From Nakamurella flava (lineage in GTDB: Bacteria > Actinomycetota > Actinomycetes > Mycobacteriales > Nakamurellaceae), in NCBI RefSeq assembly GCF_005298075.1, contig NZ_SZZH01000001.1:2108001-2172000 (forward strand): a stretch of 64,000 nt of DNA, given 5' to 3'. Below, one piece after another: positions 1 through 64,000 of the stretch (positions are counted from its first letter, which is position 1; every line of letters starts with the position of its first letter). A program made the position numbers and the translations under genes. The notes beneath the pieces are model-generated. The model worked only from the letters and a program-made list of their open reading frames with translations, was not told the origin of the DNA and made no database searches.

Positions 1-381
1 GCGGCCGTACGGCTGGCCGTCAACCCGGGCTCCCCGGTCCTGCACCTGCGTCGCCTGCGGTTCGCCCACGGCGAGCCACTGGCCCTGATGGAGAACTTCC
101 TGCCCGAGGACCTGATCCCGGTCGGCGAGGCCGACCTGGCGACGCGAGGTCTGTACCAACTGATGCGGTCGCGCGGGGTCAACATCCGGGTGGCCAAACA
201 GCGCATCGGCGCCCGCACCGGCACTCCGGACGAGTGCTCGATGCTCGGCGAGAAGCGGGGTACCCCGGTACTGACGATGGAGCGGGTCGCCCATGACGAC
301 TCCGGCCGACCCGTGGAGTGGGGACGGCACGCCTACCGGGCCAGCCAGTATTCGTTCGAGGTCACGCTGGTCGAGCACTGA
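1..381 (+). CDS. GntR/HutC-family transcriptional regulator, C-terminal part (5' end outside window)
   Basis: Frame 1 is open from the first base and ends at the TGA at 379-381, so the window cuts into a longer gene. The visible 126 residues look like the ligand-binding UTRA domain of HutC-subfamily GntR regulators: a hydrophobic strand followed by an LHLRRLR segment, then an ALMENFLPEDL stretch, a G-rich turn with TPVLTMERVAHD, and a terminal SQYSFEVTLVEH typical of the last strand of UTRA. The DNA-binding winged helix would lie upstream, outside the window. Such regulators normally repress a nearby catabolic or transport operon and release DNA when a small effector binds. No effector can be inferred here. 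The next gene starts 86 bases downstream with its own Shine-Dalgarno, so co-transcription is possible but not shown. Confidence 0.75.
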   Translation, partial: AAVRLAVNPGSPVLHLRRLRFAHGEPLALMENFLPEDLIPVGEADLATRGLYQLMRSRGVNIRVAKQRIGARTGTPDECSMLGEKRGTPVLTMERVAHDDSGRPVEWGRHAYRASQYSFEVTLVEH

Positions 382-467
382 CGCCCGCTGTCCCGTCGGC
401 ATGCGGTCACCCTTGGTGGTCGGTAGGTTGCGAGGCGACCGCCCGCCCCACACAGGAGGAGTCACCC

Positions 468-821
468 ATGACCAGCCCGCAGGACAAGTACGCCGACGTC
501 ATGCGTTCCAGCCAGGAGGCCGTCGTCGAGGCCTTCGAGTCCTGGACCAAGAACGCACAGAACGCGATGACCAGCGTTCCCGGGATGGGCAGTGCGCCGG
601 TCCCGCCGCAGGAGGTCATCGACCAGGTCTTCGACTTCGCCGGGAAGCTGCTCGAGGTGCAGCGCGACTTCGCCAAGTCGCTGGCGTCGACCGCCGCCTC
701 GGCCGCCCAGTCGGCGCGGGACAACACCGAGAGCATGTCCCAGGCGGTCCGCGCGCACGCCGAGGGCACCCAGCAGGCCGTCCGGGACGCCGCCGACGGG
801 GCCCGCCGCACCGCCGAGTGA
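468..821 (+). CDS. phasin-like protein (polyhydroxyalkanoate granule-associated, putative)
   Basis: 117 residues. The ATG at 468 was chosen because a strong AGGAGGA (454-460) sits seven bases upstream; the longer open frame from 318 overlaps the previous gene and lacks such a site. The protein is alanine-rich and amphipathic: an N-terminal helix with AVVEAFESWTKNAQNAM, a short proline-rich break (PVPPQEVIDQ), then a helix with FDFAGKLLEVQRDFAKSLAS and a long Ala/Ser/Gln-rich coil. This FD.A..LL..QR.FA pattern is common in actinobacterial phasins and HbhA-like granule or lipid-droplet proteins. It would coat PHA granules in the cytoplasm. Its context fits: two other phasin-like genes, phaC and PhaB-type reductases lie within 13 kb. 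A hairpin terminator follows at 857-891. Unlike the other two phasin genes it has no GCTAAC repeats upstream. Family assignment rests on composition and context, so it remains tentative. Confidence 0.6.
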   Translation: MTSPQDKYADVMRSSQEAVVEAFESWTKNAQNAMTSVPGMGSAPVPPQEVIDQVFDFAGKLLEVQRDFAKSLASTAASAAQSARDNTESMSQAVRAHAEGTQQAVRDAADGARRTAE

Positions 822-856
822 GCCCGGCCCGATCCTGCTGCTGACGATCCACTGGC

Positions 857-891
857 GACGCCGGTGTCCCTCACCCGAGGGCACCGGCGTC
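857..891 (+). terminator. hairpin terminator after phasin-like gene
   Basis: The arms GACGCCGGTG and CACCGGCGTC are perfectly complementary over ten bases, with additional C/G pairs inside and a short loop. There is no long T run, as is common in high-GC actinobacteria. The position between two genes that each carry their own expression signals supports termination. Confidence 0.55.
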
Positions 892-956
892 GTCGCGTCC
901 CGAGGTCGCGTGCCGGATCCGGAAACCCCGGTGACCCGGCGGACACCCGGCTCACC

Positions 957-985
957 TTGTCACCCATCAGCATTTGTCCTAACAT
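957..985 (+). promoter_or_regulatory. sigma70-type promoter of the aldehyde dehydrogenase/CoA-transferase operon
   Basis: TTGTCA at 957-962 and TAACAT at 980-985 are separated by exactly 17 bases in a locally AT-richer stretch, 90 bases before the GTG start at 1076. This is one of the best consensus-like promoters in the window. The same -10 hexamer (TAACAT) with a 17-base spacer recurs before rplY. Confidence 0.6.
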
Positions 986-1075
986 TTACGACGCATCAGC
1001 CACCCCTCCCGTCGGTCCCGGCCGACGACGACCCTGCTGGCCGCGCGCGACATTCTCAGCAGCGGAAGGACTCCC

Positions 1076-2635
1076 GTGACGATCACCGACGACGCCGGAT
1101 CGACGACCAGCGCCGCCCCCCAGGCGCGCGACTACCCGATGCTGATCGGCGGTGAATGGGTCGCCGCGCTGGACGGCGAGTGGAGCGAGGTCGTCTCCCC
1201 CGGCCGCCGGGATGTCGTCCTGGGCCGGGTCCCCGTCGGGCACGCCAACGACGCCGACCGCGCCGTCACCGCCGCCCGCAAGGCGCTGCCGGCCTGGCGC
1301 GCGCTGCACTTCAAGGACCGCCAGAAGGCGCTGCTCAAGGCGGCCGACGCGCTGGAGGCCCGGGCCGAGGAGCTGGCCCTGCTGACCGCGGCCGACACCG
1401 GTAACGCGCTGCGCACCCAGGCCCGCCCGGAATCCCAGACCCTGGTCAACCTCTTCCGCTACTTCGGCGGCGTGGCCGGCGAGTTCAAGGGCACCGTGCT
1501 GCCCGCCGGTGACGATCAGCTGCAGTACACCCGCCGCGAGCCGCTCGGCGTCGTCGCCGGCATCCTGCCGTGGAACTCGCCGCTCATGATCGCCGGTATG
1601 AAGACCCCGGCCTCGCTGGCGGCCGGCAACACCCTGGTCCTCAAGACCGCGCAGGAAGCGCCGCTGACCATCCTGAAGATGGCCGAGATCGTCTCCGAGT
1701 TCCTGCCCGCCGGCGTGCTGAACGTGGTCACCGGGCGCGGGTCGGACATCGGCGAGGCGCTGCTGGTCCACCCGGGCGTGGACAAGGTCTCCTTCACCGG
1801 CTCCACCGAGATCGGCATGCACGTCGGCCAGATCGCCGGGAAGCGGCTGGCCCACCAGTCGCTGGAGCTGGGCGGCAAGAGCCCGAACATCGTCTTCCCC
1901 AGCGCCGCCTCCGCCGAGCAGCTGGACACCACCGCGGCCGGCGTGCTGACCGCGATGCGCTTCACCCGCCAGGGCCAGTCCTGCACCGCCGGGTCCCGGT
2001 TGTTCGTGCACGCGGACGTCTACGACACATTCCTGGACGCCCTGGTGGGCAAGGTGAAGCAGCTCAAGGTCGGCGACCCGCTGGACGAGGCGTCCGACAT
2101 GGGCTCGATCATCAGCCAGAAGCAGTACGACTCGGTCCGCGGCTACATCGAGGACGGTAAGTCGCAGCCCGGCATCTCGGTCGCCCTGGACGGGTCCGAG
2201 TTCGTCGCCGAGGGCCTGAACGGCTTCTACCAGGGTCCGACCATCCTGGCCGGCGTCGAGAACTCCTGGCGGATCGCCCAGGAGGAGATCTTCGGACCGG
2301 TCCTGGTCGCCATCCCGTGGCGGGACCGCGACGACGTGATCCGGATGGCCAACGACTCGCACTACGGTCTGGGCGGCTACATCTGGTCGCAGGACCTCAC
2401 CGAGGCGCTGGACACCGCGCACCGCGTCGAGTCCGGCTGGATCCAGGTCAACCAGGGCGGCGGTCAGGTCATCGGCCAGTCCTACGGCGGCTACAAGCTG
2501 TCCGGCATCGGGCGCGAATTCTCGCTCGAAGGCGCGCTGGAGTCGTTCACGCAGATCAAGCAGATCAACGTCAAGCTCGGGGTGCCCACCCCCGGCCCGG
2601 TGGTCGCTCCCCCGGTCACCGGCGGCCAGCCGTGA
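1076..2635 (+). CDS. NAD(P)-dependent aldehyde dehydrogenase
   Basis: 519 residues, GTG start preceded by GGAAGGA. It oxidises an aldehyde to the carboxylic acid using NAD(P)+ in the cytoplasm. Diagnostic family features are present in order: the PWNSPLMIAGMKTPASLAAGN cofactor-binding region, FTGST (nucleotide binding), the general base Glu in LELGGKSPN (about residue 264), the nucleophile Cys in GQSCTAGSR (about residue 303) and EEIFGPV near the C-terminus. Length is slightly above the usual 480-500 because of a 20-residue N-terminal tail and a Pro/Val-rich C-terminal tail. The next gene overlaps its stop by four bases (GTGA), so the two are translationally coupled. The substrate cannot be told from sequence. 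Coupling to a CoA-transferase suggests catabolism of an aldehyde derived from an acid that is then activated to a CoA thioester. Confidence 0.88.
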   Translation: MTITDDAGSTTSAAPQARDYPMLIGGEWVAALDGEWSEVVSPGRRDVVLGRVPVGHANDADRAVTAARKALPAWRALHFKDRQKALLKAADALEARAEELALLTAADTGNALRTQARPESQTLVNLFRYFGGVAGEFKGTVLPAGDDQLQYTRREPLGVVAGILPWNSPLMIAGMKTPASLAAGNTLVLKTAQEAPLTILKMAEIVSEFLPAGVLNVVTGRGSDIGEALLVHPGVDKVSFTGSTEIGMHVGQIAGKRLAHQSLELGGKSPNIVFPSAASAEQLDTTAAGVLTAMRFTRQGQSCTAGSRLFVHADVYDTFLDALVGKVKQLKVGDPLDEASDMGSIISQKQYDSVRGYIEDGKSQPGISVALDGSEFVAEGLNGFYQGPTILAGVENSWRIAQEEIFGPVLVAIPWRDRDDVIRMANDSHYGLGGYIWSQDLTEALDTAHRVESGWIQVNQGGGQVIGQSYGGYKLSGIGREFSLEGALESFTQIKQINVKLGVPTPGPVVAPPVTGGQP

Positions 2636-3870
2636 CCTCCCCCGCCGATGATGCCGGCAAGCCGGGCGGTACCGGGCCTCTCGCGGACATCGTCGTCGTC
2701 GACCTGACCCGGGCCCTCGCCGGGCCGCACGCGGCGATGATGCTCGGCGACCTGGGGGCCCGGGTCATCAAGGTGGAGACCCCCGGCTCGGGTGACGACA
2801 CCCGCGGCTGGGGGCCGCCTTTCGTCGAGCCGGACGCCGAGCGGATCGCGGCCGGGGCCGACCCCCGGCCCGTGTCGACCTACTTCCTGTCCTGCAACCG
2901 GAACAAGGAATCGATCGTCCTCGACCTCAAGAGCGACGAGGGCAAGAGCGCGCTGACGGAGTTGATCCGGCGGGCCGACGTGCTGCTGGAGAACTTCCGG
3001 CCCGGCGTGCTCGACCGTCTCGGCTTCCCGCTGGCGCGGCTGGCCGAGCTCAACCCGCGCCTGGTCATCCTGTCCATCTCCGGCTTCGGCCACGACGGAC
3101 CCGAGGGCGGGCGCGCGGGCTACGACCAGATCGCCCAGGGCGAGGCCGGTCTCATGTCGATGACCGGTCCCAACCCGGAAACGCCCACCAAGGTGGGTGT
3201 CCCCATCTCGGATCTGCTGTCCGGCATGTACGGCGCCTACGGGGTGCTGGCCAAGCTGCACGAGCGGGAGCGCACGGGCCTGGGCGGTCTGGTGCGGACG
3301 TCGCTGCTGGCCGCGGTGGTCGGGGTGCACGCCTACCAGGGCACCCGCTGGACCGTCGCCGGCGAGATCCCGAAGGCCGAAGGGCCGCATCACCCGTCGA
3401 TCTGCCCGTACGGCCTGTTCCACGCCTCCGACGGCGTCGTGCAGATCGCCGTCGGATCGGAGGGCCTGTGGGCCCGGTTCGCGCCGGCGTTCGGTCTGCC
3501 GACCGACGACGAGCGGTTCGCCAGCAACCCGGCCCGGGTCCGCAACGGCGAGGTCGTCCGGGCGGCGGTCGAGGAGGCGTTCTCGCACTGGACCACCGCG
3601 GACCTGCTGGCCAAGCTGTCCGAGGTCGGGGTGCCCAGTGGCGAGGTGAAGAACCTGCAGCAGGTCTTCGAGTGGGATCAGACCGCCTCGCAGGGGCTGC
3701 TGCTGGACCTCGAGCACTCGTCGCTCGGGCCCATCACCATCCCCGGCCCGCCGCTGCGCTTCTTCGACACCGACGGCGGCGAGTGGAAGCGGAACCACCT
3801 GCCCCCGCCACTGCTCGGCGAGCACACGGACGCGGTGCTCAGCGAGTTGGGAACGGCCCCGGACGCCTGA
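2632..3870 (+). CDS. CaiB/BaiF (family III) CoA-transferase
   Basis: 412 residues starting at the GTG that overlaps the stop of the upstream aldehyde dehydrogenase in a GTGA junction; the longer open frame inside the dehydrogenase gene is a shadow. Family III CoA-transferases move CoA between carboxylic acids. Visible signatures are the N-terminal DIVVVDLTRALAGPHAAMML with DLGARVIKVE, then R.KESIVLDLKS-like and DVLLENFRPGVLDRLG segments, GYDQIAQGEAGLMSMTG, and the catalytic aspartate in PISDLLSGMYG (about residue 194). The C-terminal domain contains GEVKNLQQVFEWDQ. Length is normal for the family. The pairing with an aldehyde dehydrogenase suggests an aldehyde-to-acid-to-acyl-CoA sequence, but donor and acceptor acids are unknown. 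Confidence 0.88.
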   Translation: MTSPADDAGKPGGTGPLADIVVVDLTRALAGPHAAMMLGDLGARVIKVETPGSGDDTRGWGPPFVEPDAERIAAGADPRPVSTYFLSCNRNKESIVLDLKSDEGKSALTELIRRADVLLENFRPGVLDRLGFPLARLAELNPRLVILSISGFGHDGPEGGRAGYDQIAQGEAGLMSMTGPNPETPTKVGVPISDLLSGMYGAYGVLAKLHERERTGLGGLVRTSLLAAVVGVHAYQGTRWTVAGEIPKAEGPHHPSICPYGLFHASDGVVQIAVGSEGLWARFAPAFGLPTDDERFASNPARVRNGEVVRAAVEEAFSHWTTADLLAKLSEVGVPSGEVKNLQQVFEWDQTASQGLLLDLEHSSLGPITIPGPPLRFFDTDGGEWKRNHLPPPLLGEHTDAVLSELGTAPDA

Positions 3871-3885
3871 GCCGCGGCAGCCCGA

Positions 3886-4812
3886 CTACTCCGACGCGCG
3901 GACGAGATCGGCGACGCCCCGCTCGATGGTCACCTGCGGCGTCCATCGGAGGTCCCGTTCGGCGGCCGCGACCGACATGGAACGGGCGTTCATGTCGTAG
4001 GCGTCGGGTTCGTCGCCGGATTCGACGGTCGTTCCCGGCAGCTCGGCGACGATGGCCTCGGCGATCTGCACGAACGTGGGGTGGCCGGGGCCGGTGACGT
4101 TGTAGGCGAACACCCCGTCGGCTCCCAGGTCGGCGCGCGGAGCGGTCAGCGCCGCCTCGAGCACCGCGCACACGTCGCTGATGTGCACCCACGGCAGCGG
4201 CTGGTCGGCTCGCTGGTGCAGGGTGATGACCCCGCTGGTGCGGGCGGCCGTGATCATCTCGGTGATGCCGCAGTACGTGGTCCGGCGGGGGCCGTAGACG
4301 ATCGAGACCCGCAGGGCGACGGCGTCCAGGTCGAACTGGTCGATGTAGGCCCGCATCAGCGCCTCGCTGGCCACCTTGGACGACCCGTAGGGCTCACTGG
4401 CCAGGAGCGCGTCGGTCTCCATACATTCCCGCGTGAGCGACCGCTCCTCCCAGGCCCGCCCGTAGGTGGAGCTCGACGACAACAGCACCACCCGGCCCGG
4501 AAGGCCGACCCGGCGGGCGGCCTCGAACAGACCGACGGTGCCCACCAGGTTGACGTCGACGACCAGCGGCGGGTTCTCGTTGGCCACGTGCGGCCCGGAG
4601 ATCCCCCCGCCGTGCACGATGTCGGTGATGGACTCGGCCTGAAGAAGGGCTCGAAGCGCGTCCGCGTCGCGGACGTCGAGCTCGTGATGGTCCCATCCTG
4701 AGGCCGCGGCAGGACCGATGTCCGCGCCGACGACGTGGTGGCCCCGCTCGCCGGCGAAGGCGGCGAACGTGCGGCCGATGAATCCGTTGACCCCGGTCAC
4801 GAGGATGCGCAT
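3886..4812 (-). CDS. NAD-dependent epimerase/dehydratase (extended SDR)
   Basis: 308 residues, transcribed opposite to the preceding operon. The N-terminus ILVTGVNGFIGR is the GxxGxxG NAD-binding turn of extended short-chain dehydrogenases. Further along are DVRDADALR, the HGGGISGPH region, VVLLSSSSTYG with the catalytic Ser, and YGSSK with catalytic Tyr142 and Lys146. These enzymes epimerise or dehydrate nucleotide sugars or reduce related substrates in the cytoplasm. The GG in place of the usual HxAA after the fourth strand (HGGGIS) is somewhat unusual. The start is probably leaderless: TAGCGT lies six bases before the ATG and there is no Shine-Dalgarno. Only 15 bases separate its stop from the convergent CoA-transferase gene. 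No sugar-biosynthesis neighbours are visible, so the substrate is unknown. Confidence 0.8.
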   Translation of the reverse strand: MRILVTGVNGFIGRTFAAFAGERGHHVVGADIGPAAASGWDHHELDVRDADALRALLQAESITDIVHGGGISGPHVANENPPLVVDVNLVGTVGLFEAARRVGLPGRVVLLSSSSTYGRAWEERSLTRECMETDALLASEPYGSSKVASEALMRAYIDQFDLDAVALRVSIVYGPRRTTYCGITEMITAARTSGVITLHQRADQPLPWVHISDVCAVLEAALTAPRADLGADGVFAYNVTGPGHPTFVQIAEAIVAELPGTTVESGDEPDAYDMNARSMSVAAAERDLRWTPQVTIERGVADLVRASE

Positions 4813-4818
4813 GGGGCC

Positions 4819-4824
4819 ACGCTA
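4819..4824 (-). promoter_or_regulatory. -10 box of a leaderless promoter (epimerase gene)
   Basis: Reading the minus strand, TAGCGT is followed by six bases (GGCCCC) and then the ATG of the epimerase gene. The spacing places the transcription start at or next to the A of ATG. The same TANNNT-N6-ATG layout is seen before metG, rsmI, pmt and the thiamine-binding gene in this window. Confidence 0.5.
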
Positions 4825-4916
4825 GGTCCGCTCGTCGCCCGCGTTCCTCGATTCCGGCGGCCGGTGCCCGAAAGATGGGCCCGGTGCGCGGCGACCGAGC
4901 AGGCGGACCGGGAGAC

Positions 4917-4952
4917 GACGAAGGGGCGGGCCTGATGGCCCGCCCCTTCGTC
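4917..4952 (-). terminator. perfect 16-bp hairpin terminator after phasin gene
   Basis: The arm at 4917-4932 and its exact reverse complement at 4937-4952 enclose a TGAT loop. It sits 40 bases beyond the stop of the minus-strand phasin gene. Confidence 0.7.
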
Positions 4953-4991
4953 AGGTGGCGCTGATGCCGGGCCGACGAGCCCGGCGGGAGG

Positions 4992-5396
4992 TCACTTCAG
5001 CAGATCGTGAGCGGCGCCGGTGGTGACCTCGACGACCTCGGTGACGACCGCGGCGTTCTTCTTGGTCAGCTCGGTGACCCAGGCGACGTTGGCCGACTCG
5101 GCCAGCTCGACGGCCCAGTCCAGCTGCTGCTGGACGGCCTGCTGGTAGCCGTCGACCGACAGGCCGACGACCTTCTTCGCCTCGGCGGCGAAGCCGTCGG
5201 TGAGCTCCTTGGCCTTGGCCGAGGAGTCCTGGACGACCGGGGTCAGCGCGTGGGCGGTCTTGGTGAAGAACTCGCCGGCGAACTCGGCGCCCTGGGTCCA
5301 GGCGGCGACCAGGGTGTCGGTGGCCTGGGCGACGGCCGCGTCGGTGGCCGGGGTGGTCGGAACGGTGACGGGGGTGGTCTTGGTGGCGGTCGCCAT
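4992..5396 (-). CDS. phasin family protein (PHA granule-associated)
   Basis: 134 residues. The ATG at 5396 was chosen over one nine codons earlier because AAGGAG lies seven bases before it. After a Thr/Ala/Pro-rich N-terminal tail, the protein is a continuous amphipathic helix: ATDTLVAAWTQGAEFAGEFF, then KELTDGFAAEAKKVVGLSVD, YQQAVQQQLDWAVELAESAN and a closing AAHDLLK. This resembles phasins, which coat PHA granules and limit their size. The end (HDLLK) resembles that of the phasin at 10345 (RELLK). Upstream it has a dense cluster of GCTAAC repeats and a CRP-like palindrome, both shared with that second phasin gene and with the XRE gene at 11152. The gene has its own strong terminator, so it is probably monocistronic. 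Confidence 0.75.
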   Translation of the reverse strand: MATATKTTPVTVPTTPATDAAVAQATDTLVAAWTQGAEFAGEFFTKTAHALTPVVQDSSAKAKELTDGFAAEAKKVVGLSVDGYQQAVQQQLDWAVELAESANVAWVTELTKKNAAVVTEVVEVTTGAAHDLLK

Positions 5397-5440
5397 GGGA
5401 TTCTCCTTCTCGGTGGTGGTCACCGGGTCTTCCCGGCTGC

Positions 5441-5480
5441 TGTTAGCAGGTTAGCTAACAGCCCAGCTAATCTGCTAACA
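5441..5480. promoter_or_regulatory. GCTAAC operator cluster upstream of phasin gene
   Basis: Two inverted 16-base arms at 5441-5456 and 5465-5480 match at 15 of 16 positions. Each arm contains two GTTAGC/GCTAAY hexamers whose starts are eight bases apart (5442 and 5450; 5466 and 5474). The 14-mer GCTAATCTGCTAAC at 5466-5479 recurs exactly at 10228-10241 before the other phasin gene. I infer a binding site for the XRE regulator encoded at 11152-11532. Confidence 0.6.
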
Positions 5481-5482
5481 GG

Positions 5483-5498
5483 TGTGACGGTGTTCATA
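5483..5498. promoter_or_regulatory. CRP-like palindrome (TGTGA-N6-TCATA)
   Basis: Matches the CRP/GlxR consensus TGTGA-N6-TCACA at nine of ten positions. It lies just beyond the GCTAAC cluster as seen from the phasin gene, the same order (CRP-like site, GCTAAC sites, gene) as in the two other copies of this arrangement. Confidence 0.45.
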
Positions 5499-5552
5499 TC
5501 GAAACGTTTCGCCCCGCAGGAATCCACGACCCGGTTCTCGCGTCCTTCCCAT

Positions 5553-6809
5553 GTGACCGTCCACGACTCCGTCCCCACCGCTCCCGCCGCCGAGGCCCGG
5601 GTCGATCTCGCCCACTCCGGCAGCACCCCCACCCTCGGTCGCCTTCGTCTGGTGCTCGCTCTGGGGGCGCTGGCGGTCGGGTCGTTCGCGATCGGTACGA
5701 CCGAATTCGTCTCCATGGGCCTGCTTCCACAACTGGCCGCCGGAGTCGACGTCTCCATCCCGACCGCCGGCCACGTCATCTCGCTCTACGCACTGGGCGT
5801 GGTGGTCGGGGCACCGGTGCTCTCCGTCCTCGGCGCCCGGATGCCGCGCCGCACCCTCCTGCTGCTCCTGATGGGCGTCTTCCTGTTCGGCAACCTGGCC
5901 ACCGCACTGGCCCAGAGCTACCCGCAACTGCTGGCGGCTCGCTTCGTCGCCGGCCTGCCGCACGGCGCCTACTTCGGCATCGCCTCGATCGTTGCCGCCG
6001 ACCTGGTGTCCCCGGCCCGGCGCGGCCAGGCGGTCAGCCTGGTGATGACCGGCCTGTCGGTGGCCACGGTGGTCGGCGTGCCCGCCGCCACCTGGCTCGG
6101 CCAGGGGATCGGCTGGCGGTCGGCGTACTGGCTGGTCGCTGCACTGGCCCTGATGACGCTGGTCCTGGTCGCCTCGCTCGTACCGTTCCTGCCGGGTGAC
6201 AAGACGGTCAGCCGGACCGGCGAGCTGGCCGCCCTCAAGCGCCCACAGGTGCTGCTGGCCCTGGCCGCCGGCGCCATCGGGTTCGGTGGCATGTTCGCGC
6301 TGTACACCTACATCGCCCCCACCGTCACCGATGTCGCCGGACTCTCCGAGGGCATGGTCCCGGTCTATCTGCTCGCCTTCGGCCTGGGCTCGCTGCTGGG
6401 CACCCCGCTGGCCGGGCGGCTGGCCGACTGGTCGGTCATGCGGACGATGCTGATCGGCTCGGCCGCCATGGGGCTCGGCCTGGTCGCCTTCACCGTCACC
6501 GCCCAGTGGTTCATCCCCGGGCTCATCACCGCGTTCCTCATCCCCATCGCCGGGTCGCTGCTCGTCATCAGCCTGCAGATGCGGCTGATGGCGGTGGCCG
6601 GCAAGGCCCGGGCGCTGGGCGCGGCGCTCAACCACTCGGCCCTCAACACCGCGAACGCCCTGGGGGCCTGGCTCGGCGGCCTGGTGATCGCGGCCGGCTT
6701 CGGCTACACCGCGACCAGCTGGGTGGGCGCCGGGTTGTCGCTGGCCGGCTTCGGCATCCTGCTGGTCTCGGCCGCCCTGGAGCGACGCTCCCCCACCGTC
6801 GTCGACTGA
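5553..6809 (+). CDS. MFS transporter, DHA1/AraJ-like exporter
   Basis: 418 residues from the GTG at 5553; another in-frame GTG at 5484 would add 23 residues but would place the start inside the CRP-like site. After a polar N-terminus of about 30 residues there are twelve hydrophobic segments. The first contains GTTEFVSMGLLPQLA, the hallmark of AraJ/YdhP/Cmx-type major facilitator exporters. Loop 2-3 carries GARMPRRTLLLLLM, and transmembrane segment 5 has the motif-C-like GLSVATVVGVPAATWLGQ of antiporters. It probably exports sugars, antibiotics or other small molecules by proton antiport across the inner membrane. It is divergent from the phasin gene, with their regulatory regions abutting at 5441-5552. 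No cognate substrate gene is adjacent. Confidence 0.8.
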   Translation: MTVHDSVPTAPAAEARVDLAHSGSTPTLGRLRLVLALGALAVGSFAIGTTEFVSMGLLPQLAAGVDVSIPTAGHVISLYALGVVVGAPVLSVLGARMPRRTLLLLLMGVFLFGNLATALAQSYPQLLAARFVAGLPHGAYFGIASIVAADLVSPARRGQAVSLVMTGLSVATVVGVPAATWLGQGIGWRSAYWLVAALALMTLVLVASLVPFLPGDKTVSRTGELAALKRPQVLLALAAGAIGFGGMFALYTYIAPTVTDVAGLSEGMVPVYLLAFGLGSLLGTPLAGRLADWSVMRTMLIGSAAMGLGLVAFTVTAQWFIPGLITAFLIPIAGSLLVISLQMRLMAVAGKARALGAALNHSALNTANALGAWLGGLVIAAGFGYTATSWVGAGLSLAGFGILLVSAALERRSPTVVD

Positions 6810-6829
6810 GCGCCGTCCGGGACGCGCCG

Positions 6830-6872
6830 ACGGCCCCGGCCCGGACCCTGTACGGGTCCGGGCCGGGGCCGT
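6830..6872. terminator. perfect 19-bp bidirectional hairpin terminator
   Basis: The arms at 6830-6848 and 6854-6872 are exact reverse complements with loop TGTAC. The hairpin lies between the convergent MFS gene and KAS III-like gene and can serve both. Confidence 0.75.
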
Positions 6873-6891
6873 TCGTCGTTCGAACCCTGGA

Positions 6892-8892
6892 TCAGACGCC
6901 GAAGGCCAGCGCCATGTCGTCGGTGGAGTTCCGGGCCGAGGTCTTGGTCACCGCCTCGTCGGTCGACTCCGGAGCATCGGAGTCCGTCGCCACCGCCTCA
7001 TCCGGGGAGGGCGCGACGATCGCCGGGTCGATGCGCATGACCGAGTACCCGGCCACCGAGCCCGCCCCGAAGCCGGGGGCGAAGATCCACATCGGCCGGT
7101 CGATGACCTTGTCGGCCACCGCGTCGGCGATGGCGATCGGGATGCTCGCCGACGACGTGTTGCCCATGGTCTCGATGTTGAAGTACAGCTTGTCGGCCGA
7201 CAGCCCGGCCCGCTTGGCCAGGTCGATCACCATCGTCTTGTTGGCCTGGTGCGGGACGACGAGTTCGACGGTGTCCCAGGCGGTCTCGGCGCGACCGGTG
7301 GTGTCCGGCAGGTTCGAGAGCTCCTCGATCATCTGCGCCAGGTAGCGGCCGGCCAACGACTTCACCTCGGGCCCGTAGACCGTGATGTTGTTGTCGAACG
7401 ACGGGTTGGGCCAGATGATCGAGTTGACCTGGGTCACGGGTCCGCCGGCGTAGGTTTGCAGCAGGTCGAAGTCGCCCGACTCGCCCTCGGGGGCCGGCGC
7501 GATGACCAGGGCCGCGGCGCCGTCACCGAAGATCATCCGGGACGGACGGACGGTGCCGATCTTGTCGGAGAACTTCTCCCCGCAGACCAGCAGCACCGGC
7601 CGGTTGACCTCCTGCAGGAGTCGGACCGCCTCGGCCAGCCCGTAGGGCAGACCGGCGCAGGCGGCGATGAGATCGACCGAGCAATGGGTCTGCTGCAGCC
7701 CCAGCTGACCGGTGATCCAGGTCGCCGTCGACGGCATCATCCGGGCGCTGGTGCACGAGCAGAACAGCACCGCCCCGATCTCCTCCGGCCGGCGGCCGGC
7801 GTGCGCCAGGGCCGCCTTGGCCGCGTCCAACGAGATCTCCTCCAGCTCGCGCGCGGTGTAGCGGCGCTGCTCGATCCCGGTCTTGGTGCTGATCTCGTCG
7901 GCGCTCATCGGCGACCAGCTGTAGGCCGAGTTGCGGATGAGATCGTCGTTGGTGCAGACGTACTCGCCCTTGACGACGGCCAGCGCCTCGATCTTGGGCT
8001 TGATCGCGAACGCCTCGTGGACGTTGACCGGCGGATACGGCGAGATGGGGTCGACCGCATCGATGCCCTTGGACAGCTCGGCCGTCCGCACCCGGGCGTC
8101 CTGCACCCCGTCGGCTCCGGCGGCCTTCATCTTGCTGACGAAGCGCACGACGTCCCGGTTGCGGGGCAGGTACAGCACGACGATGTCGTCGTCGGACAGC
8201 TCGCCGACCGGAGTCAGCCGGACGCTGTCGCCCTTCCACGGGTACTCGTTGTGCAGCACCATCGACCAGCGCTGCAGGGCCTCAAGCTCGGGCACCGCGT
8301 TGTCGACGTCGAGGATCTCCTCGTAGCCGAAGAAGGTGTAGTCCGGGTCGTAGTCGGCCAGCGTGAACGTCAGCTGCGCCGGCTCGGCCAGCGCCTCGGC
8401 GATGGTCGGCTTCACCGACGGCAGCGTGGTCGCGTCGAACGTCCGGTGGCTGTAGGCGTTGAACAGCAGCTTCCAGACCTTGTCCTCCGACTCGGCGTCC
8501 CAGGTCGGTGGAAGCGAGGCGTAGGCCTCGGCCACGGCCGTCACCTTGGCGTCCTTGTCGTCCCAGGGGGCGACGATCGGCAGGAAGATGTCGCTGCGGT
8601 TGCGGGGAACGTCCTTCCACCGCATCGGCTGCTTGTCGTACATGGTCATGGCGAAGCGGTTGACCCAGAACAGGTTCAGGGCGATGTCGCGCATCAGGTC
8701 GCCGCGGCTGGCGTACTTGCCATCGCGCGCCCGCTGGAGGATGTCGCTGCCCTTCGGGGCCTTCGTCTCGAAGTCGCGCCGGATGACGCTGTCCAGCTGC
8801 TCCTCCGAATCGATGACCGAGAAGTCGAGGTCGGGCAGGAAGTTGGACGGGAACACCAACCGTCCGTGCTGGTTGACGACGAAGGGCTGCAT
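6892..8892 (-). CDS. KAS III-like ketoacyl synthase with about 300-residue N-terminal extension
   Basis: 666 residues from the ATG at 8892, which has GGAG five bases upstream; a GTG 14 codons earlier is the alternative. The C-terminal half is a thiolase-fold beta-ketoacyl synthase of the FabH type. The catalytic triad is Cys412 (IAACAGLPYG), His548 (VVPHQANKTM) and Asn578 (ETMGNTSSASIP). The His-Asn distance is 30 residues, as in FabH, and KTGIEQRRYT and IFGDGAAALVI are further FabH-like motifs. The first 300 residues are not recognised. They contain ADYDPDYTFFGYEEIL and the YLPRNRDVVRFVSKMKAAG stretch and are rich in Trp and Tyr. The acidic C-terminal tail (residues 625-666) looks disordered. 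It would condense an acyl-CoA or acyl-ACP with an extender. The product is unknown. The neighbourhood (PhaB-like reductase, phasins, PHA synthase) suggests hydroxyacyl precursors or a specialised lipid. Confidence 0.75.
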   Translation of the reverse strand: MQPFVVNQHGRLVFPSNFLPDLDFSVIDSEEQLDSVIRRDFETKAPKGSDILQRARDGKYASRGDLMRDIALNLFWVNRFAMTMYDKQPMRWKDVPRNRSDIFLPIVAPWDDKDAKVTAVAEAYASLPPTWDAESEDKVWKLLFNAYSHRTFDATTLPSVKPTIAEALAEPAQLTFTLADYDPDYTFFGYEEILDVDNAVPELEALQRWSMVLHNEYPWKGDSVRLTPVGELSDDDIVVLYLPRNRDVVRFVSKMKAAGADGVQDARVRTAELSKGIDAVDPISPYPPVNVHEAFAIKPKIEALAVVKGEYVCTNDDLIRNSAYSWSPMSADEISTKTGIEQRRYTARELEEISLDAAKAALAHAGRRPEEIGAVLFCSCTSARMMPSTATWITGQLGLQQTHCSVDLIAACAGLPYGLAEAVRLLQEVNRPVLLVCGEKFSDKIGTVRPSRMIFGDGAAALVIAPAPEGESGDFDLLQTYAGGPVTQVNSIIWPNPSFDNNITVYGPEVKSLAGRYLAQMIEELSNLPDTTGRAETAWDTVELVVPHQANKTMVIDLAKRAGLSADKLYFNIETMGNTSSASIPIAIADAVADKVIDRPMWIFAPGFGAGSVAGYSVMRIDPAIVAPSPDEAVATDSDAPESTDEAVTKTSARNSTDDMALAFGV

Positions 8893-9257
8893 GCGATCTC
8901 CGGGGGGTGGGAGCGGATCTTCTTCGATGGCCACGCTGACTGTCCGGCCGTCCCCGCGCGGCGGGAAACCGACCGCTTCGGGTATAGCAGCGACGGCCCC
9001 GTTCCGCTCAGCGGAGACAGCCGGTTGAGAGCCGGTTCATAGGCCACGACCTGCGCACATAGGTCGTGGGTCACATCCGACAGGCCGGGCGGGAGCCCGG
9101 CCGGTAGGGTCGGCGTGCCGTTCGTCCGGGGCCGTGCGACCGGGTTCTTGCGACCCGTTGGCCGGCATCGGTGGCCGCGGCCGTCGACGGCAGCTGCCCG
9201 GCCCGTCACCGGCGGCGGGCGGCACCCACGGTCGCCCCACCGAGCCTGGAGACGCAC
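8893..9257. other. intergenic region between divergent KAS III-like and PhaB-like genes
   Basis: 365 bases without a convincing gene. The only clear structure is the inverted repeat at 9044-9069, described separately. No good -10/-35 pair stood out. Confidence 0.6.
9044..9069. promoter_or_regulatory. inverted repeat, possible operator
   Basis: CCACGACCT (9044-9052) and AGGTCGTGG (9061-9069) are perfect nine-base arms separated by eight bases. Its midway position between two divergent genes is where TetR- or GntR-type operators are commonly found. No regulator gene is adjacent, so the role is inferred. Confidence 0.35.
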
Positions 9258-10130
9258 ATGTCCATCGACGCCCCTTCCACTCCGATTCCGGGCGCCGACA
9301 GCGCCGCGATCCCCGACGGCTCGCCGACCGGCCGGATCGGCGACAAGCTCGCCGGTCGGGTCGCGCTGGTCACCGGCGGCACCCGCGGGATCGGTGCCGC
9401 GATCGCCCACAGCCTGGCCGCCCAGGGCGCCGCCGTCGCCGCCGGCTACAGCGGCAACGTCGGCAAGGCCGAGCAGTTCGCCGCGGAGTTCCCCGGCATC
9501 TTCGGCGCGGACACCCGCGTGACGGTCCACCAGGGCAACGTCGCTTCCCCGGAGGACTGCCGCCGGGTCATCGCCGAGGTGCTCGAGCAGCACGGCCGCC
9601 TCGACATCCTCGTCAACAACGCCGGCATCACCATCGACAAGACGGTGCTGAAGCTGACCGACGACGACTGGTACAAGGTGCTCGCGGTCAACCTCTCCGG
9701 GGCGTTCTTCCTCTCCCAGGCGGCGCTGGCCCACATGGCCGAACGCGGGACCGGCCGGATCATCAACGTGTCGTCGATCATCGGCGAGATGGGCAACATC
9801 GGGCAGGCCAACTACGCGGCCTCCAAGTCGGGGCTCTTCGGCCTGACCAAGACCATGGCCCGGGAGGCCGCCTTCCTCCTGGAGCGCTCCGGCAAGCTCG
9901 CGGACGACTCGGTCGGACTGACCGTCAACACCGTCACCCCCGGCTACATCAGCACGGAGATGGTGCAGACCGTGCCCGAGAAGGTGCTGGAGCGCATCAA
10001 GGGTCAGATCCCGCTGCGCCGCCTCGGCCGGCCCGAGGAGATCGCCCGGGTCGTCCACTTCCTCGCGTCCGACGCCTCCTCCTACATCACCGGCCAGATC
10101 TGGGGGGTCAACGGCGGGATGGACATGTGA
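9258..10130 (+). CDS. short-chain dehydrogenase, acetoacetyl-CoA reductase PhaB-like
   Basis: 290 residues, ATG with GGAGA nine bases upstream. Classical SDR motifs: TGGTRGIG (cofactor binding, near residue 40), NNAG, a catalytic Ser in NVSSIIGEMGN, YAASK with Tyr and Lys, and PGYISTEM. The segments NAGITIDKTVLKLTDDDW and NGGMDM closely resemble acetoacetyl-CoA reductases (PhaB), which use NADPH to make (R)-3-hydroxyacyl-CoA for PHA synthesis. The protein is about 40 residues longer than typical PhaB, owing to a Pro/Ala-rich N-terminal tail and a short insertion near ERSGKLADDSVG. FabG-type ketoacyl-ACP reductase is an alternative, as the families overlap. It is divergent from the KAS III-like gene and upstream of a phasin gene and phaC. 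Confidence 0.8.
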   Translation: MSIDAPSTPIPGADSAAIPDGSPTGRIGDKLAGRVALVTGGTRGIGAAIAHSLAAQGAAVAAGYSGNVGKAEQFAAEFPGIFGADTRVTVHQGNVASPEDCRRVIAEVLEQHGRLDILVNNAGITIDKTVLKLTDDDWYKVLAVNLSGAFFLSQAALAHMAERGTGRIINVSSIIGEMGNIGQANYAASKSGLFGLTKTMAREAAFLLERSGKLADDSVGLTVNTVTPGYISTEMVQTVPEKVLERIKGQIPLRRLGRPEEIARVVHFLASDASSYITGQIWGVNGGMDM

Positions 10131-10154
10131 CACCGCCATCCCGGCCACCAGGAT

Positions 10155-10170
10155 TGTGACGTGCGTCACG
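10155..10170. promoter_or_regulatory. CRP-like palindrome (TGTGA-N6-TCACG)
   Basis: Nine of ten positions match the CRP/GlxR consensus TGTGA-N6-TCACA, and the inner 14 bases form a perfect palindrome. It lies 50 bases upstream of the GCTAAC cluster of the phasin gene at 10345. Confidence 0.5.
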
Positions 10171-10220
10171 CCCGGAGGCCGACGTGGCGCCCCTCACTGC
10201 GAGGTCGGAACGCTTGCCGG

Positions 10221-10250
10221 TTAGCTGGCTAATCTGCTAACTTGCTAACA
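10221..10250. promoter_or_regulatory. GCTAAC operator cluster upstream of second phasin gene
   Basis: Three GCTAAY hexamers start at 10228, 10236 and 10244, exactly eight bases apart, preceded by one inverted copy (TTAGCT, 10221-10226). The 14-mer at 10228-10241 is identical to that at 5466-5479. The eight-base rhythm suggests cooperative binding of a repeated protein unit, most simply the XRE regulator at 11152. Confidence 0.6.
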
Positions 10251-10344
10251 ACGGGGCCGAACGCTGGCTCCGAGACGGACCGTTCCGGGCGCCCTGCGCC
10301 GGAGCCCCGTCACCGACCAGCCACCTCGATGATGGGAGAGCCAC

Positions 10345-10713
10345 ATGGCCACCAACACCGCCACCAAGGCCGCTCAGAACGGCGCTGCCGCCACCGACGC
10401 CGCCTTCAAGGCCGCCACCGACGCCGCCACCGACTTCGCCCGCACCGCGTCCGAGGCCTTCGCCCCGACCATGGAGAAGGCCACCGGCCAGGTCCAGGAG
10501 TACGTCGACGTCACGTTCGCGCAGGCCAAGAAGTCCTCGCTGGCCATGCTGGACGCCTTCGACGCCGGCCTGGACGTGACCCTGGGTCTGCACAAGCAGC
10601 TCGCCCACATCTCCGACGTGGACTGGGTCAAGGACGCCGTCGCCCGCTACACCGATGTCGCCGCCCAGGCCGGTGCGAACTACTCGCGCGCCGCCCGTGA
10701 GCTGCTGAAGTAA
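10345..10713 (+). CDS. phasin family protein (PHA granule-associated)
   Basis: 122 residues, ATG preceded by GGGAGAG. The N-terminal 35 residues are Ala/Thr-rich with regular ATDAA and ATDFART repeats, followed by amphipathic helices with FAPTMEKATGQVQEYVD, AQAKKSSLAMLDAFDAGLD and HISDVDWVKDAVARYTD, and a final RAARELLK. It resembles actinobacterial phasins and the HbhA/MLDS-type proteins that coat PHA granules or lipid droplets. It lies between a PhaB-like reductase and an XRE regulator followed by phaC. Pairing of such a protein with an adjacent XRE regulator is known from Rhodococcus (MLDS and MLDSR). Upstream are a CRP-like site and a GCTAAC cluster; downstream is a canonical terminator. 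Confidence 0.8.
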   Translation: MATNTATKAAQNGAAATDAAFKAATDAATDFARTASEAFAPTMEKATGQVQEYVDVTFAQAKKSSLAMLDAFDAGLDVTLGLHKQLAHISDVDWVKDAVARYTDVAAQAGANYSRAARELLK

Positions 10714-10727
10714 GTCCCACCTGCTGT

Positions 10728-10773
10728 GCACTCGGCGCAGTCGACCTCCGGGTCGGCTGCGCCGAGTGCTTTT
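10728..10773 (+). terminator. rho-independent terminator after phasin gene
   Basis: A 13-base perfect stem (GCACTCGGCGCAG with its complement), extended by further pairs around a short loop and followed by TTTT. It is the most canonical terminator in the window. Confidence 0.85.
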
Positions 10774-10918
10774 CCGGGTCCGGTGGGCGGCCGGCGAAGC
10801 GCTCGCCGACCACCCCGGGACGGCCGGCCGACCCGGCTCGCGAGGGTGGGCCAGACCCCCGACCCGCTGGCTAACGCGCGAACCCTAGCGCGCCCGCGAC
10901 ACGACATTTCCCCTGACG

Positions 10919-10934
10919 AGTGAGGTGGGTCACA
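10919..10934. promoter_or_regulatory. CRP-like palindrome (AGTGA-N6-TCACA)
   Basis: Nine of ten consensus positions match. It lies 33 bases before the GCTAAC pair upstream of the XRE gene, repeating the order seen at both phasin promoters. Confidence 0.45.
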
Positions 10935-10967
10935 CCCGGCTGTGGCCGGGCGTACGCTCGCCATCGC

Positions 10968-10982
10968 GCTAACACAGCTAAC
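10968..10982. promoter_or_regulatory. GCTAAC pair upstream of XRE regulator gene
   Basis: GCTAAC at 10968-10973 and 10977-10982, starts nine bases apart, with another copy at 10870-10875. This suggests autoregulation by the XRE protein. The nine-base spacing differs from the eight-base spacing at the phasin genes. Confidence 0.45.
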
Positions 10983-11151
10983 GGCGGTGCACATTCACCG
11001 CCCGGCCCGACGCAGGCGAACCCCGCCGAGGTCGGTCCATCCGAACGCATACTGCAATCGCCGTCACGGTTGCCGGGAACACCCTCTGGTGGGACCGGAT
11101 CCGGCGGCTCGCACACACGGGCGGCACCCCGCCCGGAGAGGACAGGTACCG

Positions 11152-11532
11152 ATGAGCGCGGGTTGGCCCGACGCCCCCAGCCTGGGGGAGATGATCCGGC
11201 GGCAGCGGGAACTGGCGCAGCTGCCCATGCGGCAACTGGCCGCGATGTCCGGCATCTCGAACCCGTACCTGTCCCAGATCGAACGTGGTCTGCGGGATCC
11301 CTCCGACCAGGTGCTCAACGCGATCGCCGACTCGCTCGAGCTCTCGGCCGAGGCCCTGCGGCCGCCGCCCCGCCCGCTCGCCGAGGACGAGCAGCCCGCG
11401 GTGATGACGGCCATCGAGGAGGACCCGGACCTGACCCCGGCCCAGCGCAAGGCACTCACCGAGTCCTACCTGGCGTTCCGCCAGCTCACCGGCGAACGCC
11501 GCCGCAACCGGGGTCGCGGCCAGCGATCCTGA
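11152..11532 (+). CDS. XRE-family transcriptional regulator (putative phasin/granule regulator)
   Basis: 126 residues from the ATG at 11152 (GGAGAGG upstream); a longer open frame runs through its regulatory region. Residues 10-68 form an XRE helix-turn-helix: LGEMIRRQRELAQLPMRQLA, then MSGISNPYLSQIERG and DQVLNAIADSLELSAEAL. The C-terminal half has an acidic PAVMTAIEEDPDLTPAQR segment and a basic tail (GERRRNRGRGQRS). The architecture resembles mycobacterial Rv0474, which sits beside hbhA, and Rhodococcus MLDSR, which controls a lipid-droplet protein. Here too it lies beside a phasin gene. Its own upstream region and both phasin promoters share GCTAAC repeats, which I infer are its binding sites. 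phaC follows after 205 bases. Confidence 0.8.
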   Translation: MSAGWPDAPSLGEMIRRQRELAQLPMRQLAAMSGISNPYLSQIERGLRDPSDQVLNAIADSLELSAEALRPPPRPLAEDEQPAVMTAIEEDPDLTPAQRKALTESYLAFRQLTGERRRNRGRGQRS

Positions 11533-11565
11533 ACGACGACCGCGGGGCCGGACCCCGCGCCACCG

Positions 11566-11664
11566 TCGGTCCCCTCCGATGGGCCCCGCCCGGGCCCACC
11601 CCCACGACAAGCAGCTCGGTCCCCTCCGATGGGCCCCGCCCGGCCCACCCCCACGACAAGCAGC
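11566..11664. repeat. two tandem copies of a 50-bp repeat
   Basis: Copy 1 (11566-11615) and copy 2 (11616-11664) are identical except for one missing G in a G run. The unit begins TCGGTCCCCTCCGATGGGCC and ends CCACGACAAGCAGC. It lies between the XRE gene and phaC and has no coding signal. Confidence 0.85.
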
Positions 11665-11737
11665 AGACTCCGACCGATCCCGGCCGGAGCCCCGGTGAGC
11701 CGGTCAGTGTTGACCGGCAGGCTACGAGGAGCGTGCG

Positions 11738-13522
11738 ATGTCCGCCGCTACAGAGGAATCCCCGTCGACCGTCGTCGCGACCGTCCCCCGCCTGTGGGAA
11801 CTGGTCGACGACCGGACACGGGAACAGTTCGCCGAGAGCATCGGTCGGCTGGCCGACCGCCTGGACCGCGGCGTGATCGGCCAGTACGACCAGGCGTCGA
11901 TGCTGCCGTCCCTCGCCCGGTTGTCCAGCTACTGGGCCACCCACCCGGACCGCATGATGCAGGCGTCCCTGCGCTGGACCGGCCAGGCGTGGCAGGCCTG
12001 GATGGCCGCCGGGGCCCGCGCCCTGGGCGCCGACGTCCCCGGCCCGGTGGAGCCGCCACGGGACAAGCGGTTCGCCGACAAGGCCTGGACCGACTCACCT
12101 GCCTACTGGTTCCTGCACCAGCAGCACCTGCTGCTCGAGCAGGCCGTCGCCGAGTTCGTCGACGACGCGGAGCTGAGCGACAGTGACCACCAGAAGGCGA
12201 CTTTCGCTCTGAAGACCATCGTCGACGCGGTGAGTCCCACCAACTTCCCCGCCACCAACCCGACCGTCATCAAACGCGCCGTCGAGACCGGCGGGCAGTC
12301 GGTGGCCAAGGGCGCCCGGACGTTCGTCCACGACATGCTGGTCAACGAGGGACAGCCCGAGCAGTTCGCCAAGGGCGTCTACGAGGTCGGGCGCGAGCTC
12401 GCCGTGACCCCCGGAAAGGTCGTGTTCCGCAACGACCTGATGGAGCTGCTGCAGTACTCCCCGACCACCGAGACCGTGCACGAGATCCCGTTGCTGGTCA
12501 GCCCGCCGTGGATCAACAAGTACTACGTCATGGACCTCTCGCCGGGTCGCAGCCTCGTGCAGTGGGCGGTGGACCACGGGCACACCGTGTTCCTCATCAG
12601 CTACCGCAACCCCGACCAGACCATGGCCGACGTGTCGATGGACGACTACCTGCTGTCCGGCCCGATGAAGGCGCTCGACGTCATCGGCGACATCACCGGC
12701 TCGCCGAAGGTCAACCTGCTGGCCCTGTGTCTGGGCGGCACCCTGGCCATGTCGACCCTGGGCTACCTGCATGCCATCGGTGACGACCGGGTCAACAGCG
12801 CCACGTTCCTGAACACCCTGGTCGATTTCTCCGAACCCGGAGCGCTGGGCGTCTTCACCGACGAGCGTTCGGTGGCCAAGCTCGAGAAGTCCATGGCCAA
12901 GACGGGTTTCCTGCCCGGCGGATCGATGCGCAAGACCTTCGACCTGCTCCGCGGCAACGACCTGATCTGGAACTACGTCGTCAACAACTGGCTGCTCGGC
13001 CAGGACCCGCCGGCGTTCGACCTGCTCACCTGGAACGCGGACTCGACCCGCATGCCGGCCGACATGCATTCCTTCTATCTGCGCAGCTGCTACCTGGACA
13101 ACCAGCTGGCCACCGGCCGGATGGAACTGGCCGGGACGCACCTCGACATCTCCGAGCTCGACCAGGACATGTACTTCCTGGCCGCCGAGCAGGACCACAT
13201 CGCGCCCTGGCGCAGCTCGTACCGGGGCGCCCGTCTGCCCAAGGGCGACGTCCGGTTCGTGCTGTCCAACTCCGGCCACATCGCCGGCATCGTCAACCCG
13301 CCGAACCCCAAGTCCCGGCACTGGGTGGGCACGACCGACGAGCTGCCGGCCGACCCCGACCAGTGGAAGGCCGAGGCGACCATGCACCCGGTCACCTGGT
13401 GGGAGGACTGGGCCGAGTGGATCGGCGAGCGCGCCGGCCTGTTGACCACCCCGCCCCCCAGCGGTTCGGACGACTACCCCGCCCTGGGCGACGCCCCGGG
13501 CACCTACGTCCTCGGCACCTGA
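11738..13522 (+). CDS. phaC: poly(3-hydroxyalkanoate) synthase, class I-like
   Basis: 594 residues; ATG preceded by GAGGAG. It polymerises (R)-3-hydroxyacyl-CoA into PHA at the granule surface. The N-terminal domain (about 1-200) includes WTDSPAYWFLHQQHLL and NFPATNPTVIKRAVETGG, typical of PhaC. The alpha/beta-hydrolase catalytic domain has the modified lipase box LCLGGTLA with nucleophile Cys331, Asp486 (EQDHIAPW) and His514 (SNSGHIAGIVNPP). Between them are PPWINKYYVMDLSPG and VFLISYRNPDQTM, both strongly conserved. Length fits class I/II enzymes that work without PhaE or PhaR subunits. A terminator follows, so it is probably transcribed alone or with the XRE gene. No thiolase (phaA) is visible; two candidate reductases are nearby. 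Confidence 0.95.
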   Translation: MSAATEESPSTVVATVPRLWELVDDRTREQFAESIGRLADRLDRGVIGQYDQASMLPSLARLSSYWATHPDRMMQASLRWTGQAWQAWMAAGARALGADVPGPVEPPRDKRFADKAWTDSPAYWFLHQQHLLLEQAVAEFVDDAELSDSDHQKATFALKTIVDAVSPTNFPATNPTVIKRAVETGGQSVAKGARTFVHDMLVNEGQPEQFAKGVYEVGRELAVTPGKVVFRNDLMELLQYSPTTETVHEIPLLVSPPWINKYYVMDLSPGRSLVQWAVDHGHTVFLISYRNPDQTMADVSMDDYLLSGPMKALDVIGDITGSPKVNLLALCLGGTLAMSTLGYLHAIGDDRVNSATFLNTLVDFSEPGALGVFTDERSVAKLEKSMAKTGFLPGGSMRKTFDLLRGNDLIWNYVVNNWLLGQDPPAFDLLTWNADSTRMPADMHSFYLRSCYLDNQLATGRMELAGTHLDISELDQDMYFLAAEQDHIAPWRSSYRGARLPKGDVRFVLSNSGHIAGIVNPPNPKSRHWVGTTDELPADPDQWKAEATMHPVTWWEDWAEWIGERAGLLTTPPPSGSDDYPALGDAPGTYVLGT

Positions 13523-13550
13523 CGCACCGGCGCCTCCTCCGAGAAGACCG

Positions 13551-13576
13551 CACCGGGGCGGTGTTCCGCCCCGGTG
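13551..13576 (+). terminator. hairpin terminator after phaC
   Basis: Perfect 11-base arms CACCGGGGCGG and CCGCCCCGGTG with loop TGTT, 29 bases after the phaC stop. Confidence 0.7.
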
Positions 13577-13674
13577 TCGCGGGTCGACCACTCTCGTCGA
13601 CCCGCCGTACCACCCGCACCACCTGATTCCGTCACCCACCATCCACACCATCACCAGCAGTGAAAGGGTCCGCC

Positions 13675-14424
13675 ATGTCCGATCGGTACAGCGTTTCGAA
13701 GGCCGTCGTCACCGGAGGCGCACAGGGGCTCGGCGAGGCCATCGCCCTGCGGCTGGCCAGCGAGGGCCTGTCGGTCGCCGTCCTGGACCGCAACGCCGAC
13801 GGCGCGCGGGCCACCGCCGACCGCATCTCGAGCCAGACCGGTTCGCCCGTCTTCGGTTTCGGCTGTGACGTCAGCGACCGCGGGCAGGTCAAGGAGGCGT
13901 TCGCGCAGGCCGCCGAGGCGATGGACGGCATCGACACCTACATCGGCAACGCGGGCATCACCCGGGACCGGATGTTCCACAAGCTGACCGACGACGACTG
14001 GGACCAGGTCATCGCCGTCAACCTCACCGGAGTGTTCGAAGGTCTGCGCGCCGCGGCGCCGTGGCTGCGGACCGAAGGACCGGGCCGCGTCGTCCTCATC
14101 TCGTCGATCGTGGCCAAGGCCGGCAACCTCGGCCAGATGAACTACATCGCCGCCAAGGCCGGCGTCGTCGGCCTGGTCCGCGCGGGCGCGCTCGAACTGG
14201 CCCGCTTCAACGTGACCGTCAACGGCATCCGCCCCGGGTTCATCGAGACCCCGATGACCGCGGCGATGACCAAGGAGGCCTACGAGGCCACCATGACCAG
14301 CAACCCGCTGGGTCGCGCCGGCCAGCCGGAGGACATCGCCGGGGCGGTCGCCTACCTCTGTTCGACGGACGCGAGCTTCGTCACCGGCCACATCCTCGAC
14401 GTGAACGGCGGCATGGCCCTCTAG
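13675..14424 (+). CDS. short-chain dehydrogenase, 3-oxoacyl-CoA/ACP reductase (PhaB/FabG-like)
   Basis: 249 residues; the ATG at 13675 has GAAAGGG eight bases before it, while the GTG five codons upstream overlaps that site. Motifs: TGGAQGLGEA (cofactor), the NAG in GNAGITRDRMFHKLTDDDW, LISSIVAKAGN with the catalytic Ser, YIAAK with Tyr and Lys, PGFIETPM and the C-terminal DVNGGMAL. This is the standard length and pattern of acetoacetyl-CoA reductases and FabG proteins. Its place right after phaC favours supply of (R)-3-hydroxyacyl-CoA. It differs from the 9258-10130 reductase in lacking the long N-terminal tail and insertion. A phaC terminator lies in between, so it has its own promoter or depends on read-through. 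Confidence 0.82.
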   Translation: MSDRYSVSKAVVTGGAQGLGEAIALRLASEGLSVAVLDRNADGARATADRISSQTGSPVFGFGCDVSDRGQVKEAFAQAAEAMDGIDTYIGNAGITRDRMFHKLTDDDWDQVIAVNLTGVFEGLRAAAPWLRTEGPGRVVLISSIVAKAGNLGQMNYIAAKAGVVGLVRAGALELARFNVTVNGIRPGFIETPMTAAMTKEAYEATMTSNPLGRAGQPEDIAGAVAYLCSTDASFVTGHILDVNGGMAL

Positions 14425-14447
14425 GCCGGCGTCACCCGCACCGACCT

Positions 14448-14487
14448 GCCCCGTCCCCGATCGCCGCGCGCGGTCGGGGGGCGGGGC
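14448..14487 (+). terminator. G/C-rich hairpin terminator
   Basis: Arms beginning GCCCCGTCCCCGATCGC pair with the segment ending GGTCGGGGGGCGGGGC, with a few mismatches and G-U pairs. It lies 24 bases after the reductase stop. Confidence 0.5.
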
Positions 14488-14534
14488 ATCCCACTGTCCG
14501 GGCCCGGTCGGGCCCGGTGGTGTGGGGGCCCGGT

Positions 14535-14563
14535 TTGGCCGCCGCGGGCGCGGCACGTAACAT
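14535..14563 (+). promoter_or_regulatory. probable promoter of rplY-pth
   Basis: TTGGCC (14535-14540), 17 bases, then TAACAT (14558-14563). The -10 hexamer and spacer equal those before the aldehyde dehydrogenase. The transcript would have a leader of about 170 bases before rplY. Confidence 0.45.
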
Positions 14564-14743
14564 GTCAGGGTTGCCTCGGCGAGGGTCAGTCCCGTCCAGC
14601 CGCTTCCGCCCCCGGGTGGAGAGCGCCGGAAGGACGACCGTGATCGACGCGGTGGAATCCTCCGCCGTGCGTGAACACCCCGCCCGGAGCACGTCACCGC
14701 AGCCGAAACAGTTGTCGTCACCAGTATTGGGAGTGTTGTCGTC

Positions 14744-15376
14744 ATGGCCGAGGTCCGTCTGATCGCGGAGAACCGCACCGACTTCGGGAAGGGCGGCGCC
14801 CGCCGTACCCGCCGGGCCGGCAAGATCCCCGCCGTCCTCTACGGCCACGGCTCCGAGCCGCGGCACCTGTCCCTGCCGGCCCGCGAGTTCACCGCCGCGA
14901 TCAAGGGCGGTGGCAACACCGTGCTGACCCTGGAGCTGTCCGACGGTGACCAGCTCGCGCTGCCCAAGGCCGTCGTGCGCCACCCGCTGCGCGACTACTA
15001 CGAGCACGTCGACCTGCTGATCATCCGTCGCGGCGAGCGCGTGACCGTCGACGTCCCGGTCACCGTCGTCGGCGATGCCGCCCCGGGCACCCTGGTGCTC
15101 AACGACCTGTCGACCCTGTCGATCGAGGCCGAGGCGCTGTCCATCCCCGAGTCCGTCGAGGTCTCGATCGAAGGGGCCGAGGCCGGCACCCAGGTCCTGG
15201 CCGGCCAGGTCGAGCTGCCCGCCGGGGCCACCCTGGTGACCGACGCCGAGGCTCTCGTCGTCGCCGTCAACACCGCCCCGACCGCCGAGGAGATCGAGGC
15301 CGAGGGCTCCGGCGAGACCCTGGGCGAGGTCCTCGAGGCCGAGGCCGACGCCGAGGACAGCTCCTCCGAGAGCTGA
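14744..15376 (+). CDS. rplY: 50S ribosomal protein L25/general stress protein Ctc
   Basis: 210 residues. It binds 5S rRNA in the large ribosomal subunit. The N-terminal L25 domain (1-90) has ENRTDFGKGGARRTRRAGKIPAVLYGHG and the KAVVRHPLRDYYEHVDLL segment. The second, all-beta TL5/CTC domain (about 95-185) has IPESVEVSIEGAEAGTQVLAGQVELP. The acidic Ser/Glu-rich tail is typical of actinobacterial CTC proteins. It is followed 84 bases later by pth, a pairing conserved across actinobacteria. Confidence 0.95.
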   Translation: MAEVRLIAENRTDFGKGGARRTRRAGKIPAVLYGHGSEPRHLSLPAREFTAAIKGGGNTVLTLELSDGDQLALPKAVVRHPLRDYYEHVDLLIIRRGERVTVDVPVTVVGDAAPGTLVLNDLSTLSIEAEALSIPESVEVSIEGAEAGTQVLAGQVELPAGATLVTDAEALVVAVNTAPTAEEIEAEGSGETLGEVLEAEADAEDSSSES

Positions 15377-15460
15377 TCCACCCAGCGCACCCACGGGGGC
15401 GGTGCCGCGGCGACGCGGCCCGCCCCCGTTCTCGTCCCCGCCACCCGAGAGGATGTTCCC

Positions 15461-16072
15461 GTGGTCGATCGCGCCGCGAGTGCGGCGGTCCCGGCCGCCG
15501 TCCCCTCCCCCTGCCTCGTCGTCGGCCTCGGCAACCCGGGCAAGGAGTACGCCGGCCACCGGCACAACGTGGGCGCGATGGTCGCCGACATCCTCGCCGC
15601 CCGGCTCGGTAGCCGTTTCACCAGCCACAAGGCGGGCGCCGACATCGCCACCGGGCGGTTCGGCGACGCGAAGGTGATCGTCGCCAAACCCCGCAGCTAC
15701 ATGAACGTCTCGGGCAAACCGGTGGCCGGGCTCGCGCGGTTCTTCTCGGTCGAACCGACATCGGTGATCGTCGTCCACGACGAGCTGGACGTCCCGTTCG
15801 GCGCGCTACGGGTCAAGCAGGGTGGCGGCGAGGGCGGCCACAACGGGCTCCGCGCGATCTCCGCGGCCCTGTCGACCAAGGACTACCTGCGCGTCCGGGT
15901 CGGCATCGGACGGCCCCCGGGCCGCCAGGACCCCGCCGACTACGTGCTCCGCGACTTCTCCGCCGCCGAACGCAAGGACCTGCCGGTCGAACTGGAACTG
16001 GCCGCGGACGCCGTCGAACTCCTCATCGCGCAGGGGCTGCTCGTCGCGCAGAACCGACTGCACGCCCCCTGA
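15461..16072 (+). CDS. pth: peptidyl-tRNA hydrolase
   Basis: 203 residues from a GTG with GAGAGGA upstream. It releases tRNA from peptidyl-tRNA that drops off ribosomes. Motifs: [20 protein letters not shown] with the catalytic His, [13 protein letters not shown], and HDELDVPFG with the catalytic Asp, then GGHNGLRAI and [11 protein letters not shown]. Length matches bacterial Pth with an extra Ala-rich N-terminus of about 15 residues. It probably shares a transcript with rplY and converges on the acyl-AMP ligase gene with only 27 bases between stops. Confidence 0.95.
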
Positions 16073-16099
16073 TCCGCAAAGCCCCAGATCCGTGCGGGC

Positions 16100-17818
16100 T
16101 CAGCCCTGCGGGTCGTCGGCGGCGAGCAGGGCCGATGCCGCGGCCCGCTTGATCTTCCCGGACGGCGTCTTCGGCAGCGTTCCCGGCGGCAGCACCCGCA
16201 CCAGCGCGGGACGCGCGCCGACCGCCGTGGTCACCGCCGAGCGCACCGCGGCGACGATGCCCTCCACCTCCTCGGGGCTGCCGCTCCCACCGGCCGCACG
16301 GGACTCGACCCCGACGGCGAAGGATTCCCGCCCACCGGGGGTGGTCCAGCGGACGGCGACGGCGTTGCCCGCGCGGACGCCGTCCACCGCCTCGGCGACC
16401 CGTTCGATGTCGGTCGGGTAGATGTTCCGGCCGCCCATGATGATCACGTCCTTGGCCCGGCCGCAGATGACGATGCGGCCGTCGACCAGGTAACCCAGGT
16501 CGCCGGTGTCCAGCCATCCGTCGGCTGCCCGGGTGGGCACGGGTCCGTCGACCGTGAAGTACGTGTCGGTGACCGCCGCGCCGCGCAGGAAGAGCGTGCC
16601 GACCTCGCGCTCGGCCCGGTCCGGGCCGGAGGGCCCTTCCGGTCCGCAGACCCGCACCTCGATCCCCGGCAACGGCGGACCGAGCACCGGGTACCGGCGC
16701 GGTTGCGCGGGTTCCGGGGCGTCCGGCGCCACCGAGACAGCCCGGCGTTCGTGCTCGACCGACCGTCCGTCGACGGTGTCCACCTGCAGCGGCGTACCCC
16801 ACGGGTGGAACGACACCCCGAGGGTGGCCTCGGCCATGCCGTAGGCCGGCACCATCGCCGTGGACGGCAGCCCGAACGCGGCCCCGGCGGCCAGGAACGC
16901 CTTCACCGCGTCCACGTCCACCGGCTCGGCCCCGTTCAGGGCGAACCGGAGCGTCGACAGGTCGAGTGCGGGGGCATCGGCCCCGTCCGCACGGGTGCGG
17001 GCGGCCCGGGCCAGCACCCGCGCGGTCAGCGCGTAGGCGAAGTTGGGGGCGGCGGTGACGGACCCGCCGTACCGGCTGATGAGCTCGGGCCACAGAGCCG
17101 GCGAGGACAGGAAATCCGACGGGGTGACGCTGACGACCTCGATCCCCCGGCTCATCGGCAGGGTCAGGAAGCCGACCATGCCCATGTCGTGGAAGAGCGG
17201 CAGCCAGGACACCATCACGTCGGACGGACCGATGTCGGCCGCCGCGCACATCGCCTCCAGGTTCGCCCACACGTTGCCGTGGCTGATGCGGACGGCCTTG
17301 GGCGTGGCGGTCGAACCCGAGGTCAGCTGCAGCAGCGCCGTGGCGTCCTCGCCCACCTCGACGTCCGGCACCGTCACCTCACCGGGCGCGGTCAGGTCGG
17401 CCACGGTGAACACCAGCACCCCGGACGCCCGGAGCTGACCGACCGCGTCGGCGAAGGCCGGGCCGTCGAACGGCGCGCCCAGGACGACGGCGCGCGCCCG
17501 GATGACCCGCAGCACGGCCGCGGTCTCCGGCAGGTAGTGCCGCATGTCGGTGCGGGCCGTGGGCTGGTGCAGCATCGTCACCGACGCCCCCACCAGCCAC
17601 GCCCCCTGGGCGATCGGTGCGACATCGACCGGCTGGGCCGCGAGGATGGCCACCGCGTCTCCGGAGCGGACCCCGGCGGCCGCCAGCCGACCGGTGGCCG
17701 ACCGGGCCAACTGGTGGATCTCGCCCCACGTCCGCCGCAGCGGACGGTCTGGCTCGCCGGTGACCATGCCCTTGTCGCCGGCGGCGGCCCGACGCAGCGC
17801 TGCGGTGAAGATGCTCAT
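16100..17818 (-). CDS. fatty acyl-AMP ligase / FadD-type acyl-activating enzyme
   Basis: 572 residues from the ATG at 17818. It belongs to the adenylating superfamily and activates a fatty acid as acyl-AMP. Motifs: P-loop LLQLTSGSTATPKAV, the VSWLPLFHDMGMVGFL segment characteristic of FAAL and FadD32-like enzymes, APNFAYALTARVL, LNGAEPVD, YGMAEATLGVSF, DTGDLGYLVDGRIVICGRAKD and GGRNIYPTDIE, with the C-terminal lysine in KTPSGKIKRAA. In mycobacteria an acyl-CoA synthetase-like gene (pks16, Rv1013) occupies this place between ispE and pth, and this is probably its positional counterpart. The substrate is unknown; no polyketide synthase is adjacent. A tandem repeat array lies just upstream of the start. 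Confidence 0.85.
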   Translation of the reverse strand: MSIFTAALRRAAAGDKGMVTGEPDRPLRRTWGEIHQLARSATGRLAAAGVRSGDAVAILAAQPVDVAPIAQGAWLVGASVTMLHQPTARTDMRHYLPETAAVLRVIRARAVVLGAPFDGPAFADAVGQLRASGVLVFTVADLTAPGEVTVPDVEVGEDATALLQLTSGSTATPKAVRISHGNVWANLEAMCAAADIGPSDVMVSWLPLFHDMGMVGFLTLPMSRGIEVVSVTPSDFLSSPALWPELISRYGGSVTAAPNFAYALTARVLARAARTRADGADAPALDLSTLRFALNGAEPVDVDAVKAFLAAGAAFGLPSTAMVPAYGMAEATLGVSFHPWGTPLQVDTVDGRSVEHERRAVSVAPDAPEPAQPRRYPVLGPPLPGIEVRVCGPEGPSGPDRAEREVGTLFLRGAAVTDTYFTVDGPVPTRAADGWLDTGDLGYLVDGRIVICGRAKDVIIMGGRNIYPTDIERVAEAVDGVRAGNAVAVRWTTPGGRESFAVGVESRAAGGSGSPEEVEGIVAAVRSAVTTAVGARPALVRVLPPGTLPKTPSGKIKRAAASALLAADDPQG

Positions 17819-17865
17819 CGCTGACCACCGTAAATGCTCCGCCCGCCGGAGGCGCCCCGGGGTGG

Positions 17866-18075
17866 CGCCCCGACCGTCGACGACCCGGCGGGCCTGGGAT
17901 GCGACCACCAAGCACGGCGCCCCGACCGTCGACGACCCGGCGGGCCTGGGATGCGACCACCAAGCACGGCGCCCCGACCGTCGACGGCCCGGCGGGCCTG
18001 GCCTGCGACCACCAAGCACAACGACCCGACCCGTCGACGGCCCGGCGGGCCTAGGATGCGACAACCAGGCAACGA
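17866..18075. repeat. four tandem copies of a 52-bp repeat
   Basis: Units at 17866-17917, 17918-17969 and 17970-18021, plus a diverged fourth to about 18075. The first two are identical; copies 3 and 4 carry a few substitutions. The unit starts CGCCCCGACCGTCGACGACC and ends GCGACCACCAAGCAC. The array fills the space between two divergent genes. It has no spacers, so it is not a CRISPR. Confidence 0.9.
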
Positions 18076-18090
18076 TGCCGTGCGGTGGAC

Positions 18091-18984
18091 ATGTCGACGC
18101 GCGTCAGCGATCCCCCGACGGCCCGACCCCCGGGAGCCGGACACGTGGAAACCGACCGCTTCGGTGACCCGCTCCGCGCGCTCAGCGGCCTCACCGGCCA
18201 CTACAGCGCGATCCACGACATCCGCGTGGGCGAGATCGGTGGCCGGGACGGCCGCGGCCGTCTGGTGCGCATCTATTCGAACGGCACCGGCGCACCGGTC
18301 CTGGCCGTCCCCGACCTCGGGTCGTCCGCCGCGGCCTGGTTGGGGCTGACCGAACCGTTGTGCGCCGCCGGCCGGCAACTGGTGTCCGTCGACCTCCCGG
18401 GGTCGGCGCACTGCGACCCGCTCGACGCACCGGGCGGGGACGCCCACGCCGAGCACCTGGCGGCCGTCACCGAGCAGCTGCTCGGTGGTGACCGCTCCGC
18501 CCGATCCGGCGAGACCGGTTGCGACATCGTGGGTGTCGGGTTCGGCGCCTACGTCGTGCTGACACTCGCGACCCGCCGACCGGACCTGGTGCACCGGGCC
18601 GTCGTCATCGACCCGCTGCTGCCGCCCCCCAGCGCCGACGCGCCCCGGCCGCGGCTGTCCCTGGGCATGATGCTCGACGGCGCGGTCACCACGGTGCGGC
18701 GGGGTCGCCCGCTGGCCAACCTCGCCGGGCTCGGTCGGGCGCGGGCGACGCTGGGCGCGTTGGCCGACCCGGACCCGGCCTGGTGGACCGCCCTGTCCGC
18801 CGTCACCGCCCCTGTGCTCGTGGTCGCCTCCGGTCCGTCCCACGCCGACGGCGCCACCGGGGCCGACGCGCTGGCGGCGCGCATCCCGGGCGCCCGCCGG
18901 GCCGACCTGCCACCCGGGGTCGGCGGCCCCCACCGCGACCCGGAGCGGCTCGCCGATCTGGTGGTGCCCTTCCTGCGCGGCTGA
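18091..18984 (+). CDS. alpha/beta-hydrolase-fold protein lacking the usual nucleophile
   Basis: 297 residues from the ATG at 18091. A GTG at 18085 and a GTG at 18145 (GGGAG upstream) are alternatives, the last with the best ribosome-binding site. The fold is suggested by APVLAVPDLGSSAAAWLGLTEPL (strand and oxyanion region), LVSVDLPGSAHCDP, CDIVGVGFGAYVVLTLATRRPDLV and APVLVVASGPS near the C-terminus. At the nucleophile elbow the expected GxSxG reads GVGFG, so the serine is absent, and no clear catalytic Asp or His motif follows. It may be a non-catalytic homologue, or use another residue. It lies divergent from the acyl-AMP ligase and just upstream of the ABC-F gene. Function unknown. Confidence 0.6.
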   Translation: MSTRVSDPPTARPPGAGHVETDRFGDPLRALSGLTGHYSAIHDIRVGEIGGRDGRGRLVRIYSNGTGAPVLAVPDLGSSAAAWLGLTEPLCAAGRQLVSVDLPGSAHCDPLDAPGGDAHAEHLAAVTEQLLGGDRSARSGETGCDIVGVGFGAYVVLTLATRRPDLVHRAVVIDPLLPPPSADAPRPRLSLGMMLDGAVTTVRRGRPLANLAGLGRARATLGALADPDPAWWTALSAVTAPVLVVASGPSHADGATGADALAARIPGARRADLPPGVGGPHRDPERLADLVVPFLRG

Positions 18985-19047
18985 TCCCGCCCGACCGGGC
19001 CCGACGGTCGGAGAGCAGGGGCGTCGCCCTTTAGCCTGGGAGACGTT

Positions 19048-20865
19048 ATGGCGCATCTTCTCGGGGCCGAAGCCCTGTCGTTGGAATATCCGACCAAGGT
19101 CGTGTTCGACTCCGTCTCTCTCGGGGTGAACGAGGGCGACCGCATCGGCATCGTCGGCCGCAACGGCGACGGCAAGTCCAGTCTGCTGGCGATGCTGGCC
19201 GGCCGGCAGCGCCCGGACCGCGGTCGGGTGACCGTCCGCGGCGGGGTCCGGGTCGGCGTACTCGACCAGGGCGACACCCTGGACGACACCCAGACGATCC
19301 GGCAGATCGTGGTCGGCGACGCCGAGGAACACGAGTGGGCCGGGGACGCCCGGGTCCGGGACGTCATCGGCGGTCTGCTCGGCGACCTCGACTTCGATGC
19401 CCCGGTGGACCGGCTGTCCGGTGGTCAGCGGCGGCGGGTCGCACTGGCCCGGCTGCTGGCCGGTGACTGGGACGTGCTGGCCCTGGACGAGCCGACCAAC
19501 CACCTCGACACCGAGGCCATCGCCTGGCTGGCCGAACACCTGCGCCGCCGCTGGTCGGCGTCGGCCGGTGGCCTGCTGCTCGTCACCCACGACCGCTGGC
19601 TGCTCGACGCGGTGTGCACCACCACGTGGGAGGTCCACGACCGGATCGTCGAACCGTTCGAGGGTGGCTACGCGGCCTACATCCTGCAGCGGGTCGAACG
19701 CGACCGGCAGGCCGCGTCGATCGAGGCCCGCCGGCAGAACCTGGCCCGCAAGGAGCTGGCCTGGCTGCGGCGCGGCGCGCCGGCCCGGACGTCCAAGCCG
19801 AAGTTCCGGATCGACGCGGCCAACGCCCTGATCGCCGACGTCCCGGAGCTGCGCGACCCCATCGCGCTGCGTTCGCTGGCGGTGTCGCGGTTGGGTAAGG
19901 ACGTCGTCGACCTGCTCGACGTCGGGGTCAGCTACGGCGACCACCACGTGCTGGACGACATCGAGTGGCGGATCGCGCCCGGTGAGCGGACCGGTGTGCT
20001 CGGCGTCAACGGGGCCGGCAAGTCGACGCTGCTCGGCCTGATCGCCGGGACCGTCGAACCGACCGCGGGACGGGTCAAGCGGGGCAAGACCGTCAAGGTC
20101 GCCACCCTGACCCAGCGGATGGACGAGCTCGACGAGCACCTGGAATCCCCGGTGCGGGTGGTGCTGGAGCGGTTGCGGACCACGTACTCGTTCGGCACCG
20201 GGTCCAAGGCGATGGAACTCACCCCGGGGCAGCTGCTCGAACGGCTCGGTTTCGCCAGCGCCCAGCTGTCGACCCCGGTCAAGGACCTGTCCGGTGGTCA
20301 GCAGCGTCGCCTGCAGCTGCTGCTCATCCTGCTGCAACAGCCGAATGTGCTGATCCTCGACGAGCCCACCAACGACCTCGACACCGACATGCTGGCCGCC
20401 CTGGAGGACCTGCTCGACTCGTGGCCGGGGACGCTCATCGTCGTCTCCCACGACCGGTACTTCCTCGAGCGGGTCACCGACCAGCAGTTCGCGATCCTCG
20501 ACCGTCACCTGCGGCACCTGCCCGGCGGTGTCGACGAGTACCTGCAACGCCGCCGACGGGGCGAGGGCACCTTCACGGGCGCCACCGGCGCCCCGGACGC
20601 CCCGGCCGCGAACGGGGCCGCCGACGCCGGCGGACCGGCGCTGTCCGGAGCCGAGCTGCGGGCCGCGCAGAAGGAGCTGGAGGGGATCGAACGCCGCATC
20701 ACCCGGCTCGACACCCAGATCACGAAGGCCCGCACCGCATTGGCCGACCACGACCACGCCGACTACACCGGCCTGGCCGCGAAGATGAAGGACATCGGCG
20801 AGCTGGAGCGGCAGAGCGCCGAACTCGAGGAACGGTGGTTCGAGCTCAGCGAACAGCTGGGCTGA
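19048..20865 (+). CDS. ABC-F family ATPase (Uup-like)
   Basis: 605 residues with two ATP-binding domains and no membrane segments. Domain 1: Walker A GRNGDGKSS (Lys about 43), signature LSGGQRRRVALARLL (about 123), Walker B LALDEPTNHLD. Domain 2: GVNGAGKST, LSGGQQRRLQLL (about 414), LILDEPTNDLD and SHDRYF. A linker of about 90 residues separates them. The C-terminal 90 residues form a coiled coil (LRAAQKELEGIERRITRLD to LERQSAELEERW), as in Uup. ABC-F proteins act on ribosomes or, for Uup, are linked to DNA structure stability. The gene starts close to a TAGCCT box, giving a leader of only a few bases. Antibiotic-resistance subtypes have a longer P-site arm, not obvious here. Confidence 0.88.
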   Translation: MAHLLGAEALSLEYPTKVVFDSVSLGVNEGDRIGIVGRNGDGKSSLLAMLAGRQRPDRGRVTVRGGVRVGVLDQGDTLDDTQTIRQIVVGDAEEHEWAGDARVRDVIGGLLGDLDFDAPVDRLSGGQRRRVALARLLAGDWDVLALDEPTNHLDTEAIAWLAEHLRRRWSASAGGLLLVTHDRWLLDAVCTTTWEVHDRIVEPFEGGYAAYILQRVERDRQAASIEARRQNLARKELAWLRRGAPARTSKPKFRIDAANALIADVPELRDPIALRSLAVSRLGKDVVDLLDVGVSYGDHHVLDDIEWRIAPGERTGVLGVNGAGKSTLLGLIAGTVEPTAGRVKRGKTVKVATLTQRMDELDEHLESPVRVVLERLRTTYSFGTGSKAMELTPGQLLERLGFASAQLSTPVKDLSGGQQRRLQLLLILLQQPNVLILDEPTNDLDTDMLAALEDLLDSWPGTLIVVSHDRYFLERVTDQQFAILDRHLRHLPGGVDEYLQRRRRGEGTFTGATGAPDAPAANGAADAGGPALSGAELRAAQKELEGIERRITRLDTQITKARTALADHDHADYTGLAAKMKDIGELERQSAELEERWFELSEQLG

Positions 20866-20881
20866 GCCCCTCCGCCGGGCC

Positions 20882-21026
20882 CGCGACCGGGCGGAACACG
20901 CCGTTCCCGCGACGGAACAGCGGCGGGCTTGACCGAGTCGCGCACGGCACCTCCGCGACCCCTCTCGCGACTGGGCGGAACACGCCGTCTCCGCGACGGA
21001 AAAGCGGCGGGCTTTACCAAGTCGCG
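20882..21026. repeat. pair of 61-bp direct repeats with short terminal inverted ends
   Basis: Copies at 20882-20942 and 20966-21026 agree at 55 of 61 positions. Each begins CGCGAC and ends GTCGCG, so the ends are inverted complements. The pair lies between the convergent ABC-F and ispE genes and is followed by a G run. It may help terminate both genes or be a non-autonomous repeat family. Confidence 0.8.
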
Positions 21027-21059
21027 GGGGGGGGGCGCGGGCGGGGTGGGTGGGGTGAC

Positions 21060-22010
21060 TCAGCCGACGACGCGGGCTCCCGGGGCCGGACCCGTGGCCA
21101 CCCGCACCGAGCGGCAGGTGCCGCTGCCGGCCAGTTCCGCAGCGACCGCGGCGGCCGACTCGGCGTCCGCGCACAGCAGCGCGACCGTGGGGCCGGACCC
21201 GGACACCACCCCGGCCAGCGCGCCCGCCGCCACCCCGGCCCGCAGAGTGCGCCGGAGGCCCGGTTGCAGGGAGATCGCCGCGGCCTGCAGGTCGTTGCCG
21301 AGGGCGGCGGCCACCGCGGCGGCGTCACCGCCGGCCAGCGCGGCCAGCATGGTCTCCACCGGTCCGACCCGTGGGGGGTCGCCGATCTCCCGCAGCCGGT
21401 CGAGTTCGGCGAAGACCGCCGGGGTGGACAGGCCCTCCGCGGACAGCGCGAGCACCCAGTGCAGCCGGATCCGGGAGAGGACCGGCGACAACCGTTCCCC
21501 CCGCCCGGTGCCCACGGCGGTTCCGCCGGTCAACGCGAACGGGACGTCGGAGCCGAGCTCGGCCCCGATGTCGATCAGCTCGCCGCGGGTGGTCTCGATC
21601 CCCCACAGGGCCGCGCAGCCGACCAGGGCCGCGGCCGCGTCGGCGCTGCCGCCGGCCATGCCGCCCGCCACCGGGATCCGCTTGGTGATCGAGATGGCAA
21701 CGGGGGAACCGGTTTTGCGGCGACGGCGGAGCGCCGCGGCGGCGGCGCCGGCCAGATTGTCCGTCCCCGACGGCACCCCGTCGGCCGGTTCGCAGGTGAC
21801 CGACGAACGGACGGCCGGGGCGATGACGACATCGTCGGCCAGATCGACCGCATGGAACACCGACACCAGGTCGTGGTAGCCGTCGTCACGGAGCGGGCCC
21901 ACGCCCAGGTGGAGGTTGATCTTGGCCGGGGCCTGCACCCGCACCGCGCCGCCCGCGGCCACCGCCCGGGGTGGGCCCACCGGGCTCAGCCGTCCTCGTC
22001 GTTCGCTCAC
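21060..22010 (-). CDS. ispE: 4-diphosphocytidyl-2-C-methyl-D-erythritol kinase
   Basis: 316 residues from a GTG, ten bases after the rsmA stop. It phosphorylates CDP-methylerythritol in the MEP isoprenoid pathway (GHMP kinase family). Motifs: APAKINLHLGVGPLRDDGYHDL with the catalytic Lys and substrate-binding region, the glycine-rich ATP loop PVAGGMAGGSADAAAAL, the GSDVPFALTGG segment containing the catalytic Asp, and SGSGPTVALL near the C-terminus. Slightly long because of a 20-residue Ala/Arg-rich N-terminus. It is the last gene of the conserved metG-tatD-rpf-rsmA-ispE block. Confidence 0.95.
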   Translation of the reverse strand: MSERRGRLSPVGPPRAVAAGGAVRVQAPAKINLHLGVGPLRDDGYHDLVSVFHAVDLADDVVIAPAVRSSVTCEPADGVPSGTDNLAGAAAAALRRRRKTGSPVAISITKRIPVAGGMAGGSADAAAALVGCAALWGIETTRGELIDIGAELGSDVPFALTGGTAVGTGRGERLSPVLSRIRLHWVLALSAEGLSTPAVFAELDRLREIGDPPRVGPVETMLAALAGGDAAAVAAALGNDLQAAAISLQPGLRRTLRAGVAAGALAGVVSGSGPTVALLCADAESAAAVAAELAGSGTCRSVRVATGPAPGARVVG

Positions 22011-22020
22011 GTCGGTCCGT

Positions 22021-22926
22021 TCACTCCTGCTCGCCCCGGTCGACGGCCTTCATCGCGTCGGCGATCCGGGTGAAATCGTCGATGCGCAACGTCTCGCCCC
22101 GGGCCCCGGGGTCGACGTCCGCGCGCTCACAGATCTCCTGGGCGAAAGCCGACGACCCGGCCCATCCGGTCAGAGCGGCGCGCAGGGTCTTGCGGCGCTG
22201 CGCGAAAGCGGCGTCGACGACGGCGAACGTCGCGGCCCGGTCGTCCGTGCGCGGGTGCCGGTGCACGTCGACCGAGACCAGGGCGGAGTCCACGCCGGGG
22301 ACCGGCCAGAAGACATTGCGGCTGATCGAACCGGCCCGCCGGGCCACCCCGTACCAGGCCACCTTCGCGCTCGGCGCCCCGTAGACCTTGGACCCAGGTT
22401 CGGCGGCGAGCCGATCGGCCACCTCGGCCTGGACCATGACCAGCACCCGCCGCAGGGTGGGCACCTCGGCCAGCAGGTGCAGCAGCACGGGGACGGCCAC
22501 GTTATACGGCAGATTGGCGACCAGCGCGGTCGGTTCGGCCGGGGCCGCGACCTCCTCGGGCAGCACGAGGCGATCGGCGGTCACGGTCATCGCGTCCGCC
22601 GCGATCACCTGGAGGGCGGTGCGCCGGGTCGGGGCGTGCTCGGCGACCGTCCGCGGCAGCAGATCGGCCAGCCGGGGGTCGATCTCCACCGCGGTCACCG
22701 CACCGACCGTGTCCAGCAGGGCCAGGGTGAGCGAGCCGAGGCCGGGACCGACCTCCAGGACGTGCTCGGTCGACCGCAGATCGGCGGCCGCCACGATCCG
22801 CCGCACCGTGTTGCCGTCGAGGACGAAGTTCTGCCCCAGCGTCTTGGTCGGGCGGAGATCGAGTTCCTCCGCCAACCGCCGGATCTCGCCGGCGCCGAGC
22901 AGCGTCACCCGTGGTCGTTCCGTCAC
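22021..22926 (-). CDS. rsmA: 16S rRNA (adenine1518-N6/adenine1519-N6)-dimethyltransferase
   Basis: 301 residues from a GTG. KsgA/RsmA dimethylates two adjacent adenines in helix 45 of 16S rRNA, a late step of 30S assembly; its loss gives kasugamycin resistance. Motifs: KTLGQNFV, the SAM-binding [12 protein letters not shown], the [11 protein letters not shown] acidic region, and the catalytic NLPYNVAVP, followed by [13 protein letters not shown] and [12 protein letters not shown]. Transcribed with ispE; a hairpin (23002-23042) separates it from the upstream rpf gene. Confidence 0.96.
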
Positions 22927-23001
22927 CGCGTCATACTCACACGCGGGTCGTGGCCGACGCGACGCGTCCGGGCGGGCACGCCGCTCGGGCCGGCCCGAAA
23001 C

Positions 23002-23042
23002 CGCGAACGCGCCCTTCCCGGATGGGGAAGGGCGCGCTCGCG
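23002..23042 (-). terminator. hairpin terminator between rpf and rsmA
   Basis: Arms of 18 bases at 23002-23019 and 23025-23042 match at 17 positions around a five-base loop. It probably attenuates transcription from rpf into rsmA. Confidence 0.6.
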
Positions 23043-23062
23043 GACGTCATGAAGAGGGTCGG

Positions 23063-24265
23063 TCAGGCCGGCGGCGGACCGGACGCCGCATCGCGGCACA
23101 GCCACGGCTCCAGACCGCGCTTCTGGTACAGCATCTTGGCCCGCATGAGCTGCTCCTCCGGACTGGCGTCCATCGGATTGCCGGTGCCGTCGACCGACTG
23201 CCAGGTCGGCAGGTCGAACTGGAACAGCCCGAAGGTCGCCGGGAAGCCGGACGGGTAGAACGTCGCCTTGGGGTTGTTGGTCGACTCGCAGTACGCCAGG
23301 CCGTCCCAGTTCACGCCGAACTCGGTGTCGTTGAAGAAGACCCGGTTGCCCCGCGTCTCGAGGGTCGACTTGGTGCCGTCGCTGATGATGGTCGGGACCG
23401 GCTCCTTGACGGTGACGCGACCGGTCTCCTGGCGCGCGGTCTCGGCCCCGTTGACGGTGGTCACCTCGCTGGTGACCTGCTGCTGGCCGGGAACGCCGGC
23501 CTGGGTGACGGCGGAGGTGCCCTTGTTGGCGTTCGGGTCCTCGACGCGCTGCTCGGGCGCCGGGATCTCGACGGTGTCGGTCACGGTGGCCGTCAACACC
23601 CGGTCGACGGTGATCTGCAGGCCGTCGGTGACCGGGGTGGTCGCGTCGGGGGCGACGGTGTCGGTCGGTGACAGGGTGACGCCCTGGTCGGCCAGCAGGT
23701 CGGCCACGGTCGCGGCGCCGCTGGTCACGGGGGTGGCCGCGCCGGCCACCGTCAGGGTCACGCTGTGCAGCGGCGACGCCGTGACCTCCAGGCCGTCCAA
23801 CGGGATCTCGCGGGACCGGTCGGCGGACAGCTGGTAGGCGGACGGGTCCTGGCCGAGCTGCACCAGGGCCTCCTCCACCGTGTCGGCGGTGGTCCAGGCC
23901 TGCTGCTGTATGCCGTCGATGTCGAGCGTGAACGGCTTGGCCTTCTGCAGCGCGATGGTGTCGCCGTCATGGACGGGCGCGTCGACGGCGGGGGCCACGA
24001 TGTCGTGATCACCGGCGGTCTGATCGGCTGCCGCCAGGGCGCCGGACACGGAGCCGGCGAACGTGCGGACCTGCTGGGACTGGCCGTCGACGACAACGGT
24101 GACGGACTTGCTGAGGGCGGCGGCGGTGCCGCCGCCGACGGCGGCGAGGGCCAGACCGACCGCGGTGGCGATGACGACCACCCGGCGGCGTCCGGGGCGG
24201 CGGGCGGGTTCGCCTGCGGCGGCCGGCGGGGTCGGCTGGGCGGGGGTGTCGAGCTCGGCGGTCAA
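23063..24265 (-). CDS. rpfB: resuscitation-promoting factor, RpfB-type (secreted/membrane-anchored muralytic enzyme)
   Basis: 400 residues if translation starts at the TTG at 24265 (GGATGGA upstream); an upstream in-frame ATG at 24385 would add 40 residues unlike an Rpf N-terminus. After a short Pro/Ala-rich cytoplasmic tail there is one membrane segment (VVVIATAVGLALAAVGGG). Three DUF348 repeats follow (starting near KSVTVVVDG, FTLDIDGIQQQAW and SVTLTVAGAATP), then a G5 domain (TDTVEIPAPEQRVEDPNANKG onward). The C-terminal Rpf lysozyme-like domain has NWDGLAYCESTNNP with the catalytic Glu, and LFQFDLPTWQSV. Rpfs cleave peptidoglycan to promote growth resumption. The place before rsmA matches RpfB in mycobacteria. 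The Rpf domain is more divergent than in the paralogue upstream. Confidence 0.85.
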   Translation of the reverse strand: MTAELDTPAQPTPPAAAGEPARRPGRRRVVVIATAVGLALAAVGGGTAAALSKSVTVVVDGQSQQVRTFAGSVSGALAAADQTAGDHDIVAPAVDAPVHDGDTIALQKAKPFTLDIDGIQQQAWTTADTVEEALVQLGQDPSAYQLSADRSREIPLDGLEVTASPLHSVTLTVAGAATPVTSGAATVADLLADQGVTLSPTDTVAPDATTPVTDGLQITVDRVLTATVTDTVEIPAPEQRVEDPNANKGTSAVTQAGVPGQQQVTSEVTTVNGAETARQETGRVTVKEPVPTIISDGTKSTLETRGNRVFFNDTEFGVNWDGLAYCESTNNPKATFYPSGFPATFGLFQFDLPTWQSVDGTGNPMDASPEEQLMRAKMLYQKRGLEPWLCRDAASGPPPA

Positions 24266-24496
24266 GGGTCCATCCGTGGGGCACGTAGTCCCGGGCAGGG
24301 GATTTCCGACGTCCGGCGCAGTCCAGGCGCATCTCGCGACGGAGAGGCACGTGCCGGCGCACGCAGGCGTGATCGCATTCCCGCTCATCGGCGAAAGAAT
24401 TGCGATCCGCGGGCCGCGCACGATCTGGAGACGATCGGCGACCTGCCGCCTGCCGGCGGAAACCGTGGTGGTTCGATGCGGGGCACCGAACACGTC

Positions 24497-24527
24497 CCAT
24501 CCCGGCTTCTATCACAGAACAATAACG
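24497..24527 (-). promoter_or_regulatory. conserved rpf promoter block with GTTAT-N6-GTGAT direct repeat
   Basis: 26 of 31 bases are identical to 26366-26396 before the other rpf gene. On the coding strand it contains GTTAT, six bases, then GTGAT. This layout resembles MtrA sites (GTNAC-N6-GTNAC), and MtrA is known to act on rpf and other cell-wall genes in actinobacteria. Assignment to MtrA is inference. Confidence 0.5.
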
Positions 24528-24706
24528 AGCCGCGAATGCGGCGGCAATGAGTTGGCGACATCCGTTGGATTCGTCACACCCACAAATGACCGAGGGTTAT
24601 CCGGTCAATACAGAACGTGGAAATTGCCGAGCATCATCGGGGCATCCGGGTCTGCGGCCGACGAAACGGACTCCGGCCCGACAGTCGGTGTCGGCACCGC
24701 AGACGA

Positions 24707-24743
24707 CGACGGGCCCCGATCCCAGAGGGATCGGGGCCCGTCG
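24707..24743 (-). terminator. perfect 17-bp hairpin terminator after the second rpf gene
   Basis: Arms 24707-24723 and 24727-24743 are exact complements with an AGA loop, 39 bases after the rpf stop. It separates the two rpf genes into different transcripts. Confidence 0.7.
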
Positions 24744-24781
24744 CTCAGCCGGTCAGCGGGACACGCACCCCGCTGTCGTCA

Positions 24782-26164
<1,383 letters not shown>

Positions 26165-26194
26165 CTAGCGTCGTGGTGTCCGGGCAGGGGCCAT
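26165..26194 (-). CDS. possible nine-residue leader peptide upstream of rpf
   Basis: ATG at 26194 follows a GGAGGA located in the loop and right arm of a small inverted repeat. The frame encodes MAPARTPRR and stops at TAG three to nine bases before the two candidate rpf start codons. Strong ribosome-binding sequence plus near-abutting stop suggests translational coupling or attenuation. It is too short to judge by composition, so confidence is low. Confidence 0.3.
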   Translation of the reverse strand: MAPARTPRR

Positions 26195-26200
26195 GGCGAA

Positions 26201-26216
26201 CAATTCCTCCGAATTG
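26201..26216 (-). promoter_or_regulatory. small inverted repeat exposing or hiding a Shine-Dalgarno
   Basis: CAATTC and GAATTG form a perfect six-base stem with GGAG as the loop on the coding strand, directly upstream of the leader-peptide ATG. Confidence 0.35.
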
Positions 26217-26365
26217 ACGGAGAATGGTGGCGGAAATGTCTGTCACACCGTCACCCTGCGCGGACGCTGACGCGCGTCCGACCTTCTCGGCGCGACCGTG
26301 AGAACGGTCGGAGTGGGTGTATCCGGTGGCTCGTGTTTCCGTTTCCAGTTCGACGTGGCAGCGAT

Positions 26366-26396
26366 CCATCCCAGCTGCTATTACGGAACGATAACG
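26366..26396 (-). promoter_or_regulatory. conserved rpf promoter block with GTTAT-N6-GTAAT direct repeat
   Basis: Second copy of the 31-base block at 24497-24527. The coding strand contains GTTAT (26395-26391), six bases, GTAAT (26384-26380); a TAATAG at the downstream half-site could be the -10 hexamer, so a bound regulator would overlap RNA polymerase. Confidence 0.5.
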
Positions 26397-26483
26397 GATG
26401 AGCAAACGATGTGAAAGGCTGATGAACCAACTGTGGTGCAGGCCATAACCTTGTGGCGTATCCGCCTTGATCGATTCGGACAA

Positions 26484-27368
26484 TTACTCCGGCATATGGC
26501 TGACAACGCCCATTGACGGATAGGCCAAATGGGTGGCCAAGCGGGTCTGATCGGCCAACTCCGTCGCATCCACTTCGCGGAGCGCGGCAAGCGCTCGGAC
26601 CGTCCACGGCAGGGCGAAGGGCTCGTTCCGCCGTCCCCGGTGCGGATGGGGCGTCAGGAACGGGGCGTCGGTCTCGACCAGCAGCCGGTCGACGGGCACC
26701 ATGCGAGCGGCCTCCTGCAGGGCCGGCGCATTCCGGAAACTGACCGGCCCGGCGAACGACAGGAAATGGCCCGCGTCCACGCAGCGGCGGGCGAAGTCGG
26801 CATCCCCGGAAAAGCAGTGGAAGACGACGGTGTCCGGCGCCCCCTCGGCGTCCAGGACGTCCAGGATCGCGTCGTGGGCGTCCCGGTCGTGGATCATCAG
26901 CGGCTTGCCGACCCGCTTGGCCAGATCGATGTGCCAGGCGAAGGCGTCACGCTGCACATCCGGTTGGGCGTAGTCCCAGTAGAAGTCCAGGCCCGTCTCC
27001 CCGATCGCCACCACCCGGGGATCGGCGGCCAACCGTTCCAGCTCGGCGCGGGCCGCCTCGTCCAGGGCATCGGCCCGGGTGGGATGCAGCGCCACCGCCG
27101 CGTACACGTCCGGGTGCCAGTGGGCCGCCCGCACCGCCCACCGGGCCGAGGCCAGGTCGTCGGCCACCGTCACCACCTGCCGCACCCCGACCGCGGCGGC
27201 CCGGGCCATCGCCGCGACCACATCCTCGGCGTCGCGGCAGCCGCAGGCGTCCAGGTGGGTGTGCGCGTCGACGACCGGCGCGGGCAACGGCGCGGGCGCC
27301 GAGACCAGCTTCTTCTCGACCACCGCCGGGTGCAGCTCACCGGCCGGGGTGCTGACCGGCTGGGTCAC
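26484..27368 (-). CDS. tatD: TatD family hydrolase (metal-dependent deoxyribonuclease)
   Basis: 294 residues from a GTG that overlaps the metG stop (GTGA). TatD enzymes are TIM-barrel metal-dependent nucleases acting in the cytoplasm on DNA ends. Metal-ligand motifs appear in order: [35 protein letters not shown] and VETDAPFL. The first 30 residues ([13 protein letters not shown]) are an extra tail. It is translationally coupled to metG, and both precede the rpf genes, as in mycobacteria. Confidence 0.94.
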
Positions 27369-29239
27369 TGGACAGGCGCCCAGTCCGGTCCTGTCTCCCC
27401 CAGCCCGGGGTCGAGCTTGGTGAACAGCGGCGTCGGCTTGGCCAGCGGACGGCCCACCTCGATCTCGGTGCGCCGCCAGGCGGCCTGCTCGGAGCGGTAG
27501 TCACCAGTGAGCACCGGATACTCGGCGACCGGCGGGGTGCCGACACCTTCGACGTCATCATCGAAATCGGTGACCCGCTGGATCTCCGGCTGCGCGGCCC
27601 AGACCCCGGACCCGCCGAGCGCGTCATGGACCTGCTGACCGGCGTGCGGCAGGAACGGGGTGAGCAGCGTCTTGACGTCGTCGACGACCTGCAGCGCGGT
27701 GTGCAGGATGGTGCCCTGGCGTTCCCGGTCGGCCGGATCGGTGCTTTTCGCCAGCTTCCACGGCTCGGTGTCGGACAGGTACTTGTTGGCCAGCCCGGCG
27801 ACGCGCATCGCCTCGGCCGACGCGGCCTTGAACCGGCTGCGGGACAACAGGTCTCCGACCGTATCGAACGCGGCAGCGGAGGCGGCCAACAGCTCGGCGT
27901 CCTGTGCGGTGGGCGCCGTCGGGGCGGGCACCGCCCCGAAGTTCTTGTTGGCCATCGCGATCGAGCGGTTGACCAGGTTGCCCCACTCGTTGGCCAGCTC
28001 GAAGTTCGTGCGGCGGACGAACTCCTCCCAGGTGAAGTCGGCGTCCTGGGTCTCCGGGCCGGCCGCGGCGATGAAGTACCGCAGCGCGTCCGGCCCGAAC
28101 TCGCGCAGGAAATCGCGGACGTAGATGACGGTGCGTCGCGAGGTGGAGAACTTGGAACCGCTCATCGTCAGGAACTCGCTGGAGACGACCTCGGTCGGCA
28201 GGTTCAGCTGCCCCAGCCGACCGGGCGCACCGCCGTGCACGCCCCGGCCGTCGTAGGCCAGCAGCTCGGCCGGCCAGATCTGGCTGTGGAAGGTGATGTT
28301 GTCCTTGCCCATGAAGTAATAGGCCTTCGCGCCGGCCACCCCGTCGCGGCCCTCGGGGGACCACCAGCGCTGCCAGGCGTCGGCGTCCGGGCGTCCGCCG
28401 TCACCGGCGGTGGTGCCGAACCGGCGGGCCCACTCGATCGACGCCGACAGGTAACCGATGACCGCGTCGAACCAGACGTAGAGCTTCTTGTCCGGCCGGT
28501 CGCGCCAACCGTCCAGCGGCACCGGGATGCCCCAGTCGATGTCGCGGGTCATGGCCCGCGGCTTGAGGTCGTCCAGCAGGTTCATGGAGAACCGCAGGAC
28601 ATTCGGGCGCCAGTCGGTGCGGGTGCGCAGCCAGTCACCCAGCGCTCCAGCCAGCGCGGGCAGGTCGAGGAACAGATGCTCGGACTCGGTGAAGACCGGG
28701 GTCTCGCCGTTGATCCGGGACACCGGGTTGATCAGGTCGATGGGGTCGAGCTGGTTGCCGCAGTTGTCGCACTGGTCGCCGCGGGCTCCGTCGTACCCGC
28801 AGATCGGACAGGTGCCTTCGATGTAGCGGTCGGGCAGGGTGCGCCCGGTGGACGGCGAGATCGCCGACATCGTGGTCTGCGGGACGAGGTAGCCGTTGCG
28901 GTGGACCGTGCGGAACAGCTCCTGCACCACCGCGTAGTGGTTGCGGGTCGACGTGCGGGTGAACAGGTCGTAGGACAGACCGAGGCCGGCCAGGTCCTCC
29001 ACGATGACCTCGTTGTACCGGTCGGCCAGCTGCCGGGGAGTGACGCCCTCCTGGTCGGCCTGCACCAGGATCGGGGTGCCGTGCTCGTCCGTTCCCGACA
29101 CCATCAGCACGTCGTTGCCGGCCATCCGCTGGTAGCGGGAGAAGACGTCGGCGGGAACGCCGAACCCGGACACGTGACCGATGTGCCGCGGGCCGTTGGC
29201 GTAGGGCCAGGCCACCGCGGTGAGAACAGGAACGCTCAT
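27365..29239 (-). CDS. metG: methionyl-tRNA synthetase
   Basis: 624 residues. Class I aminoacyl-tRNA synthetase that charges tRNA-Met. The HIGH motif is PRHIGHVSG near residue 20, and the KMSKS loop is [11 protein letters not shown] in the usual actinobacterial form. A zinc-binding knuckle is visible as [18 protein letters not shown]. The Rossmann domain contains [16 protein letters not shown] and [19 protein letters not shown]. The anticodon-binding helical domain follows, and no C-terminal EMAP-like domain is present. Probably leaderless: TAGCCT is six bases before ATG and no Shine-Dalgarno is seen. First gene of the metG-tatD operon. Confidence 0.97.
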
Positions 29240-29245
29240 ACGTTC

Positions 29246-29251
29246 AGGCTA
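29246..29251 (-). promoter_or_regulatory. -10 box of a leaderless metG promoter
   Basis: TAGCCT, six bases (GAACGT), then the metG ATG. No ribosome-binding sequence precedes the start, consistent with transcription beginning at the start codon. Confidence 0.5.
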
Positions 29252-29300
29252 GTGGTCGGCGGAGGAGCGCCCGTCCCCCACCGGACGGGCCGGAACGGCG

Positions 29301-29342
29301 ACTGGCGCAGGGACAGCTGACTTCAGCTGCCCCTGCGCCAGT
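29301..29342 (-). terminator. 20-bp hairpin terminator after gnd
   Basis: Arms 29301-29320 and 29323-29342 match at 19 of 20 positions with an interior loop of about two bases plus the fraying end. It is 19 bases past the gnd stop. Confidence 0.65.
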
Positions 29343-29360
29343 CACGGGCGTCGAGATCGA

Positions 29361-30848
29361 TCAGCTGCCGGACTTCACCGGGGCGTTGACGCCGGGGGTA
29401 TGCCCGTCCTCCTGGATCTCGCTGCGGTCACCGGACCACAGGGTGTGGAAGGTGCCTTCCTTGTCGACCCGCTGGTACGTGTGGGCGCCGAAGAAGTCCC
29501 GCTGGCCCTGGATGAGCGCGGCGGGCAGCCGCTCGGTGCGCAGCCCGTCGTAGTAGGCCAGCGAGGACGCGAACACCGGCGTCGGAATGCCCGACTGGGC
29601 GGCCCCGGCGACCACCCGGCGCCACGAGTCCTGGCCCTTGCTGACCACGTCGGTGAAGAACGGCGCGAACAGCAGGGACGCGAGCTCCGGGTTGTCGGCG
29701 TAGGCCTCGGTGATGCGGTTGAGGAAACGGGCCCGGATGATGCAGCCACCCCGCCAGATGCGGGCGACGGCGCCGCGGTCGATCTCCCAGTCGTACTGTG
29801 CCGCGCCGGCGACGATCTCGTCGAAGCCCTGCGCGTAGGCGACGATCTTGGACGCGTAGAGCGCCAGCCGGACGTCCTCGACGAAGGCGTCGCGGTCCTT
29901 GACCGACCACGGCTGCGACGGGCCCGGCAGGTTGCCGGCCCCGGCCCGCTGCTTCGTGGACGACGACAGCCCGCGGGCGAACACCGACTCGGCGATACCG
30001 GTCACCGGGATGCCCAGCGTCAGCGCGGTCTGCACCGTCCAGGTGCCGGTGCCCTTCATGCCGGCCGCGTCGACCACGACGTCGACGAAAGGCTTGCCGG
30101 TCTCGGCGTCGACCTGCTTGAGCACCTCGGCGGTGATCTCGATGAGGAAGGAGTCCAGGTCGCCGCGGTTCCATTCGGCGAAGACCTCGGCGATCTCGGC
30201 CGGCTCCATCCCGGCGCCGCGGCGCAGCAGGTCGTAGGCCTCGGCGATCAACTGCATGTCGGCGTACTCGATGCCGTTGTGCACCATCTTGACGAAGTGG
30301 CCGGCCCCGTCGGTGCCGATGTGGGTGCAGCACGGTTCGCCGTCGACGTGGGCGGAGATCTTCTCCAGGATCGGGCCGAGCGAGGCGTAGGCCTCCTTGG
30401 AGCCACCCGGCATGATCGACGGGCCCTTCAGCGCGCCCTCCTCACCGCCGGAGATGCCGCAGCCGACGAAGTGGATGCCCTTCTCGCGGGCCGCCTTCTC
30501 CCGGCGGATGGTGTCCTCGAACAGGGCGTTACCGCCGTCGATCAGGATGTCGCCGGGCTCGAGCAGCTCCGACAACTCGTCGATGACGGCGTCGGTGGGG
30601 CCACCCGCCTTGACCATGATGATGATCTTGCGCGGCGTGGCCAGGGAGGCCACGAAGTCGGCCGCCGACTCGGACGGGACGAACTGACCGTCACCACCGT
30701 GCTCGTCGATGAGGGCCGTGGTCTTGCTGTACGAGCGGTTGTGGACCGCGGTCACGAAACCCTTGCTGGCGAAATTGCGGGCCAGGTTGGAACCCATCAC
30801 GGCCAGGCCGGTGACGCCGATGTCGGCCTTGGGGGTGGAATCGCTCAT
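29361..30848 (-). CDS. gnd: 6-phosphogluconate dehydrogenase (NADP-dependent, decarboxylating)
   Basis: 495 residues from the ATG at 30848 (GGAAGGG upstream). It converts 6-phosphogluconate to ribulose 5-phosphate, CO2 and NADPH in the pentose phosphate pathway. Motifs: GVTGLAVMGSNLARN (Rossmann), HNRS for NADP preference, GNALFEDTIRRE, GISGGEEGALKGPSIMPGG, the catalytic Lys in GHFVKMVHNGIEYADMQ, and IWRGGCIIRARFL. Length fits the long, dimeric form. The NADPH it yields could feed the reductases of the PHA region, though there is no direct link. A divergent promoter is not needed since yqeY upstream is on the same strand, with a terminator in between. Confidence 0.96.
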   Translation of the reverse strand: MSDSTPKADIGVTGLAVMGSNLARNFASKGFVTAVHNRSYSKTTALIDEHGGDGQFVPSESAADFVASLATPRKIIIMVKAGGPTDAVIDELSELLEPGDILIDGGNALFEDTIRREKAAREKGIHFVGCGISGGEEGALKGPSIMPGGSKEAYASLGPILEKISAHVDGEPCCTHIGTDGAGHFVKMVHNGIEYADMQLIAEAYDLLRRGAGMEPAEIAEVFAEWNRGDLDSFLIEITAEVLKQVDAETGKPFVDVVVDAAGMKGTGTWTVQTALTLGIPVTGIAESVFARGLSSSTKQRAGAGNLPGPSQPWSVKDRDAFVEDVRLALYASKIVAYAQGFDEIVAGAAQYDWEIDRGAVARIWRGGCIIRARFLNRITEAYADNPELASLLFAPFFTDVVSKGQDSWRRVVAGAAQSGIPTPVFASSLAYYDGLRTERLPAALIQGQRDFFGAHTYQRVDKEGTFHTLWSGDRSEIQEDGHTPGVNAPVKSGS

Positions 30849-31026
30849 CGAATGCCCTTCCAGGGGTGTCGGACGTCGCGGTGCTCGGACGTCCTGGGGT
30901 CGAAACGGGGTCACGGGCGGGTCGGTCCGGTGGCGCAGGAGCTGCGGCCTACCGGACGCTGACCTCCCACCTTGGCAAAGCTCCCGGCACGGCGCGCGGT
31001 CGGGGGCATGACGACCGCGCTACAGA

Positions 31027-31059
31027 TCCCGCACGGGCCGCCGCGCGGGCCGTGCGGGA
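31027..31059 (-). terminator. hairpin terminator after YqeY gene
   Basis: Outer arms TCCCGCACGG and CCGTGCGGGA are exact complements, with further GC pairs inside, 17 bases past the stop. Confidence 0.6.
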
Positions 31060-31075
31060 CCGGTCAGAACAGCGG

Positions 31076-31552
31076 TCAGGAGAGCGCCTGCTTGACGGCG
31101 GCGGAGATCCGCTTGCCGTCGGCGCGGCCCTCGGCGGCCGCCTGCACCTTCTTGATCACCAGACCCAGCTGGCGCGGGCCGACCTCGGCGCCGGTCTCGG
31201 CGGCGACGGCGGACACCGCGGCGCTCACCAGATCCGACACCTCGTCATCGGTCAGCGAGGCCGGCAGGTAGGACGTCAGCACCGCGGCCTCGGCGGTCTC
31301 CTTCTCGGCGAGCTCCGCGCGGCCGGCGGCCGCGAACGCCTCGGACGCCTCGGTCCGCTTGCGGACCTCCTTGCCGAGCACCGCCAGCACCTCGGGTTCG
31401 GACAGCTCCTTGGCGGTGTCGCCGGCGACCTCCGCGGTGGTGATGGCGGCCAGGGCCATCCGCAGCGTCCCGGTGGTCAGGGTGTCCCGCGCCTTCATCG
31501 CCGCGGTGAGATCGGTGCGCAGCCGGGCCTTGAGCCCGGGGGTGTCGGTCAT
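31076..31552 (-). CDS. GatB/YqeY domain-containing protein
   Basis: 158 residues from the ATG at 31552 (AGGACGG upstream). The protein is all helical with the YqeY pattern: LKARLRTDLTAAMKARDTLTTGTLRMALAAI, then EVLAVLGKEVRKRTEASEAFAAAGR, LTSYLPASLTDDE and GLVIKKVQAAAEGRADGKRISAAV. The family resembles the tRNA-binding tail domain of GatB and may assist tRNA-dependent amidation; its exact role is not settled. It lies 84 bases downstream of rsmI on the same strand. Confidence 0.88.
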   Translation of the reverse strand: MTDTPGLKARLRTDLTAAMKARDTLTTGTLRMALAAITTAEVAGDTAKELSEPEVLAVLGKEVRKRTEASEAFAAAGRAELAEKETAEAAVLTSYLPASLTDDEVSDLVSAAVSAVAAETGAEVGPRQLGLVIKKVQAAAEGRADGKRISAAVKQALS

Positions 31553-31636
31553 GTCGAGCCGTCCTGTTCGGTGGTGCGAGAGCACGTGCACCCTCGACCC
31601 TGCCAGCCGGTCGGGTCCCCGCTCAACTGTGTTGCC

Positions 31637-32554
31637 TCAGGTGGCGGCCCGGTAGACGACCCGGCGGGCCAGACCGTGCCGGGCGGCGACCGCGTCGACG
31701 GCATCGCGACGGGACGAGCCCTGGTCGACTAGCTCCTGCACCTGCGCTGCGAGCTGGTCGTCCTCCGGCACGACGGCCGGACCGGTGGTGGCGCCGTGCA
31801 CGACGAGCGTCACCTCCCCGCGCACCCCGGCGTCGACCGCCGCGACCAGGTCGCCGAGGGTGCCGCGGATGACCTGTTCGTAGGTCTTGGTCAGCTCCCG
31901 GCAGAGCGCGGCCGGCCGGTCCGACCCGAACGCCTGGGCCATCGCGGCCACGCAGTCGCCGAGCCGGTGGACGGATTCGAAGAACACCATCGTCCGGGTC
32001 TCGCCAGCCAGGGCGGCGAGCGCCCGGGCCCGCTCGCCGGTCTTCCGCGGCGGGAACCCTTCGAAGCAGAACCGGTCCGACGGCAACCCGGACAGCGCCA
32101 ACGCGGTGATGACGGCGGACGGACCCGGGACCGACGTCACCACATGACCGGCCGCGGCGGCCGCGGCCACCAGGCGGTAGCCGGGGTCGGACACCGACGG
32201 CATACCCGCGTCCGTCACCAGTACGACGGTCGCCCCGTCGGCCAACCGGTCGAGCAGCGCCGGGATCCGTGATTGCTCGACCGCCTCGTAATAGGAGACG
32301 AGCGACCCACGGACGGTCACTCCGAGATCACCGGCCAAACGCCGGAAGCGGCGGGTGTCCTCGGCGGCCACGACGTCGGCGTCGGCCAGCACCGCTCGCA
32401 ATCCGTCGGAGGCGTCCGACGGCCGGCCGAGGGGCGTCCCGGCCAGAACCAGCCGGCCGCCCGGCCGCGACGCGCCGGCAGCCGCCGGACGTCCCGTGTC
32501 GTCGCGAACGGGGTCGTCTTCGCCCCGGTGGTCCGGGCTCCCGGGATCGGCCAT
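31637..32554 (-). CDS. rsmI: 16S rRNA (cytidine1402-2'-O)-methyltransferase
   Basis: 305 residues from the ATG at 32554. RsmI methylates C1402 of 16S rRNA with SAM. Motifs: LVLAGTPLGRPSDASDGLRAVLADADVVAAEDTR, VTDAGMPSVSDPGYRLV, VPGPSAVITALALSGLPSDRFCFEGFPPRK and the C-terminal GEVTLVVHG. A 30-residue acidic N-terminal tail precedes the domain. It is divergent from pmt with only 22 bases between the two start codons. A TAAGGT box six bases before ATG indicates a leaderless transcript. The same divergent rsmI/pmt arrangement occurs in mycobacteria. Confidence 0.93.
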   Translation of the reverse strand: MADPGSPDHRGEDDPVRDDTGRPAAAGASRPGGRLVLAGTPLGRPSDASDGLRAVLADADVVAAEDTRRFRRLAGDLGVTVRGSLVSYYEAVEQSRIPALLDRLADGATVVLVTDAGMPSVSDPGYRLVAAAAAAGHVVTSVPGPSAVITALALSGLPSDRFCFEGFPPRKTGERARALAALAGETRTMVFFESVHRLGDCVAAMAQAFGSDRPAALCRELTKTYEQVIRGTLGDLVAAVDAGVRGEVTLVVHGATTGPAVVPEDDQLAAQVQELVDQGSSRRDAVDAVAARHGLARRVVYRAAT

Positions 32555-32560
32555 GGCCAA

Positions 32561-32570
32561 ACCTTACGAT
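32561..32570. promoter_or_regulatory. overlapping -10 boxes of divergent leaderless promoters (rsmI and pmt)
   Basis: On the plus strand TACGAT (32565-32570) precedes the pmt ATG by six bases. On the minus strand TAAGGT (32566-32561) precedes the rsmI ATG by six bases. The two hexamers share two bases, so RNA polymerase can serve only one direction at a time. Confidence 0.55.
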
Positions 32571-32576
32571 CGGCCC

Positions 32577-34403
32577 ATGCCGGTGCTCTCCGCCGTCGCC
32601 GATGGCGACCGATCGTCGTCCCCCGTCGGGGACGACCACCCGGGGGGCATCCCACCGGTGTCGTCCGCCGACCTCGACGACCCCGCCCGTCTGCGGGGGG
32701 CGTCGGTCGGCGAACCCCTCGACCCGGACGAGGCCCGGACGGACCCGGCCACCGGCGTGGTAGGCATCGGCGAGATCCCCCCGATCCGCCGCCCGCGCGC
32801 AGCCCGCCGGCTGCTCCCGCCCCCGCCGACGGACCGGCTGCGCGGCTGGGTGGTCACCCTGCTGCTGTCGACCATCGCGGCCGTGGTGCGGCTGGTCGAC
32901 CTGGGGAGCAAGGCCGACGGCGGCACCCCGCTCTTCGACGAGAAGTACTACGCCATCCAGGCCTGGGAGATGCTCCGCAACGGCGGCATCGAGGACAACC
33001 AGGCCTACGGGGTGGTCGTGCATCCACCGCTGGGCAAGCAGCTCATCGCCATCGGCGAGGCGTTGTTCGGCTACACGCCGTTCGGCTGGCGGTTCGCCTC
33101 CGCGGTGGCCGGGGTGCTCTGCGTGGCCATCATCATCCGGGCGGCCCGGCGGTTGACGGGCTCCACCCTCCTCGGCGGGATCGCCGGGGTCCTGCTGATC
33201 TGCGACGGCGTCAGCCACGTCATGGCCCGCACGGCGCTGCTCGACGTCTTCCAGGCCCTGTTCGTGCTGGCCGCGTTCGCCTGCGTCATCGCCGACCGGG
33301 ATCAGGTACGTCGACGCCTGCACGAGAGCCTGGCCGGGGCCGTCGAGGTGGCGAGCAGCCGCGGAGCCTGGGCGGGGGCCGCGCTCGGGGCGCGGTGGTG
33401 GCGGTTCGGGGCCGGCGTCTTCCTGGGTCTGGCCACCGGCATCAAGTGGTCCGGGGCCTACTGGGTCATCGCCTTCCTGGTCATGGTCTTCGTCTGGGAC
33501 GTGTGCGGACGTCGGGAGGTCGGTGTCCGGCGCCCGGTTCGGGCCGCCGTGCGGCGCGATCTGCTGCCGACCATCTGGTCCCTGGGGGTCGTCCCGCTGC
33601 TGGTCTACGTCGGTAGCTGGTGGGCCTGGTTCGCCTCCGAGACCGCGTGGGCCCGGCACATCCTGGTGGCCACCGCCAACAACCGCAACGACTGGAAGAG
33701 CAGCACGCTTTACGAGCTGGGTGCGCTGTGGAAGAACTCGCTGTGGCAGTGGACGTGGAAGATGCTCGACTTCCACTCGCACCTGCTCACCCCGACCGAT
33801 CCGAGCAAGCGCCATCCGTGGGAGTCCAAGCCCTGGACGTGGCCGCTGAGCACCCGGCCGGTGCTGTTCTACTCCCCCGGCACCGGGGACGGCTGTGGGC
33901 AGGGGCGCACCGACTGCGTGAGCCGCATCTTCCTGGTCGGCACACCCGCCCTGTGGTGGGTGTCGCTGTTCGTCCTGGTGTGGGCGCTGTGGAAGGCGGT
34001 CGGGCGATTGGACTGGCGGTACGCGGCGGTGCTCGTCGCCTACGGCGCGGGCTACCTCCCGTGGTTCACCAACCTCGACCGGCAGATGTACTTCTTCTAC
34101 GCCACCCCGCTGGCCCCGTTCCTGGTGCTGGGGATCGTGCTGGTGCTGGGCGACATCCTGGGGCCGGCCCGTCGACCGGCGGTGACCGGCGCACCACCCG
34201 GGTCGTCCGGGACACCGCCGACCGGCCGGACACGACTGCTCGGCGAAGTGGGCGTGGAACGCCGGCTGCTGTCGGTGGCCGTCGTCGCGATCTACGTCGG
34301 TCTGGTCGTGGCCAACTTCATCTGGTTGTGGCCGATCCTCGTCGGCGCTCCGATCACCCCGGAACGACTGACGATGGAGACCTGGCTGCCGTCCTGGGGA
34401 TGA
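32577..34403 (+). CDS. pmt: dolichyl-phosphate-mannose--protein mannosyltransferase (Pmt, GT39)
   Basis: 608 residues. A membrane enzyme that transfers mannose from polyprenyl-phosphate-mannose to Ser/Thr of secreted proteins. A polar N-terminus of about 85 residues is followed by multiple hydrophobic segments. The first outer loop has the catalytic acidic pair in FDEKYYAIQAWEMLRNGG, and YGVVVHPPLGKQLIAIGE follows, both diagnostic of PMTs. Later are VMARTALLDVFQALFVL, GLATGIKWSGAYW and LDRQMYFFYATPLAPFL. Such enzymes modify lipoproteins and Rpf-like exported proteins in actinobacteria, and Ser-rich linkers such as that of the nearby Rpf are plausible substrates. Divergent from rsmI. Confidence 0.94.
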   Translation: MPVLSAVADGDRSSSPVGDDHPGGIPPVSSADLDDPARLRGASVGEPLDPDEARTDPATGVVGIGEIPPIRRPRAARRLLPPPPTDRLRGWVVTLLLSTIAAVVRLVDLGSKADGGTPLFDEKYYAIQAWEMLRNGGIEDNQAYGVVVHPPLGKQLIAIGEALFGYTPFGWRFASAVAGVLCVAIIIRAARRLTGSTLLGGIAGVLLICDGVSHVMARTALLDVFQALFVLAAFACVIADRDQVRRRLHESLAGAVEVASSRGAWAGAALGARWWRFGAGVFLGLATGIKWSGAYWVIAFLVMVFVWDVCGRREVGVRRPVRAAVRRDLLPTIWSLGVVPLLVYVGSWWAWFASETAWARHILVATANNRNDWKSSTLYELGALWKNSLWQWTWKMLDFHSHLLTPTDPSKRHPWESKPWTWPLSTRPVLFYSPGTGDGCGQGRTDCVSRIFLVGTPALWWVSLFVLVWALWKAVGRLDWRYAAVLVAYGAGYLPWFTNLDRQMYFFYATPLAPFLVLGIVLVLGDILGPARRPAVTGAPPGSSGTPPTGRTRLLGEVGVERRLLSVAVVAIYVGLVVANFIWLWPILVGAPITPERLTMETWLPSWG

Positions 34404-34585
34404 TCTTGGAACCCGGGTTGACGACCCGTCGGAGGGGTACCGGGCAGTGGGATCGACGCGCGGGTTAGGGTCGGAACCGGGTGGATCGGCGGCGACGCCG
34501 ATCCAGCAGAATCGCCAGTCCGCGAACCCGGCCGGGCCCCGGCCACGCGAGCGGGCGACCGCCCCATTCTCGGCAGGAGGAACAC

Positions 34586-35209
34586 ATGGCGCAGTACACG
34601 TTGCCGGATCTTCCCTATGACTACGGCGCACTCGAGCCGTTCATCTCCGGGCAGATCATGGAGTTGCACCACGACAAGCACCACGCGACCTACGTCGCGG
34701 GCGCGAACACGGCCCTGGAGCAGATGGCGGAGGCCCGGGACAAGGACTCCTTCGCCAACATCAACGGCCTCGAGAAGAACCTGGCCTTCAACCTCGGTGG
34801 TCACATCAACCACTCGATCTTCTGGCCGAACCTGTCGCCGGACGGCGGGGACAGCCCCGACGGCGAGCTGGCCGCGGCCATCGACGAGTTCTTCGGCTCG
34901 TTCGACGGCTTCCGTCGGCAGTTCACCGCCAACGCCGGCGCCATCCAGGGCTCCGGCTGGTCGATCCTGGCCTGGGACACCCTCGGCCAGCGGCTGAACA
35001 TCATGCAGCTGTTCGACCAGCAGGGGAACCTGCCGGCCGCACAGATCCCGATCGTGCTGCTCGACATGTGGGAGCACGCCTTCTACCTGCAGTACAAGAA
35101 CGTCAAGCCGGACTACGTCAAGGCCTGGTGGAACGTCGTCAACTGGGCCGACGCGGCGGCGCGCTTCGAGGCGGCCCGGTCCAAGACCGGTGGCCTGATC
35201 ACCCTGTAG
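34586..35209 (+). CDS. sodA: superoxide dismutase (Fe/Mn family)
   Basis: 207 residues; ATG preceded by AGGAGG. It dismutes superoxide in the cytoplasm. Metal ligands are in the expected places: His in [13 protein letters not shown], His in [12 protein letters not shown], and Asp and His in [13 protein letters not shown]. The [11 protein letters not shown] segment and [16 protein letters not shown] end are typical of actinobacterial enzymes. Whether Mn or Fe is used cannot be settled from sequence. Its own hairpin terminator follows. Confidence 0.96.
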
Positions 35210-35226
35210 TCCCGTACGTCTCGTCG

Positions 35227-35260
35227 GCGGTCCCGTGTCCGGTTCCGGACGCGGGGCCGC
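35227..35260 (+). terminator. hairpin terminator after sodA
   Basis: 16-base arms with two G-U pairs around a TT loop, 17 bases past the sodA stop, followed by TTGTCGTT. Confidence 0.65.
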
Positions 35261-35276
35261 TTGTCGTTCCGGGGTG

Positions 35277-36170
35277 TCAGCCGTACGGCAACGGGGCCAG
35301 GACCGGTCGGTGGATGCCCAGGCGAGCGGCCAGCCGGCGGGCGTCGTAGGGTGCCCGGGCCTGGAAGTCGTTGTCGAAGTAGACATGCACCTGCTGAACG
35401 CCGGGCCGGTCGGCCCATTCCCGTACCCGTCCCGCCCAGTACTCGATGCCGGCATCGGTGTAGCCGGAGACATACAGCTCCTGATCGCCGTGCAGCCGCA
35501 CGTAGACCAGGTCGGCGGTGACCTGGTCGACCCAGACGAAGCGCTGTGCGGTGTCCGCGACGACGAGCGCGATGCCGTACCGGCGGCACAGCTGGTAGAA
35601 CTCCTCGGTCGCGAACGTCGGTGAGCGCACCTCGATGGCGTGCCGCAGTGGTCGGACGGGCTGGGCGCCGAACCCGTTCGGATCGGGTCGCGACTCCTTC
35701 CACCGTTCCAGCAGCCGATCCTCGATACCGGCCGCCAGGTGCGCTGCCTGCTGCGTGTCGGTGGGCAACCGCTCGAAGAACGCGGTCAGCTTGTCGACAT
35801 CGAACCGGAACCATTCCGGCAGCTGCCACAGCAGGGGACCCAGCTGCTCCCCCAGTTCCAGTAGGCCGGAGCCGAAGAAGTTGGCCAGGGCCTGATCGAC
35901 CGGCTTCTCCACCGATCCCAGTTTGCGCAGGTGGGTGATGAACCGGCTGCCCTTGACGGCGAAGACGGTGTCGGGCGGCACGACCGACCGCCACCGGCGG
36001 TAGCTGCTCGGCCGCTGCAACGAGTAGAACGAGCCGTTGATCTCGAGCGCGTCGAAAGCCGCTCCGGCGTAGTCGATCTCGCGGCGCTGCGGCCAGGCCG
36101 GCGGGTAGAACCGGCCCCGCCAGTGCGGATAGGTCCAGCCCGAGACACCGATCCGGATCTGCGCCGTCAC
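35277..36170 (-). CDS. DUF72 family protein
   Basis: 297 residues from a GTG overlapping the preceding gene's stop by four bases. The N-terminus RIGVSGWTYPHWRGRFYPP is the DUF72 signature, followed by FDALEINGSFYSLQRPSSYRRW, VFAVKGSRFITHLRKL, a WQLPEWFRFD segment, HAIEVRSPTF and the C-terminal VYVRLHGDQELYVSGYT and HVYFDNDFQARAPYDA. DUF72 proteins have a TIM-barrel fold of unknown function. Tight coupling to a thiamine-binding domain gene suggests a joint role, but I know of no established one. Confidence 0.85.
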   Translation of the reverse strand: MTAQIRIGVSGWTYPHWRGRFYPPAWPQRREIDYAGAAFDALEINGSFYSLQRPSSYRRWRSVVPPDTVFAVKGSRFITHLRKLGSVEKPVDQALANFFGSGLLELGEQLGPLLWQLPEWFRFDVDKLTAFFERLPTDTQQAAHLAAGIEDRLLERWKESRPDPNGFGAQPVRPLRHAIEVRSPTFATEEFYQLCRRYGIALVVADTAQRFVWVDQVTADLVYVRLHGDQELYVSGYTDAGIEYWAGRVREWADRPGVQQVHVYFDNDFQARAPYDARRLAARLGIHRPVLAPLPYG

Positions 36171-36508
36171 CCGCCGGCCGCCTCCGGTGGGAGGTCGTCC
36201 AGCAGCCGACCGACCCGCTCGACCTTGCCGGTGAGTTCGCCGGTGTGGCCGGGCCGGATGTCCGCCTTCAGTACCAGCGAGACCCGACTGCCGTAGGGAC
36301 CGACCGCGGCGCAGGCCCGGCGGACGACGTCCATGCATTCATCCCAGTCCCCCTCGACCGTGGTGAACATGGCGTCGGTGCTGTGCGGCAGGCCGGAATC
36401 CCGCACCACCCGCAGGGCCTTCGCGACGGCGATCGAGACCGAACCGGGTTCCTCGCCCGCGGGCAGCTCGCCCGGACCGGACGGGGCGACGGAGAACGCG
36501 ATCAGCAT
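36167..36508 (-). CDS. thiamine-binding (MTH1187/YkoF-like, DUF77) protein
   Basis: 113 residues. The sequence MLIAFSVAPSG at the start, VSIAVAKALRVVRDSGLPHS, AMFTTVEGDWDECMDVVRRACAA and VSLVLKADIRPGHTG match the small DUF77/MTH1187 fold, several members of which bind thiamine. The protein is cytoplasmic with no membrane segment. It overlaps the DUF72 gene by four bases. A TAGGTT box six bases before ATG and the absence of a Shine-Dalgarno suggest a leaderless transcript. Confidence 0.8.
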   Translation of the reverse strand: MLIAFSVAPSGPGELPAGEEPGSVSIAVAKALRVVRDSGLPHSTDAMFTTVEGDWDECMDVVRRACAAVGPYGSRVSLVLKADIRPGHTGELTGKVERVGRLLDDLPPEAAGG

Positions 36509-36514
36509 TCCCCG

Positions 36515-36520
36515 AACCTA
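36515..36520 (-). promoter_or_regulatory. -10 box of a leaderless promoter (thiamine-binding/DUF72 operon)
   Basis: TAGGTT, six bases (CGGGGA), then ATG on the minus strand. Confidence 0.45.
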
Positions 36521-36639
36521 CGCACCGTCCGACCCGGCCGCGCGGGCTGCCCGCATCGACATGGTCGACCCGGTTGGTGCAGCCGACGTCCGGTCACCTG
36601 TGGCACGTCGGCATGTGGTGACGACCGGATCGACCAGCT

Positions 36640-37503
36640 CTACTCGGCGGCCTTGGCGGTGGCCCGCTGGTTGGCCTTCTGCAGGGCTTCCACCAGCTCG
36701 TCCTTGCTCATCCGCGAGCGGCCGGGCACGTCCAGTTCCTGGGCCAGCTTGTACAGGTGGGCCCGCGACGCCGTGGCGTCCACCCCGCCCGCGGTCTCGC
36801 CCCCGAACCGGTCGGGCGACGCGGCCCGGGAATCCGAGGGGCCGGGCTCGTCCTTGGCCTCCCAATGGTCGCCGACCTTCTCGTAGGTGTGCTTGAGCGC
36901 CGCGAACGCTGTGCGGTGAGCCCGCTCGCCCTCGCCGTACTGCTCGACGGCGGACTCGTGGACGGCGGTGTAGGTCTCCTGCGCGTGCTCATCGGATCGG
37001 GCGACCGTGCTGGGCAGGTCCGCGGTCCGCCGCCGGTTGGCCGGACGGGGCGCGGGGGTGCGACCGCTGGACTTGCCGTCCGACTTGGTCGCCCCGGAGC
37101 TACTCGAAGAGGCTGCCGGGGACGTGGTCGTCGACCCACCCGAGGACTTCTTCGCGGCAGCCTTGCCGCCGGCACGCTTCACGCTCGCGGGCTTCTTGCC
37201 CTCGGCCTTCTTGCCGGCCGTCCTCTTGGTGTCGGCCTTCTTGCTGGCCGTCCTCTTGGTGTCGGCCTTCTTGCTGGCCGTCTTCTTGGTGTCGGCTTTC
37301 TTGCTGGCCTTCTTCTTGGCGTCGGCCGCCTTCTTGGCGTCGGCCTTCTTCTTCGCGTCGGCCTTCTTCTTCGCGTCAGCCTTCTTCTTCGCGTCAGCCG
37401 CCTTCTTGGCGTCAGCCCTCTTCTTCTTCTGAGCGGCCTCGGCCGCGGCCTTCTTCTTCGCGTCAGCCTTGTCCGAGCCGTTCTTGCTACCCGACTTCGC
37501 CAT
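36640..37503 (-). CDS. histone H1-like, Lys/Ala-repeat protein with ChaB and Rho N-like domains
   Basis: 287 residues in three parts. Residues 1 to about 150 are extremely basic, built from repeats of ADAKKK/KADAKK and SKKADTKRTA, then Ser/Thr-rich and Arg-rich stretches, like histone H1 tails. Residues about 165-215 match ChaB (ARSDEHAQETYTAVHESAVEQYG and AAFALKHTYEKVGDHWEAKD-like). The last 45 residues (SRAHLYKLAQELDVPGRSRM and SKDELVEALQKAN) resemble the Rho N-terminal/SAP-like fold. I infer a nucleoid-associated DNA- or RNA-binding protein. The near-identical codons of the repeat tract make it prone to length change. Monocistronic as far as visible. Confidence 0.75.
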   Translation of the reverse strand: MAKSGSKNGSDKADAKKKAAAEAAQKKKRADAKKAADAKKKADAKKKADAKKKADAKKAADAKKKASKKADTKKTASKKADTKRTASKKADTKRTAGKKAEGKKPASVKRAGGKAAAKKSSGGSTTTSPAASSSSSGATKSDGKSSGRTPAPRPANRRRTADLPSTVARSDEHAQETYTAVHESAVEQYGEGERAHRTAFAALKHTYEKVGDHWEAKDEPGPSDSRAASPDRFGGETAGGVDATASRAHLYKLAQELDVPGRSRMSKDELVEALQKANQRATAKAAE

Positions 37504-37662
37504 CCCGATCTCCCTTCGCCACCGCCGCAGCGGTTCAGCGGTCGGTCGACCTCACCACATCGCGGGGCAACCCGTCATGTCCCCCGCCCGAACCCGGGTC
37601 ACACCGCCCCCGACAACAACGGCGTGATCCGGGTCCGGGCGAGGGAGGCGTGCTCGCCCTGG

Positions 37663-38523
37663 TCACCGACCGGACACGGCCTGCCGGACCGTGGTGGCGA
37701 ACAGCTCGGGCGCGGCGACGTGGGCGAAATGGTCGAGGTCGGGCAGGTCGGTGATGCCGGCGCCGGGGACGATGCCGACCAGTCGGTGGGCCGACTCGTA
37801 CAGGAACGCAGTGGTTCCCGTTCCGGCGATGAGGTGGGTCGGCGCGGTGATCGAGGCGTAGTGGTCGAGATCCGCACCCCGCGCGTCGATCTGTTCCAGC
37901 TCCCGGACCCAGGTCGGCGTCAGCGGCACGCACTGGTCCCACAGCGGGGTCTGCCGGACGTAAGGGATGGCCTCGGCGGGCAGGCGGACGAAGTTCACCA
38001 GGGCGTGTTCGAGGGCGCCGTCCAGATCACCGGCGTCCACCAGTTCCCGGTACCGGGCCAGACCGGCGCCGGCCACCGGGCCGTGAACGGCCAGCGGCGG
38101 CTCGAACAGGATCAGGGTCCCGTCCAGAGGCAGCCGTTCGGCGTACGCCAGCGTGCACAGGGCACCGTAGGAGTGCCCCAGCAGGTGCGCCCCCGGCCCG
38201 GCGACCGCCATCATCGCGGCGATGTCGTCGACCTCGGTCGACAGGTCATAGGTGGCGTGGTCGCCGCTGCGGCCGCGACCCCGGCGGTCGTGGACGAAAC
38301 AGGTGAAGTGCTCGGCCAGGTGCTCGGTGGCCGGCAACCACTGGTCGCCGGTCGCGATGCTGCCGTGGGTGATCACCAGGGCCGGGCCGGAACCGCGGCG
38401 GTAGTAGCCCAGGGTGGTGCCATCGGCCGAGAGGGTGGTGCCGTACTCGACGGGCGGGGTCACGGCATCGGCCGTGGCAGAGCCCGTCCGGGCGTCGGCG
38501 ATCACAGTCGCGTCACTCGTCAT
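37663..38523 (-). CDS. alpha/beta hydrolase
   Basis: 286 residues; ATG preceded by AGGAGG. Fold features: YYRRGSGPALVITHGSIATGDQW (oxyanion HG), CFVHDRRGRGRSGD, the nucleophile elbow LLGHSYGALCTLAYAERL with Ser, and the catalytic His in LDHFAHVAAPELF. The usual Asp before TAFLYE is replaced by small residues (AGTGTTAFL), so the acid may be elsewhere. It lies 87 bases behind the PaaX-like regulator on the same strand. Its promoter shares a TTGACGCYCGTCG element with the salicylate operon promoter, so it may belong to that regulon, for example acting on an ester or thioester of the pathway. That role is inference. Confidence 0.75.
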   Translation of the reverse strand: MTSDATVIADARTGSATADAVTPPVEYGTTLSADGTTLGYYRRGSGPALVITHGSIATGDQWLPATEHLAEHFTCFVHDRRGRGRSGDHATYDLSTEVDDIAAMMAVAGPGAHLLGHSYGALCTLAYAERLPLDGTLILFEPPLAVHGPVAGAGLARYRELVDAGDLDGALEHALVNFVRLPAEAIPYVRQTPLWDQCVPLTPTWVRELEQIDARGADLDHYASITAPTHLIAGTGTTAFLYESAHRLVGIVPGAGITDLPDLDHFAHVAAPELFATTVRQAVSGR

Positions 38524-38561
38524 TGAGGTGCCTCCTGCGGCAGCGGAACGGAATGCCGACA

Positions 38562-38591
38562 AGTATGTGCCGTAATGGCGACGAGCGTCAA
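38562..38591 (-). promoter_or_regulatory. probable promoter of the hydrolase gene, with element shared with the salicylate operon
   Basis: On the minus strand TTGACG (38591-38586), 18 bases, CATACT (38567-38562). The 13 bases from the -35 box on match those at 39582-39594 except for one pyrimidine. Confidence 0.45.
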
Positions 38592-38610
38592 GAGAACGAC
38601 ACATATCTCG

Positions 38611-39513
38611 TCAGTCGGCGAGAACGGCCCCCAGGACGGCCTCCGCGGACGCCTTCAGCAGGTCGTGCGCGTCGATGAACAGCTCGAAGGCCCGTCGGCC
38701 CGGCCAGTCGTCCGGCACCAGCTCGGCCGGCAGATCGGGGTCCCGGAACGGGAAGCCGCGGTAGTCGCGCACCAGTCGCATGCGCAGGACCAACGCCTCC
38801 GCCCCCTGCGGGGGCTCGCGCCGACAGCGCCGCACCACCGGCTCCCAGCGCTGCAGCCAGGCCCGGTAGTCCCGGCCCAGTTCGTCGAGATCCCACGCCC
38901 GGCCAACCAGCTCGGCATCGGACGTGCCGTTGTCGCTGCGCGAACGGAAGACATCGAGCCGCACCGGCCCGTCGCCGGGGAAGGCCTCCGAGATGGCCGC
39001 AGCCCGGTCGTGCGGGCTGATCCAGACCGAGGGGGACAACGAGCCGAAACCCCACCAGGCCAGCCGTTTGCGCAGTTGATCACGCACGGCCCGCTCGGTC
39101 TCCGGCACCGAGTAGATGATCATCTGCCACTCCCCCGACCACGCCTCGTCGGCCCGGCGGAAGATGCGGTCGCGCCCTTCGTCGAGCAGTCGCCAGGCCG
39201 CATCGGTGAGGGCGTAGACGGTCTCCCGCCCCTCCCGTCTGCTGACCAGCCAGCCGTCCCGCCGCAGGCGCCCGACCACCACCCGCACGGTCGACTCCGG
39301 GATGTCGAAGAAACCCAGCAGCGTGCTCAGGTGACGCAGGCGGACTTCGCCGCCGCGGTACCGCAGGTAGTCGCCGAACAGGTCGAAGACCAGGGACCGC
39401 GGCTTGATGGTTGCACCCACCGCGTCCGCGTCGCCGTCCTCGACCACCGAATCCCCCTTCACTCCATCGTCTCTCCGGCCGGGCAGCACCGAACCGTCCA
39501 GCACCTTCGCCAT
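38611..39513 (-). CDS. PaaX family transcriptional regulator
   Basis: 300 residues; ATG preceded by AGAGGTG. After a 35-residue polar tail, the N-terminal winged helix (SLVFDLFGDYLRYRGGEVRL, STVRVVVGRLRRDGWLVSRREG and ETVYALTDAAW) is followed by the PaaX central region (WSGEWQMIIYSVPETERAVRDQLRKRLAWWGFG and WISPHDR) and the C-terminal domain ending in RRAFELFIDAHDLLKASA. PaaX repressors sense aryl-CoA such as phenylacetyl-CoA. It is divergent from the aromatic acid transporter gene at 39671. I infer that it controls the salicylate operon in response to a CoA thioester, plausibly salicylyl-CoA or gentisyl-CoA. Confidence 0.88.
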   Translation of the reverse strand: MAKVLDGSVLPGRRDDGVKGDSVVEDGDADAVGATIKPRSLVFDLFGDYLRYRGGEVRLRHLSTLLGFFDIPESTVRVVVGRLRRDGWLVSRREGRETVYALTDAAWRLLDEGRDRIFRRADEAWSGEWQMIIYSVPETERAVRDQLRKRLAWWGFGSLSPSVWISPHDRAAAISEAFPGDGPVRLDVFRSRSDNGTSDAELVGRAWDLDELGRDYRAWLQRWEPVVRRCRREPPQGAEALVLRMRLVRDYRGFPFRDPDLPAELVPDDWPGRRAFELFIDAHDLLKASAEAVLGAVLAD

Positions 39514-39581
39514 CGCTCACCTCTCCGGAGATCGTCGCACCACCCGATCCGCCCCACCCGACGCACTCATGTGCCATGATG

Positions 39582-39611
39582 TTGACGCCCGTCGTCAAAG
39601 TGTTGCATTGT
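39582..39611 (+). promoter_or_regulatory. promoter and possible PaaX operator of the salicylate operon
   Basis: TTGACG (39582-39587), 18 bases, CATTGT (39606-39611), 60 bases before the MFS start. TTGACG and CGTCAA (39593-39598) form an inverted repeat over the -35 region, a natural site for repression. Confidence 0.45.
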
Positions 39612-39670
39612 TGGGCGGACCGCGCAGCTCGACCTGCTGCCGTCCCCGCCCTCACCCTCGGAGGACACCG

Positions 39671-41011
39671 ATGTCCCGAGCTCCCGACCGCTCCGCGCGT
39701 CAGCGCCTCGTCGTCGTGCTGGTCTGCTTCGCCACCATCGTCTTCGACGGTTACGACCTGGTCGTCTACGGCACCACCGTGCCGGCCATCCTGGCCGACC
39801 AGCAGTGGGACGTCAGCCCGGCCCAGGCCGGCGCCATCGGCAGCTACGCCCTGATCGGCATGCTGATCGGGGCCCTTGCCATCGGGGCGCTGACCGACAT
39901 CGTGGGCCACCGGCGGGTCATGCTGCTGTGCATCACCTGGTTCTCGATCGCCATGGCCCTGACCTGGCTGGCCCCGAACCCGCAGGCCTTCGGGCTGCTG
40001 CGGTTCGTCGCCGGTCTCGGACTGGGCGGCGTCGTCCCCACCGCCATCGCGCTGACCGTGGAGTACTCGCGCCCGGAGCGACGTCAGTTCAACAACGCCG
40101 TGATGTACAGCGGGTACTCGGTCGGCGGCATCGGCGCGGCCGTGCTTGGACTGGCCCTGCTGCCGCAGCACGATTTCCGCCTGCTCTACCTGTTCGGCGC
40201 CCTGCCCCTGGTCGTGATCCTGCCCATCGCCTGGAAGTGGCTGCCGGAGTCGACCGCTTACCTGGTGTCCCGAGGACGACTCCGCGAGGCCCGCGCGCTG
40301 GCCGACCGGTACGGCCTGCAGGTTCCCGCCCTCCAGGCGGCAGCGGGGCACCTCGCCCCACCGAGCAGCCGGTCGAACGGGCTGCGGGTGCTCTTCTCCC
40401 GGCAGTACCTGGCCAGCACGCTGCTGTTCGCCGCGGCCAGCTTCTGCGGTCTGCTGCTCGTCTACGGCCTGAACACCTGGCTCCCGCGGATCATGCAGCA
40501 GGCCGGCTTCGGGTTGGGCAGTTCCCTGTCGTTCCTGCTCGTGCTCAACGTCGGCGCGGTGATTGGCGCCATCGGCGCGTCGTTCGTCGCCGACCGGGTC
40601 GGTATCCGTCCGGTCACCATCGCCGCCTTCGGGTGCGCCGCGGCCGCCGTCGTACTGCTGGCCGCGCACCAGCCGACCGCCGCCGTTTTCCTGCTCGTCG
40701 CCCTGGCCGGGTTGGGCTCGGTCGGCACGCAGATCCTGGTCAACGGGTACGTCGCCACCACCTATCCGGACGACGTCCGGGCCACCGCTCTGGGCTGGGC
40801 CCTGGGCATCGGCCGGCTGGGCGCGATCACCGGGCCGATCGCCGGCGGGCTGATCGCCGGCAACGGCCTCGGTTACCAGTGGAACTTCTACCTCTTCGCG
40901 GTGGTCGCCATGGCCGGGCTGCTGCTCATCGCCGCGGTCCCCGCCCAGCGTCGTCGAGCCGCCCGCACCAGCCGATCCCGCTCGATCCCGTTCGCGCGCC
41001 CGGCGCAGTAG
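39671..41011 (+). CDS. MFS transporter, aromatic acid:H+ symporter (AAHS) type
   Basis: 446 residues; ATG preceded by GGAGG. Twelve hydrophobic segments. The first contains the AAHS signature FDGYDLVVYGTTVPAIL, in which Asp residues are needed for transport. Loop 2-3 has GALTDIVGHRRVMLL, and PERRQFNNAVMYSGYSVGG follows. The second half contains YGLNTWLPRIMQQAGFGLG, also typical of PcaK/BenK-like permeases. First gene of the operon; the next genes degrade salicylate, so salicylate or a related hydroxybenzoate is the likely substrate, imported with protons. Confidence 0.88.
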   Translation: MSRAPDRSARQRLVVVLVCFATIVFDGYDLVVYGTTVPAILADQQWDVSPAQAGAIGSYALIGMLIGALAIGALTDIVGHRRVMLLCITWFSIAMALTWLAPNPQAFGLLRFVAGLGLGGVVPTAIALTVEYSRPERRQFNNAVMYSGYSVGGIGAAVLGLALLPQHDFRLLYLFGALPLVVILPIAWKWLPESTAYLVSRGRLREARALADRYGLQVPALQAAAGHLAPPSSRSNGLRVLFSRQYLASTLLFAAASFCGLLLVYGLNTWLPRIMQQAGFGLGSSLSFLLVLNVGAVIGAIGASFVADRVGIRPVTIAAFGCAAAAVVLLAAHQPTAAVFLLVALAGLGSVGTQILVNGYVATTYPDDVRATALGWALGIGRLGAITGPIAGGLIAGNGLGYQWNFYLFAVVAMAGLLLIAAVPAQRRRAARTSRSRSIPFARPAQ

Positions 41012-41105
41012 CGACGATCACCGAACGCATGACCCCGACCCGGTCCGGCCCGACACCCGGCCGCACCCGTGGTCCGATCCCCCAACGAATGAAGTGAGGT
41101 CGGCA

Positions 41106-42767
41106 ATGTCTCTGCGCGTCGCCTGCATCGGCGCGGGCCCGGGCGGCCTGTTCGCGGCCACCCTGATCCGGCGGCTGCTACCCGACTCCCAGGTCACCGT
41201 CTATGAGCGCAATCGCGCCGAGGACGTCTTCGGGTTCGGCGTCGTCTTCTCCGACCAGACCCTGGAGCGGATCGACGCCGCCGACCCCGTGCTGCGTGAT
41301 GCCCTGGCCCGGCACGGCAAGCACTGGGACAGCATTGACGTGCGCCTCAAGGGTGAACAGGTCACCTTCGCCGGCAACGGGATGGCCGCCATCCACCGCC
41401 GGACCCTGCTCTCGCTCCTGCAGGACCGGGCCGCCGAATTCGGCGTCGACGTCCGCTGGTCGAGCGCCGTCCCCGACATCCGTTCCCTGGCCGCCGACCA
41501 CGACCTGATCGTCGCGGCGGACGGTGCGAACTCGGCGAGTCGGGAGTCGTTCGCCGACGCCCTGGGCCCGCAGGTGCAGACGGCCACGGCCAAGTTCATC
41601 TGGTTCGGCACCACCCACCGGTTCGACGGGCTGACATTCCTGCACCGCAGCAACAAGCACGGGCACTTCGCCGTGCACGCCTACCCGGTCAGCGACGACG
41701 TGAGCACGTTCATCGTCGAGGCCGACGAGCCGACCTGGCGGGCGGCCGGCCTGGACTCCTTCGACGTCACCCAGCCCCCCGGCCCGTCCGACCTGAAGTC
41801 CAAAGCCTACCTGCAGGCGCTCTTCGCCCCGGATATCGACGGAGAACCACTGTTGGACAACAACTCCCGGTGGGGCAACTTCCGTACCCGACGCACCGCC
41901 TCCTGGCACGCCACCGCCGGCGGCACGCCCGTCGTCTGGCTCGGCGACGCCGTGCACACGGCCCACTTCTCGGTCGGGTCCGGCACCAAGATGGCCATGG
42001 AGGACGCCGTCAGCCTCGCCCAGCAGCTGGCCGCCCGTCCGACCGACCTGCCCGCCGCGCTGGCCGCCTACGAGGCGGACCGGCAGCCCGAGGTGGCCAG
42101 GATCCAGGACTCGGCCCGCCCCAGCCTGTCCTGGTGGGAGAACTTCGGCCGCTACCACGACGCGTTCGCGCCCTGGCAGTTCGGTTTCCACTTCTTCTCC
42201 CGGAGCATCACGGCCGACAAGCTCCGGCGCCGCGACCCCGCATTCGTCGCGCAGGCCGAACAGGCCTGGCAGACCATCCACGGCGCCGCCCCGCTCGACA
42301 CTCCGCTGGCCGCAGGCGATCTCGCGCTCCCCGGCCGGCTCGTCCGGCTCTCCGCGGACGGTCGCACGATCACCACCACCGATCCCGCCGGCGGCCCCGA
42401 CCGCCACGTGTCCCTGCGAGCGGCCGGTGAACCGACCGTCCCCGGCTCCGCCCTGCGGGTCGAGGCCCCCAAGGAGGAGGCCGAGGTGGACTCAGCCGCG
42501 GCCGCCGCGCTCCAGGAGCTCGACCGCACTGGCCAGCGGGCCCTGGTCGTCGTCACCGGCGGCACCCGGTTGACCCGGGCCCTGCTGTCCGAGCGGTTGC
42601 GGTTCACCGGGTCCGCGGTCACCGTCGTCGTCGACGACCCACCGAAGGGCGTCGAGGCCGGGACCGACCCGACGGTCGCGGAGCACCGCGTGAAGGACCA
42701 GGCGCTGACCCTGGTGCTGTCCGGCCGGGCCGACGGCGTCGCCGCAACCGTCGGGGGCGACCGCTGA
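41106..42767 (+). CDS. FAD-dependent monooxygenase, salicylyl-CoA 5-hydroxylase-like
   Basis: 553 residues; ATG preceded by GAGG. Motifs: ACIGAGPGGLFAATLIRRLL (FAD dinucleotide fold), VYERNRAEDVFGFGVVFSDQTLE, IVAADGANSASRE (DG motif) and WLGDAVHTAHFSVGSGTKMAMEDAV (GD motif). FGFGVVFSDQTL and FSVGSGTKMAMEDA are typical of the group that includes 2-aminobenzoyl-CoA monooxygenase and salicylyl-CoA 5-hydroxylase (SdgC of Streptomyces WA46). It would hydroxylate salicylyl-CoA at C5 to gentisyl-CoA with O2 and NAD(P)H. After the FAD domain (to about residue 400) comes a 150-residue Ala/Asp-rich domain I do not recognise. Many relatives instead carry a longer reductase domain. The stop overlaps the next start (TGATG). 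Confidence 0.85.
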   Translation: MSLRVACIGAGPGGLFAATLIRRLLPDSQVTVYERNRAEDVFGFGVVFSDQTLERIDAADPVLRDALARHGKHWDSIDVRLKGEQVTFAGNGMAAIHRRTLLSLLQDRAAEFGVDVRWSSAVPDIRSLAADHDLIVAADGANSASRESFADALGPQVQTATAKFIWFGTTHRFDGLTFLHRSNKHGHFAVHAYPVSDDVSTFIVEADEPTWRAAGLDSFDVTQPPGPSDLKSKAYLQALFAPDIDGEPLLDNNSRWGNFRTRRTASWHATAGGTPVVWLGDAVHTAHFSVGSGTKMAMEDAVSLAQQLAARPTDLPAALAAYEADRQPEVARIQDSARPSLSWWENFGRYHDAFAPWQFGFHFFSRSITADKLRRRDPAFVAQAEQAWQTIHGAAPLDTPLAAGDLALPGRLVRLSADGRTITTTDPAGGPDRHVSLRAAGEPTVPGSALRVEAPKEEAEVDSAAAAALQELDRTGQRALVVVTGGTRLTRALLSERLRFTGSAVTVVVDDPPKGVEAGTDPTVAEHRVKDQALTLVLSGRADGVAATVGGDR

Positions 42768-44866
42768 TGCCGGCCGATCTGCAGCCCCTGTTCCGGCCGG
42801 GCCGGGTTGCCGTGATCGGCGCGTCCCGGGGCGGCGGCAAGCTCGGCGCCGTGATGGCCCGATCGCTGGCCGGGTATGCCGGGGGTGTCGCCCTGGTCAA
42901 CGCCCGGTCGGCCGACCCGGCTGCCGGCATCCACCCGAGCGTGGCCGCCGCCGTCGCCGCGGAGGGCCCCATCGATCTGGCCGTGTTCTGCGTCCCGGCC
43001 GCGGTGACCGCCGCCGGGCTCGCGGAGGCGGCCGATGCCGGCGTCCGCGCCGCCGTGGTGTGCGCCGGTGGCTTCGCTGAAGCCGGCGGACCGGGCCTGG
43101 GACATCAGGCCGATGTCGAGGCGGTCGTCGCCGCCACCGGACTGCGCCTGCTCGGCCCGAACACCTCCGGCTTCTTTGTCCCCGGCCGCGGGCTGACCGC
43201 CAGCTTCGTCCCCGGGGTGGAACGCATCCCCGCCGGCCGGGTCGCCGTCGTCGCCGCCAGCGGCGGGGTCAACCACGCCCTGTCGTTCCAGCTGGCCGGC
43301 TCCGGCGTGGGCATCAGCCTCGGCGTCGGGCTGGGTCTGGGCGTCGGCGTCGGCACCGCCGACGTGCTGCACCACCTGGCCACCGATCCCGAGACCGCCG
43401 CCGTGGCCCTGCACCTGGAGACCGTGGTCGACGGCCCGGGGCTGCTGGCGGCGGTCACCACCCTCAGCGCGGTCAAGCCGGTCGTCGCCCTCGTGGTCGG
43501 CCGGACCGACGTGGGCGAATTCGCCCGCTCACACACCGGCGCGCTGGCCACGTCGTGGAAGACCACCCGCGCGGTGCTCCGGCAGGCCGGGGCCGTCGTC
43601 GTCGACGACGAGCGGGCCCTGCTGGACGCGGTGACCGGCCTGTCCGGCCGGCGTCTGCCGCCGCATCCCTGCCCCGGTCTCGCGCTGGTCACCGGTCAGG
43701 CCGGACCCGGCCTGCTGGTCGCCGATGCGGTCGCCTCGGCGGGCGGCCGGCTGCCGACCCTGACCGACGCCACCCAGGCCCGGTTGCGGGACCTGCTGCC
43801 GCCACTCACGTACCAGGCCAACCCGGTCGACACCGGCCGCCCGGGGCCGGGTTTCGCCGACGTCCTCGCCACGGTCGCCGCGGACCCGGGAGTCGACCTG
43901 GTCGCCGTCTACGGTCTGGCCGAACCCGACGTGGTCGATCTGCCCGCCGCCGCCGCCCAGGCCGGGCTGCCGGACGTCGCCCCCACCGTGCTGGGCACCG
44001 GCGGGCTGCCGGCGGACGTGCAGACCGTCGTCCGCTCGGCCACCGCCCTCGACCTGCCCACGGTGGCCAGCCCGTCCGCCCTGGCCACCGCGACGATGGC
44101 CCTGGTCCAGGACGCCGTCGCCCGGCACCGCCGGCAGGACCCGCCGACCCCCCGGCCGCGGGCCTGGACGCGGGGCCCGTGGGACGAGGACCAGGCCAAG
44201 ACCCTGCTGGACGACTGGGGCATCGCCACCCCACCCCGGATGCGGTGCCTCGACCGGGAGCAGGCGGAGACCGCGCTGGACTGTGTCCCCGGCCCGGTGG
44301 CGGTGAAGATCCTGGACGCCGCCGTGCTGCACAAGACCGAGATCGGCGGCGTCCACCTGGGTGTGCGCACCGCCGAGGAGCTGGCCGCCGCGCTCGACCG
44401 GCTGGCCGACATCGGGGCCAAGCAGTTCCTCGTGGAGGCGATGGCCCCGTCCGGCGTCGACCTGGTCGTCGGGGTCCGCCGGGACCCGGTCTTCGGACCG
44501 GTCGCCCTCGTCGGTCTGGGCGGCACCGCGGCCGAGGCGTACGGCGACGTCGCCATCCGCGCGCTGCCGGCCGGACCAGCCGAGATCGCCGCCATGGTCG
44601 ACGACCTGCAGGCCGCAGCGCTGCTCGACGGCTGGCGGGGCGGGCCGGTGCTGGACCGCGGCGACCTCGTCACGGTGGTCACGGCGCTGGGCGATGCACT
44701 GCTGTCCGCGCCGGACGTGGCCGAGATCGAGATCAACCCGCTGCGCCTGACCGTCGACGGGCTCATCGCACTGGACGCCGTCATCGTGCCGGTCTCACCG
44801 GTCCCGGACGACACCGACAGCCCGACCATCGAGAGCGAGGTGGACCATGCCCCGGCCCATCACTGA
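42767..44866 (+). CDS. acetyl-CoA synthetase-like (NDP-forming) acyl-CoA ligase, fused alpha and beta parts
   Basis: 699 residues, start overlapping the monooxygenase stop by one base. The N-terminal part has a CoA-binding Rossmann domain (FRPGRVAVIGASRGGGKLG, VCAGGFAEAG, RLLGPNTSGFF) and two flavodoxin-like succinyl-CoA-ligase domains with the phosphohistidine site in RSHTGALATSWK. The C-terminal part (from about residue 460) is ATP-grasp: ILDAAVLHKTEIGGVHLGV, VEAMAPSGVDLVVGVRRDPVFGPV and EIEINPLRL. These enzymes make acyl-CoA from acid, CoA and ATP through acyl and His phosphates. In this operon it probably supplies the CoA step of salicylate activation together with the following AMP ligase, perhaps as in WA46 SdgB. 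The precise division of labour is inferred. Confidence 0.8.
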   Translation: MPADLQPLFRPGRVAVIGASRGGGKLGAVMARSLAGYAGGVALVNARSADPAAGIHPSVAAAVAAEGPIDLAVFCVPAAVTAAGLAEAADAGVRAAVVCAGGFAEAGGPGLGHQADVEAVVAATGLRLLGPNTSGFFVPGRGLTASFVPGVERIPAGRVAVVAASGGVNHALSFQLAGSGVGISLGVGLGLGVGVGTADVLHHLATDPETAAVALHLETVVDGPGLLAAVTTLSAVKPVVALVVGRTDVGEFARSHTGALATSWKTTRAVLRQAGAVVVDDERALLDAVTGLSGRRLPPHPCPGLALVTGQAGPGLLVADAVASAGGRLPTLTDATQARLRDLLPPLTYQANPVDTGRPGPGFADVLATVAADPGVDLVAVYGLAEPDVVDLPAAAAQAGLPDVAPTVLGTGGLPADVQTVVRSATALDLPTVASPSALATATMALVQDAVARHRRQDPPTPRPRAWTRGPWDEDQAKTLLDDWGIATPPRMRCLDREQAETALDCVPGPVAVKILDAAVLHKTEIGGVHLGVRTAEELAAALDRLADIGAKQFLVEAMAPSGVDLVVGVRRDPVFGPVALVGLGGTAAEAYGDVAIRALPAGPAEIAAMVDDLQAAALLDGWRGGPVLDRGDLVTVVTALGDALLSAPDVAEIEINPLRLTVDGLIALDAVIVPVSPVPDDTDSPTIESEVDHAPAHH

Positions 44867-46538
44867 CGGGCTCGTGCCCTGGCCGGCGGAGGTCGCCGCC
44901 CGCTACCGGGCCGCCGGCCACTGGCTCGGCCGTTCCCTGGGTGACCTGCTGTGGGAGCAGGTCGACCGCACCCCGGACGCGGTGGCCGTCGTCGACGGCC
45001 CGGTCCGACTCACCTACCGCGAACTGGCGCAGCGGGCCGACGCCGCGGCCGACCGCCTGACCACGCTCGGCCTGACCCACGGTGACCGGGTCGTCGTCCA
45101 GCTCGGCAACACCTGGCAGTTCGTGGCCTTCTACCTGGCGTGCCTGCGCACCGGGGTGGCCCCCGTGATGGCCCTGCCCGCCCATCGCCACCACGAGATG
45201 TCCTATCTGGCCGCGCATGCCGAAGCGGTGGCCCTGGCCGTCCCGGGCGGGACCGGCGACTTCGACCACGCGGAGATGGCTGAACGGATCGCCGCCGAGC
45301 AACCCGACCTGCGACTGGTCCTGGTGCAGACCGACGGCGGTCCGCTGCGCACCGGTCAGCAGGCGATCGACGACCTGTTCGTCCCGGTGGTCGACCCGGA
45401 CGCCACCCGGCGGCGCTGGAACGCGGCTTCGCCGGCCGGCGACGACGTGGCCTGCTTCCTGCTGTCCGGTGGCACCACCGGACTCCCGAAGCTCATCACC
45501 CGCACCCACGACGACTACGCCTACAACGCCCGGCAATGCGCCGTGATGGCCGGCCTGGACGCCGGCAGCGTGTATCTCGTGGCCCTGCCGGCCGGGCACA
45601 ACTTCCCGCTGGCCTGTCCAGGCATCCTGGGCACCCTGCTGGTCGGCGGGACCGTCGTGCTGCTGCCCAGCCCGTCCCCGGTCCGCGCGTTCGCCGCCGT
45701 CCGCGAGCACGGGGTCACCCACACCGCGGTGGTCCCGGCCGTCGCCGGACGCTGGCTCGACCACCACACCGCGAACCCGAGTGACGACCTGCGCACCCTG
45801 CGGGTCGTGCAGGTCGGCGGCTCCCGGCTGCCCGACGAACTCGCCGCACGGATCACCCCCGTGCTGGGGGCGACGTTGCAACAGGTCTTCGGCATGGCCG
45901 AGGGTCTGATCAACGTGACCCGACTGGACGACCCGGACGCGATCGTGCACCACACCCAGGGCCGGCCGGTCAGTCCGGACGACGAGGTGATGGTCGTCGA
46001 CGAGGCCGACAACCCCGTTCCGGTCGGGGTTTCCGGCGCCCTGCTGACCCGGGGGCCGTACACGCCGCGCGGGTACTACCGGGCCGCCGAGCAGAACGCC
46101 AAGGCGTTCACCGCCGACGGCTGGTACCGCAGCGGCGACATCTGCTCGATGGACGCCGCCGGCAACCTCGTCGTGGAGGGACGCGACAAGGACATGATCA
46201 ACCGCGGCGGCGAGAAGATCAGCGCCGAGGAGATCGAGAACTTCGGCTACCAGGTCGCCGGGGTCGCCCAGGTCGCGGCCGTCGCCATGCCCGACCCGCT
46301 GCTCGGCGAACGGCTGTGCGTCTACGTCGTCCCGCGGGACGGTGCGCAGGTCACCCTGGACGACTTCACCGCGGTCATGGACGCCGCCGGCGTCGCGCGG
46401 TTCAAGCTGCCGGAGGCCCTCGTCGTGGTCGACCGTCTTCCCGTGACCAAGGTCGGCAAGATCGACAAGAAGACCATCCGGGCCGACGTGCTGGCCCGGC
46501 TCACCGACGGTCGGTTGGCCGAACGCATGCGCCGCTGA
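44847..46538 (+). CDS. salicylyl/dihydroxybenzoyl-AMP ligase (EntE/DhbE-like)
   Basis: 563 residues; start lies 20 bases inside the upstream gene, with GAGG before it. An aryl acid-adenylating enzyme of the EntE family: VMALPAHRHHEMSYLAAHAEA, the P-loop FLLSGGTTGLPKLITRTHDDYAYN, LPAGHNFPLACPGILG, the VFGMAEGLINVTRLDD region, GRDKDMINRGGEKISAEEIE, and the C-terminal lysine in KVGKIDKKTIRADVL. EntE relatives activate 2,3-dihydroxybenzoate or salicylate. No siderophore genes are present, whereas salicylate hydroxylase and gentisate genes flank it, so it is probably the salicylyl-AMP ligase (compare SdgA). Confidence 0.88.
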   Translation: MPRPITDGLVPWPAEVAARYRAAGHWLGRSLGDLLWEQVDRTPDAVAVVDGPVRLTYRELAQRADAAADRLTTLGLTHGDRVVVQLGNTWQFVAFYLACLRTGVAPVMALPAHRHHEMSYLAAHAEAVALAVPGGTGDFDHAEMAERIAAEQPDLRLVLVQTDGGPLRTGQQAIDDLFVPVVDPDATRRRWNAASPAGDDVACFLLSGGTTGLPKLITRTHDDYAYNARQCAVMAGLDAGSVYLVALPAGHNFPLACPGILGTLLVGGTVVLLPSPSPVRAFAAVREHGVTHTAVVPAVAGRWLDHHTANPSDDLRTLRVVQVGGSRLPDELAARITPVLGATLQQVFGMAEGLINVTRLDDPDAIVHHTQGRPVSPDDEVMVVDEADNPVPVGVSGALLTRGPYTPRGYYRAAEQNAKAFTADGWYRSGDICSMDAAGNLVVEGRDKDMINRGGEKISAEEIENFGYQVAGVAQVAAVAMPDPLLGERLCVYVVPRDGAQVTLDDFTAVMDAAGVARFKLPEALVVVDRLPVTKVGKIDKKTIRADVLARLTDGRLAERMRR

Positions 46539-46607
46539 ACCTGTTCCGCCGGGCCGCTGCCCGCCCGAGCTCAGACCCAGACCTTCATCCCGAGAGGTGG
46601 ATCCCCC

Positions 46608-47714
46608 ATGTCCGGCCAGTTCCCCGACGAACCCGATAGCCCCGAGTTGTCCCAGCTGTACGACGATTTCAAGCGTGAGCACCTGACCCCGCTGTGGACG
46701 CAGCTGGACGAACTGATGCCGCTGCAGCCCAAGCCCAAGGCCCTGCCGCACGTCTGGCGCTGGGACACGCTTTTCCCGTTGGCCGCTCGATCGGGCGATC
46801 TGGTCCCGGTCGGCCGGGGCGGCGAACGCCGGGCCATCGCGCTGGCCAACCCCGGCCTGCCGGGCACCGCCTACGCGACCCCGACCCTGTGGGCCGCCAT
46901 TCAGTACCTCGGGCCGCACGAGGTCGCCCCCGAGCACCGGCACAGCCAGAACGCCTTCCGCTTCGTCTGCGAGGGCGAGGGCGTCTGGACCGTCGTCAAC
47001 GGCGATCCGGTGGCGATGAGCCGGGGCGACTTCCTGCTCACCCCGGGCTGGAACTTCCACGGCCACCACAACGAGACCGACCAGCCGATGGCCTGGATCG
47101 ACGGGCTGGACATCCCGTTCGTCCACTACACCGACACCTCCTTCTTCGAGTTCGGCTCCGAACGGGTCACCGACGAAGCCACGCCACCCATCTCCCGCTC
47201 CGAACGCCTGTGGGCCCACCCCGGTCTGCGGCCACTGTCCGGGCTGCAGAACACGGTCAGCTCCCCCATCGGCGCCTACCGCTGGGTACACACCGACGCC
47301 GCGCTCGACGAGCAACTGGCCCTGGAGGACGAGGGGTACCCGGCCACCGTCGAACTGGGCCACGCCGCCATCCGGTACACCAACCCGACCACCGGCGGCG
47401 ACGTGCTGCCGACCATCCGCGCCGAGTTCCACCGGCTGCGGGCCGGCGCCACCACCCGTCGCCGCCGGGAGGTCGGGTCGTCGGTGTGGCAGGTCTTCGA
47501 CGGCGCCGGCACCGTCACGCTGGCCGACGAGACCCACGAGGTGGCCAAGGGCGACCTGTTCGTCGTGCCGTCGTGGGTGCCGTGGACGTTCCGGGCCGCG
47601 CCCGGTGACTCCACGTTCGACCTCTTCCGCTTCTCCGACGCCCCGGTCGTCGAACGACTGCACTTCGACCGGGTCCAGATCGACACCGAGAACGACCCGA
47701 AGGACGCCCGATGA
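46608..47714 (+). CDS. gentisate 1,2-dioxygenase
   Basis: 368 residues; ATG preceded by GAGAGGTGG. A bicupin that cleaves gentisate between C1 and C2 to maleylpyruvate using Fe(II) and O2. The N-terminal cupin holds the metal ligands in VAPEHRHSQNAFRFVCEGEG and in LTPGWNFHGHHNET. The second cupin (PTIRAEFHRLRAGATTRRRR onward) lacks clear metal ligands, as in the family. WRWDTLFPLAARSGDLVPVGRGGERRAIALANPGL is a recognisable family segment. Its stop overlaps the next start (ATGA). Confidence 0.93.
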   Translation: MSGQFPDEPDSPELSQLYDDFKREHLTPLWTQLDELMPLQPKPKALPHVWRWDTLFPLAARSGDLVPVGRGGERRAIALANPGLPGTAYATPTLWAAIQYLGPHEVAPEHRHSQNAFRFVCEGEGVWTVVNGDPVAMSRGDFLLTPGWNFHGHHNETDQPMAWIDGLDIPFVHYTDTSFFEFGSERVTDEATPPISRSERLWAHPGLRPLSGLQNTVSSPIGAYRWVHTDAALDEQLALEDEGYPATVELGHAAIRYTNPTTGGDVLPTIRAEFHRLRAGATTRRRREVGSSVWQVFDGAGTVTLADETHEVAKGDLFVVPSWVPWTFRAAPGDSTFDLFRFSDAPVVERLHFDRVQIDTENDPKDAR

Positions 47715-48571
47715 GACTCGCCACCGTCACCCTCCCGACCGGCGGCACCGCCGCCGTCCGCATCGACGGTCCGGCCGCCGCCAGCGGGACGGCGATCCCC
47801 GACGTCGCCGACGTCGGCGCCCTGCTCGACCGCCCCGACTGGCGGGCCGTCGCCGCCGCGGCCGACGGTCCGACCGCCCCGCTGGACGACCTGGGCCGGC
47901 TCATCCCCCGGCCGGGCAAGGTCGCCTGCGTCGGGCTGAACTACCGGGCCCACATCGAGGAGATGGGCCGGCCGCTGCCGGACCACCCCACGTTGTTCGC
48001 CAAGTTCGCCGACGCCCTGATCGGGCCGCAGGACGACATCGAGATCCCCTCCACCGCGGCCGAGGCCGTCGACTGGGAGTGCGAGCTCGTCGTCGTGGTG
48101 GGCGCCACCCTCCGTGGCGCCGACCGCGCCGAGGCCGCTGCAGCCATCGCCGGATACACCGTCATGAACGACATCTCGATGCGGGACTGGCAGTTCCGGA
48201 CCCGGGAATGGCTGCAGGGCAAGACGTTCGGCAACACGACACCGGTCGGACCGGTGCTCGTCACCGCCGACGAGTGGCAGCCCGGGCCGAACATCTCCAC
48301 CGAGATCGACGGCGAACTCGTCCAGCAGGCGTCCACCGGGGACCTGGTCTTCGACCCGGCCGACCTCGTCGCCTACCTCTCGCAGATCGTCACCCTGCGA
48401 CCCGGCGACCTCATCGCCACCGGCACGCCCGGCGGCGTCGGCCATGCTCGCAAGCCCCCGCGCTACCTGGCCCCGGGGATGACGGTGCGGACGACGATCG
48501 ACGGTATCGGCAGCCTGCAGAACACCTGCGTGGCCGTGGACGGACGGGGGCGTCGTGCCGGCACGCCATGA
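47711..48571 (+). CDS. fumarylacetoacetate hydrolase family protein, probable fumarylpyruvate hydrolase
   Basis: 286 residues; ATG overlaps the dioxygenase stop. After a 65-residue variable N-terminus come the FAH motifs: KVACVGLNYRAHIEEMG, PTLFAKFADALIGP, VDWECELVVVVG with metal-binding Glu residues, YTVMNDISMRDWQ, GKTFGNTTPVGPVLV and the C-terminal IATGTPGGVGHARKPPRYL. It would hydrolyse fumarylpyruvate to fumarate and pyruvate, the last step of the gentisate pathway. The adjacency to gentisate dioxygenase and maleylpyruvate isomerase supports that substrate. Confidence 0.9.
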   Translation: MRLATVTLPTGGTAAVRIDGPAAASGTAIPDVADVGALLDRPDWRAVAAAADGPTAPLDDLGRLIPRPGKVACVGLNYRAHIEEMGRPLPDHPTLFAKFADALIGPQDDIEIPSTAAEAVDWECELVVVVGATLRGADRAEAAAAIAGYTVMNDISMRDWQFRTREWLQGKTFGNTTPVGPVLVTADEWQPGPNISTEIDGELVQQASTGDLVFDPADLVAYLSQIVTLRPGDLIATGTPGGVGHARKPPRYLAPGMTVRTTIDGIGSLQNTCVAVDGRGRRAGTP

Positions 48572-49298
48572 CCAGGTGACCGACCCGGCGGTCGCCGACG
48601 CGCTGCTCATCGCCCGGCGGGGCACCGCCTACTTCGCCCGCCAGCTCGCGGCGCTGTCGGACGAGGACTTCGCCGCGCCGTCGCTGGTGCCGGGCTGGTC
48701 CCGCGCCCACATCGCGGCCCACGTCGGCTACAACGCCCGGGCCCTGACCCGGCTGGTGGAGTGGGCGCGCACCGGGATCGAGACCCCGATGTACGCCGGG
48801 CCGGCCGAACGGAACCTCGAGATCGAGCAGGGGGCGACCCTCAAGCCGATCGCGCTGCGGCATCTGGTGACGCACGCGGCGGTGCACCTGACCGTCGAGT
48901 GGCGGGACCTGCCGGCCGACGCGTGGACCCGGATCGTCCGCACCGCGCAGGGCCGGTCGGTGCCGGTGTCGGAGACGGCCTGGATGCGGTCCCGGGAAGT
49001 GTGGATCCACGCCGTCGACCTCGACAACGGCGGGGCGTTCGGGGACTTCCCCGCGCCGGTGGTCGACGGCCTGCTGCGGGACATCACCGGCCTGTGGCGG
49101 ACCCGGGGCGTCGGCGCCGGACTGGTGCTGCGCCCCACCGACCGGGACGCGGCGATCACGATCACCGACGCCGGGGACGGCGCCGGGACGGTGATCACCG
49201 GTACCGCCGCCGACCTGGCCCGCTGGGCGTCCGGCCGCGGCGGCGCCGGGGTGCGCACCCCTGACGGACCCGTCCCGTCGCCGCCGCGCTGGCTCTGA
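48555..49298 (+). CDS. maleylpyruvate isomerase family mycothiol-dependent enzyme
   Basis: 247 residues from a GTG inside the end of the previous gene. The DinB-like N-terminal helical bundle has LVPGWSRAHIAAHVGYNARALTRL with a metal His, LVTHAAVHLTVEWRDLP, and REVWIHAVDLDNGGAFGDFP with another His, the zinc site of this family. A C-terminal SCP2-like domain follows (GLVLRPTDRDAAITITDAG and ADLARWASGRGG). It isomerises maleylpyruvate to fumarylpyruvate with mycothiol, as in Corynebacterium gentisate catabolism. It is the final gene of the salicylate operon and abuts the ATP-grasp gene. Confidence 0.9.
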   Translation: MPARHDQVTDPAVADALLIARRGTAYFARQLAALSDEDFAAPSLVPGWSRAHIAAHVGYNARALTRLVEWARTGIETPMYAGPAERNLEIEQGATLKPIALRHLVTHAAVHLTVEWRDLPADAWTRIVRTAQGRSVPVSETAWMRSREVWIHAVDLDNGGAFGDFPAPVVDGLLRDITGLWRTRGVGAGLVLRPTDRDAAITITDAGDGAGTVITGTAADLARWASGRGGAGVRTPDGPVPSPPRWL

Positions 49299-49410
49299 TG
49301 ACGCCCGCCGGACGCGGTCATCGGCAAGATCAGGACATGAGCCCGACCCGGCGCGACAGCCCCAGCGGAGTGGGCAAGAATCTCGTCATGCCGCCGCAAC
49401 ATGTCGACCC

Positions 49411-49416
49411 TACGGT
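49411..49416 (+). promoter_or_regulatory. -10 box of a possible leaderless promoter (ATP-grasp gene)
   Basis: TACGGT, seven bases, then the ATG at 49424, which gives the N-terminus expected for the family. No Shine-Dalgarno precedes any of the candidate starts. Confidence 0.35.
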
Positions 49417-49423
49417 CAGGGCC

Positions 49424-51124
49424 ATGGCCGACCTGTTCGAGGACTATCCCTTCGGCCGGGCGTGGGATGAGATGTTCTCCGCCCCGGGCCAGATACGACC
49501 CGCGTACGAGGGGGTGTTCTCCGCCCTCCAGCAGTTGGACGCCGCCGATCTCACGGCGCGCGCCGACATCATGGGGCGCACCTTCCTCGACCAGGGCATC
49601 ACCTTCGCCCTCGGCGGGGTCGAACGTCCCTTCCCCCTCGACCTCATCCCGCGGATCGTCACGGCGGCCGAGTGGCGGGTCGTCGAGCAGGGCGTCCCGC
49701 AACGGGTCCGGGCCCTGGAGGCATTCCTGGCCGACGTCTACGGGGCCGGTCGCATCTTCGCCGACGGTGTCGTCCCCCGGCGGCTCATCACCACCTCGCC
49801 GCACTTCCACCGCCAGGTGTTCGGGATGAGCGCCCAGGACGGCGCGCGCATCGTGATCTCCGGGGTCGACCTCATCCGGGACGAGGACGGCGGCTTCCGC
49901 GTCCTGGAGGACAACGTCCGCATCCCGTCCGGGGTGTCCTACGTCCTGGAGAACCGGCAGGCCGTGGCCCAGGTGCTGTCCGAGGCCGGGGCCGACCACG
50001 AGGTGCGCCCGGTCTCGGAGTACCCCGGCCGCCTGCTGGCCGCGCTGCGCGCCGTGGCCCCCTGGAACGTCACCGATCCGACGGTCGTCGTGCTCACCCC
50101 GGGCGTCTACAACTCGGCGTACTTCGAGCACACCCTGCTGGCCCGTGAGATGGGCGTCGAGCTGGCCGAGGGACGCGACCTGATCTGCCGGAACAACCGC
50201 GTCTACCTGCGCACCACCTCCAGCGAGATGCCGGTGCACGTCATCTACCGCCGCGTCGACGACGACTTCCTGGACCCGGTCCAGTTCAAGGCCGACTCGC
50301 TGCTCGGCGTGCCCGGGCTGGTGAACGCGGCGCGGGCCGGCAACCTGACCATCGCCAACGCGGTGGGCAACGGCATCGCCGACGACAAGCTCGTCTACAC
50401 CTACGTGCCCGACATCATCCGGTACTACCTCGCCGAGGAACCCATCCTGAAGAACGTCGACACCTACCGCATGGAGGTGCCGGACCACCGCGAGTACGCC
50501 CTGGAACACCTGGCCGAGCTGGTCCTCAAGCCGGTCGACGGGTCCGGTGGCAAGGGCATCGTCATCGGGTCGCAGGCCGACTCGTCGACACTGGCCAAGG
50601 CCCGGACGACGGTGCTGGAGAACCCGCGCGGCTGGATCGCCCAGCGGGAGATCGCGCTGTCCACCGTCCCGACGCTCATCGGCGACAAGATGCGACCCCG
50701 GCACGTCGACCTGCGGCCGTTCGCCGTCAACAACGGCAACGACGTGTGGGTGCTGCCCGGCGGGCTGACCCGGGTGGCGCTGCCCGAGGGCGAGCTGGTG
50801 GTCAACTCCTCACAGGGCGGCGGCTCCAAGGACACCTGGGTGCTCTCCGCACCTCCGGCCGCCGAGCCGTTCACCGCCGCGCCGCCCAGCGGGGCGGCCG
50901 ACGCCACCCAGGTGCTGCCCGTATTCACCGAGGGCAGCATGAGCCAGAGCATGGGTGGCGGGATGAGCCAGACCATGGGCGGCATGAGCCAGACCATGGG
51001 CGGCGCGTTCGACCCGATGGTGCAGGCGCCGTCGTCCGACACGGGTCTGCGAACCCAGCACGAACAACAACAACAGGTGCGTCCCGACGACACCACGCCC
51101 GAGAACCCGGTGACGCCATGCTGA
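49424..51124 (+). CDS. circularly permuted ATP-grasp protein (predicted peptide/amide ligase)
   Basis: 566 residues from the ATG at 49424. An ATG at 49298, overlapping the isomerase stop, would add 42 residues of unlikely sequence. The family start MADLFEDYPFGRAWDEMF is followed by ERPFPLDLIPRIV, RVLEDNVRIPSGVSYVLENR (permuted catalytic core), TPGVYNSAYFEHTLLAREMG and LVLKPVDGSGGKGIVIG (ATP-binding loop), then HVDLRPFAVNN and GSKDTWVL. Such proteins are predicted ATP-dependent ligases joining carboxyl and amino groups, always found with Alpha-E and transglutaminase-like partners, as here; substrate unknown. The last 70 residues are an unusual tail with MSQSMGG/MSQTMGG repeats and a Gln run. 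Overlaps the next gene by seven bases. Confidence 0.85.
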   Translation: MADLFEDYPFGRAWDEMFSAPGQIRPAYEGVFSALQQLDAADLTARADIMGRTFLDQGITFALGGVERPFPLDLIPRIVTAAEWRVVEQGVPQRVRALEAFLADVYGAGRIFADGVVPRRLITTSPHFHRQVFGMSAQDGARIVISGVDLIRDEDGGFRVLEDNVRIPSGVSYVLENRQAVAQVLSEAGADHEVRPVSEYPGRLLAALRAVAPWNVTDPTVVVLTPGVYNSAYFEHTLLAREMGVELAEGRDLICRNNRVYLRTTSSEMPVHVIYRRVDDDFLDPVQFKADSLLGVPGLVNAARAGNLTIANAVGNGIADDKLVYTYVPDIIRYYLAEEPILKNVDTYRMEVPDHREYALEHLAELVLKPVDGSGGKGIVIGSQADSSTLAKARTTVLENPRGWIAQREIALSTVPTLIGDKMRPRHVDLRPFAVNNGNDVWVLPGGLTRVALPEGELVVNSSQGGGSKDTWVLSAPPAAEPFTAAPPSGAADATQVLPVFTEGSMSQSMGGGMSQTMGGMSQTMGGAFDPMVQAPSSDTGLRTQHEQQQQVRPDDTTPENPVTPC

Positions 51125-52092
51125 GTCGGATCGCCGAGTCGCTCTACTGGCTGGGCCGCCACCAGGAGCGGGCCGACTGCACCGCGCGCATCCTGGACAC
51201 CTACCTGCACCTGCTGCCCGCCGGCTCGTGGCAGTCCGACCACCAGGTCATCCGCTCGCTGCTGGACTCCATGGGCCTGGCCGACGACGACGCGGTCGGC
51301 TCCGACGCCCACGCCGACTCCGGGCAGCTGGTCCGCACCCTGGTCTTCGACCGGGAGAAGGCCTCCTCGGTGGCCGGCGCGCTGGCCGCGGCCCGGGAGA
51401 ACGCCCGCGGGGTCCGCGACGCCATCCCGCTGGACGTCTGGGAGTGCCTGAACGTCACCTGGCACGGACTGCGTGCCCGGGAGACCGGCCTGGCCGGCCC
51501 GCACCAGTTCCTGCGCTGGGTCGGCGAGCGGTGCGCGATGGCCAACGGCCTGGTGTCGGAGGTGATGAGCCACGACGAGGGCTGGCACTTCCTGGTCCTC
51601 GGACGCTCGCTGGAGCGGGCCGACATGACGATCCGGTTGCTGGCCGCCGCCGAGTCCGAGACCGGTTCGGTACCGCCCTGGCGGGCCCTGGTCAGCGCCT
51701 GCGGCGGGTGGGAGCCGTACGTGCGCTCCTACGGCGGGACCATCGGTCAGCGCACGGCGACCGAATTCGTGCTGCTCGACCGGCAGTTCCCACGCTCGGT
51801 GCTGCGCGCGCTGACCGTGGCCGAGTCCTCGCTGGGCGAACTGGAGGCCGCGGGCTCGGCGCAGCACCGCGACCCGCGACGGGACCCGTCGTCGGCCCGC
51901 CGGATCGTCGGACGCACCCGGACCAGCCTGGACTACCGGACCGGCACCGAACTCGCCGCCGACCGCGAGGCCCTGCTGTCCTCGCTGCAGCGCACCGTCT
52001 ACAGCGCACACACCGCGGTCACCCGCTCGTTCTTCCGCCGGGAGGACGCCGTGACCTGGGCGAACATCGGAGCAGACGGAGGGGCAGCATGA
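51118..52092 (+). CDS. Alpha-E domain-containing protein
   Basis: 324 residues, ATG inside the end of the ATP-grasp gene. The start MLSRIAESLYWLGRHQERAD is the diagnostic motif of the all-helical Alpha-E domain, rich in conserved Glu and Arg. Further segments are FDREKASSVAGALAAARENARGVRDAIP, HFLVLGRSLERADMTIRLLAA and LLDRQFPRSVLRALTVAESSLGEL. A family partner of permuted ATP-grasp enzymes whose biochemical role is unknown; it may form a complex with the ligase. Translationally coupled on both sides. Confidence 0.88.
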   Translation: MLSRIAESLYWLGRHQERADCTARILDTYLHLLPAGSWQSDHQVIRSLLDSMGLADDDAVGSDAHADSGQLVRTLVFDREKASSVAGALAAARENARGVRDAIPLDVWECLNVTWHGLRARETGLAGPHQFLRWVGERCAMANGLVSEVMSHDEGWHFLVLGRSLERADMTIRLLAAAESETGSVPPWRALVSACGGWEPYVRSYGGTIGQRTATEFVLLDRQFPRSVLRALTVAESSLGELEAAGSAQHRDPRRDPSSARRIVGRTRTSLDYRTGTELAADREALLSSLQRTVYSAHTAVTRSFFRREDAVTWANIGADGGAA

Positions 52093-53012
52093 CCGCGCCG
52101 ACCACCCCGGAGATCTGGCGACTGCTGATCGTCCACCGGACGGTGCTGACCTACCCGGACACGGTGACGACCTCGTACAACGAGGTGCGCATGCAGCCCA
52201 TTGACGAGCCGGGGCAGGCGGTGCTGTCCAGCCGGCTCGAGCTCGAGCCCTTCGAGGGCGTCCTGTCCTACCAGGACTACTTCGGCACCCGGGTTTCGGC
52301 GTTCGACATCCACCGGCCGCATCGCCATCTGTCGGTGACCTCGACCACCACCGTCGAGACGTTCGCGCAGAGCAGCGGGATCTGGTCCCCCGCCCCCGCC
52401 CCGTCGGCGTCGGGGTGGAGCGACCCGGCCCCACCGGCCGACCCGCTCGGCTGGGACGAGCTGGCCGGGTCCGGCTGCGCCGACCGGTTCGAGGAGTTCC
52501 TGACCTCCACGCCGCTCACCCAGCTGGACGACGAACTCGTCGGTATCGCGACGGAAATGCAGGCCAGCGCAACCTCTCCGGCTGCCGCGGCCGCCGCGGT
52601 GACCGACTGGGTGCACCGCACCCTGAAGTACGAGGGCGGCAGCACCGGCGTGCACACCTCCGCCGCCGAGGCCTACCACGCGCGGCGCGGCGTCTGCCAG
52701 GACATCTCGCACCTGGCCATCGGCCTGCTCCGCCACATGGGCATCCCCACCCGGTACGTGTCCGGCTACCTGCACCCCGATCCGGCCGCCCCGATCGGCA
52801 AGCAGGTCACCGGCGAGTCGCACGCCTGGATCGAGTGGTGGAACGGCACCTGGAACGCCTTCGACCCCACGAATCTGTCGGCGCCGAGCCAGGCCCACGT
52901 CGTCGTCGGGCGGGGCCGCGACTACCGCGATGTCGCCCCGGTCAAGGGCGTCTACGCCGGGCCGGACGCGACCGGGAACGAGGTCTCGGTTCGGGTCACC
53001 CGACTGAGGTAG
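52089..53012 (+). CDS. transglutaminase-like cysteine protease family protein
   Basis: 307 residues; ATG overlaps the Alpha-E stop (ATGA). The N-terminal beta domain (LLIVHRTVLTYPDTVTTSYNEVRMQP) is the usual bacterial transglutaminase N-domain. The catalytic core has Cys203 in RRGVCQDISHLAIGLLRHMG, His245 in GESHAWIEWW and Asp259 in FDPTN. Residues about 100-125 are a Pro/Ser-rich insert. No signal peptide is seen, so it is cytoplasmic. In this conserved trio it is thought to hydrolyse or transfer the peptide bond made or used by the ATP-grasp partner. A hairpin ends the operon. Confidence 0.88.
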   Translation: MTAPTTPEIWRLLIVHRTVLTYPDTVTTSYNEVRMQPIDEPGQAVLSSRLELEPFEGVLSYQDYFGTRVSAFDIHRPHRHLSVTSTTTVETFAQSSGIWSPAPAPSASGWSDPAPPADPLGWDELAGSGCADRFEEFLTSTPLTQLDDELVGIATEMQASATSPAAAAAAVTDWVHRTLKYEGGSTGVHTSAAEAYHARRGVCQDISHLAIGLLRHMGIPTRYVSGYLHPDPAAPIGKQVTGESHAWIEWWNGTWNAFDPTNLSAPSQAHVVVGRGRDYRDVAPVKGVYAGPDATGNEVSVRVTRLR

Positions 53013-53023
53013 GCACCTTCGCG

Positions 53024-53050
53024 GACCGTCCGCCGGCTCGGCGGACGGTC
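53024..53050 (+). terminator. hairpin terminator after the ATP-grasp/Alpha-E/transglutaminase operon
   Basis: GACCGTCCGCC and GGCGGACGGTC are exact 11-base complements with loop GGCTC, 11 bases past the stop. Confidence 0.65.
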
Positions 53051-53253
53051 ACCCGGGCGGGCGACGCCGCGTCGGACGGTCGGCCACGGGATCCGTTAGC
53101 ACCGCTGTGCGGTGCTCGGCGGCGCGGACGGCGTCGTAGAGTCGATCACGCAGCACCCGGCGTCGCGCTGACCGAGCCCCGCAGGACGGGCCCCCGTTCG
53201 TGGTCGTGACGGGTGCGCAGGCCAGCGCCCGTCGACCTGTGGAGGACCCACCG

Positions 53254-55104
53254 ATGACCGCACCCGGGACGGGCGCCAGCAGCGGCCTGCTCAGCGAGCA
53301 GTCGCCCTCGTTCGGACACCTCTTCCTGGCCCGGGTGGCGGCGACGCCGGACCGGCCCGCCTACCAGTACCTGCGGGGCGGCGACTGGGAGACGATCACC
53401 TACGCGCAGACCCGGGACCGGGTCACCCGCCTGGCCGCCGGGCTGATCGATCTCGGCGTGCAGGCCCAGGACCGGGTGGCCATCGCCTCGGCGACGCGCA
53501 TCGAATGGATCCTGGCCGACCTCGCCGTGGTGTGCGCCGGGGCGGCGACCACGTCCATCTATCCGACGACGACGGCCGAGGACGTCGCGTACATCCTCGG
53601 CGATTCGGGTTCGGTAGTGGCGATCGTCGAGAACGCCGAGCAACTCGACAAGATCCGTCGGGCCGACCTGCCCGCGCTCCGAGCCGTCGTGCTCTTCGAC
53701 GCCGACGGCGTACCGCTCACCGAAGGCGATCCGGGCGACGGTCTGCGACTGCTGTCGCTGGACCAGCTCTCCGCACTCGGCGCCGCCCGCCTGACCCGCG
53801 AGACCGACCTCATCGAGCGTCGCCTCGACGGCATCGACGGCGAGTCGCTGGCCACCCTGATCTACACCTCCGGCACGACCGGCCGCCCCAAGGGCGTGCG
53901 CCTGGTGCACGCCAACTGGATGTACGAGGGCCGCGCCGTCGCCGCCCTGCACATCCTGTCCGAGAACGACGTCCAGTACCTGTGGCTGCCGCTGTCCCAC
54001 GTGCTGGGCAAGGTGCTCACCGCCCTGCAACTCGAACTCGGGTTCTCCACCGCGGTCGACGGCGACCTCACCAAGATCGTCGAGAACCTGGCCGTCGTCC
54101 GGCCGACGTTCATGGGTGGCGCCCCTCGCATCTTCGAGAAGGTCAGGGCCAAGGTCACTCTCACCGCCCAGGGGCACGGCGGCCCGAAGGCGAAGATCTT
54201 CGACTGGGCGATCGGCGTCGGCGTCCGGGCCGTCCGCCTGCGCCAGCAGGGCCGCTCCCCCGGCCCGTTGCACAAGGCCCAGCTGGCGCTGGCCGACAAG
54301 CTGGTCTACGGCACCATCCGGGAACGCCTCGGCGGGCGGATCCGCTTCTTCGTCTCCGGTTCGGCCCCGTTGGCCGCCGACGTCGCCGAGTGGTTCGACG
54401 CCGTCGGCATGCGCATCCTCGAGGGCTACGGCCTGACCGAGACCAGCGGTCCGGTGTCGGTCAACCTGCCCAAGGACACCCGCATCGGCACGGTCGGGCC
54501 GCCGCTGCCCGGCACCGAGTTCGGCATCGCCGAGGACGGCGAGATCCTCGTCCGCGGCGGCAGTGTCATGCGCGGCTACCACGGCAACGACGAGGCCACG
54601 GCCGAGGTGCTGACCGAGGACGGCTGGTTCCACACCGGTGACATCGGTGAACTGCTCGACGGCTACCTGCGGGTCACCGACCGCAAGAAGGACCTCATCA
54701 AGACTTCGGGTGGCAAGTACGTCGCCCCCCAGAAGATCGAAGTGCTGTTCAAGGCCGACTTCCCCTACGCCAGTCAGATCGTGGTGCACGGGGACGGTCG
54801 CAAATTCGTCTCCGCGATCATCACCCTCGACCCGGAGATGATCACCGACTGGGCCGGCCAGAACGGGTTGGGCGACAGATCCCACGCGGAGCTGGCGGAC
54901 GAGCCGGCCGTGCAGAAGCTGGTGCAGGACGCGGTGGACCAGCTCAACGGCAAGCTGGAGCGGTGGGAGACGGTGAAGAAGTTCATCGTCCTCGACCGGG
55001 ATCTGCAGATCGAGGACGGCGAGATGACCCCCTCGATGAAGGTGCGCCGGCGGGCCGTGGAGGCGAAGTTCGCCTCCGACCTGGACAAGCTCTACCAGGA
55101 TTGA
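53254..55104 (+). CDS. long-chain fatty acid--CoA ligase
   Basis: 616 residues; ATG preceded by GGAGGA. It activates long-chain fatty acids through acyl-AMP to acyl-CoA. Motifs: IYTSGTTGRPKGVRLVHANW (P-loop), YLWLPLSHVLGKVL, FMGGAPRIFEKV, the RIRFFVSGSAPLAADVAEWF region, EGYGLTETSGPVSVNLP, DGWFHTGDIGELLDGYLRVTDRKKDLIKTSGGKYVAP and EMTPSMKVRRRAVEAKF. Length and motifs fit the FadD15-like, AMP-binding long-chain ligases of actinobacteria. It stands alone and converges on the signal peptidase-LamG gene with six bases between the stops. Confidence 0.92.
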   Translation: MTAPGTGASSGLLSEQSPSFGHLFLARVAATPDRPAYQYLRGGDWETITYAQTRDRVTRLAAGLIDLGVQAQDRVAIASATRIEWILADLAVVCAGAATTSIYPTTTAEDVAYILGDSGSVVAIVENAEQLDKIRRADLPALRAVVLFDADGVPLTEGDPGDGLRLLSLDQLSALGAARLTRETDLIERRLDGIDGESLATLIYTSGTTGRPKGVRLVHANWMYEGRAVAALHILSENDVQYLWLPLSHVLGKVLTALQLELGFSTAVDGDLTKIVENLAVVRPTFMGGAPRIFEKVRAKVTLTAQGHGGPKAKIFDWAIGVGVRAVRLRQQGRSPGPLHKAQLALADKLVYGTIRERLGGRIRFFVSGSAPLAADVAEWFDAVGMRILEGYGLTETSGPVSVNLPKDTRIGTVGPPLPGTEFGIAEDGEILVRGGSVMRGYHGNDEATAEVLTEDGWFHTGDIGELLDGYLRVTDRKKDLIKTSGGKYVAPQKIEVLFKADFPYASQIVVHGDGRKFVSAIITLDPEMITDWAGQNGLGDRSHAELADEPAVQKLVQDAVDQLNGKLERWETVKKFIVLDRDLQIEDGEMTPSMKVRRRAVEAKFASDLDKLYQD

Positions 55105-55110
55105 GCCTGC

Positions 55111-58023
55111 TCAGGGGCCTGAGCGGGACGCGAAGATCGTCGAGATCTGGCTGGCCGACAGCGCGGTCGAGTAGAACGCGACGTCGGCGAGCGACCCGGC
55201 CAGGGTGTTCGACGGCGGGGCGCTGGGCCAGTTGGCGAGGGTGTCCCAGCCGACCCGCCAGTAACCGGTCCGGTTGTCGGCCGAGACGGCTGAACTTGTA
55301 GCCACCCGGGTGCCGTCGACCCACAGTGCGGTGCCGGCGGCCGTCTGGGTGGCGACCAGCAGATGCCACTGCCCGTCGTTGTATGACCGGGTGGTCTTCA
55401 GTTCGGTGAGGCCGCCGGAGGCCTTGACCCCGAACACGACCTGACCGGTGGCGGTGAGGAACAGGTGCCGGTCGGAGTTCGTGGACACGCCGGTCGTCGT
55501 GCCGGAGAAGCCGGCCACCCGCCCGCCGGTGGTGCTGGTCGTCCGCACCCAGGCCGAGATCGAGTAGACCGTCGGGTTGGTCAGGGCGACCGGCGCGGAG
55601 ACGAACGGCGTGCTGCCGGACAGCGTGACCCCCGCACTGCCGTCCCGCTGGCACGGGCCGGCCGCTCCGAAGGTGAACATCGACGGGGTCTGGTAGGTAC
55701 CGGCGCGACCGTTCCCGGAGGAGTCCGCGGCGACGCTGGAGCCGGTGGTCTGGTTGAGCCGGTAGAAGGCCCACGGCGCGGCTGCCGTGACCGCCGCCGC
55801 GCAGCTGGCGGGAATGGCTGCGGCCGTGAACATCTGGCTCACCTGGGTGGCGGTCAGGGCGGTGCCGTAGACTGCCGCGTCGGCCACCGAGCCGGCCAGG
55901 AACCGGCTGGTCGGCTGGTCCGGCCAGGAGTCGAAGTTCCCGGCTCCGACCCGCCAGTAGCCGGTGTAGTTCTGGCTCCCGGTCACGGTGTTGGACCCCA
56001 CCTGGACGCCGTCCACCCACAGCCGCATGCCGGCGCTCGACTGGCTGGCCGCCACCTGGTGCCAGGCGCCGTCGTTGTAGGACGCGTTGCTGGTCAGGGT
56101 GTTGAAGGCCCCGCCGAAGGTGCCGAACACCACCCGACCGGCGTTGTTGAGGTAGATCATGCGGTCGTAGTCGGTCGGGGTGCCGACCGAGGTGTTGCCG
56201 AAACCGATCAGCAGTCCACCTCCGGCCGTCGTCGTGCGGAACCACACCGACAGGCTGTACGTGGTCGGATTGGTGACCGCGGTGCTGGTCGACACGTATC
56301 CCGTGGTGCCGTCCAGGGTGATGCCCGTCTGGCCCGAGCAGGCCGCGGGCACCGAGTACGTGATGCCGCCCTGGTATGTCGCGGAGCGGTTGTTGCCGGA
56401 GGAGTCCAGTGCGAGCGACGGTCCCCCCTCGTCTAGGCGGTAGAACTCGAACGGCGACGCGGACCGCACGGCGGATGCGCATCCGCCGGGCGGCGCGGCC
56501 GCCGCGTACTCGGCCGCGGCGTCGCCGGGGCTCAACGCCGTTCCGTAGAACGCGGCCCCGGCCACGGTGCCGGCGAAGTAGTTCCCGGTGCCCGCCCCCC
56601 AGTTGGCGGAGAAGGCGGCGTAACCGATCCGCCAGTAGCCGGCGAAGTTCTCGGCGCCGGTCTCCCCGTCGCTCGCGTCGAGGACGCCGTCGACGTAGAT
56701 CCGTTTGCCCACGGCGGACTGGGTGGCGATGACCTGGTGCCATTGCCCGTCGTTGTACTGGCCCTGGGTGGTCAGGGTGCGGACGGCACCGGGATAGGTG
56801 CCGAACACCAGGCGGCCGCTGGTGTCCATCCAGGTGATGCGATCCATCTGGCTGCCGCCGCCGGTCCGCGCGGCCACGAGGCCGGTGAGGAAACCACCGC
56901 TGGTGGTGGTGGTCCGGAACCAGATCCCGGTGGAGTAGGTCGTCGGGTTGGCGACCTGGGTGGCGGTGGACACCCACCCGTTGCTTCCGTCCAGGGTGAC
57001 GGCTCTGCTCCCGCCCGCACACGGACCCGCCACCCCGTAGGCGACCCCGGTACCGAGCAGGTTGGTGCGATAGGTGCCGTTGCCGCCGGTACCCGACGAG
57101 TTCGCCGCCGTCGGCGGACCGTTCTCGTCGAGCCGGAAGTACTGGCCGGGTGAGCGCGCGAGGACGGCGCTGTCGCAGGTGAAATCGCTCGCCGACGCGT
57201 ACGAGTTCGTCGGCGCCGCGGTGGTCGACGACCAGGCGGCCTGTGCGTCGACCGTGGTCGTCACGGCCGCGCCGACCACGACGACGACCGCCACAGCGGC
57301 GAGGTGGCTGCTGACCGAGGTTCGCGGCGCTCGTCGCGTATAGGCCGGGGGCTCGTACGACGAGGGACGCCCGACCACCGGTCGGGCCGCGGATGGCAGA
57401 ACCCGGCCGCCACCGCCGGGCGGCGCGTGGTTCCCCGGGGTCCCACCGGGCCGTTGGCGCTCATCGGTCCGCCGCCGGTCGAGCCTGGCCAGCCAACCGA
57501 GGGCGGCGGTCATGACGACGGTCAGACCGAGGGCGGACCAACGGTTCTCAGCGAGCCACACCACGGGCGCACCGACCCACGGCACCCGCAGGACGGCCAC
57601 GCCGCGGACGGCGGACGGGTCGACCGGAGTGGAGTCGGGGTCGGCGTTCGCGTCGCCCTTGAGGATGAGCTGACCGGTATCGGTGATGTGGTCCAGCCGG
57701 TGCAGCCGGAGCCGGCCGACGTGATCGGGGTCGGCCACGAGAAGGACCTGCCCGATCTGCCAGGACCCGGGCTCGACGGGCCGGGCGACGACCACGTCGC
57801 CGGCGACGATCCGGGGTTCCATGGACCCGGTCATCACGTCGGTCGGCTGCCATCCGATCCCCGCCGGCAGGACCACCCACACCAGCAGACCGATCGGCAA
57901 CAACAGCAGCATGCGGGCCACCGTGGCCGCCAGGACGCGGACCCACTCGGTCCCCCCGGCCGGGCTCGCGGGCTCCGCACCGCCGGTGGGATGCCCTGAG
58001 CGAGCGGTCGTCAGCCCCTTCAC
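55111..58023 (-). CDS. SipW-type signal peptidase fused to a signal-peptide-like segment and three LamG modules
   Basis: 970 residues in one frame from a GTG preceded by GAAGGA. Residues 30-58 are a membrane segment, followed by the S26B signal peptidase core: TGSMEPRIVAGDVV with Ser67, LHRLDHI with His108, and KGDANADPD with the acidic residue; the second membrane helix is about 163-180. A Pro/Arg-rich linker leads to a third hydrophobic segment (240-258) ending DAQAAWSSTT, which resembles the processing site of the neighbouring TasA-like protein (SYAAFSSTT). Three LamG-like (concanavalin A-like) modules follow, starting near Cys283, 515 and 740. Each has YRLDE/YRLNQ, a WVRTT/WFRTT segment, YNDGQWH and VDG motifs. 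I infer that the enzyme half cuts its own LamG half, and the neighbour's product, for export. Confidence 0.82.
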   Translation of the reverse strand: MKGLTTARSGHPTGGAEPASPAGGTEWVRVLAATVARMLLLLPIGLLVWVVLPAGIGWQPTDVMTGSMEPRIVAGDVVVARPVEPGSWQIGQVLLVADPDHVGRLRLHRLDHITDTGQLILKGDANADPDSTPVDPSAVRGVAVLRVPWVGAPVVWLAENRWSALGLTVVMTAALGWLARLDRRRTDERQRPGGTPGNHAPPGGGGRVLPSAARPVVGRPSSYEPPAYTRRAPRTSVSSHLAAVAVVVVVGAAVTTTVDAQAAWSSTTAAPTNSYASASDFTCDSAVLARSPGQYFRLDENGPPTAANSSGTGGNGTYRTNLLGTGVAYGVAGPCAGGSRAVTLDGSNGWVSTATQVANPTTYSTGIWFRTTTTSGGFLTGLVAARTGGGSQMDRITWMDTSGRLVFGTYPGAVRTLTTQGQYNDGQWHQVIATQSAVGKRIYVDGVLDASDGETGAENFAGYWRIGYAAFSANWGAGTGNYFAGTVAGAAFYGTALSPGDAAAEYAAAAPPGGCASAVRSASPFEFYRLDEGGPSLALDSSGNNRSATYQGGITYSVPAACSGQTGITLDGTTGYVSTSTAVTNPTTYSLSVWFRTTTAGGGLLIGFGNTSVGTPTDYDRMIYLNNAGRVVFGTFGGAFNTLTSNASYNDGAWHQVAASQSSAGMRLWVDGVQVGSNTVTGSQNYTGYWRVGAGNFDSWPDQPTSRFLAGSVADAAVYGTALTATQVSQMFTAAAIPASCAAAVTAAAPWAFYRLNQTTGSSVAADSSGNGRAGTYQTPSMFTFGAAGPCQRDGSAGVTLSGSTPFVSAPVALTNPTVYSISAWVRTTSTTGGRVAGFSGTTTGVSTNSDRHLFLTATGQVVFGVKASGGLTELKTTRSYNDGQWHLLVATQTAAGTALWVDGTRVATSSAVSADNRTGYWRVGWDTLANWPSAPPSNTLAGSLADVAFYSTALSASQISTIFASRSGP

Positions 58024-58135
58024 CGTCGATCCTTCTCCTCGGTCTCCCGCTCGGCTCGGTTGACCCCCCGGGTCCACGAGCCGTGGACGTCGCTGATCGG
58101 GGCGGCCGACAGCCGCCCGACCACCGACGTCGTCA

Positions 58136-58753
58136 TCAGGTGTTCTGGGCCTCCCAGGTGAAACCGATGGAGGCGGTTCCGCCCTGGACCGTGTTGGGGG
58201 CCAACGGGTCGACGGTGTAGGTGAACTGGTAGGTCTTGCTCTCCGCGGCCGCACCGGTGGGCGCCCAGGTGGCGGCGGCCGCGGTCGGCGTCCCGCTCGC
58301 GAAGGCGGTCGCGGAGCTGCCGAAGGCGGCCAGGGTGCCGGAGAAGACGCTGCTGTTGGTGGCCTGCGGGGTGAAGCCGGTGCAACCGCCGCCGAAGGAG
58401 CCGCCCGTGCCCTGGACGATCGAGAGGTTGATGCTGCCGGCGAGGTTGTTCGTGGTGGCCGGGCTGGTGCCGTAGAGCTTGACCTGGCTCGGGAGGGATC
58501 CGCTGGACGTCACGACGATGCACTTGGTGCCGGTGGAGCCGGGCTTGAGGTTGGTGGCCGTGAACAAGGCCGTGTTGGCGTCGTCGTCGGAGAGCGCGAC
58601 GGTGCCGGCGCTCCAGTTGTTCGTCGGATTCGACGTGGTGGAACTGAACGCGGCGTACGAGGACTGGGCGACCACGACGGCGCTCAGGCCCAACGCCGCG
58701 GGGATGGTGGCCCACTTGAGCCAGCGGGACACACGGGGGGACGGACGGGACAT
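58136..58753 (-). CDS. TasA/camelysin-like exported protein with SipW-dependent signal peptide
   Basis: 205 residues; ATG preceded by GGAG at seven bases. A basic N-terminus and hydrophobic stretch (ATIPAALGLSAVVVAQSSYA) lead to AAFSSTTSNPTNNWSAG, the hallmark after cleavage by SipW-type peptidases in TasA, CalY and relatives. The rest is Ser/Thr/Gly-rich beta sequence: KPGSTGTKCIVVTSSGSLP, INLSIVQGTGGSFGGGC and the closing GGTASIGFTWEAQNT. Two cysteines may pair outside the cell. It is probably an extracellular fibre or matrix subunit. It lies 112 bases upstream of the signal peptidase-LamG gene on the same strand, so the two likely form one unit. Confidence 0.8.
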   Translation of the reverse strand: MSRPSPRVSRWLKWATIPAALGLSAVVVAQSSYAAFSSTTSNPTNNWSAGTVALSDDDANTALFTATNLKPGSTGTKCIVVTSSGSLPSQVKLYGTSPATTNNLAGSINLSIVQGTGGSFGGGCTGFTPQATNSSVFSGTLAAFGSSATAFASGTPTAAAATWAPTGAAAESKTYQFTYTVDPLAPNTVQGGTASIGFTWEAQNT

Positions 58754-59143
58754 CGAGGGGCTCCGCTCAGGATCGGTGGTCGCGGAGCACGGACCGACGG
58801 CCCCGCATGACGATGGCCCCCGGCGTCTTCAGCAATCTGACTTCGCTCCGTTGACCACTCTCAGCATTCAATAGGCCAATCGGCGCAGTCAACGCCCAGA
58901 AAGCGTCCTTTAATATCGACATACTGGTGTCCGCGGGCCTCTTCCGGGGGCTCGGCGACAGCGCGTGACAGTTCGGACCCGTCAATTCCCTCCGTGGGGT
59001 CATGGCCCGATTCATCCCACCGAGCTGGTCGTTCCGTCGCTGAAACGCATTAGCGGACTGGCTCGGGGATGCGGAAAGGCCCCGCGCACCACGGCGCGGG
59101 GCCCTTCGATTCGTCTCGATCAGCCCCCGGAGAGGGCGCCGGA
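58754..59143. other. intergenic region upstream of the TasA-like gene
   Basis: 390 bases. An AT-richer stretch near 58860-58925 contains a minus-strand TTGACT (58892-58887), a possible -35 box, but the matching -10 is poor (GAATGC at 17 bases). The Ldt terminator lies at 59076-59106. I looked for a c-di-GMP riboswitch core and did not find it, and I see no gene. Confidence 0.5.
59076..59106 (-). terminator. hairpin terminator after L,D-transpeptidase gene
   Basis: GGCCCCGCGC and GCGCGGGGCC form a perfect ten-base stem, extended by AA/TT with one bulge, 38 bases past the stop. Confidence 0.65.
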
Positions 59144-60466
59144 TCAGCCGGCGACGTACTCCGCGAACGGCAGCTGGAAGTCGCCGTATCCGTCCCACCA
59201 CTCCAGGGCCGGACCGCTGGTGTTGCTGATGATGACCGGGTCACCGGGCAGCGCGTTGTCGTAGAACCACTTGCCCCAGTCGGTCGACACGTTGACGCAA
59301 CCGTGGGACACGTTCTCCACCCCCTGGGAGTCGACCGACCACGGCGCGGCATGCACGAACTCACCGGAGTCGGAGATCCGGCTGGCCCAATCGACCTTCG
59401 TGCGGTATGCCCCCGCCCCGGTCAGCCCCCAGGTGCTGGAATCCATGATCTTGGACTCGTACTTCTGCTTGACCACATGGATGCCGTTGTAGGTGGGGTA
59501 CTTGTCCCGGCCCATCGACACCGGCACGAGCTGCGTCAGCTGGTCGTCGACGTAGATACCCATCATGTGGTTGTTGTTGTCGATGTCGGCGACGAACTTC
59601 CGCCCGACGGTGAACGACCGGGGAGTGTCGGACCCGACGAACATCCCGCCGCCGAGGTCCCGGCCGTACAGGTCGGTGGTCACCGTCACCTGGGTCCCGG
59701 ACGTCCAGAAGCTCTCCGGGCGCCAGCGCAGCTCGGTGTCGTTGACCCAGCGGAACCCGCCGTTCTGAGCCGGGGTCGAGGTGACGGTGATGGCCTTCTC
59801 GACGCCTTCGTGATTGGTCACCGGCTGATCGAAGTAGAAGGCGATCGGCTGGGCCACCCCGACGGTCATGCCGTCCGACGGGAACCCGGTGACCTCCACC
59901 CGGCCCCCCGGCCGGACCGTCCGGAAGGTCGAGGTCGCGGTGGCCGGTGCCCCAGTGGCGTTGGTCGCCTCGGCGGTGAGGGTGTAATCGGTGTCGTAGG
60001 CCAGGTCGGTGGTGTTCCACCATTCCCGCTGGTCCGCCGACACCGCCCCCACGATCTCGGTGCCGTCGGCGGCGACGAGCCGCACGGTGCCCAGCGTCCC
60101 GTCGGCCACGGCGACGGTGACCGGATCGGCCGGGCTGAGTGCCGGGGTGCCCGACGCCGGGCTGACGGTGAGCACCGCCGGCGCGGCGGGCGCCGAGCTC
60201 ACGGTGACGGTGGGCGCCGGGGCCGACGACGACGGGGCGGCGGGGACGGCGACGGCGGCCGACGATCCGGTCAACGCCTGCTCCTGCCCGGCGGGCGACA
60301 CGGTCGCGGCGATGGCCCCCAGGGTCGACGACCCGGAACCGCTGCACCCCGTCACGGCGGCGAGCAGTACACCGGCGGCCAGGGCGACGGTGGTCACCCG
60401 GCGCCAGGGCCGGCGGGCCGGAGCGGGTCCGCTGATGGTGTGATCGGTGCCGCCACGGTTCGGCAT
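59144..60466 (-). CDS. L,D-transpeptidase lipoprotein (LdtMt2-like)
   Basis: 440 residues from the ATG at 60466; the larger open frame upstream is a shadow. The signal peptide ends in a lipobox LAAVTGC, so the protein is lipid-anchored outside the membrane. A Ser/Ala/Pro-rich spacer is followed by two Ig-like modules (VLTVSPASGTPALSPADPV onward and GGRVEVTGFPSDGMTVGVA onward), then the YkuD catalytic domain: VGRKFVADIDNNNHMMGIYV and the active site HAAPW and SHGCVNVS with Cys390. It forms 3-3 cross-links in peptidoglycan, which give resistance to many beta-lactams. Architecture and C-terminal extension match mycobacterial Ldts. Confidence 0.93.
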   Translation of the reverse strand: MPNRGGTDHTISGPAPARRPWRRVTTVALAAGVLLAAVTGCSGSGSSTLGAIAATVSPAGQEQALTGSSAAVAVPAAPSSSAPAPTVTVSSAPAAPAVLTVSPASGTPALSPADPVTVAVADGTLGTVRLVAADGTEIVGAVSADQREWWNTTDLAYDTDYTLTAEATNATGAPATATSTFRTVRPGGRVEVTGFPSDGMTVGVAQPIAFYFDQPVTNHEGVEKAITVTSTPAQNGGFRWVNDTELRWRPESFWTSGTQVTVTTDLYGRDLGGGMFVGSDTPRSFTVGRKFVADIDNNNHMMGIYVDDQLTQLVPVSMGRDKYPTYNGIHVVKQKYESKIMDSSTWGLTGAGAYRTKVDWASRISDSGEFVHAAPWSVDSQGVENVSHGCVNVSTDWGKWFYDNALPGDPVIISNTSGPALEWWDGYGDFQLPFAEYVAG

Positions 60467-60630
60467 GATGAGCCCCCCACGTCGTGAGGCACCCCCCAGC
60501 GCCTCGTCCGACCAGTGTGCGGTACGCCAGTCGGGTGACGCCCTCCTCGCGCGCGAGTTCGCAACTTCGTGTCCGGACTGTGACTGACGGTTGCGGTGCG
60601 ACCGTGCCGTCCGGAGCGCCCGCCGAGATG

Positions 60631-61539
60631 TCAGTGCACGGTGGCGGCGATCCGCCGGATGGCCTCCGGACCGACCCGGCAGCAGCCGCCCACCAGCCGC
60701 GCCCCGGCGGCGATCCATCCGCTGACGTGATCGACTCCGAAGGTCGGCTCGCCGGCCCAGGCCCGGGCCTGCGCGTCCCAGCGCTCCCCGCTGTTGGGGT
60801 AGGCCACCACGGGCTTCCCCGACGCCTGGGCGGCCAGGGCGACCAGCGCGTCCACGTCGTCGCTGTCGGTGCAATTGACCCCGACGGCGATGATCTCGTC
60901 CACTCCGGCGGCCAGGGCGAACACCTCGGCGGCGTCCTCGCCCGCCCGGGTCCGGGTGCCGGCGCAGGTCAGCGACAACCAGGCCGCCTGGCCGGTGCCG
61001 TCGATCTCGGCCAGCAGCGCCTGCGCCTCGATGGCACCGGGGATGGTCTCCAGGGCCAGCACGTCGGGTCCGGCGGCGATGAGCTCGGCCAGCCGGGGAC
61101 GGTGCCATCGGCGCAGTTGATCCACCGTCCGTCCGTAGTCGCCGGTGTACTCCGACCCGTCGGCCCGCACCGCCCCGTACGGGCCGACCGACGCCGCGAC
61201 CCAACGGGGTCCACTCCCCGGGGCCGTGTCGGCCGCCCGCCGGGCCAGCTCCACCGACGAGCGCATCAGCGCGGCCGCGGCCGCACGGTCCAGGCCGAGG
61301 GTGGCCAGCCCTTCGAACGACGCCTGATAGGACGCGGTGATGGCGACCTGGGCGCCGGCCGCGTAGTACTCGGCGTGCGCGGCGACGATCGCGTCGGGAT
61401 CGTCGCGCAGCAACCGCGCCGACCACAGGTCGGAGGTCAGATCAGAGCCGTGCGCCTCCAGGAGGGTGGCCAGGCCACCGTCCAGGACCACCGGGCCCGC
61501 CGCCAGTGCGGTCGCCAGAGTCGTTGTCGTGCCGGTCAT
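60631..61539 (-). CDS. mmuM: homocysteine S-methyltransferase
   Basis: 302 residues; ATG preceded by GGAG. It transfers a methyl group from S-methylmethionine or SAM to homocysteine in the cytoplasm. Motifs: VVLDGGLATLLEAHG, ITASYQASFEGL, VAASVGPYGA, the ALETIPGAIEAQALL segment, and zinc-ligand cysteines in AVGVNCTD and LVGGCCRVGPE. Length fits MmuM. It is followed downstream by the L,D-transpeptidase gene after 164 bases and starts 18 bases after the Pr6Pr stop, so it probably shares that transcript. Confidence 0.9.
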   Translation of the reverse strand: MTGTTTTLATALAAGPVVLDGGLATLLEAHGSDLTSDLWSARLLRDDPDAIVAAHAEYYAAGAQVAITASYQASFEGLATLGLDRAAAAALMRSSVELARRAADTAPGSGPRWVAASVGPYGAVRADGSEYTGDYGRTVDQLRRWHRPRLAELIAAGPDVLALETIPGAIEAQALLAEIDGTGQAAWLSLTCAGTRTRAGEDAAEVFALAAGVDEIIAVGVNCTDSDDVDALVALAAQASGKPVVAYPNSGERWDAQARAWAGEPTFGVDHVSGWIAAGARLVGGCCRVGPEAIRRIAATVH

Positions 61540-61557
61540 GTCGTCACTCCTACCGTT

Positions 61558-62253
61558 CTACCGCCGAGTCGCGTCGCCGGTGCCGGTCACCGGGCGGCGA
61601 CCCAGGTCCACCCGGGACGCCCAGCACAGCAGGGTGGCCGCCACCACGGCGACCACCGTCACGGCCAGGGCGCCGACCACCACCGTGCCGTAGCCGCTCG
61701 GCCGGGGGTCGATGAACGGGTAGGGGTACCAGTCGACGATCGGACCGCGGATCAGACTGTAGGCGAGGTAGCCGACCGGGTAGATCAGGAACAGCAGACC
61801 GTCCCGGGTCCGCAACGGCCGCACGGTCCGGTCCAGGAGCCAGTCGGCGACGATGATCAGCGGGAACAGGTAGTGCAGGACGGTGTTGATCCACGGTTCC
61901 GTGGTCTGCAGGCTCTCCTCCAGTCCGCGCAGCAGGAGGGTGAAGACGACCCCGGTGATGGCCATGTACAGGGTGGTCGCGCCGCGGAAGAGACTGAGCC
62001 CGAACGACTGTCGGGCCCGTCGGGGGGTCAGCGCCGCCACGATGAACGCGGCGGCGCCCAGCAGGTTCGACTGGATCGTGAAGAAGCTGAAGAAGTTGCC
62101 GACGCTGAAGTTCCTGGCCGCCGAGTTCGCGAACTGCGTCCCCACCGCGACCAGGACACCGGCGGCGACCAGCAGGCGGTAACCGGCCAGCAGTCGTGAC
62201 CCCACGGTCGACGCGGCGCCCGAGTCCTGCACTGATCCGTCACGAAGAGCCAT
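61558..62253 (-). CDS. Pr6Pr family membrane protein
   Basis: 231 residues from the ATG at 62253. Six hydrophobic segments with polar landmarks: GYRLLVAAGVLVAVGTQFA, FSVGNFFSFFTIQSNLLGAAAF, FRGATTLYMAITGVVFTLLL, INTVLHYLFPLIIVADWLLD, DGLLFLIYPVGYLAYSLIRG with WYPYPFIDP, and a final long segment. The FFTIQSNLL, NTVLHYLFP and YPYPF motifs define the Pr6Pr family (FAR-17a/AIG1-like), of unknown function. A TAGCAT box seven bases before ATG suggests a leaderless start. It sits 18 bases before mmuM. Confidence 0.82.
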   Translation of the reverse strand: MALRDGSVQDSGAASTVGSRLLAGYRLLVAAGVLVAVGTQFANSAARNFSVGNFFSFFTIQSNLLGAAAFIVAALTPRRARQSFGLSLFRGATTLYMAITGVVFTLLLRGLEESLQTTEPWINTVLHYLFPLIIVADWLLDRTVRPLRTRDGLLFLIYPVGYLAYSLIRGPIVDWYPYPFIDPRPSGYGTVVVGALAVTVVAVVAATLLCWASRVDLGRRPVTGTGDATRR

Positions 62254-62260
62254 TCGCAGG

Positions 62261-62266
62261 ATGCTA
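62261..62266 (-). promoter_or_regulatory. -10 box of a probable leaderless promoter (Pr6Pr gene)
   Basis: TAGCAT, seven bases, then ATG; no Shine-Dalgarno. Confidence 0.4.
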
Positions 62267-62394
62267 GATCCGAACCGGTCGGCGCGACCTGGCACACTCC
62301 GGCGCGGGACGCCGACAGACGCGCGGCGAAATTCCCGCGCCTGCCGCCGGCCCTGCCGGGGCCGGCGGACAGTCGGACAGGATCGGGGCGACGA

Positions 62395-63219
62395 GTGGAT
62401 CTGCAGGCGGCGACAGCGGACTGGGCGGTCGGGGCACGGGCGGTCGCCGTCATCGACCCGACCGGGGTGGTCGACCGGTTCGACAGCGCCGCCGACGGGA
62501 CGACCGGCGCGCGGTACCGCTGGGCCTCGGTCACCAAGATCATCAGCGCCCTGACCGTGCTGGACGCCACGGTCGAGGGGGTGGTCTCGCTCGACGATCC
62601 GGCCGGGCCCCCGGGGTCCACGCTGGCCCACCTGCTCAGCCACTCGTCGGGCCTGTCGATGGATTCCGATCGGGTACTGGCCGCGCCGGGCAGCCGGCGG
62701 GTCTACTCCAACGCCGGCATCGACGCGGCGGCGCAGCACCTGGCCGATCGGACCGGCCGGCCGTTCGCCGCCGAACTGCAGGAGCGGGTGCTCGATCTGC
62801 TGGAGATGTCCAGCACCGAACTCGACGGCCCACCGGCGCACGGCGCGGTCAGCGACCTCGACGACCTGGCCGCCCTGGCCGCCGAACTCCTGCACCCCCG
62901 CCTGCTCATCCCCCAGGTGGTGCGGCTGGCGTCGACCATCGCCTTCCCCGGGCTGGCCGGAGTGCTGCCCGGCTACGGCCGGCAGACCCCGAACGACTGG
63001 GGTCTGGGCTGCGAGATCCGAGACGGCAAGGCCCCGCACTGGACGGCGGCGGAGAACTCGCCGCGAACCTTCGGGCATTTCGGCCAGTCGGGCAGCTTCC
63101 TGTGGGTCGACCCGGACGCCGAACTGGCCTGTGTCGGGCTGTCCGACACCGCCTTCGGACCGTGGGCGGTCGACGCCTGGCCGGTGTTCTCTTCGGCCGT
63201 CCTGCGCGAGTACGCCTGA
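62395..63219 (+). CDS. serine hydrolase (beta-lactamase/penicillin-binding protein-like fold)
   Basis: 274 residues from a GTG. Motifs of the class C beta-lactamase/esterase fold: SVTK with the nucleophile Ser (WASVTKIISAL), the Tyr in YSNAGIDAAAQHLADRTG, LLSHSSGLSMDSD and the third motif HFGQSG (FGHFGQSGSFLWVDP). There is no signal peptide, so it is probably a cytoplasmic esterase or amidase rather than a secreted beta-lactamase. It is rather short for the family (usual 350 or more) because the region between motifs 2 and 3 is compact. Divergent from the Pr6Pr gene. Confidence 0.85.
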   Translation: MDLQAATADWAVGARAVAVIDPTGVVDRFDSAADGTTGARYRWASVTKIISALTVLDATVEGVVSLDDPAGPPGSTLAHLLSHSSGLSMDSDRVLAAPGSRRVYSNAGIDAAAQHLADRTGRPFAAELQERVLDLLEMSSTELDGPPAHGAVSDLDDLAALAAELLHPRLLIPQVVRLASTIAFPGLAGVLPGYGRQTPNDWGLGCEIRDGKAPHWTAAENSPRTFGHFGQSGSFLWVDPDAELACVGLSDTAFGPWAVDAWPVFSSAVLREYA

Positions 63220-63245
63220 CTCGCGACGGATCCTGGACGGCGGAA

Positions 63246-63267
63246 CAGGCAAGTAGTAACTTGCCTG
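63246..63267. promoter_or_regulatory. perfect palindrome, probable ArsR operator
   Basis: CAGGCAAGT and ACTTGCCTG are exact nine-base arms around AGTA, 32 bases before the VOC gene start. The TAGTAA in the centre could be the -10 box. The downstream ArsR gene makes autoregulation of the pair likely. Confidence 0.55.
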
Positions 63268-63298
63268 TGTTGACAGGACCGACGACAGGAGGACGGCC

Positions 63299-63685
63299 AT
63301 GCTGCGCATCGGAATCACCAGCGTCTTCGTCGACGATCAGGCCGAGGCCGAGCGGTTCTACACGGGCGTCCTGGGTTTCGAGATACGCCAGGACCTGCCC
63401 CTGGGGACCGATCGGTGGCTGACCGTGGCCCCGCCCGGACGACCGGAGATCGAGTTGCTGCTCGAACCGGCCCACCATCCGGCGGTCAAGCCGTACCGCG
63501 ACGCCCTCGCCGCCGACGGCATCCCGCTGCTCATGCTGTTCAGCGACGACGTGCGGGCCGAGGTCGATCGTCTGGAACGGGCCGGGGTGCACTTCACCCA
63601 GCCGCCGCAGGCCATGGGCGACGTCACCACCGCGGTCTTCGACGACACCTGCGGCAACCTGGTCGTCCTGGTGCAGCAGTCCTGA
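63299..63685 (+). CDS. VOC/glyoxalase-fold protein
   Basis: 128 residues; ATG preceded by AGGAGG. One vicinal-oxygen-chelate unit: SVFVDDQAEAERFYTGVLGFE, WLTVAPPGRPEIELLLEP with a candidate metal Glu, DDVRAEVDRLERAGVHF and AVFDDTCGNLVVLVQ. Members bind a metal and act as glyoxalases, dioxygenases or antibiotic-binding proteins. Pairing with an ArsR regulator is common for single-domain VOC proteins of this kind, often annotated as glyoxalase/bleomycin-resistance proteins. Substrate unknown. Confidence 0.87.
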   Translation: MLRIGITSVFVDDQAEAERFYTGVLGFEIRQDLPLGTDRWLTVAPPGRPEIELLLEPAHHPAVKPYRDALAADGIPLLMLFSDDVRAEVDRLERAGVHFTQPPQAMGDVTTAVFDDTCGNLVVLVQQS

Positions 63686-63726
63686 GCGGTCGGCCCGGCC
63701 GCCCGTCGGCGACCGCACCACCGACC

Positions 63727-64000
63727 GTGTACGACGCGCTGGCCCACCGGGTGCGGCGGGCCGTCCTGGACGCGCTGGTCGAGCGGGACGGGCAGACGCT
63801 GTTCGAGCTGACGACGCGCCTGGTCACCGACGGGGTCACCACCGGCAGCCGTCAGGCCATCACCCAGCACCTCGACGTCCTGGAGCAGACCGGACTGCTC
63901 CGCATCGAGCGGGTCGGTCGGCAGCGGATCCACCGGGTGGATCTGACCGGACTACGGGACATCTGCGAACGCTGGCGGCTGCACCCCGGTCCGCCGGACG
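63727..64000 (+). CDS. ArsR-family transcriptional regulator (3' end outside window)
   Basis: The frame is open to the window edge. From the GTG at 63727 it reads VYDALAHRVRRAVLDALVER, then LTTRLVTDGVTTGSRQAITQHLDVLEQTGLLRIERVGRQRIHRVD, a winged-helix pattern of ArsR regulators with the recognition helix at SRQAITQHLDVLEQ and the wing at ERVGRQRIHRVD. The start is uncertain: only this GTG is available in frame after the VOC stop, 41 bases upstream. It probably binds the palindrome at 63246-63267. No CxC metal motif is seen in the visible part. Confidence 0.75.
   Translation, partial: MYDALAHRVRRAVLDALVERDGQTLFELTTRLVTDGVTTGSRQAITQHLDVLEQTGLLRIERVGRQRIHRVDLTGLRDICERWRLHPGPPD

Follow-up and report, generated by a model that had tools for sequence, protein, structure and literature searches.

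Closest described systems

Most work on TasA-type fibres has concerned Bacillus and archaea. The tapA-sipW-tasA genes of Bacillus subtilis bring together an ER-type signal peptidase, a TasA-type subunit and a third secreted protein, TapA, which has an Ig domain and a TasA-like donor strand. Residues 28-38 of TasA are donated when subunits join, the main contacts being F29, I32 and F39 (PMC9674648); TapA begins with AFHDI where TasA has AFNDI, and donates this strand, thereby initiating filaments (PMC10151520). In Bacillus cereus (sipW-tasA / calY / capP), SipW processes camelysin-type subunits which need an accessory protein (PMC13082335); the genes are separate there, and CapP, which is not a LamG protein, acts differently from TapA. 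At archaeal SipW / TasA loci (such as that on a Halobellus plasmid, L173), the genes for signal peptidase I, a member of the TasA family and a SipW-dependent protein adjoin, but all three are separate, without any fusion. A functional analogy is offered by the tip adhesins of chaperone-usher pili (Fim, Pap), donor-strand fibres with a lectin-type end subunit.

The locus of Nakamurella flava analysed here has the same kinds of components as that of B. subtilis, but the peptidase carries the third protein as a C-terminal fusion, leaving two genes instead of three, and the exported part (the "cargo") consists of LamG or, in relatives, other modular domains instead of an Ig domain. Unlike chaperone-usher pili, it includes neither usher nor chaperone and is not homologous to them as a system. 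The enzyme and fibre families are thus known; the literature searched mentioned neither the enzyme-cargo fusion nor a TasA-like strand on a cargo nor the spread in actinobacteria, and it likewise gave no description of SipW fusions, of SipW/camelysin in actinobacteria or of TasA in Curtobacterium (closed-access papers and preprints were outside its scope).

The gene pair

The window is a stretch of 64,000 nucleotides (contig NZ_SZZH01000001.1, positions 2,108,001 to 2,172,000), in which the following features were assigned:

58136..58753, minus strand: TasA-like fibre subunit (P0001), 205 aa; from PF12389 and AlphaFold model
58652..58753, minus strand: its SipW-type signal peptide, predicted cut between SYA and AF, after Ala34 (cut inferred)
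58604..58651, minus strand: its N-terminal donor-strand segment, AFSSTTSNPTNNWSAG (inferred; aligns with TasA residues 28-38, PMC9674648)
58024..58135, minus strand: intergenic segment with strong RNA hairpins right behind the TasA-like stop codon; MFE -62.8 kcal/mol, z -3.46
55111..58023, minus strand: fusion protein (P0002), 970 aa, GTG start; from open frame, RBS and GC3
57484..57954, minus strand: SipW-type signal peptidase with two membrane helices, residues 24-180; from TIGR02228, catalytic residues and pLDDT about 90
57316..57483, minus strand: Arg-rich disordered linker, residues 181-236, predicted cytoplasmic; pLDDT mostly <50
57238..57315, minus strand: third hydrophobic segment, residues 237-262, interpreted as an internal SipW-type signal peptide; predicted cut between AQA and AW, after Ala262
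57190..57237, minus strand: putative TasA-like donor-strand segment opening the cargo, residues 263-278, AWSSTTAAPTNSYASA; from TasA-only profile
56491..57180, minus strand: LamG domain 1, about residues 282-511; Laminin_G_3, pLDDT mostly 85-98
55819..56478, minus strand: LamG domain 2, about residues 516-735; Laminin_G_3, best stretch 571-729
55114..55806, minus strand: LamG domain 3, about residues 740-970; Laminin_G_3, without C-terminal sorting signal or membrane anchor

The original prediction, made from the letters alone, had proposed an uninterrupted frame holding a complete SipW-type peptidase, a third hydrophobic segment and three LamG modules. The frame was verified in the window: it comprises 970 codons from the GTG at 58023, which is preceded by GAGGAGAAGG, to the stop at 55111. 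GC3 stays at 0.80-1.00 throughout, the linker included, and the frame therefore bears no sign of a frameshift between peptidase and cargo. The TasA-like gene lies 112 nt upstream on the same strand. Scans for sigma-70 promoters and intrinsic terminators returned none. The hairpins of the intergenic segment were compared over 87 loci by folding 90 nt after the stop, the gap being counted from the TasA-like stop to the peptidase domain: z fell below -2 in 28 of the 49 loci with gaps of at least 150 nt and in 3 of the 38 with shorter ones. Such hairpins may allow many fibre subunits to be made per peptidase fusion. The product of the next gene upstream (window 59144-60500, minus strand) is an L,D-transpeptidase with a Big_10 Ig domain, a cell-wall neighbour.

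Signal peptidase and cargo

As the original prediction had anticipated, domain searches of the two halves returned TIGR02228 (below its cut-off) in one and Laminin_G_3 in the other. TIGR02228 matches residues 43-160 (2.4e-12, 47 bits), under the 51.85-bit cut-off; in a genome-wide search the same peptidase scores 51.3 bits, still below it. The NF046067 SipW model gives 30.5 bits against a cut-off of 190 bits, and phmmer found no match of the peptidase half in the PDB. What defines an ER-type signal peptidase (a Ser-His dyad, two Asp and two membrane helices) is met: Ser67, His108 and the two Asp of the GD box, Asp124 and Asp130, are all present and are kept in every fused relative with complete sequence, and the AlphaFold model places membrane helices at residues 24-55 and 162-180. 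To judge from these matches, the enzyme is a divergent SipW / ER-type relative and not the Bacillus SipW equivalog. No other ER-type (Ser-His) signal peptidase was found in the genome, which leaves it as the sole candidate to process both the TasA-like protein and itself; a second TIGR02228 match was rejected as another SipW because Lys replaces His, which makes it a P-type peptidase. The linker that follows has a median length of 67 aa and a net charge of +4 across the family.

The third hydrophobic segment was modelled as a helix (residues 237-255), and the three LamG modules were recovered as three Laminin_G_3 stretches (2.1e-46) which pass the PF13385 gathering score with 158 bits. None of the 93 cargos inspected for a C-terminal anchor has one; three cargos have LPLSG strings close to their end, but these are internal and were dismissed as sorting signals. 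Retention at the cell would thus need fibre docking or glycan binding. Several very large LamG repeat proteins (frames of 1322-1731 aa) are encoded about 120 kb from the fusion (G000:C1:2033824-2044649).

The TasA-like partner

The adjacent protein had been taken for TasA-like, and this held: its 26.6 bits on PF12389 (camelysin) exceed the gathering score of 22.5. The NF046066 TasA equivalog model gives only 7e-4 and 19.1 bits against a cut-off of 450, so that by family models the partner is TasA-like, not TasA itself. Its AlphaFold model (pLDDT 80.6) has the TasA fibre 8aur_A as best PDB match (E 1.5e-6, probability 1.00, TM about 0.5), followed by weaker matches which are mostly donor-strand pilins (FimF, FimG, CfaB, an archaeal filament). 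The predicted fold thus meets the criterion for a TasA fibre subunit; fibre formation itself is inferred. Ser32, Ala35 and Phe36 are invariant in 46 relatives, and the monomer model leaves residues 27-42, at the predicted cut and just behind it, disordered, as is expected for a donor strand without acceptor.

The partner is single copy, no other TasA-like protein of this type being found in the genome. A second SipW-dependent signal protein (TIGR04088) is encoded elsewhere (G000:C5, L050:6350-7015), and behind it a 901-aa protein starting ...AHAYFTSGGDG (G000:C5, L050:7051-9756). No signal peptidase gene was recognised beside this pair; the fused peptidase may process it in trans.

The junction

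In the fusion, the hydrophobic segment closes with AQA-AWSSTT, and Ala262 is conserved at 90% or more in the family alignment. When fused proteins are aligned on the junction, Ala is found at the predicted P1 in 81%, an aromatic residue at P2' (+2) in about 90%, and Pro at -6, as in the c-regions of signal peptides, in 45%. In the Curtobacterium junction AVAAPW, a cut one residue earlier is equally possible. Aromatic residues at P2' hinder LepB; TasA carries Phe there and is cut by SipW (PMC10269814). Four relatives encode the cargo in a gene of its own immediately behind the peptidase (L034, L137, L141, L181; the L141 genome is incomplete), and the N-terminus of each such cargo has the same hydrophobic segment, motif and strand; those of L034 and L137 are LamG proteins. 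Fused and split forms being interchangeable, the third segment fits a signal peptide, not an anchor. We conclude that it is a SipW-type signal peptide, its cleavage being inferred.

The original prediction had likened this junction to the cleavage context of the partner. The likeness extends beyond the cut: AFSSTTSNPTNNWSAG of the partner and AWSSTTAAPTNSYASA of the cargo both have aromatic residues at mature positions 2 and 13, and residues 256-279 of the fusion are predicted to be disordered (AlphaFold model, 46 relatives). A profile was trained on TasA-like partners only and used to rank all 16-mers of each fused protein. The junction was the top 16-mer in 76 of 93 fusions, and residues 263-278 are the best match within the whole Nakamurella protein. 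It still came first in 62/93 when the two residues next to the cut were left out, and in 57/93 with mature residues 5-16 alone (column-permuted mean 7.9, maximum 28); permuting columns in the three versions gave means of 8-12 and maxima of 57 (full), 30 (without the two residues) and 28 (residues 5-16). Over the family, the likeness of junction and partner is well above chance, although some members (L032, L139) show only a modest one. Junction strands also resemble their cognate partner strands more than non-cognate ones (permutation p 0.0005). Co-evolution of the strands within the main class was considered and discarded, the signal being gone once peptidase divergence was controlled (partial Mantel r about 0, p 0.49).

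A second class of fusions (L035, L036, L037, L039, L041, L161, L166) has additional membrane helices, five in all, a TasA-like partner type of its own and, between peptidase and junction, a further extracellular insert. Its strand motif is different and is common to partner (AFTAAITNTTNTAASG) and junction (AFAGTVTNTTNTAASA).

A likeness that continues past the cleavage site, over what would be the donor strand of TasA, suggests docking of the cargo on the fibre. It is the more telling part of the resemblance and was absent from the original prediction. With a TasA-like N-terminal strand after a SipW-type cut, the cargo meets one criterion for TapA, on sequence likeness only; it fails that of a V-set Ig domain and homology, as it is built of LamG and no TapA model matches the fusion. 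The cargo may work like TapA, yet it is not a TapA.

Spread and origin

The same fusion, together with its TasA-like partner, was sought in other genomes. Homology scans found fused frames that continue for 150 residues or more beyond the peptidase at 102 distinct loci, mostly in Actinomycetota (the weak or truncated L043, L148 and L153 included); 94 of them have a TasA-like gene directly upstream on the same strand. Among the remaining eight, three have a partner recognisable by motif (L035, L037, L041), two are cut by contig ends (L038, L109) and in three no partner gene was found upstream. Tail lengths are bimodal, stand-alone SipW proteins stopping within about 100 residues of the peptidase. 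Fused members occur in Microbacteriaceae (many Curtobacterium and Frigoribacterium), Micrococcaceae, Intrasporangiaceae, Propionibacteriaceae, Cellulomonadaceae, Pseudonocardiaceae, Nakamurella, Nitriliruptoraceae and additional classes, as well as in one MAG labelled Acidobacteria; a complete Arthrobacter plasmid record carries the fusion, too. Because it recurs across Actinomycetota, the fusion of a peptidase to a surface protein with a partner-mimicking junction is confirmed as a design that has been conserved, rather than a peculiarity of one locus. The last module varies: it is LamG in 27 of 46, in others Ig-like, fn3, ice-binding and more, and in L038 RCC1-like repeats (identified by eye).

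On a peptidase tree of 107 sequences, about 12 changes between fused and split forms are counted, at least four of them forced by well supported branches. A single origin, with all fusions in one clade, was rejected (AU p 0.0007); the design thus arose, or was split, more than once. At two loci (L142, L152) a single stand-alone SipW is surrounded by two or three TasA-like proteins, recalling the two-camelysin arrangement of B. cereus.

Proposed mechanism and alternatives

The architecture, its conservation, the operon, the likeness of the motifs and the TasA-like predicted fold are established by the analysis. The reading we favour, with some reserve, is that of a two-gene operon in which the fused peptidase frees its own cargo as well as the TasA-like protein, and the cargo docks by its TasA-like strand; cleavage, the identity of the cutting enzyme, docking and ligand are inferred. 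The first gene would encode a TasA-type fibre subunit and the second a membrane polyprotein of peptidase, internal signal peptide and LamG adhesin. The linker would remain intracellular and the third hydrophobic segment would restart Sec export; the peptidase would then cut after Ala262, in cis or on a neighbouring copy, and after Ala34 in the TasA-like precursor. Once released, the LamG protein might place its N-terminal strand in the groove of a TasA-like subunit, thereby starting, capping or anchoring the fibre, as TapA does in B. subtilis, its LamG part binding a glycan or a neighbouring surface. Cutting within or between molecules remains unproven, for sequence cannot distinguish cis from trans.

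Part of the junction motif could be peptidase recognition. It is even conceivable, though unlikely, that the motif is nothing else, that the cleaved LamG protein is an ordinary exported lectin which does not dock on a fibre, and that the fusion merely couples export of two unrelated surface proteins. One peptidase acting on two substrates would be expected to leave a shared cleavage context, and junction and partner of the main class do not co-vary beyond phylogeny. However, the likeness lasts through mature residues 5-16, far beyond the P3-P4' zone that is known to affect the processing of TasA by LepB (PMC10269814), partnership with a TasA-like gene is conserved, and the cargos have no cell-wall anchor. 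That the third segment is never cleaved, being a plain membrane anchor which tethers the LamG part and holds the peptidase near the cell wall or its substrates, appears quite improbable: its 19-residue helix is long enough to span the membrane and direct proof of cleavage is lacking, but a short hydrophobic core, a c-region, a near-invariant P1 Ala and a P2' aromatic serve no role in an anchor, and split relatives have this segment as the signal peptide at the start of an independently encoded cargo. An artefact of annotation or assembly, two genes joined by a sequencing frameshift, might be thought of since relatives with split genes exist (L034, L137); a frameshift or chimaera is ruled out, for practical purposes, by the continuous codon bias and the recurrence of the fusion in about 100 independently sequenced loci.

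Returning to the two-gene operon with a docking cargo, a more specific version can be put forward only tentatively. In such an enzyme-substrate polyprotein, one cut in cis per peptidase would give one fibre initiator with the first donor strand, tying the start of a fibre one-to-one to a membrane peptidase; the design would have arisen or been rearranged more than once, with interchangeable adhesin modules.

Significance

The operon seems to represent a widespread, hitherto undescribed means of building a cell-surface protein matrix. It indicates a common actinobacterial version of TasA-type fibres, present in plant-associated Curtobacterium and Frigoribacterium as well as in Arthrobacter and Nakamurella. 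Public annotation misses it, as the partner is called a hypothetical protein and the fusion is named for its last domain; complete plasmid records list a hypothetical protein, then a glycosyl hydrolase or Ig-like domain protein. The operon is a test case for the ability of a signal peptidase to act on a substrate that is part of its own chain, and provides material for testing how donor-strand fibres start without an usher, the variable end modules representing a natural set of adhesins on one scaffold.
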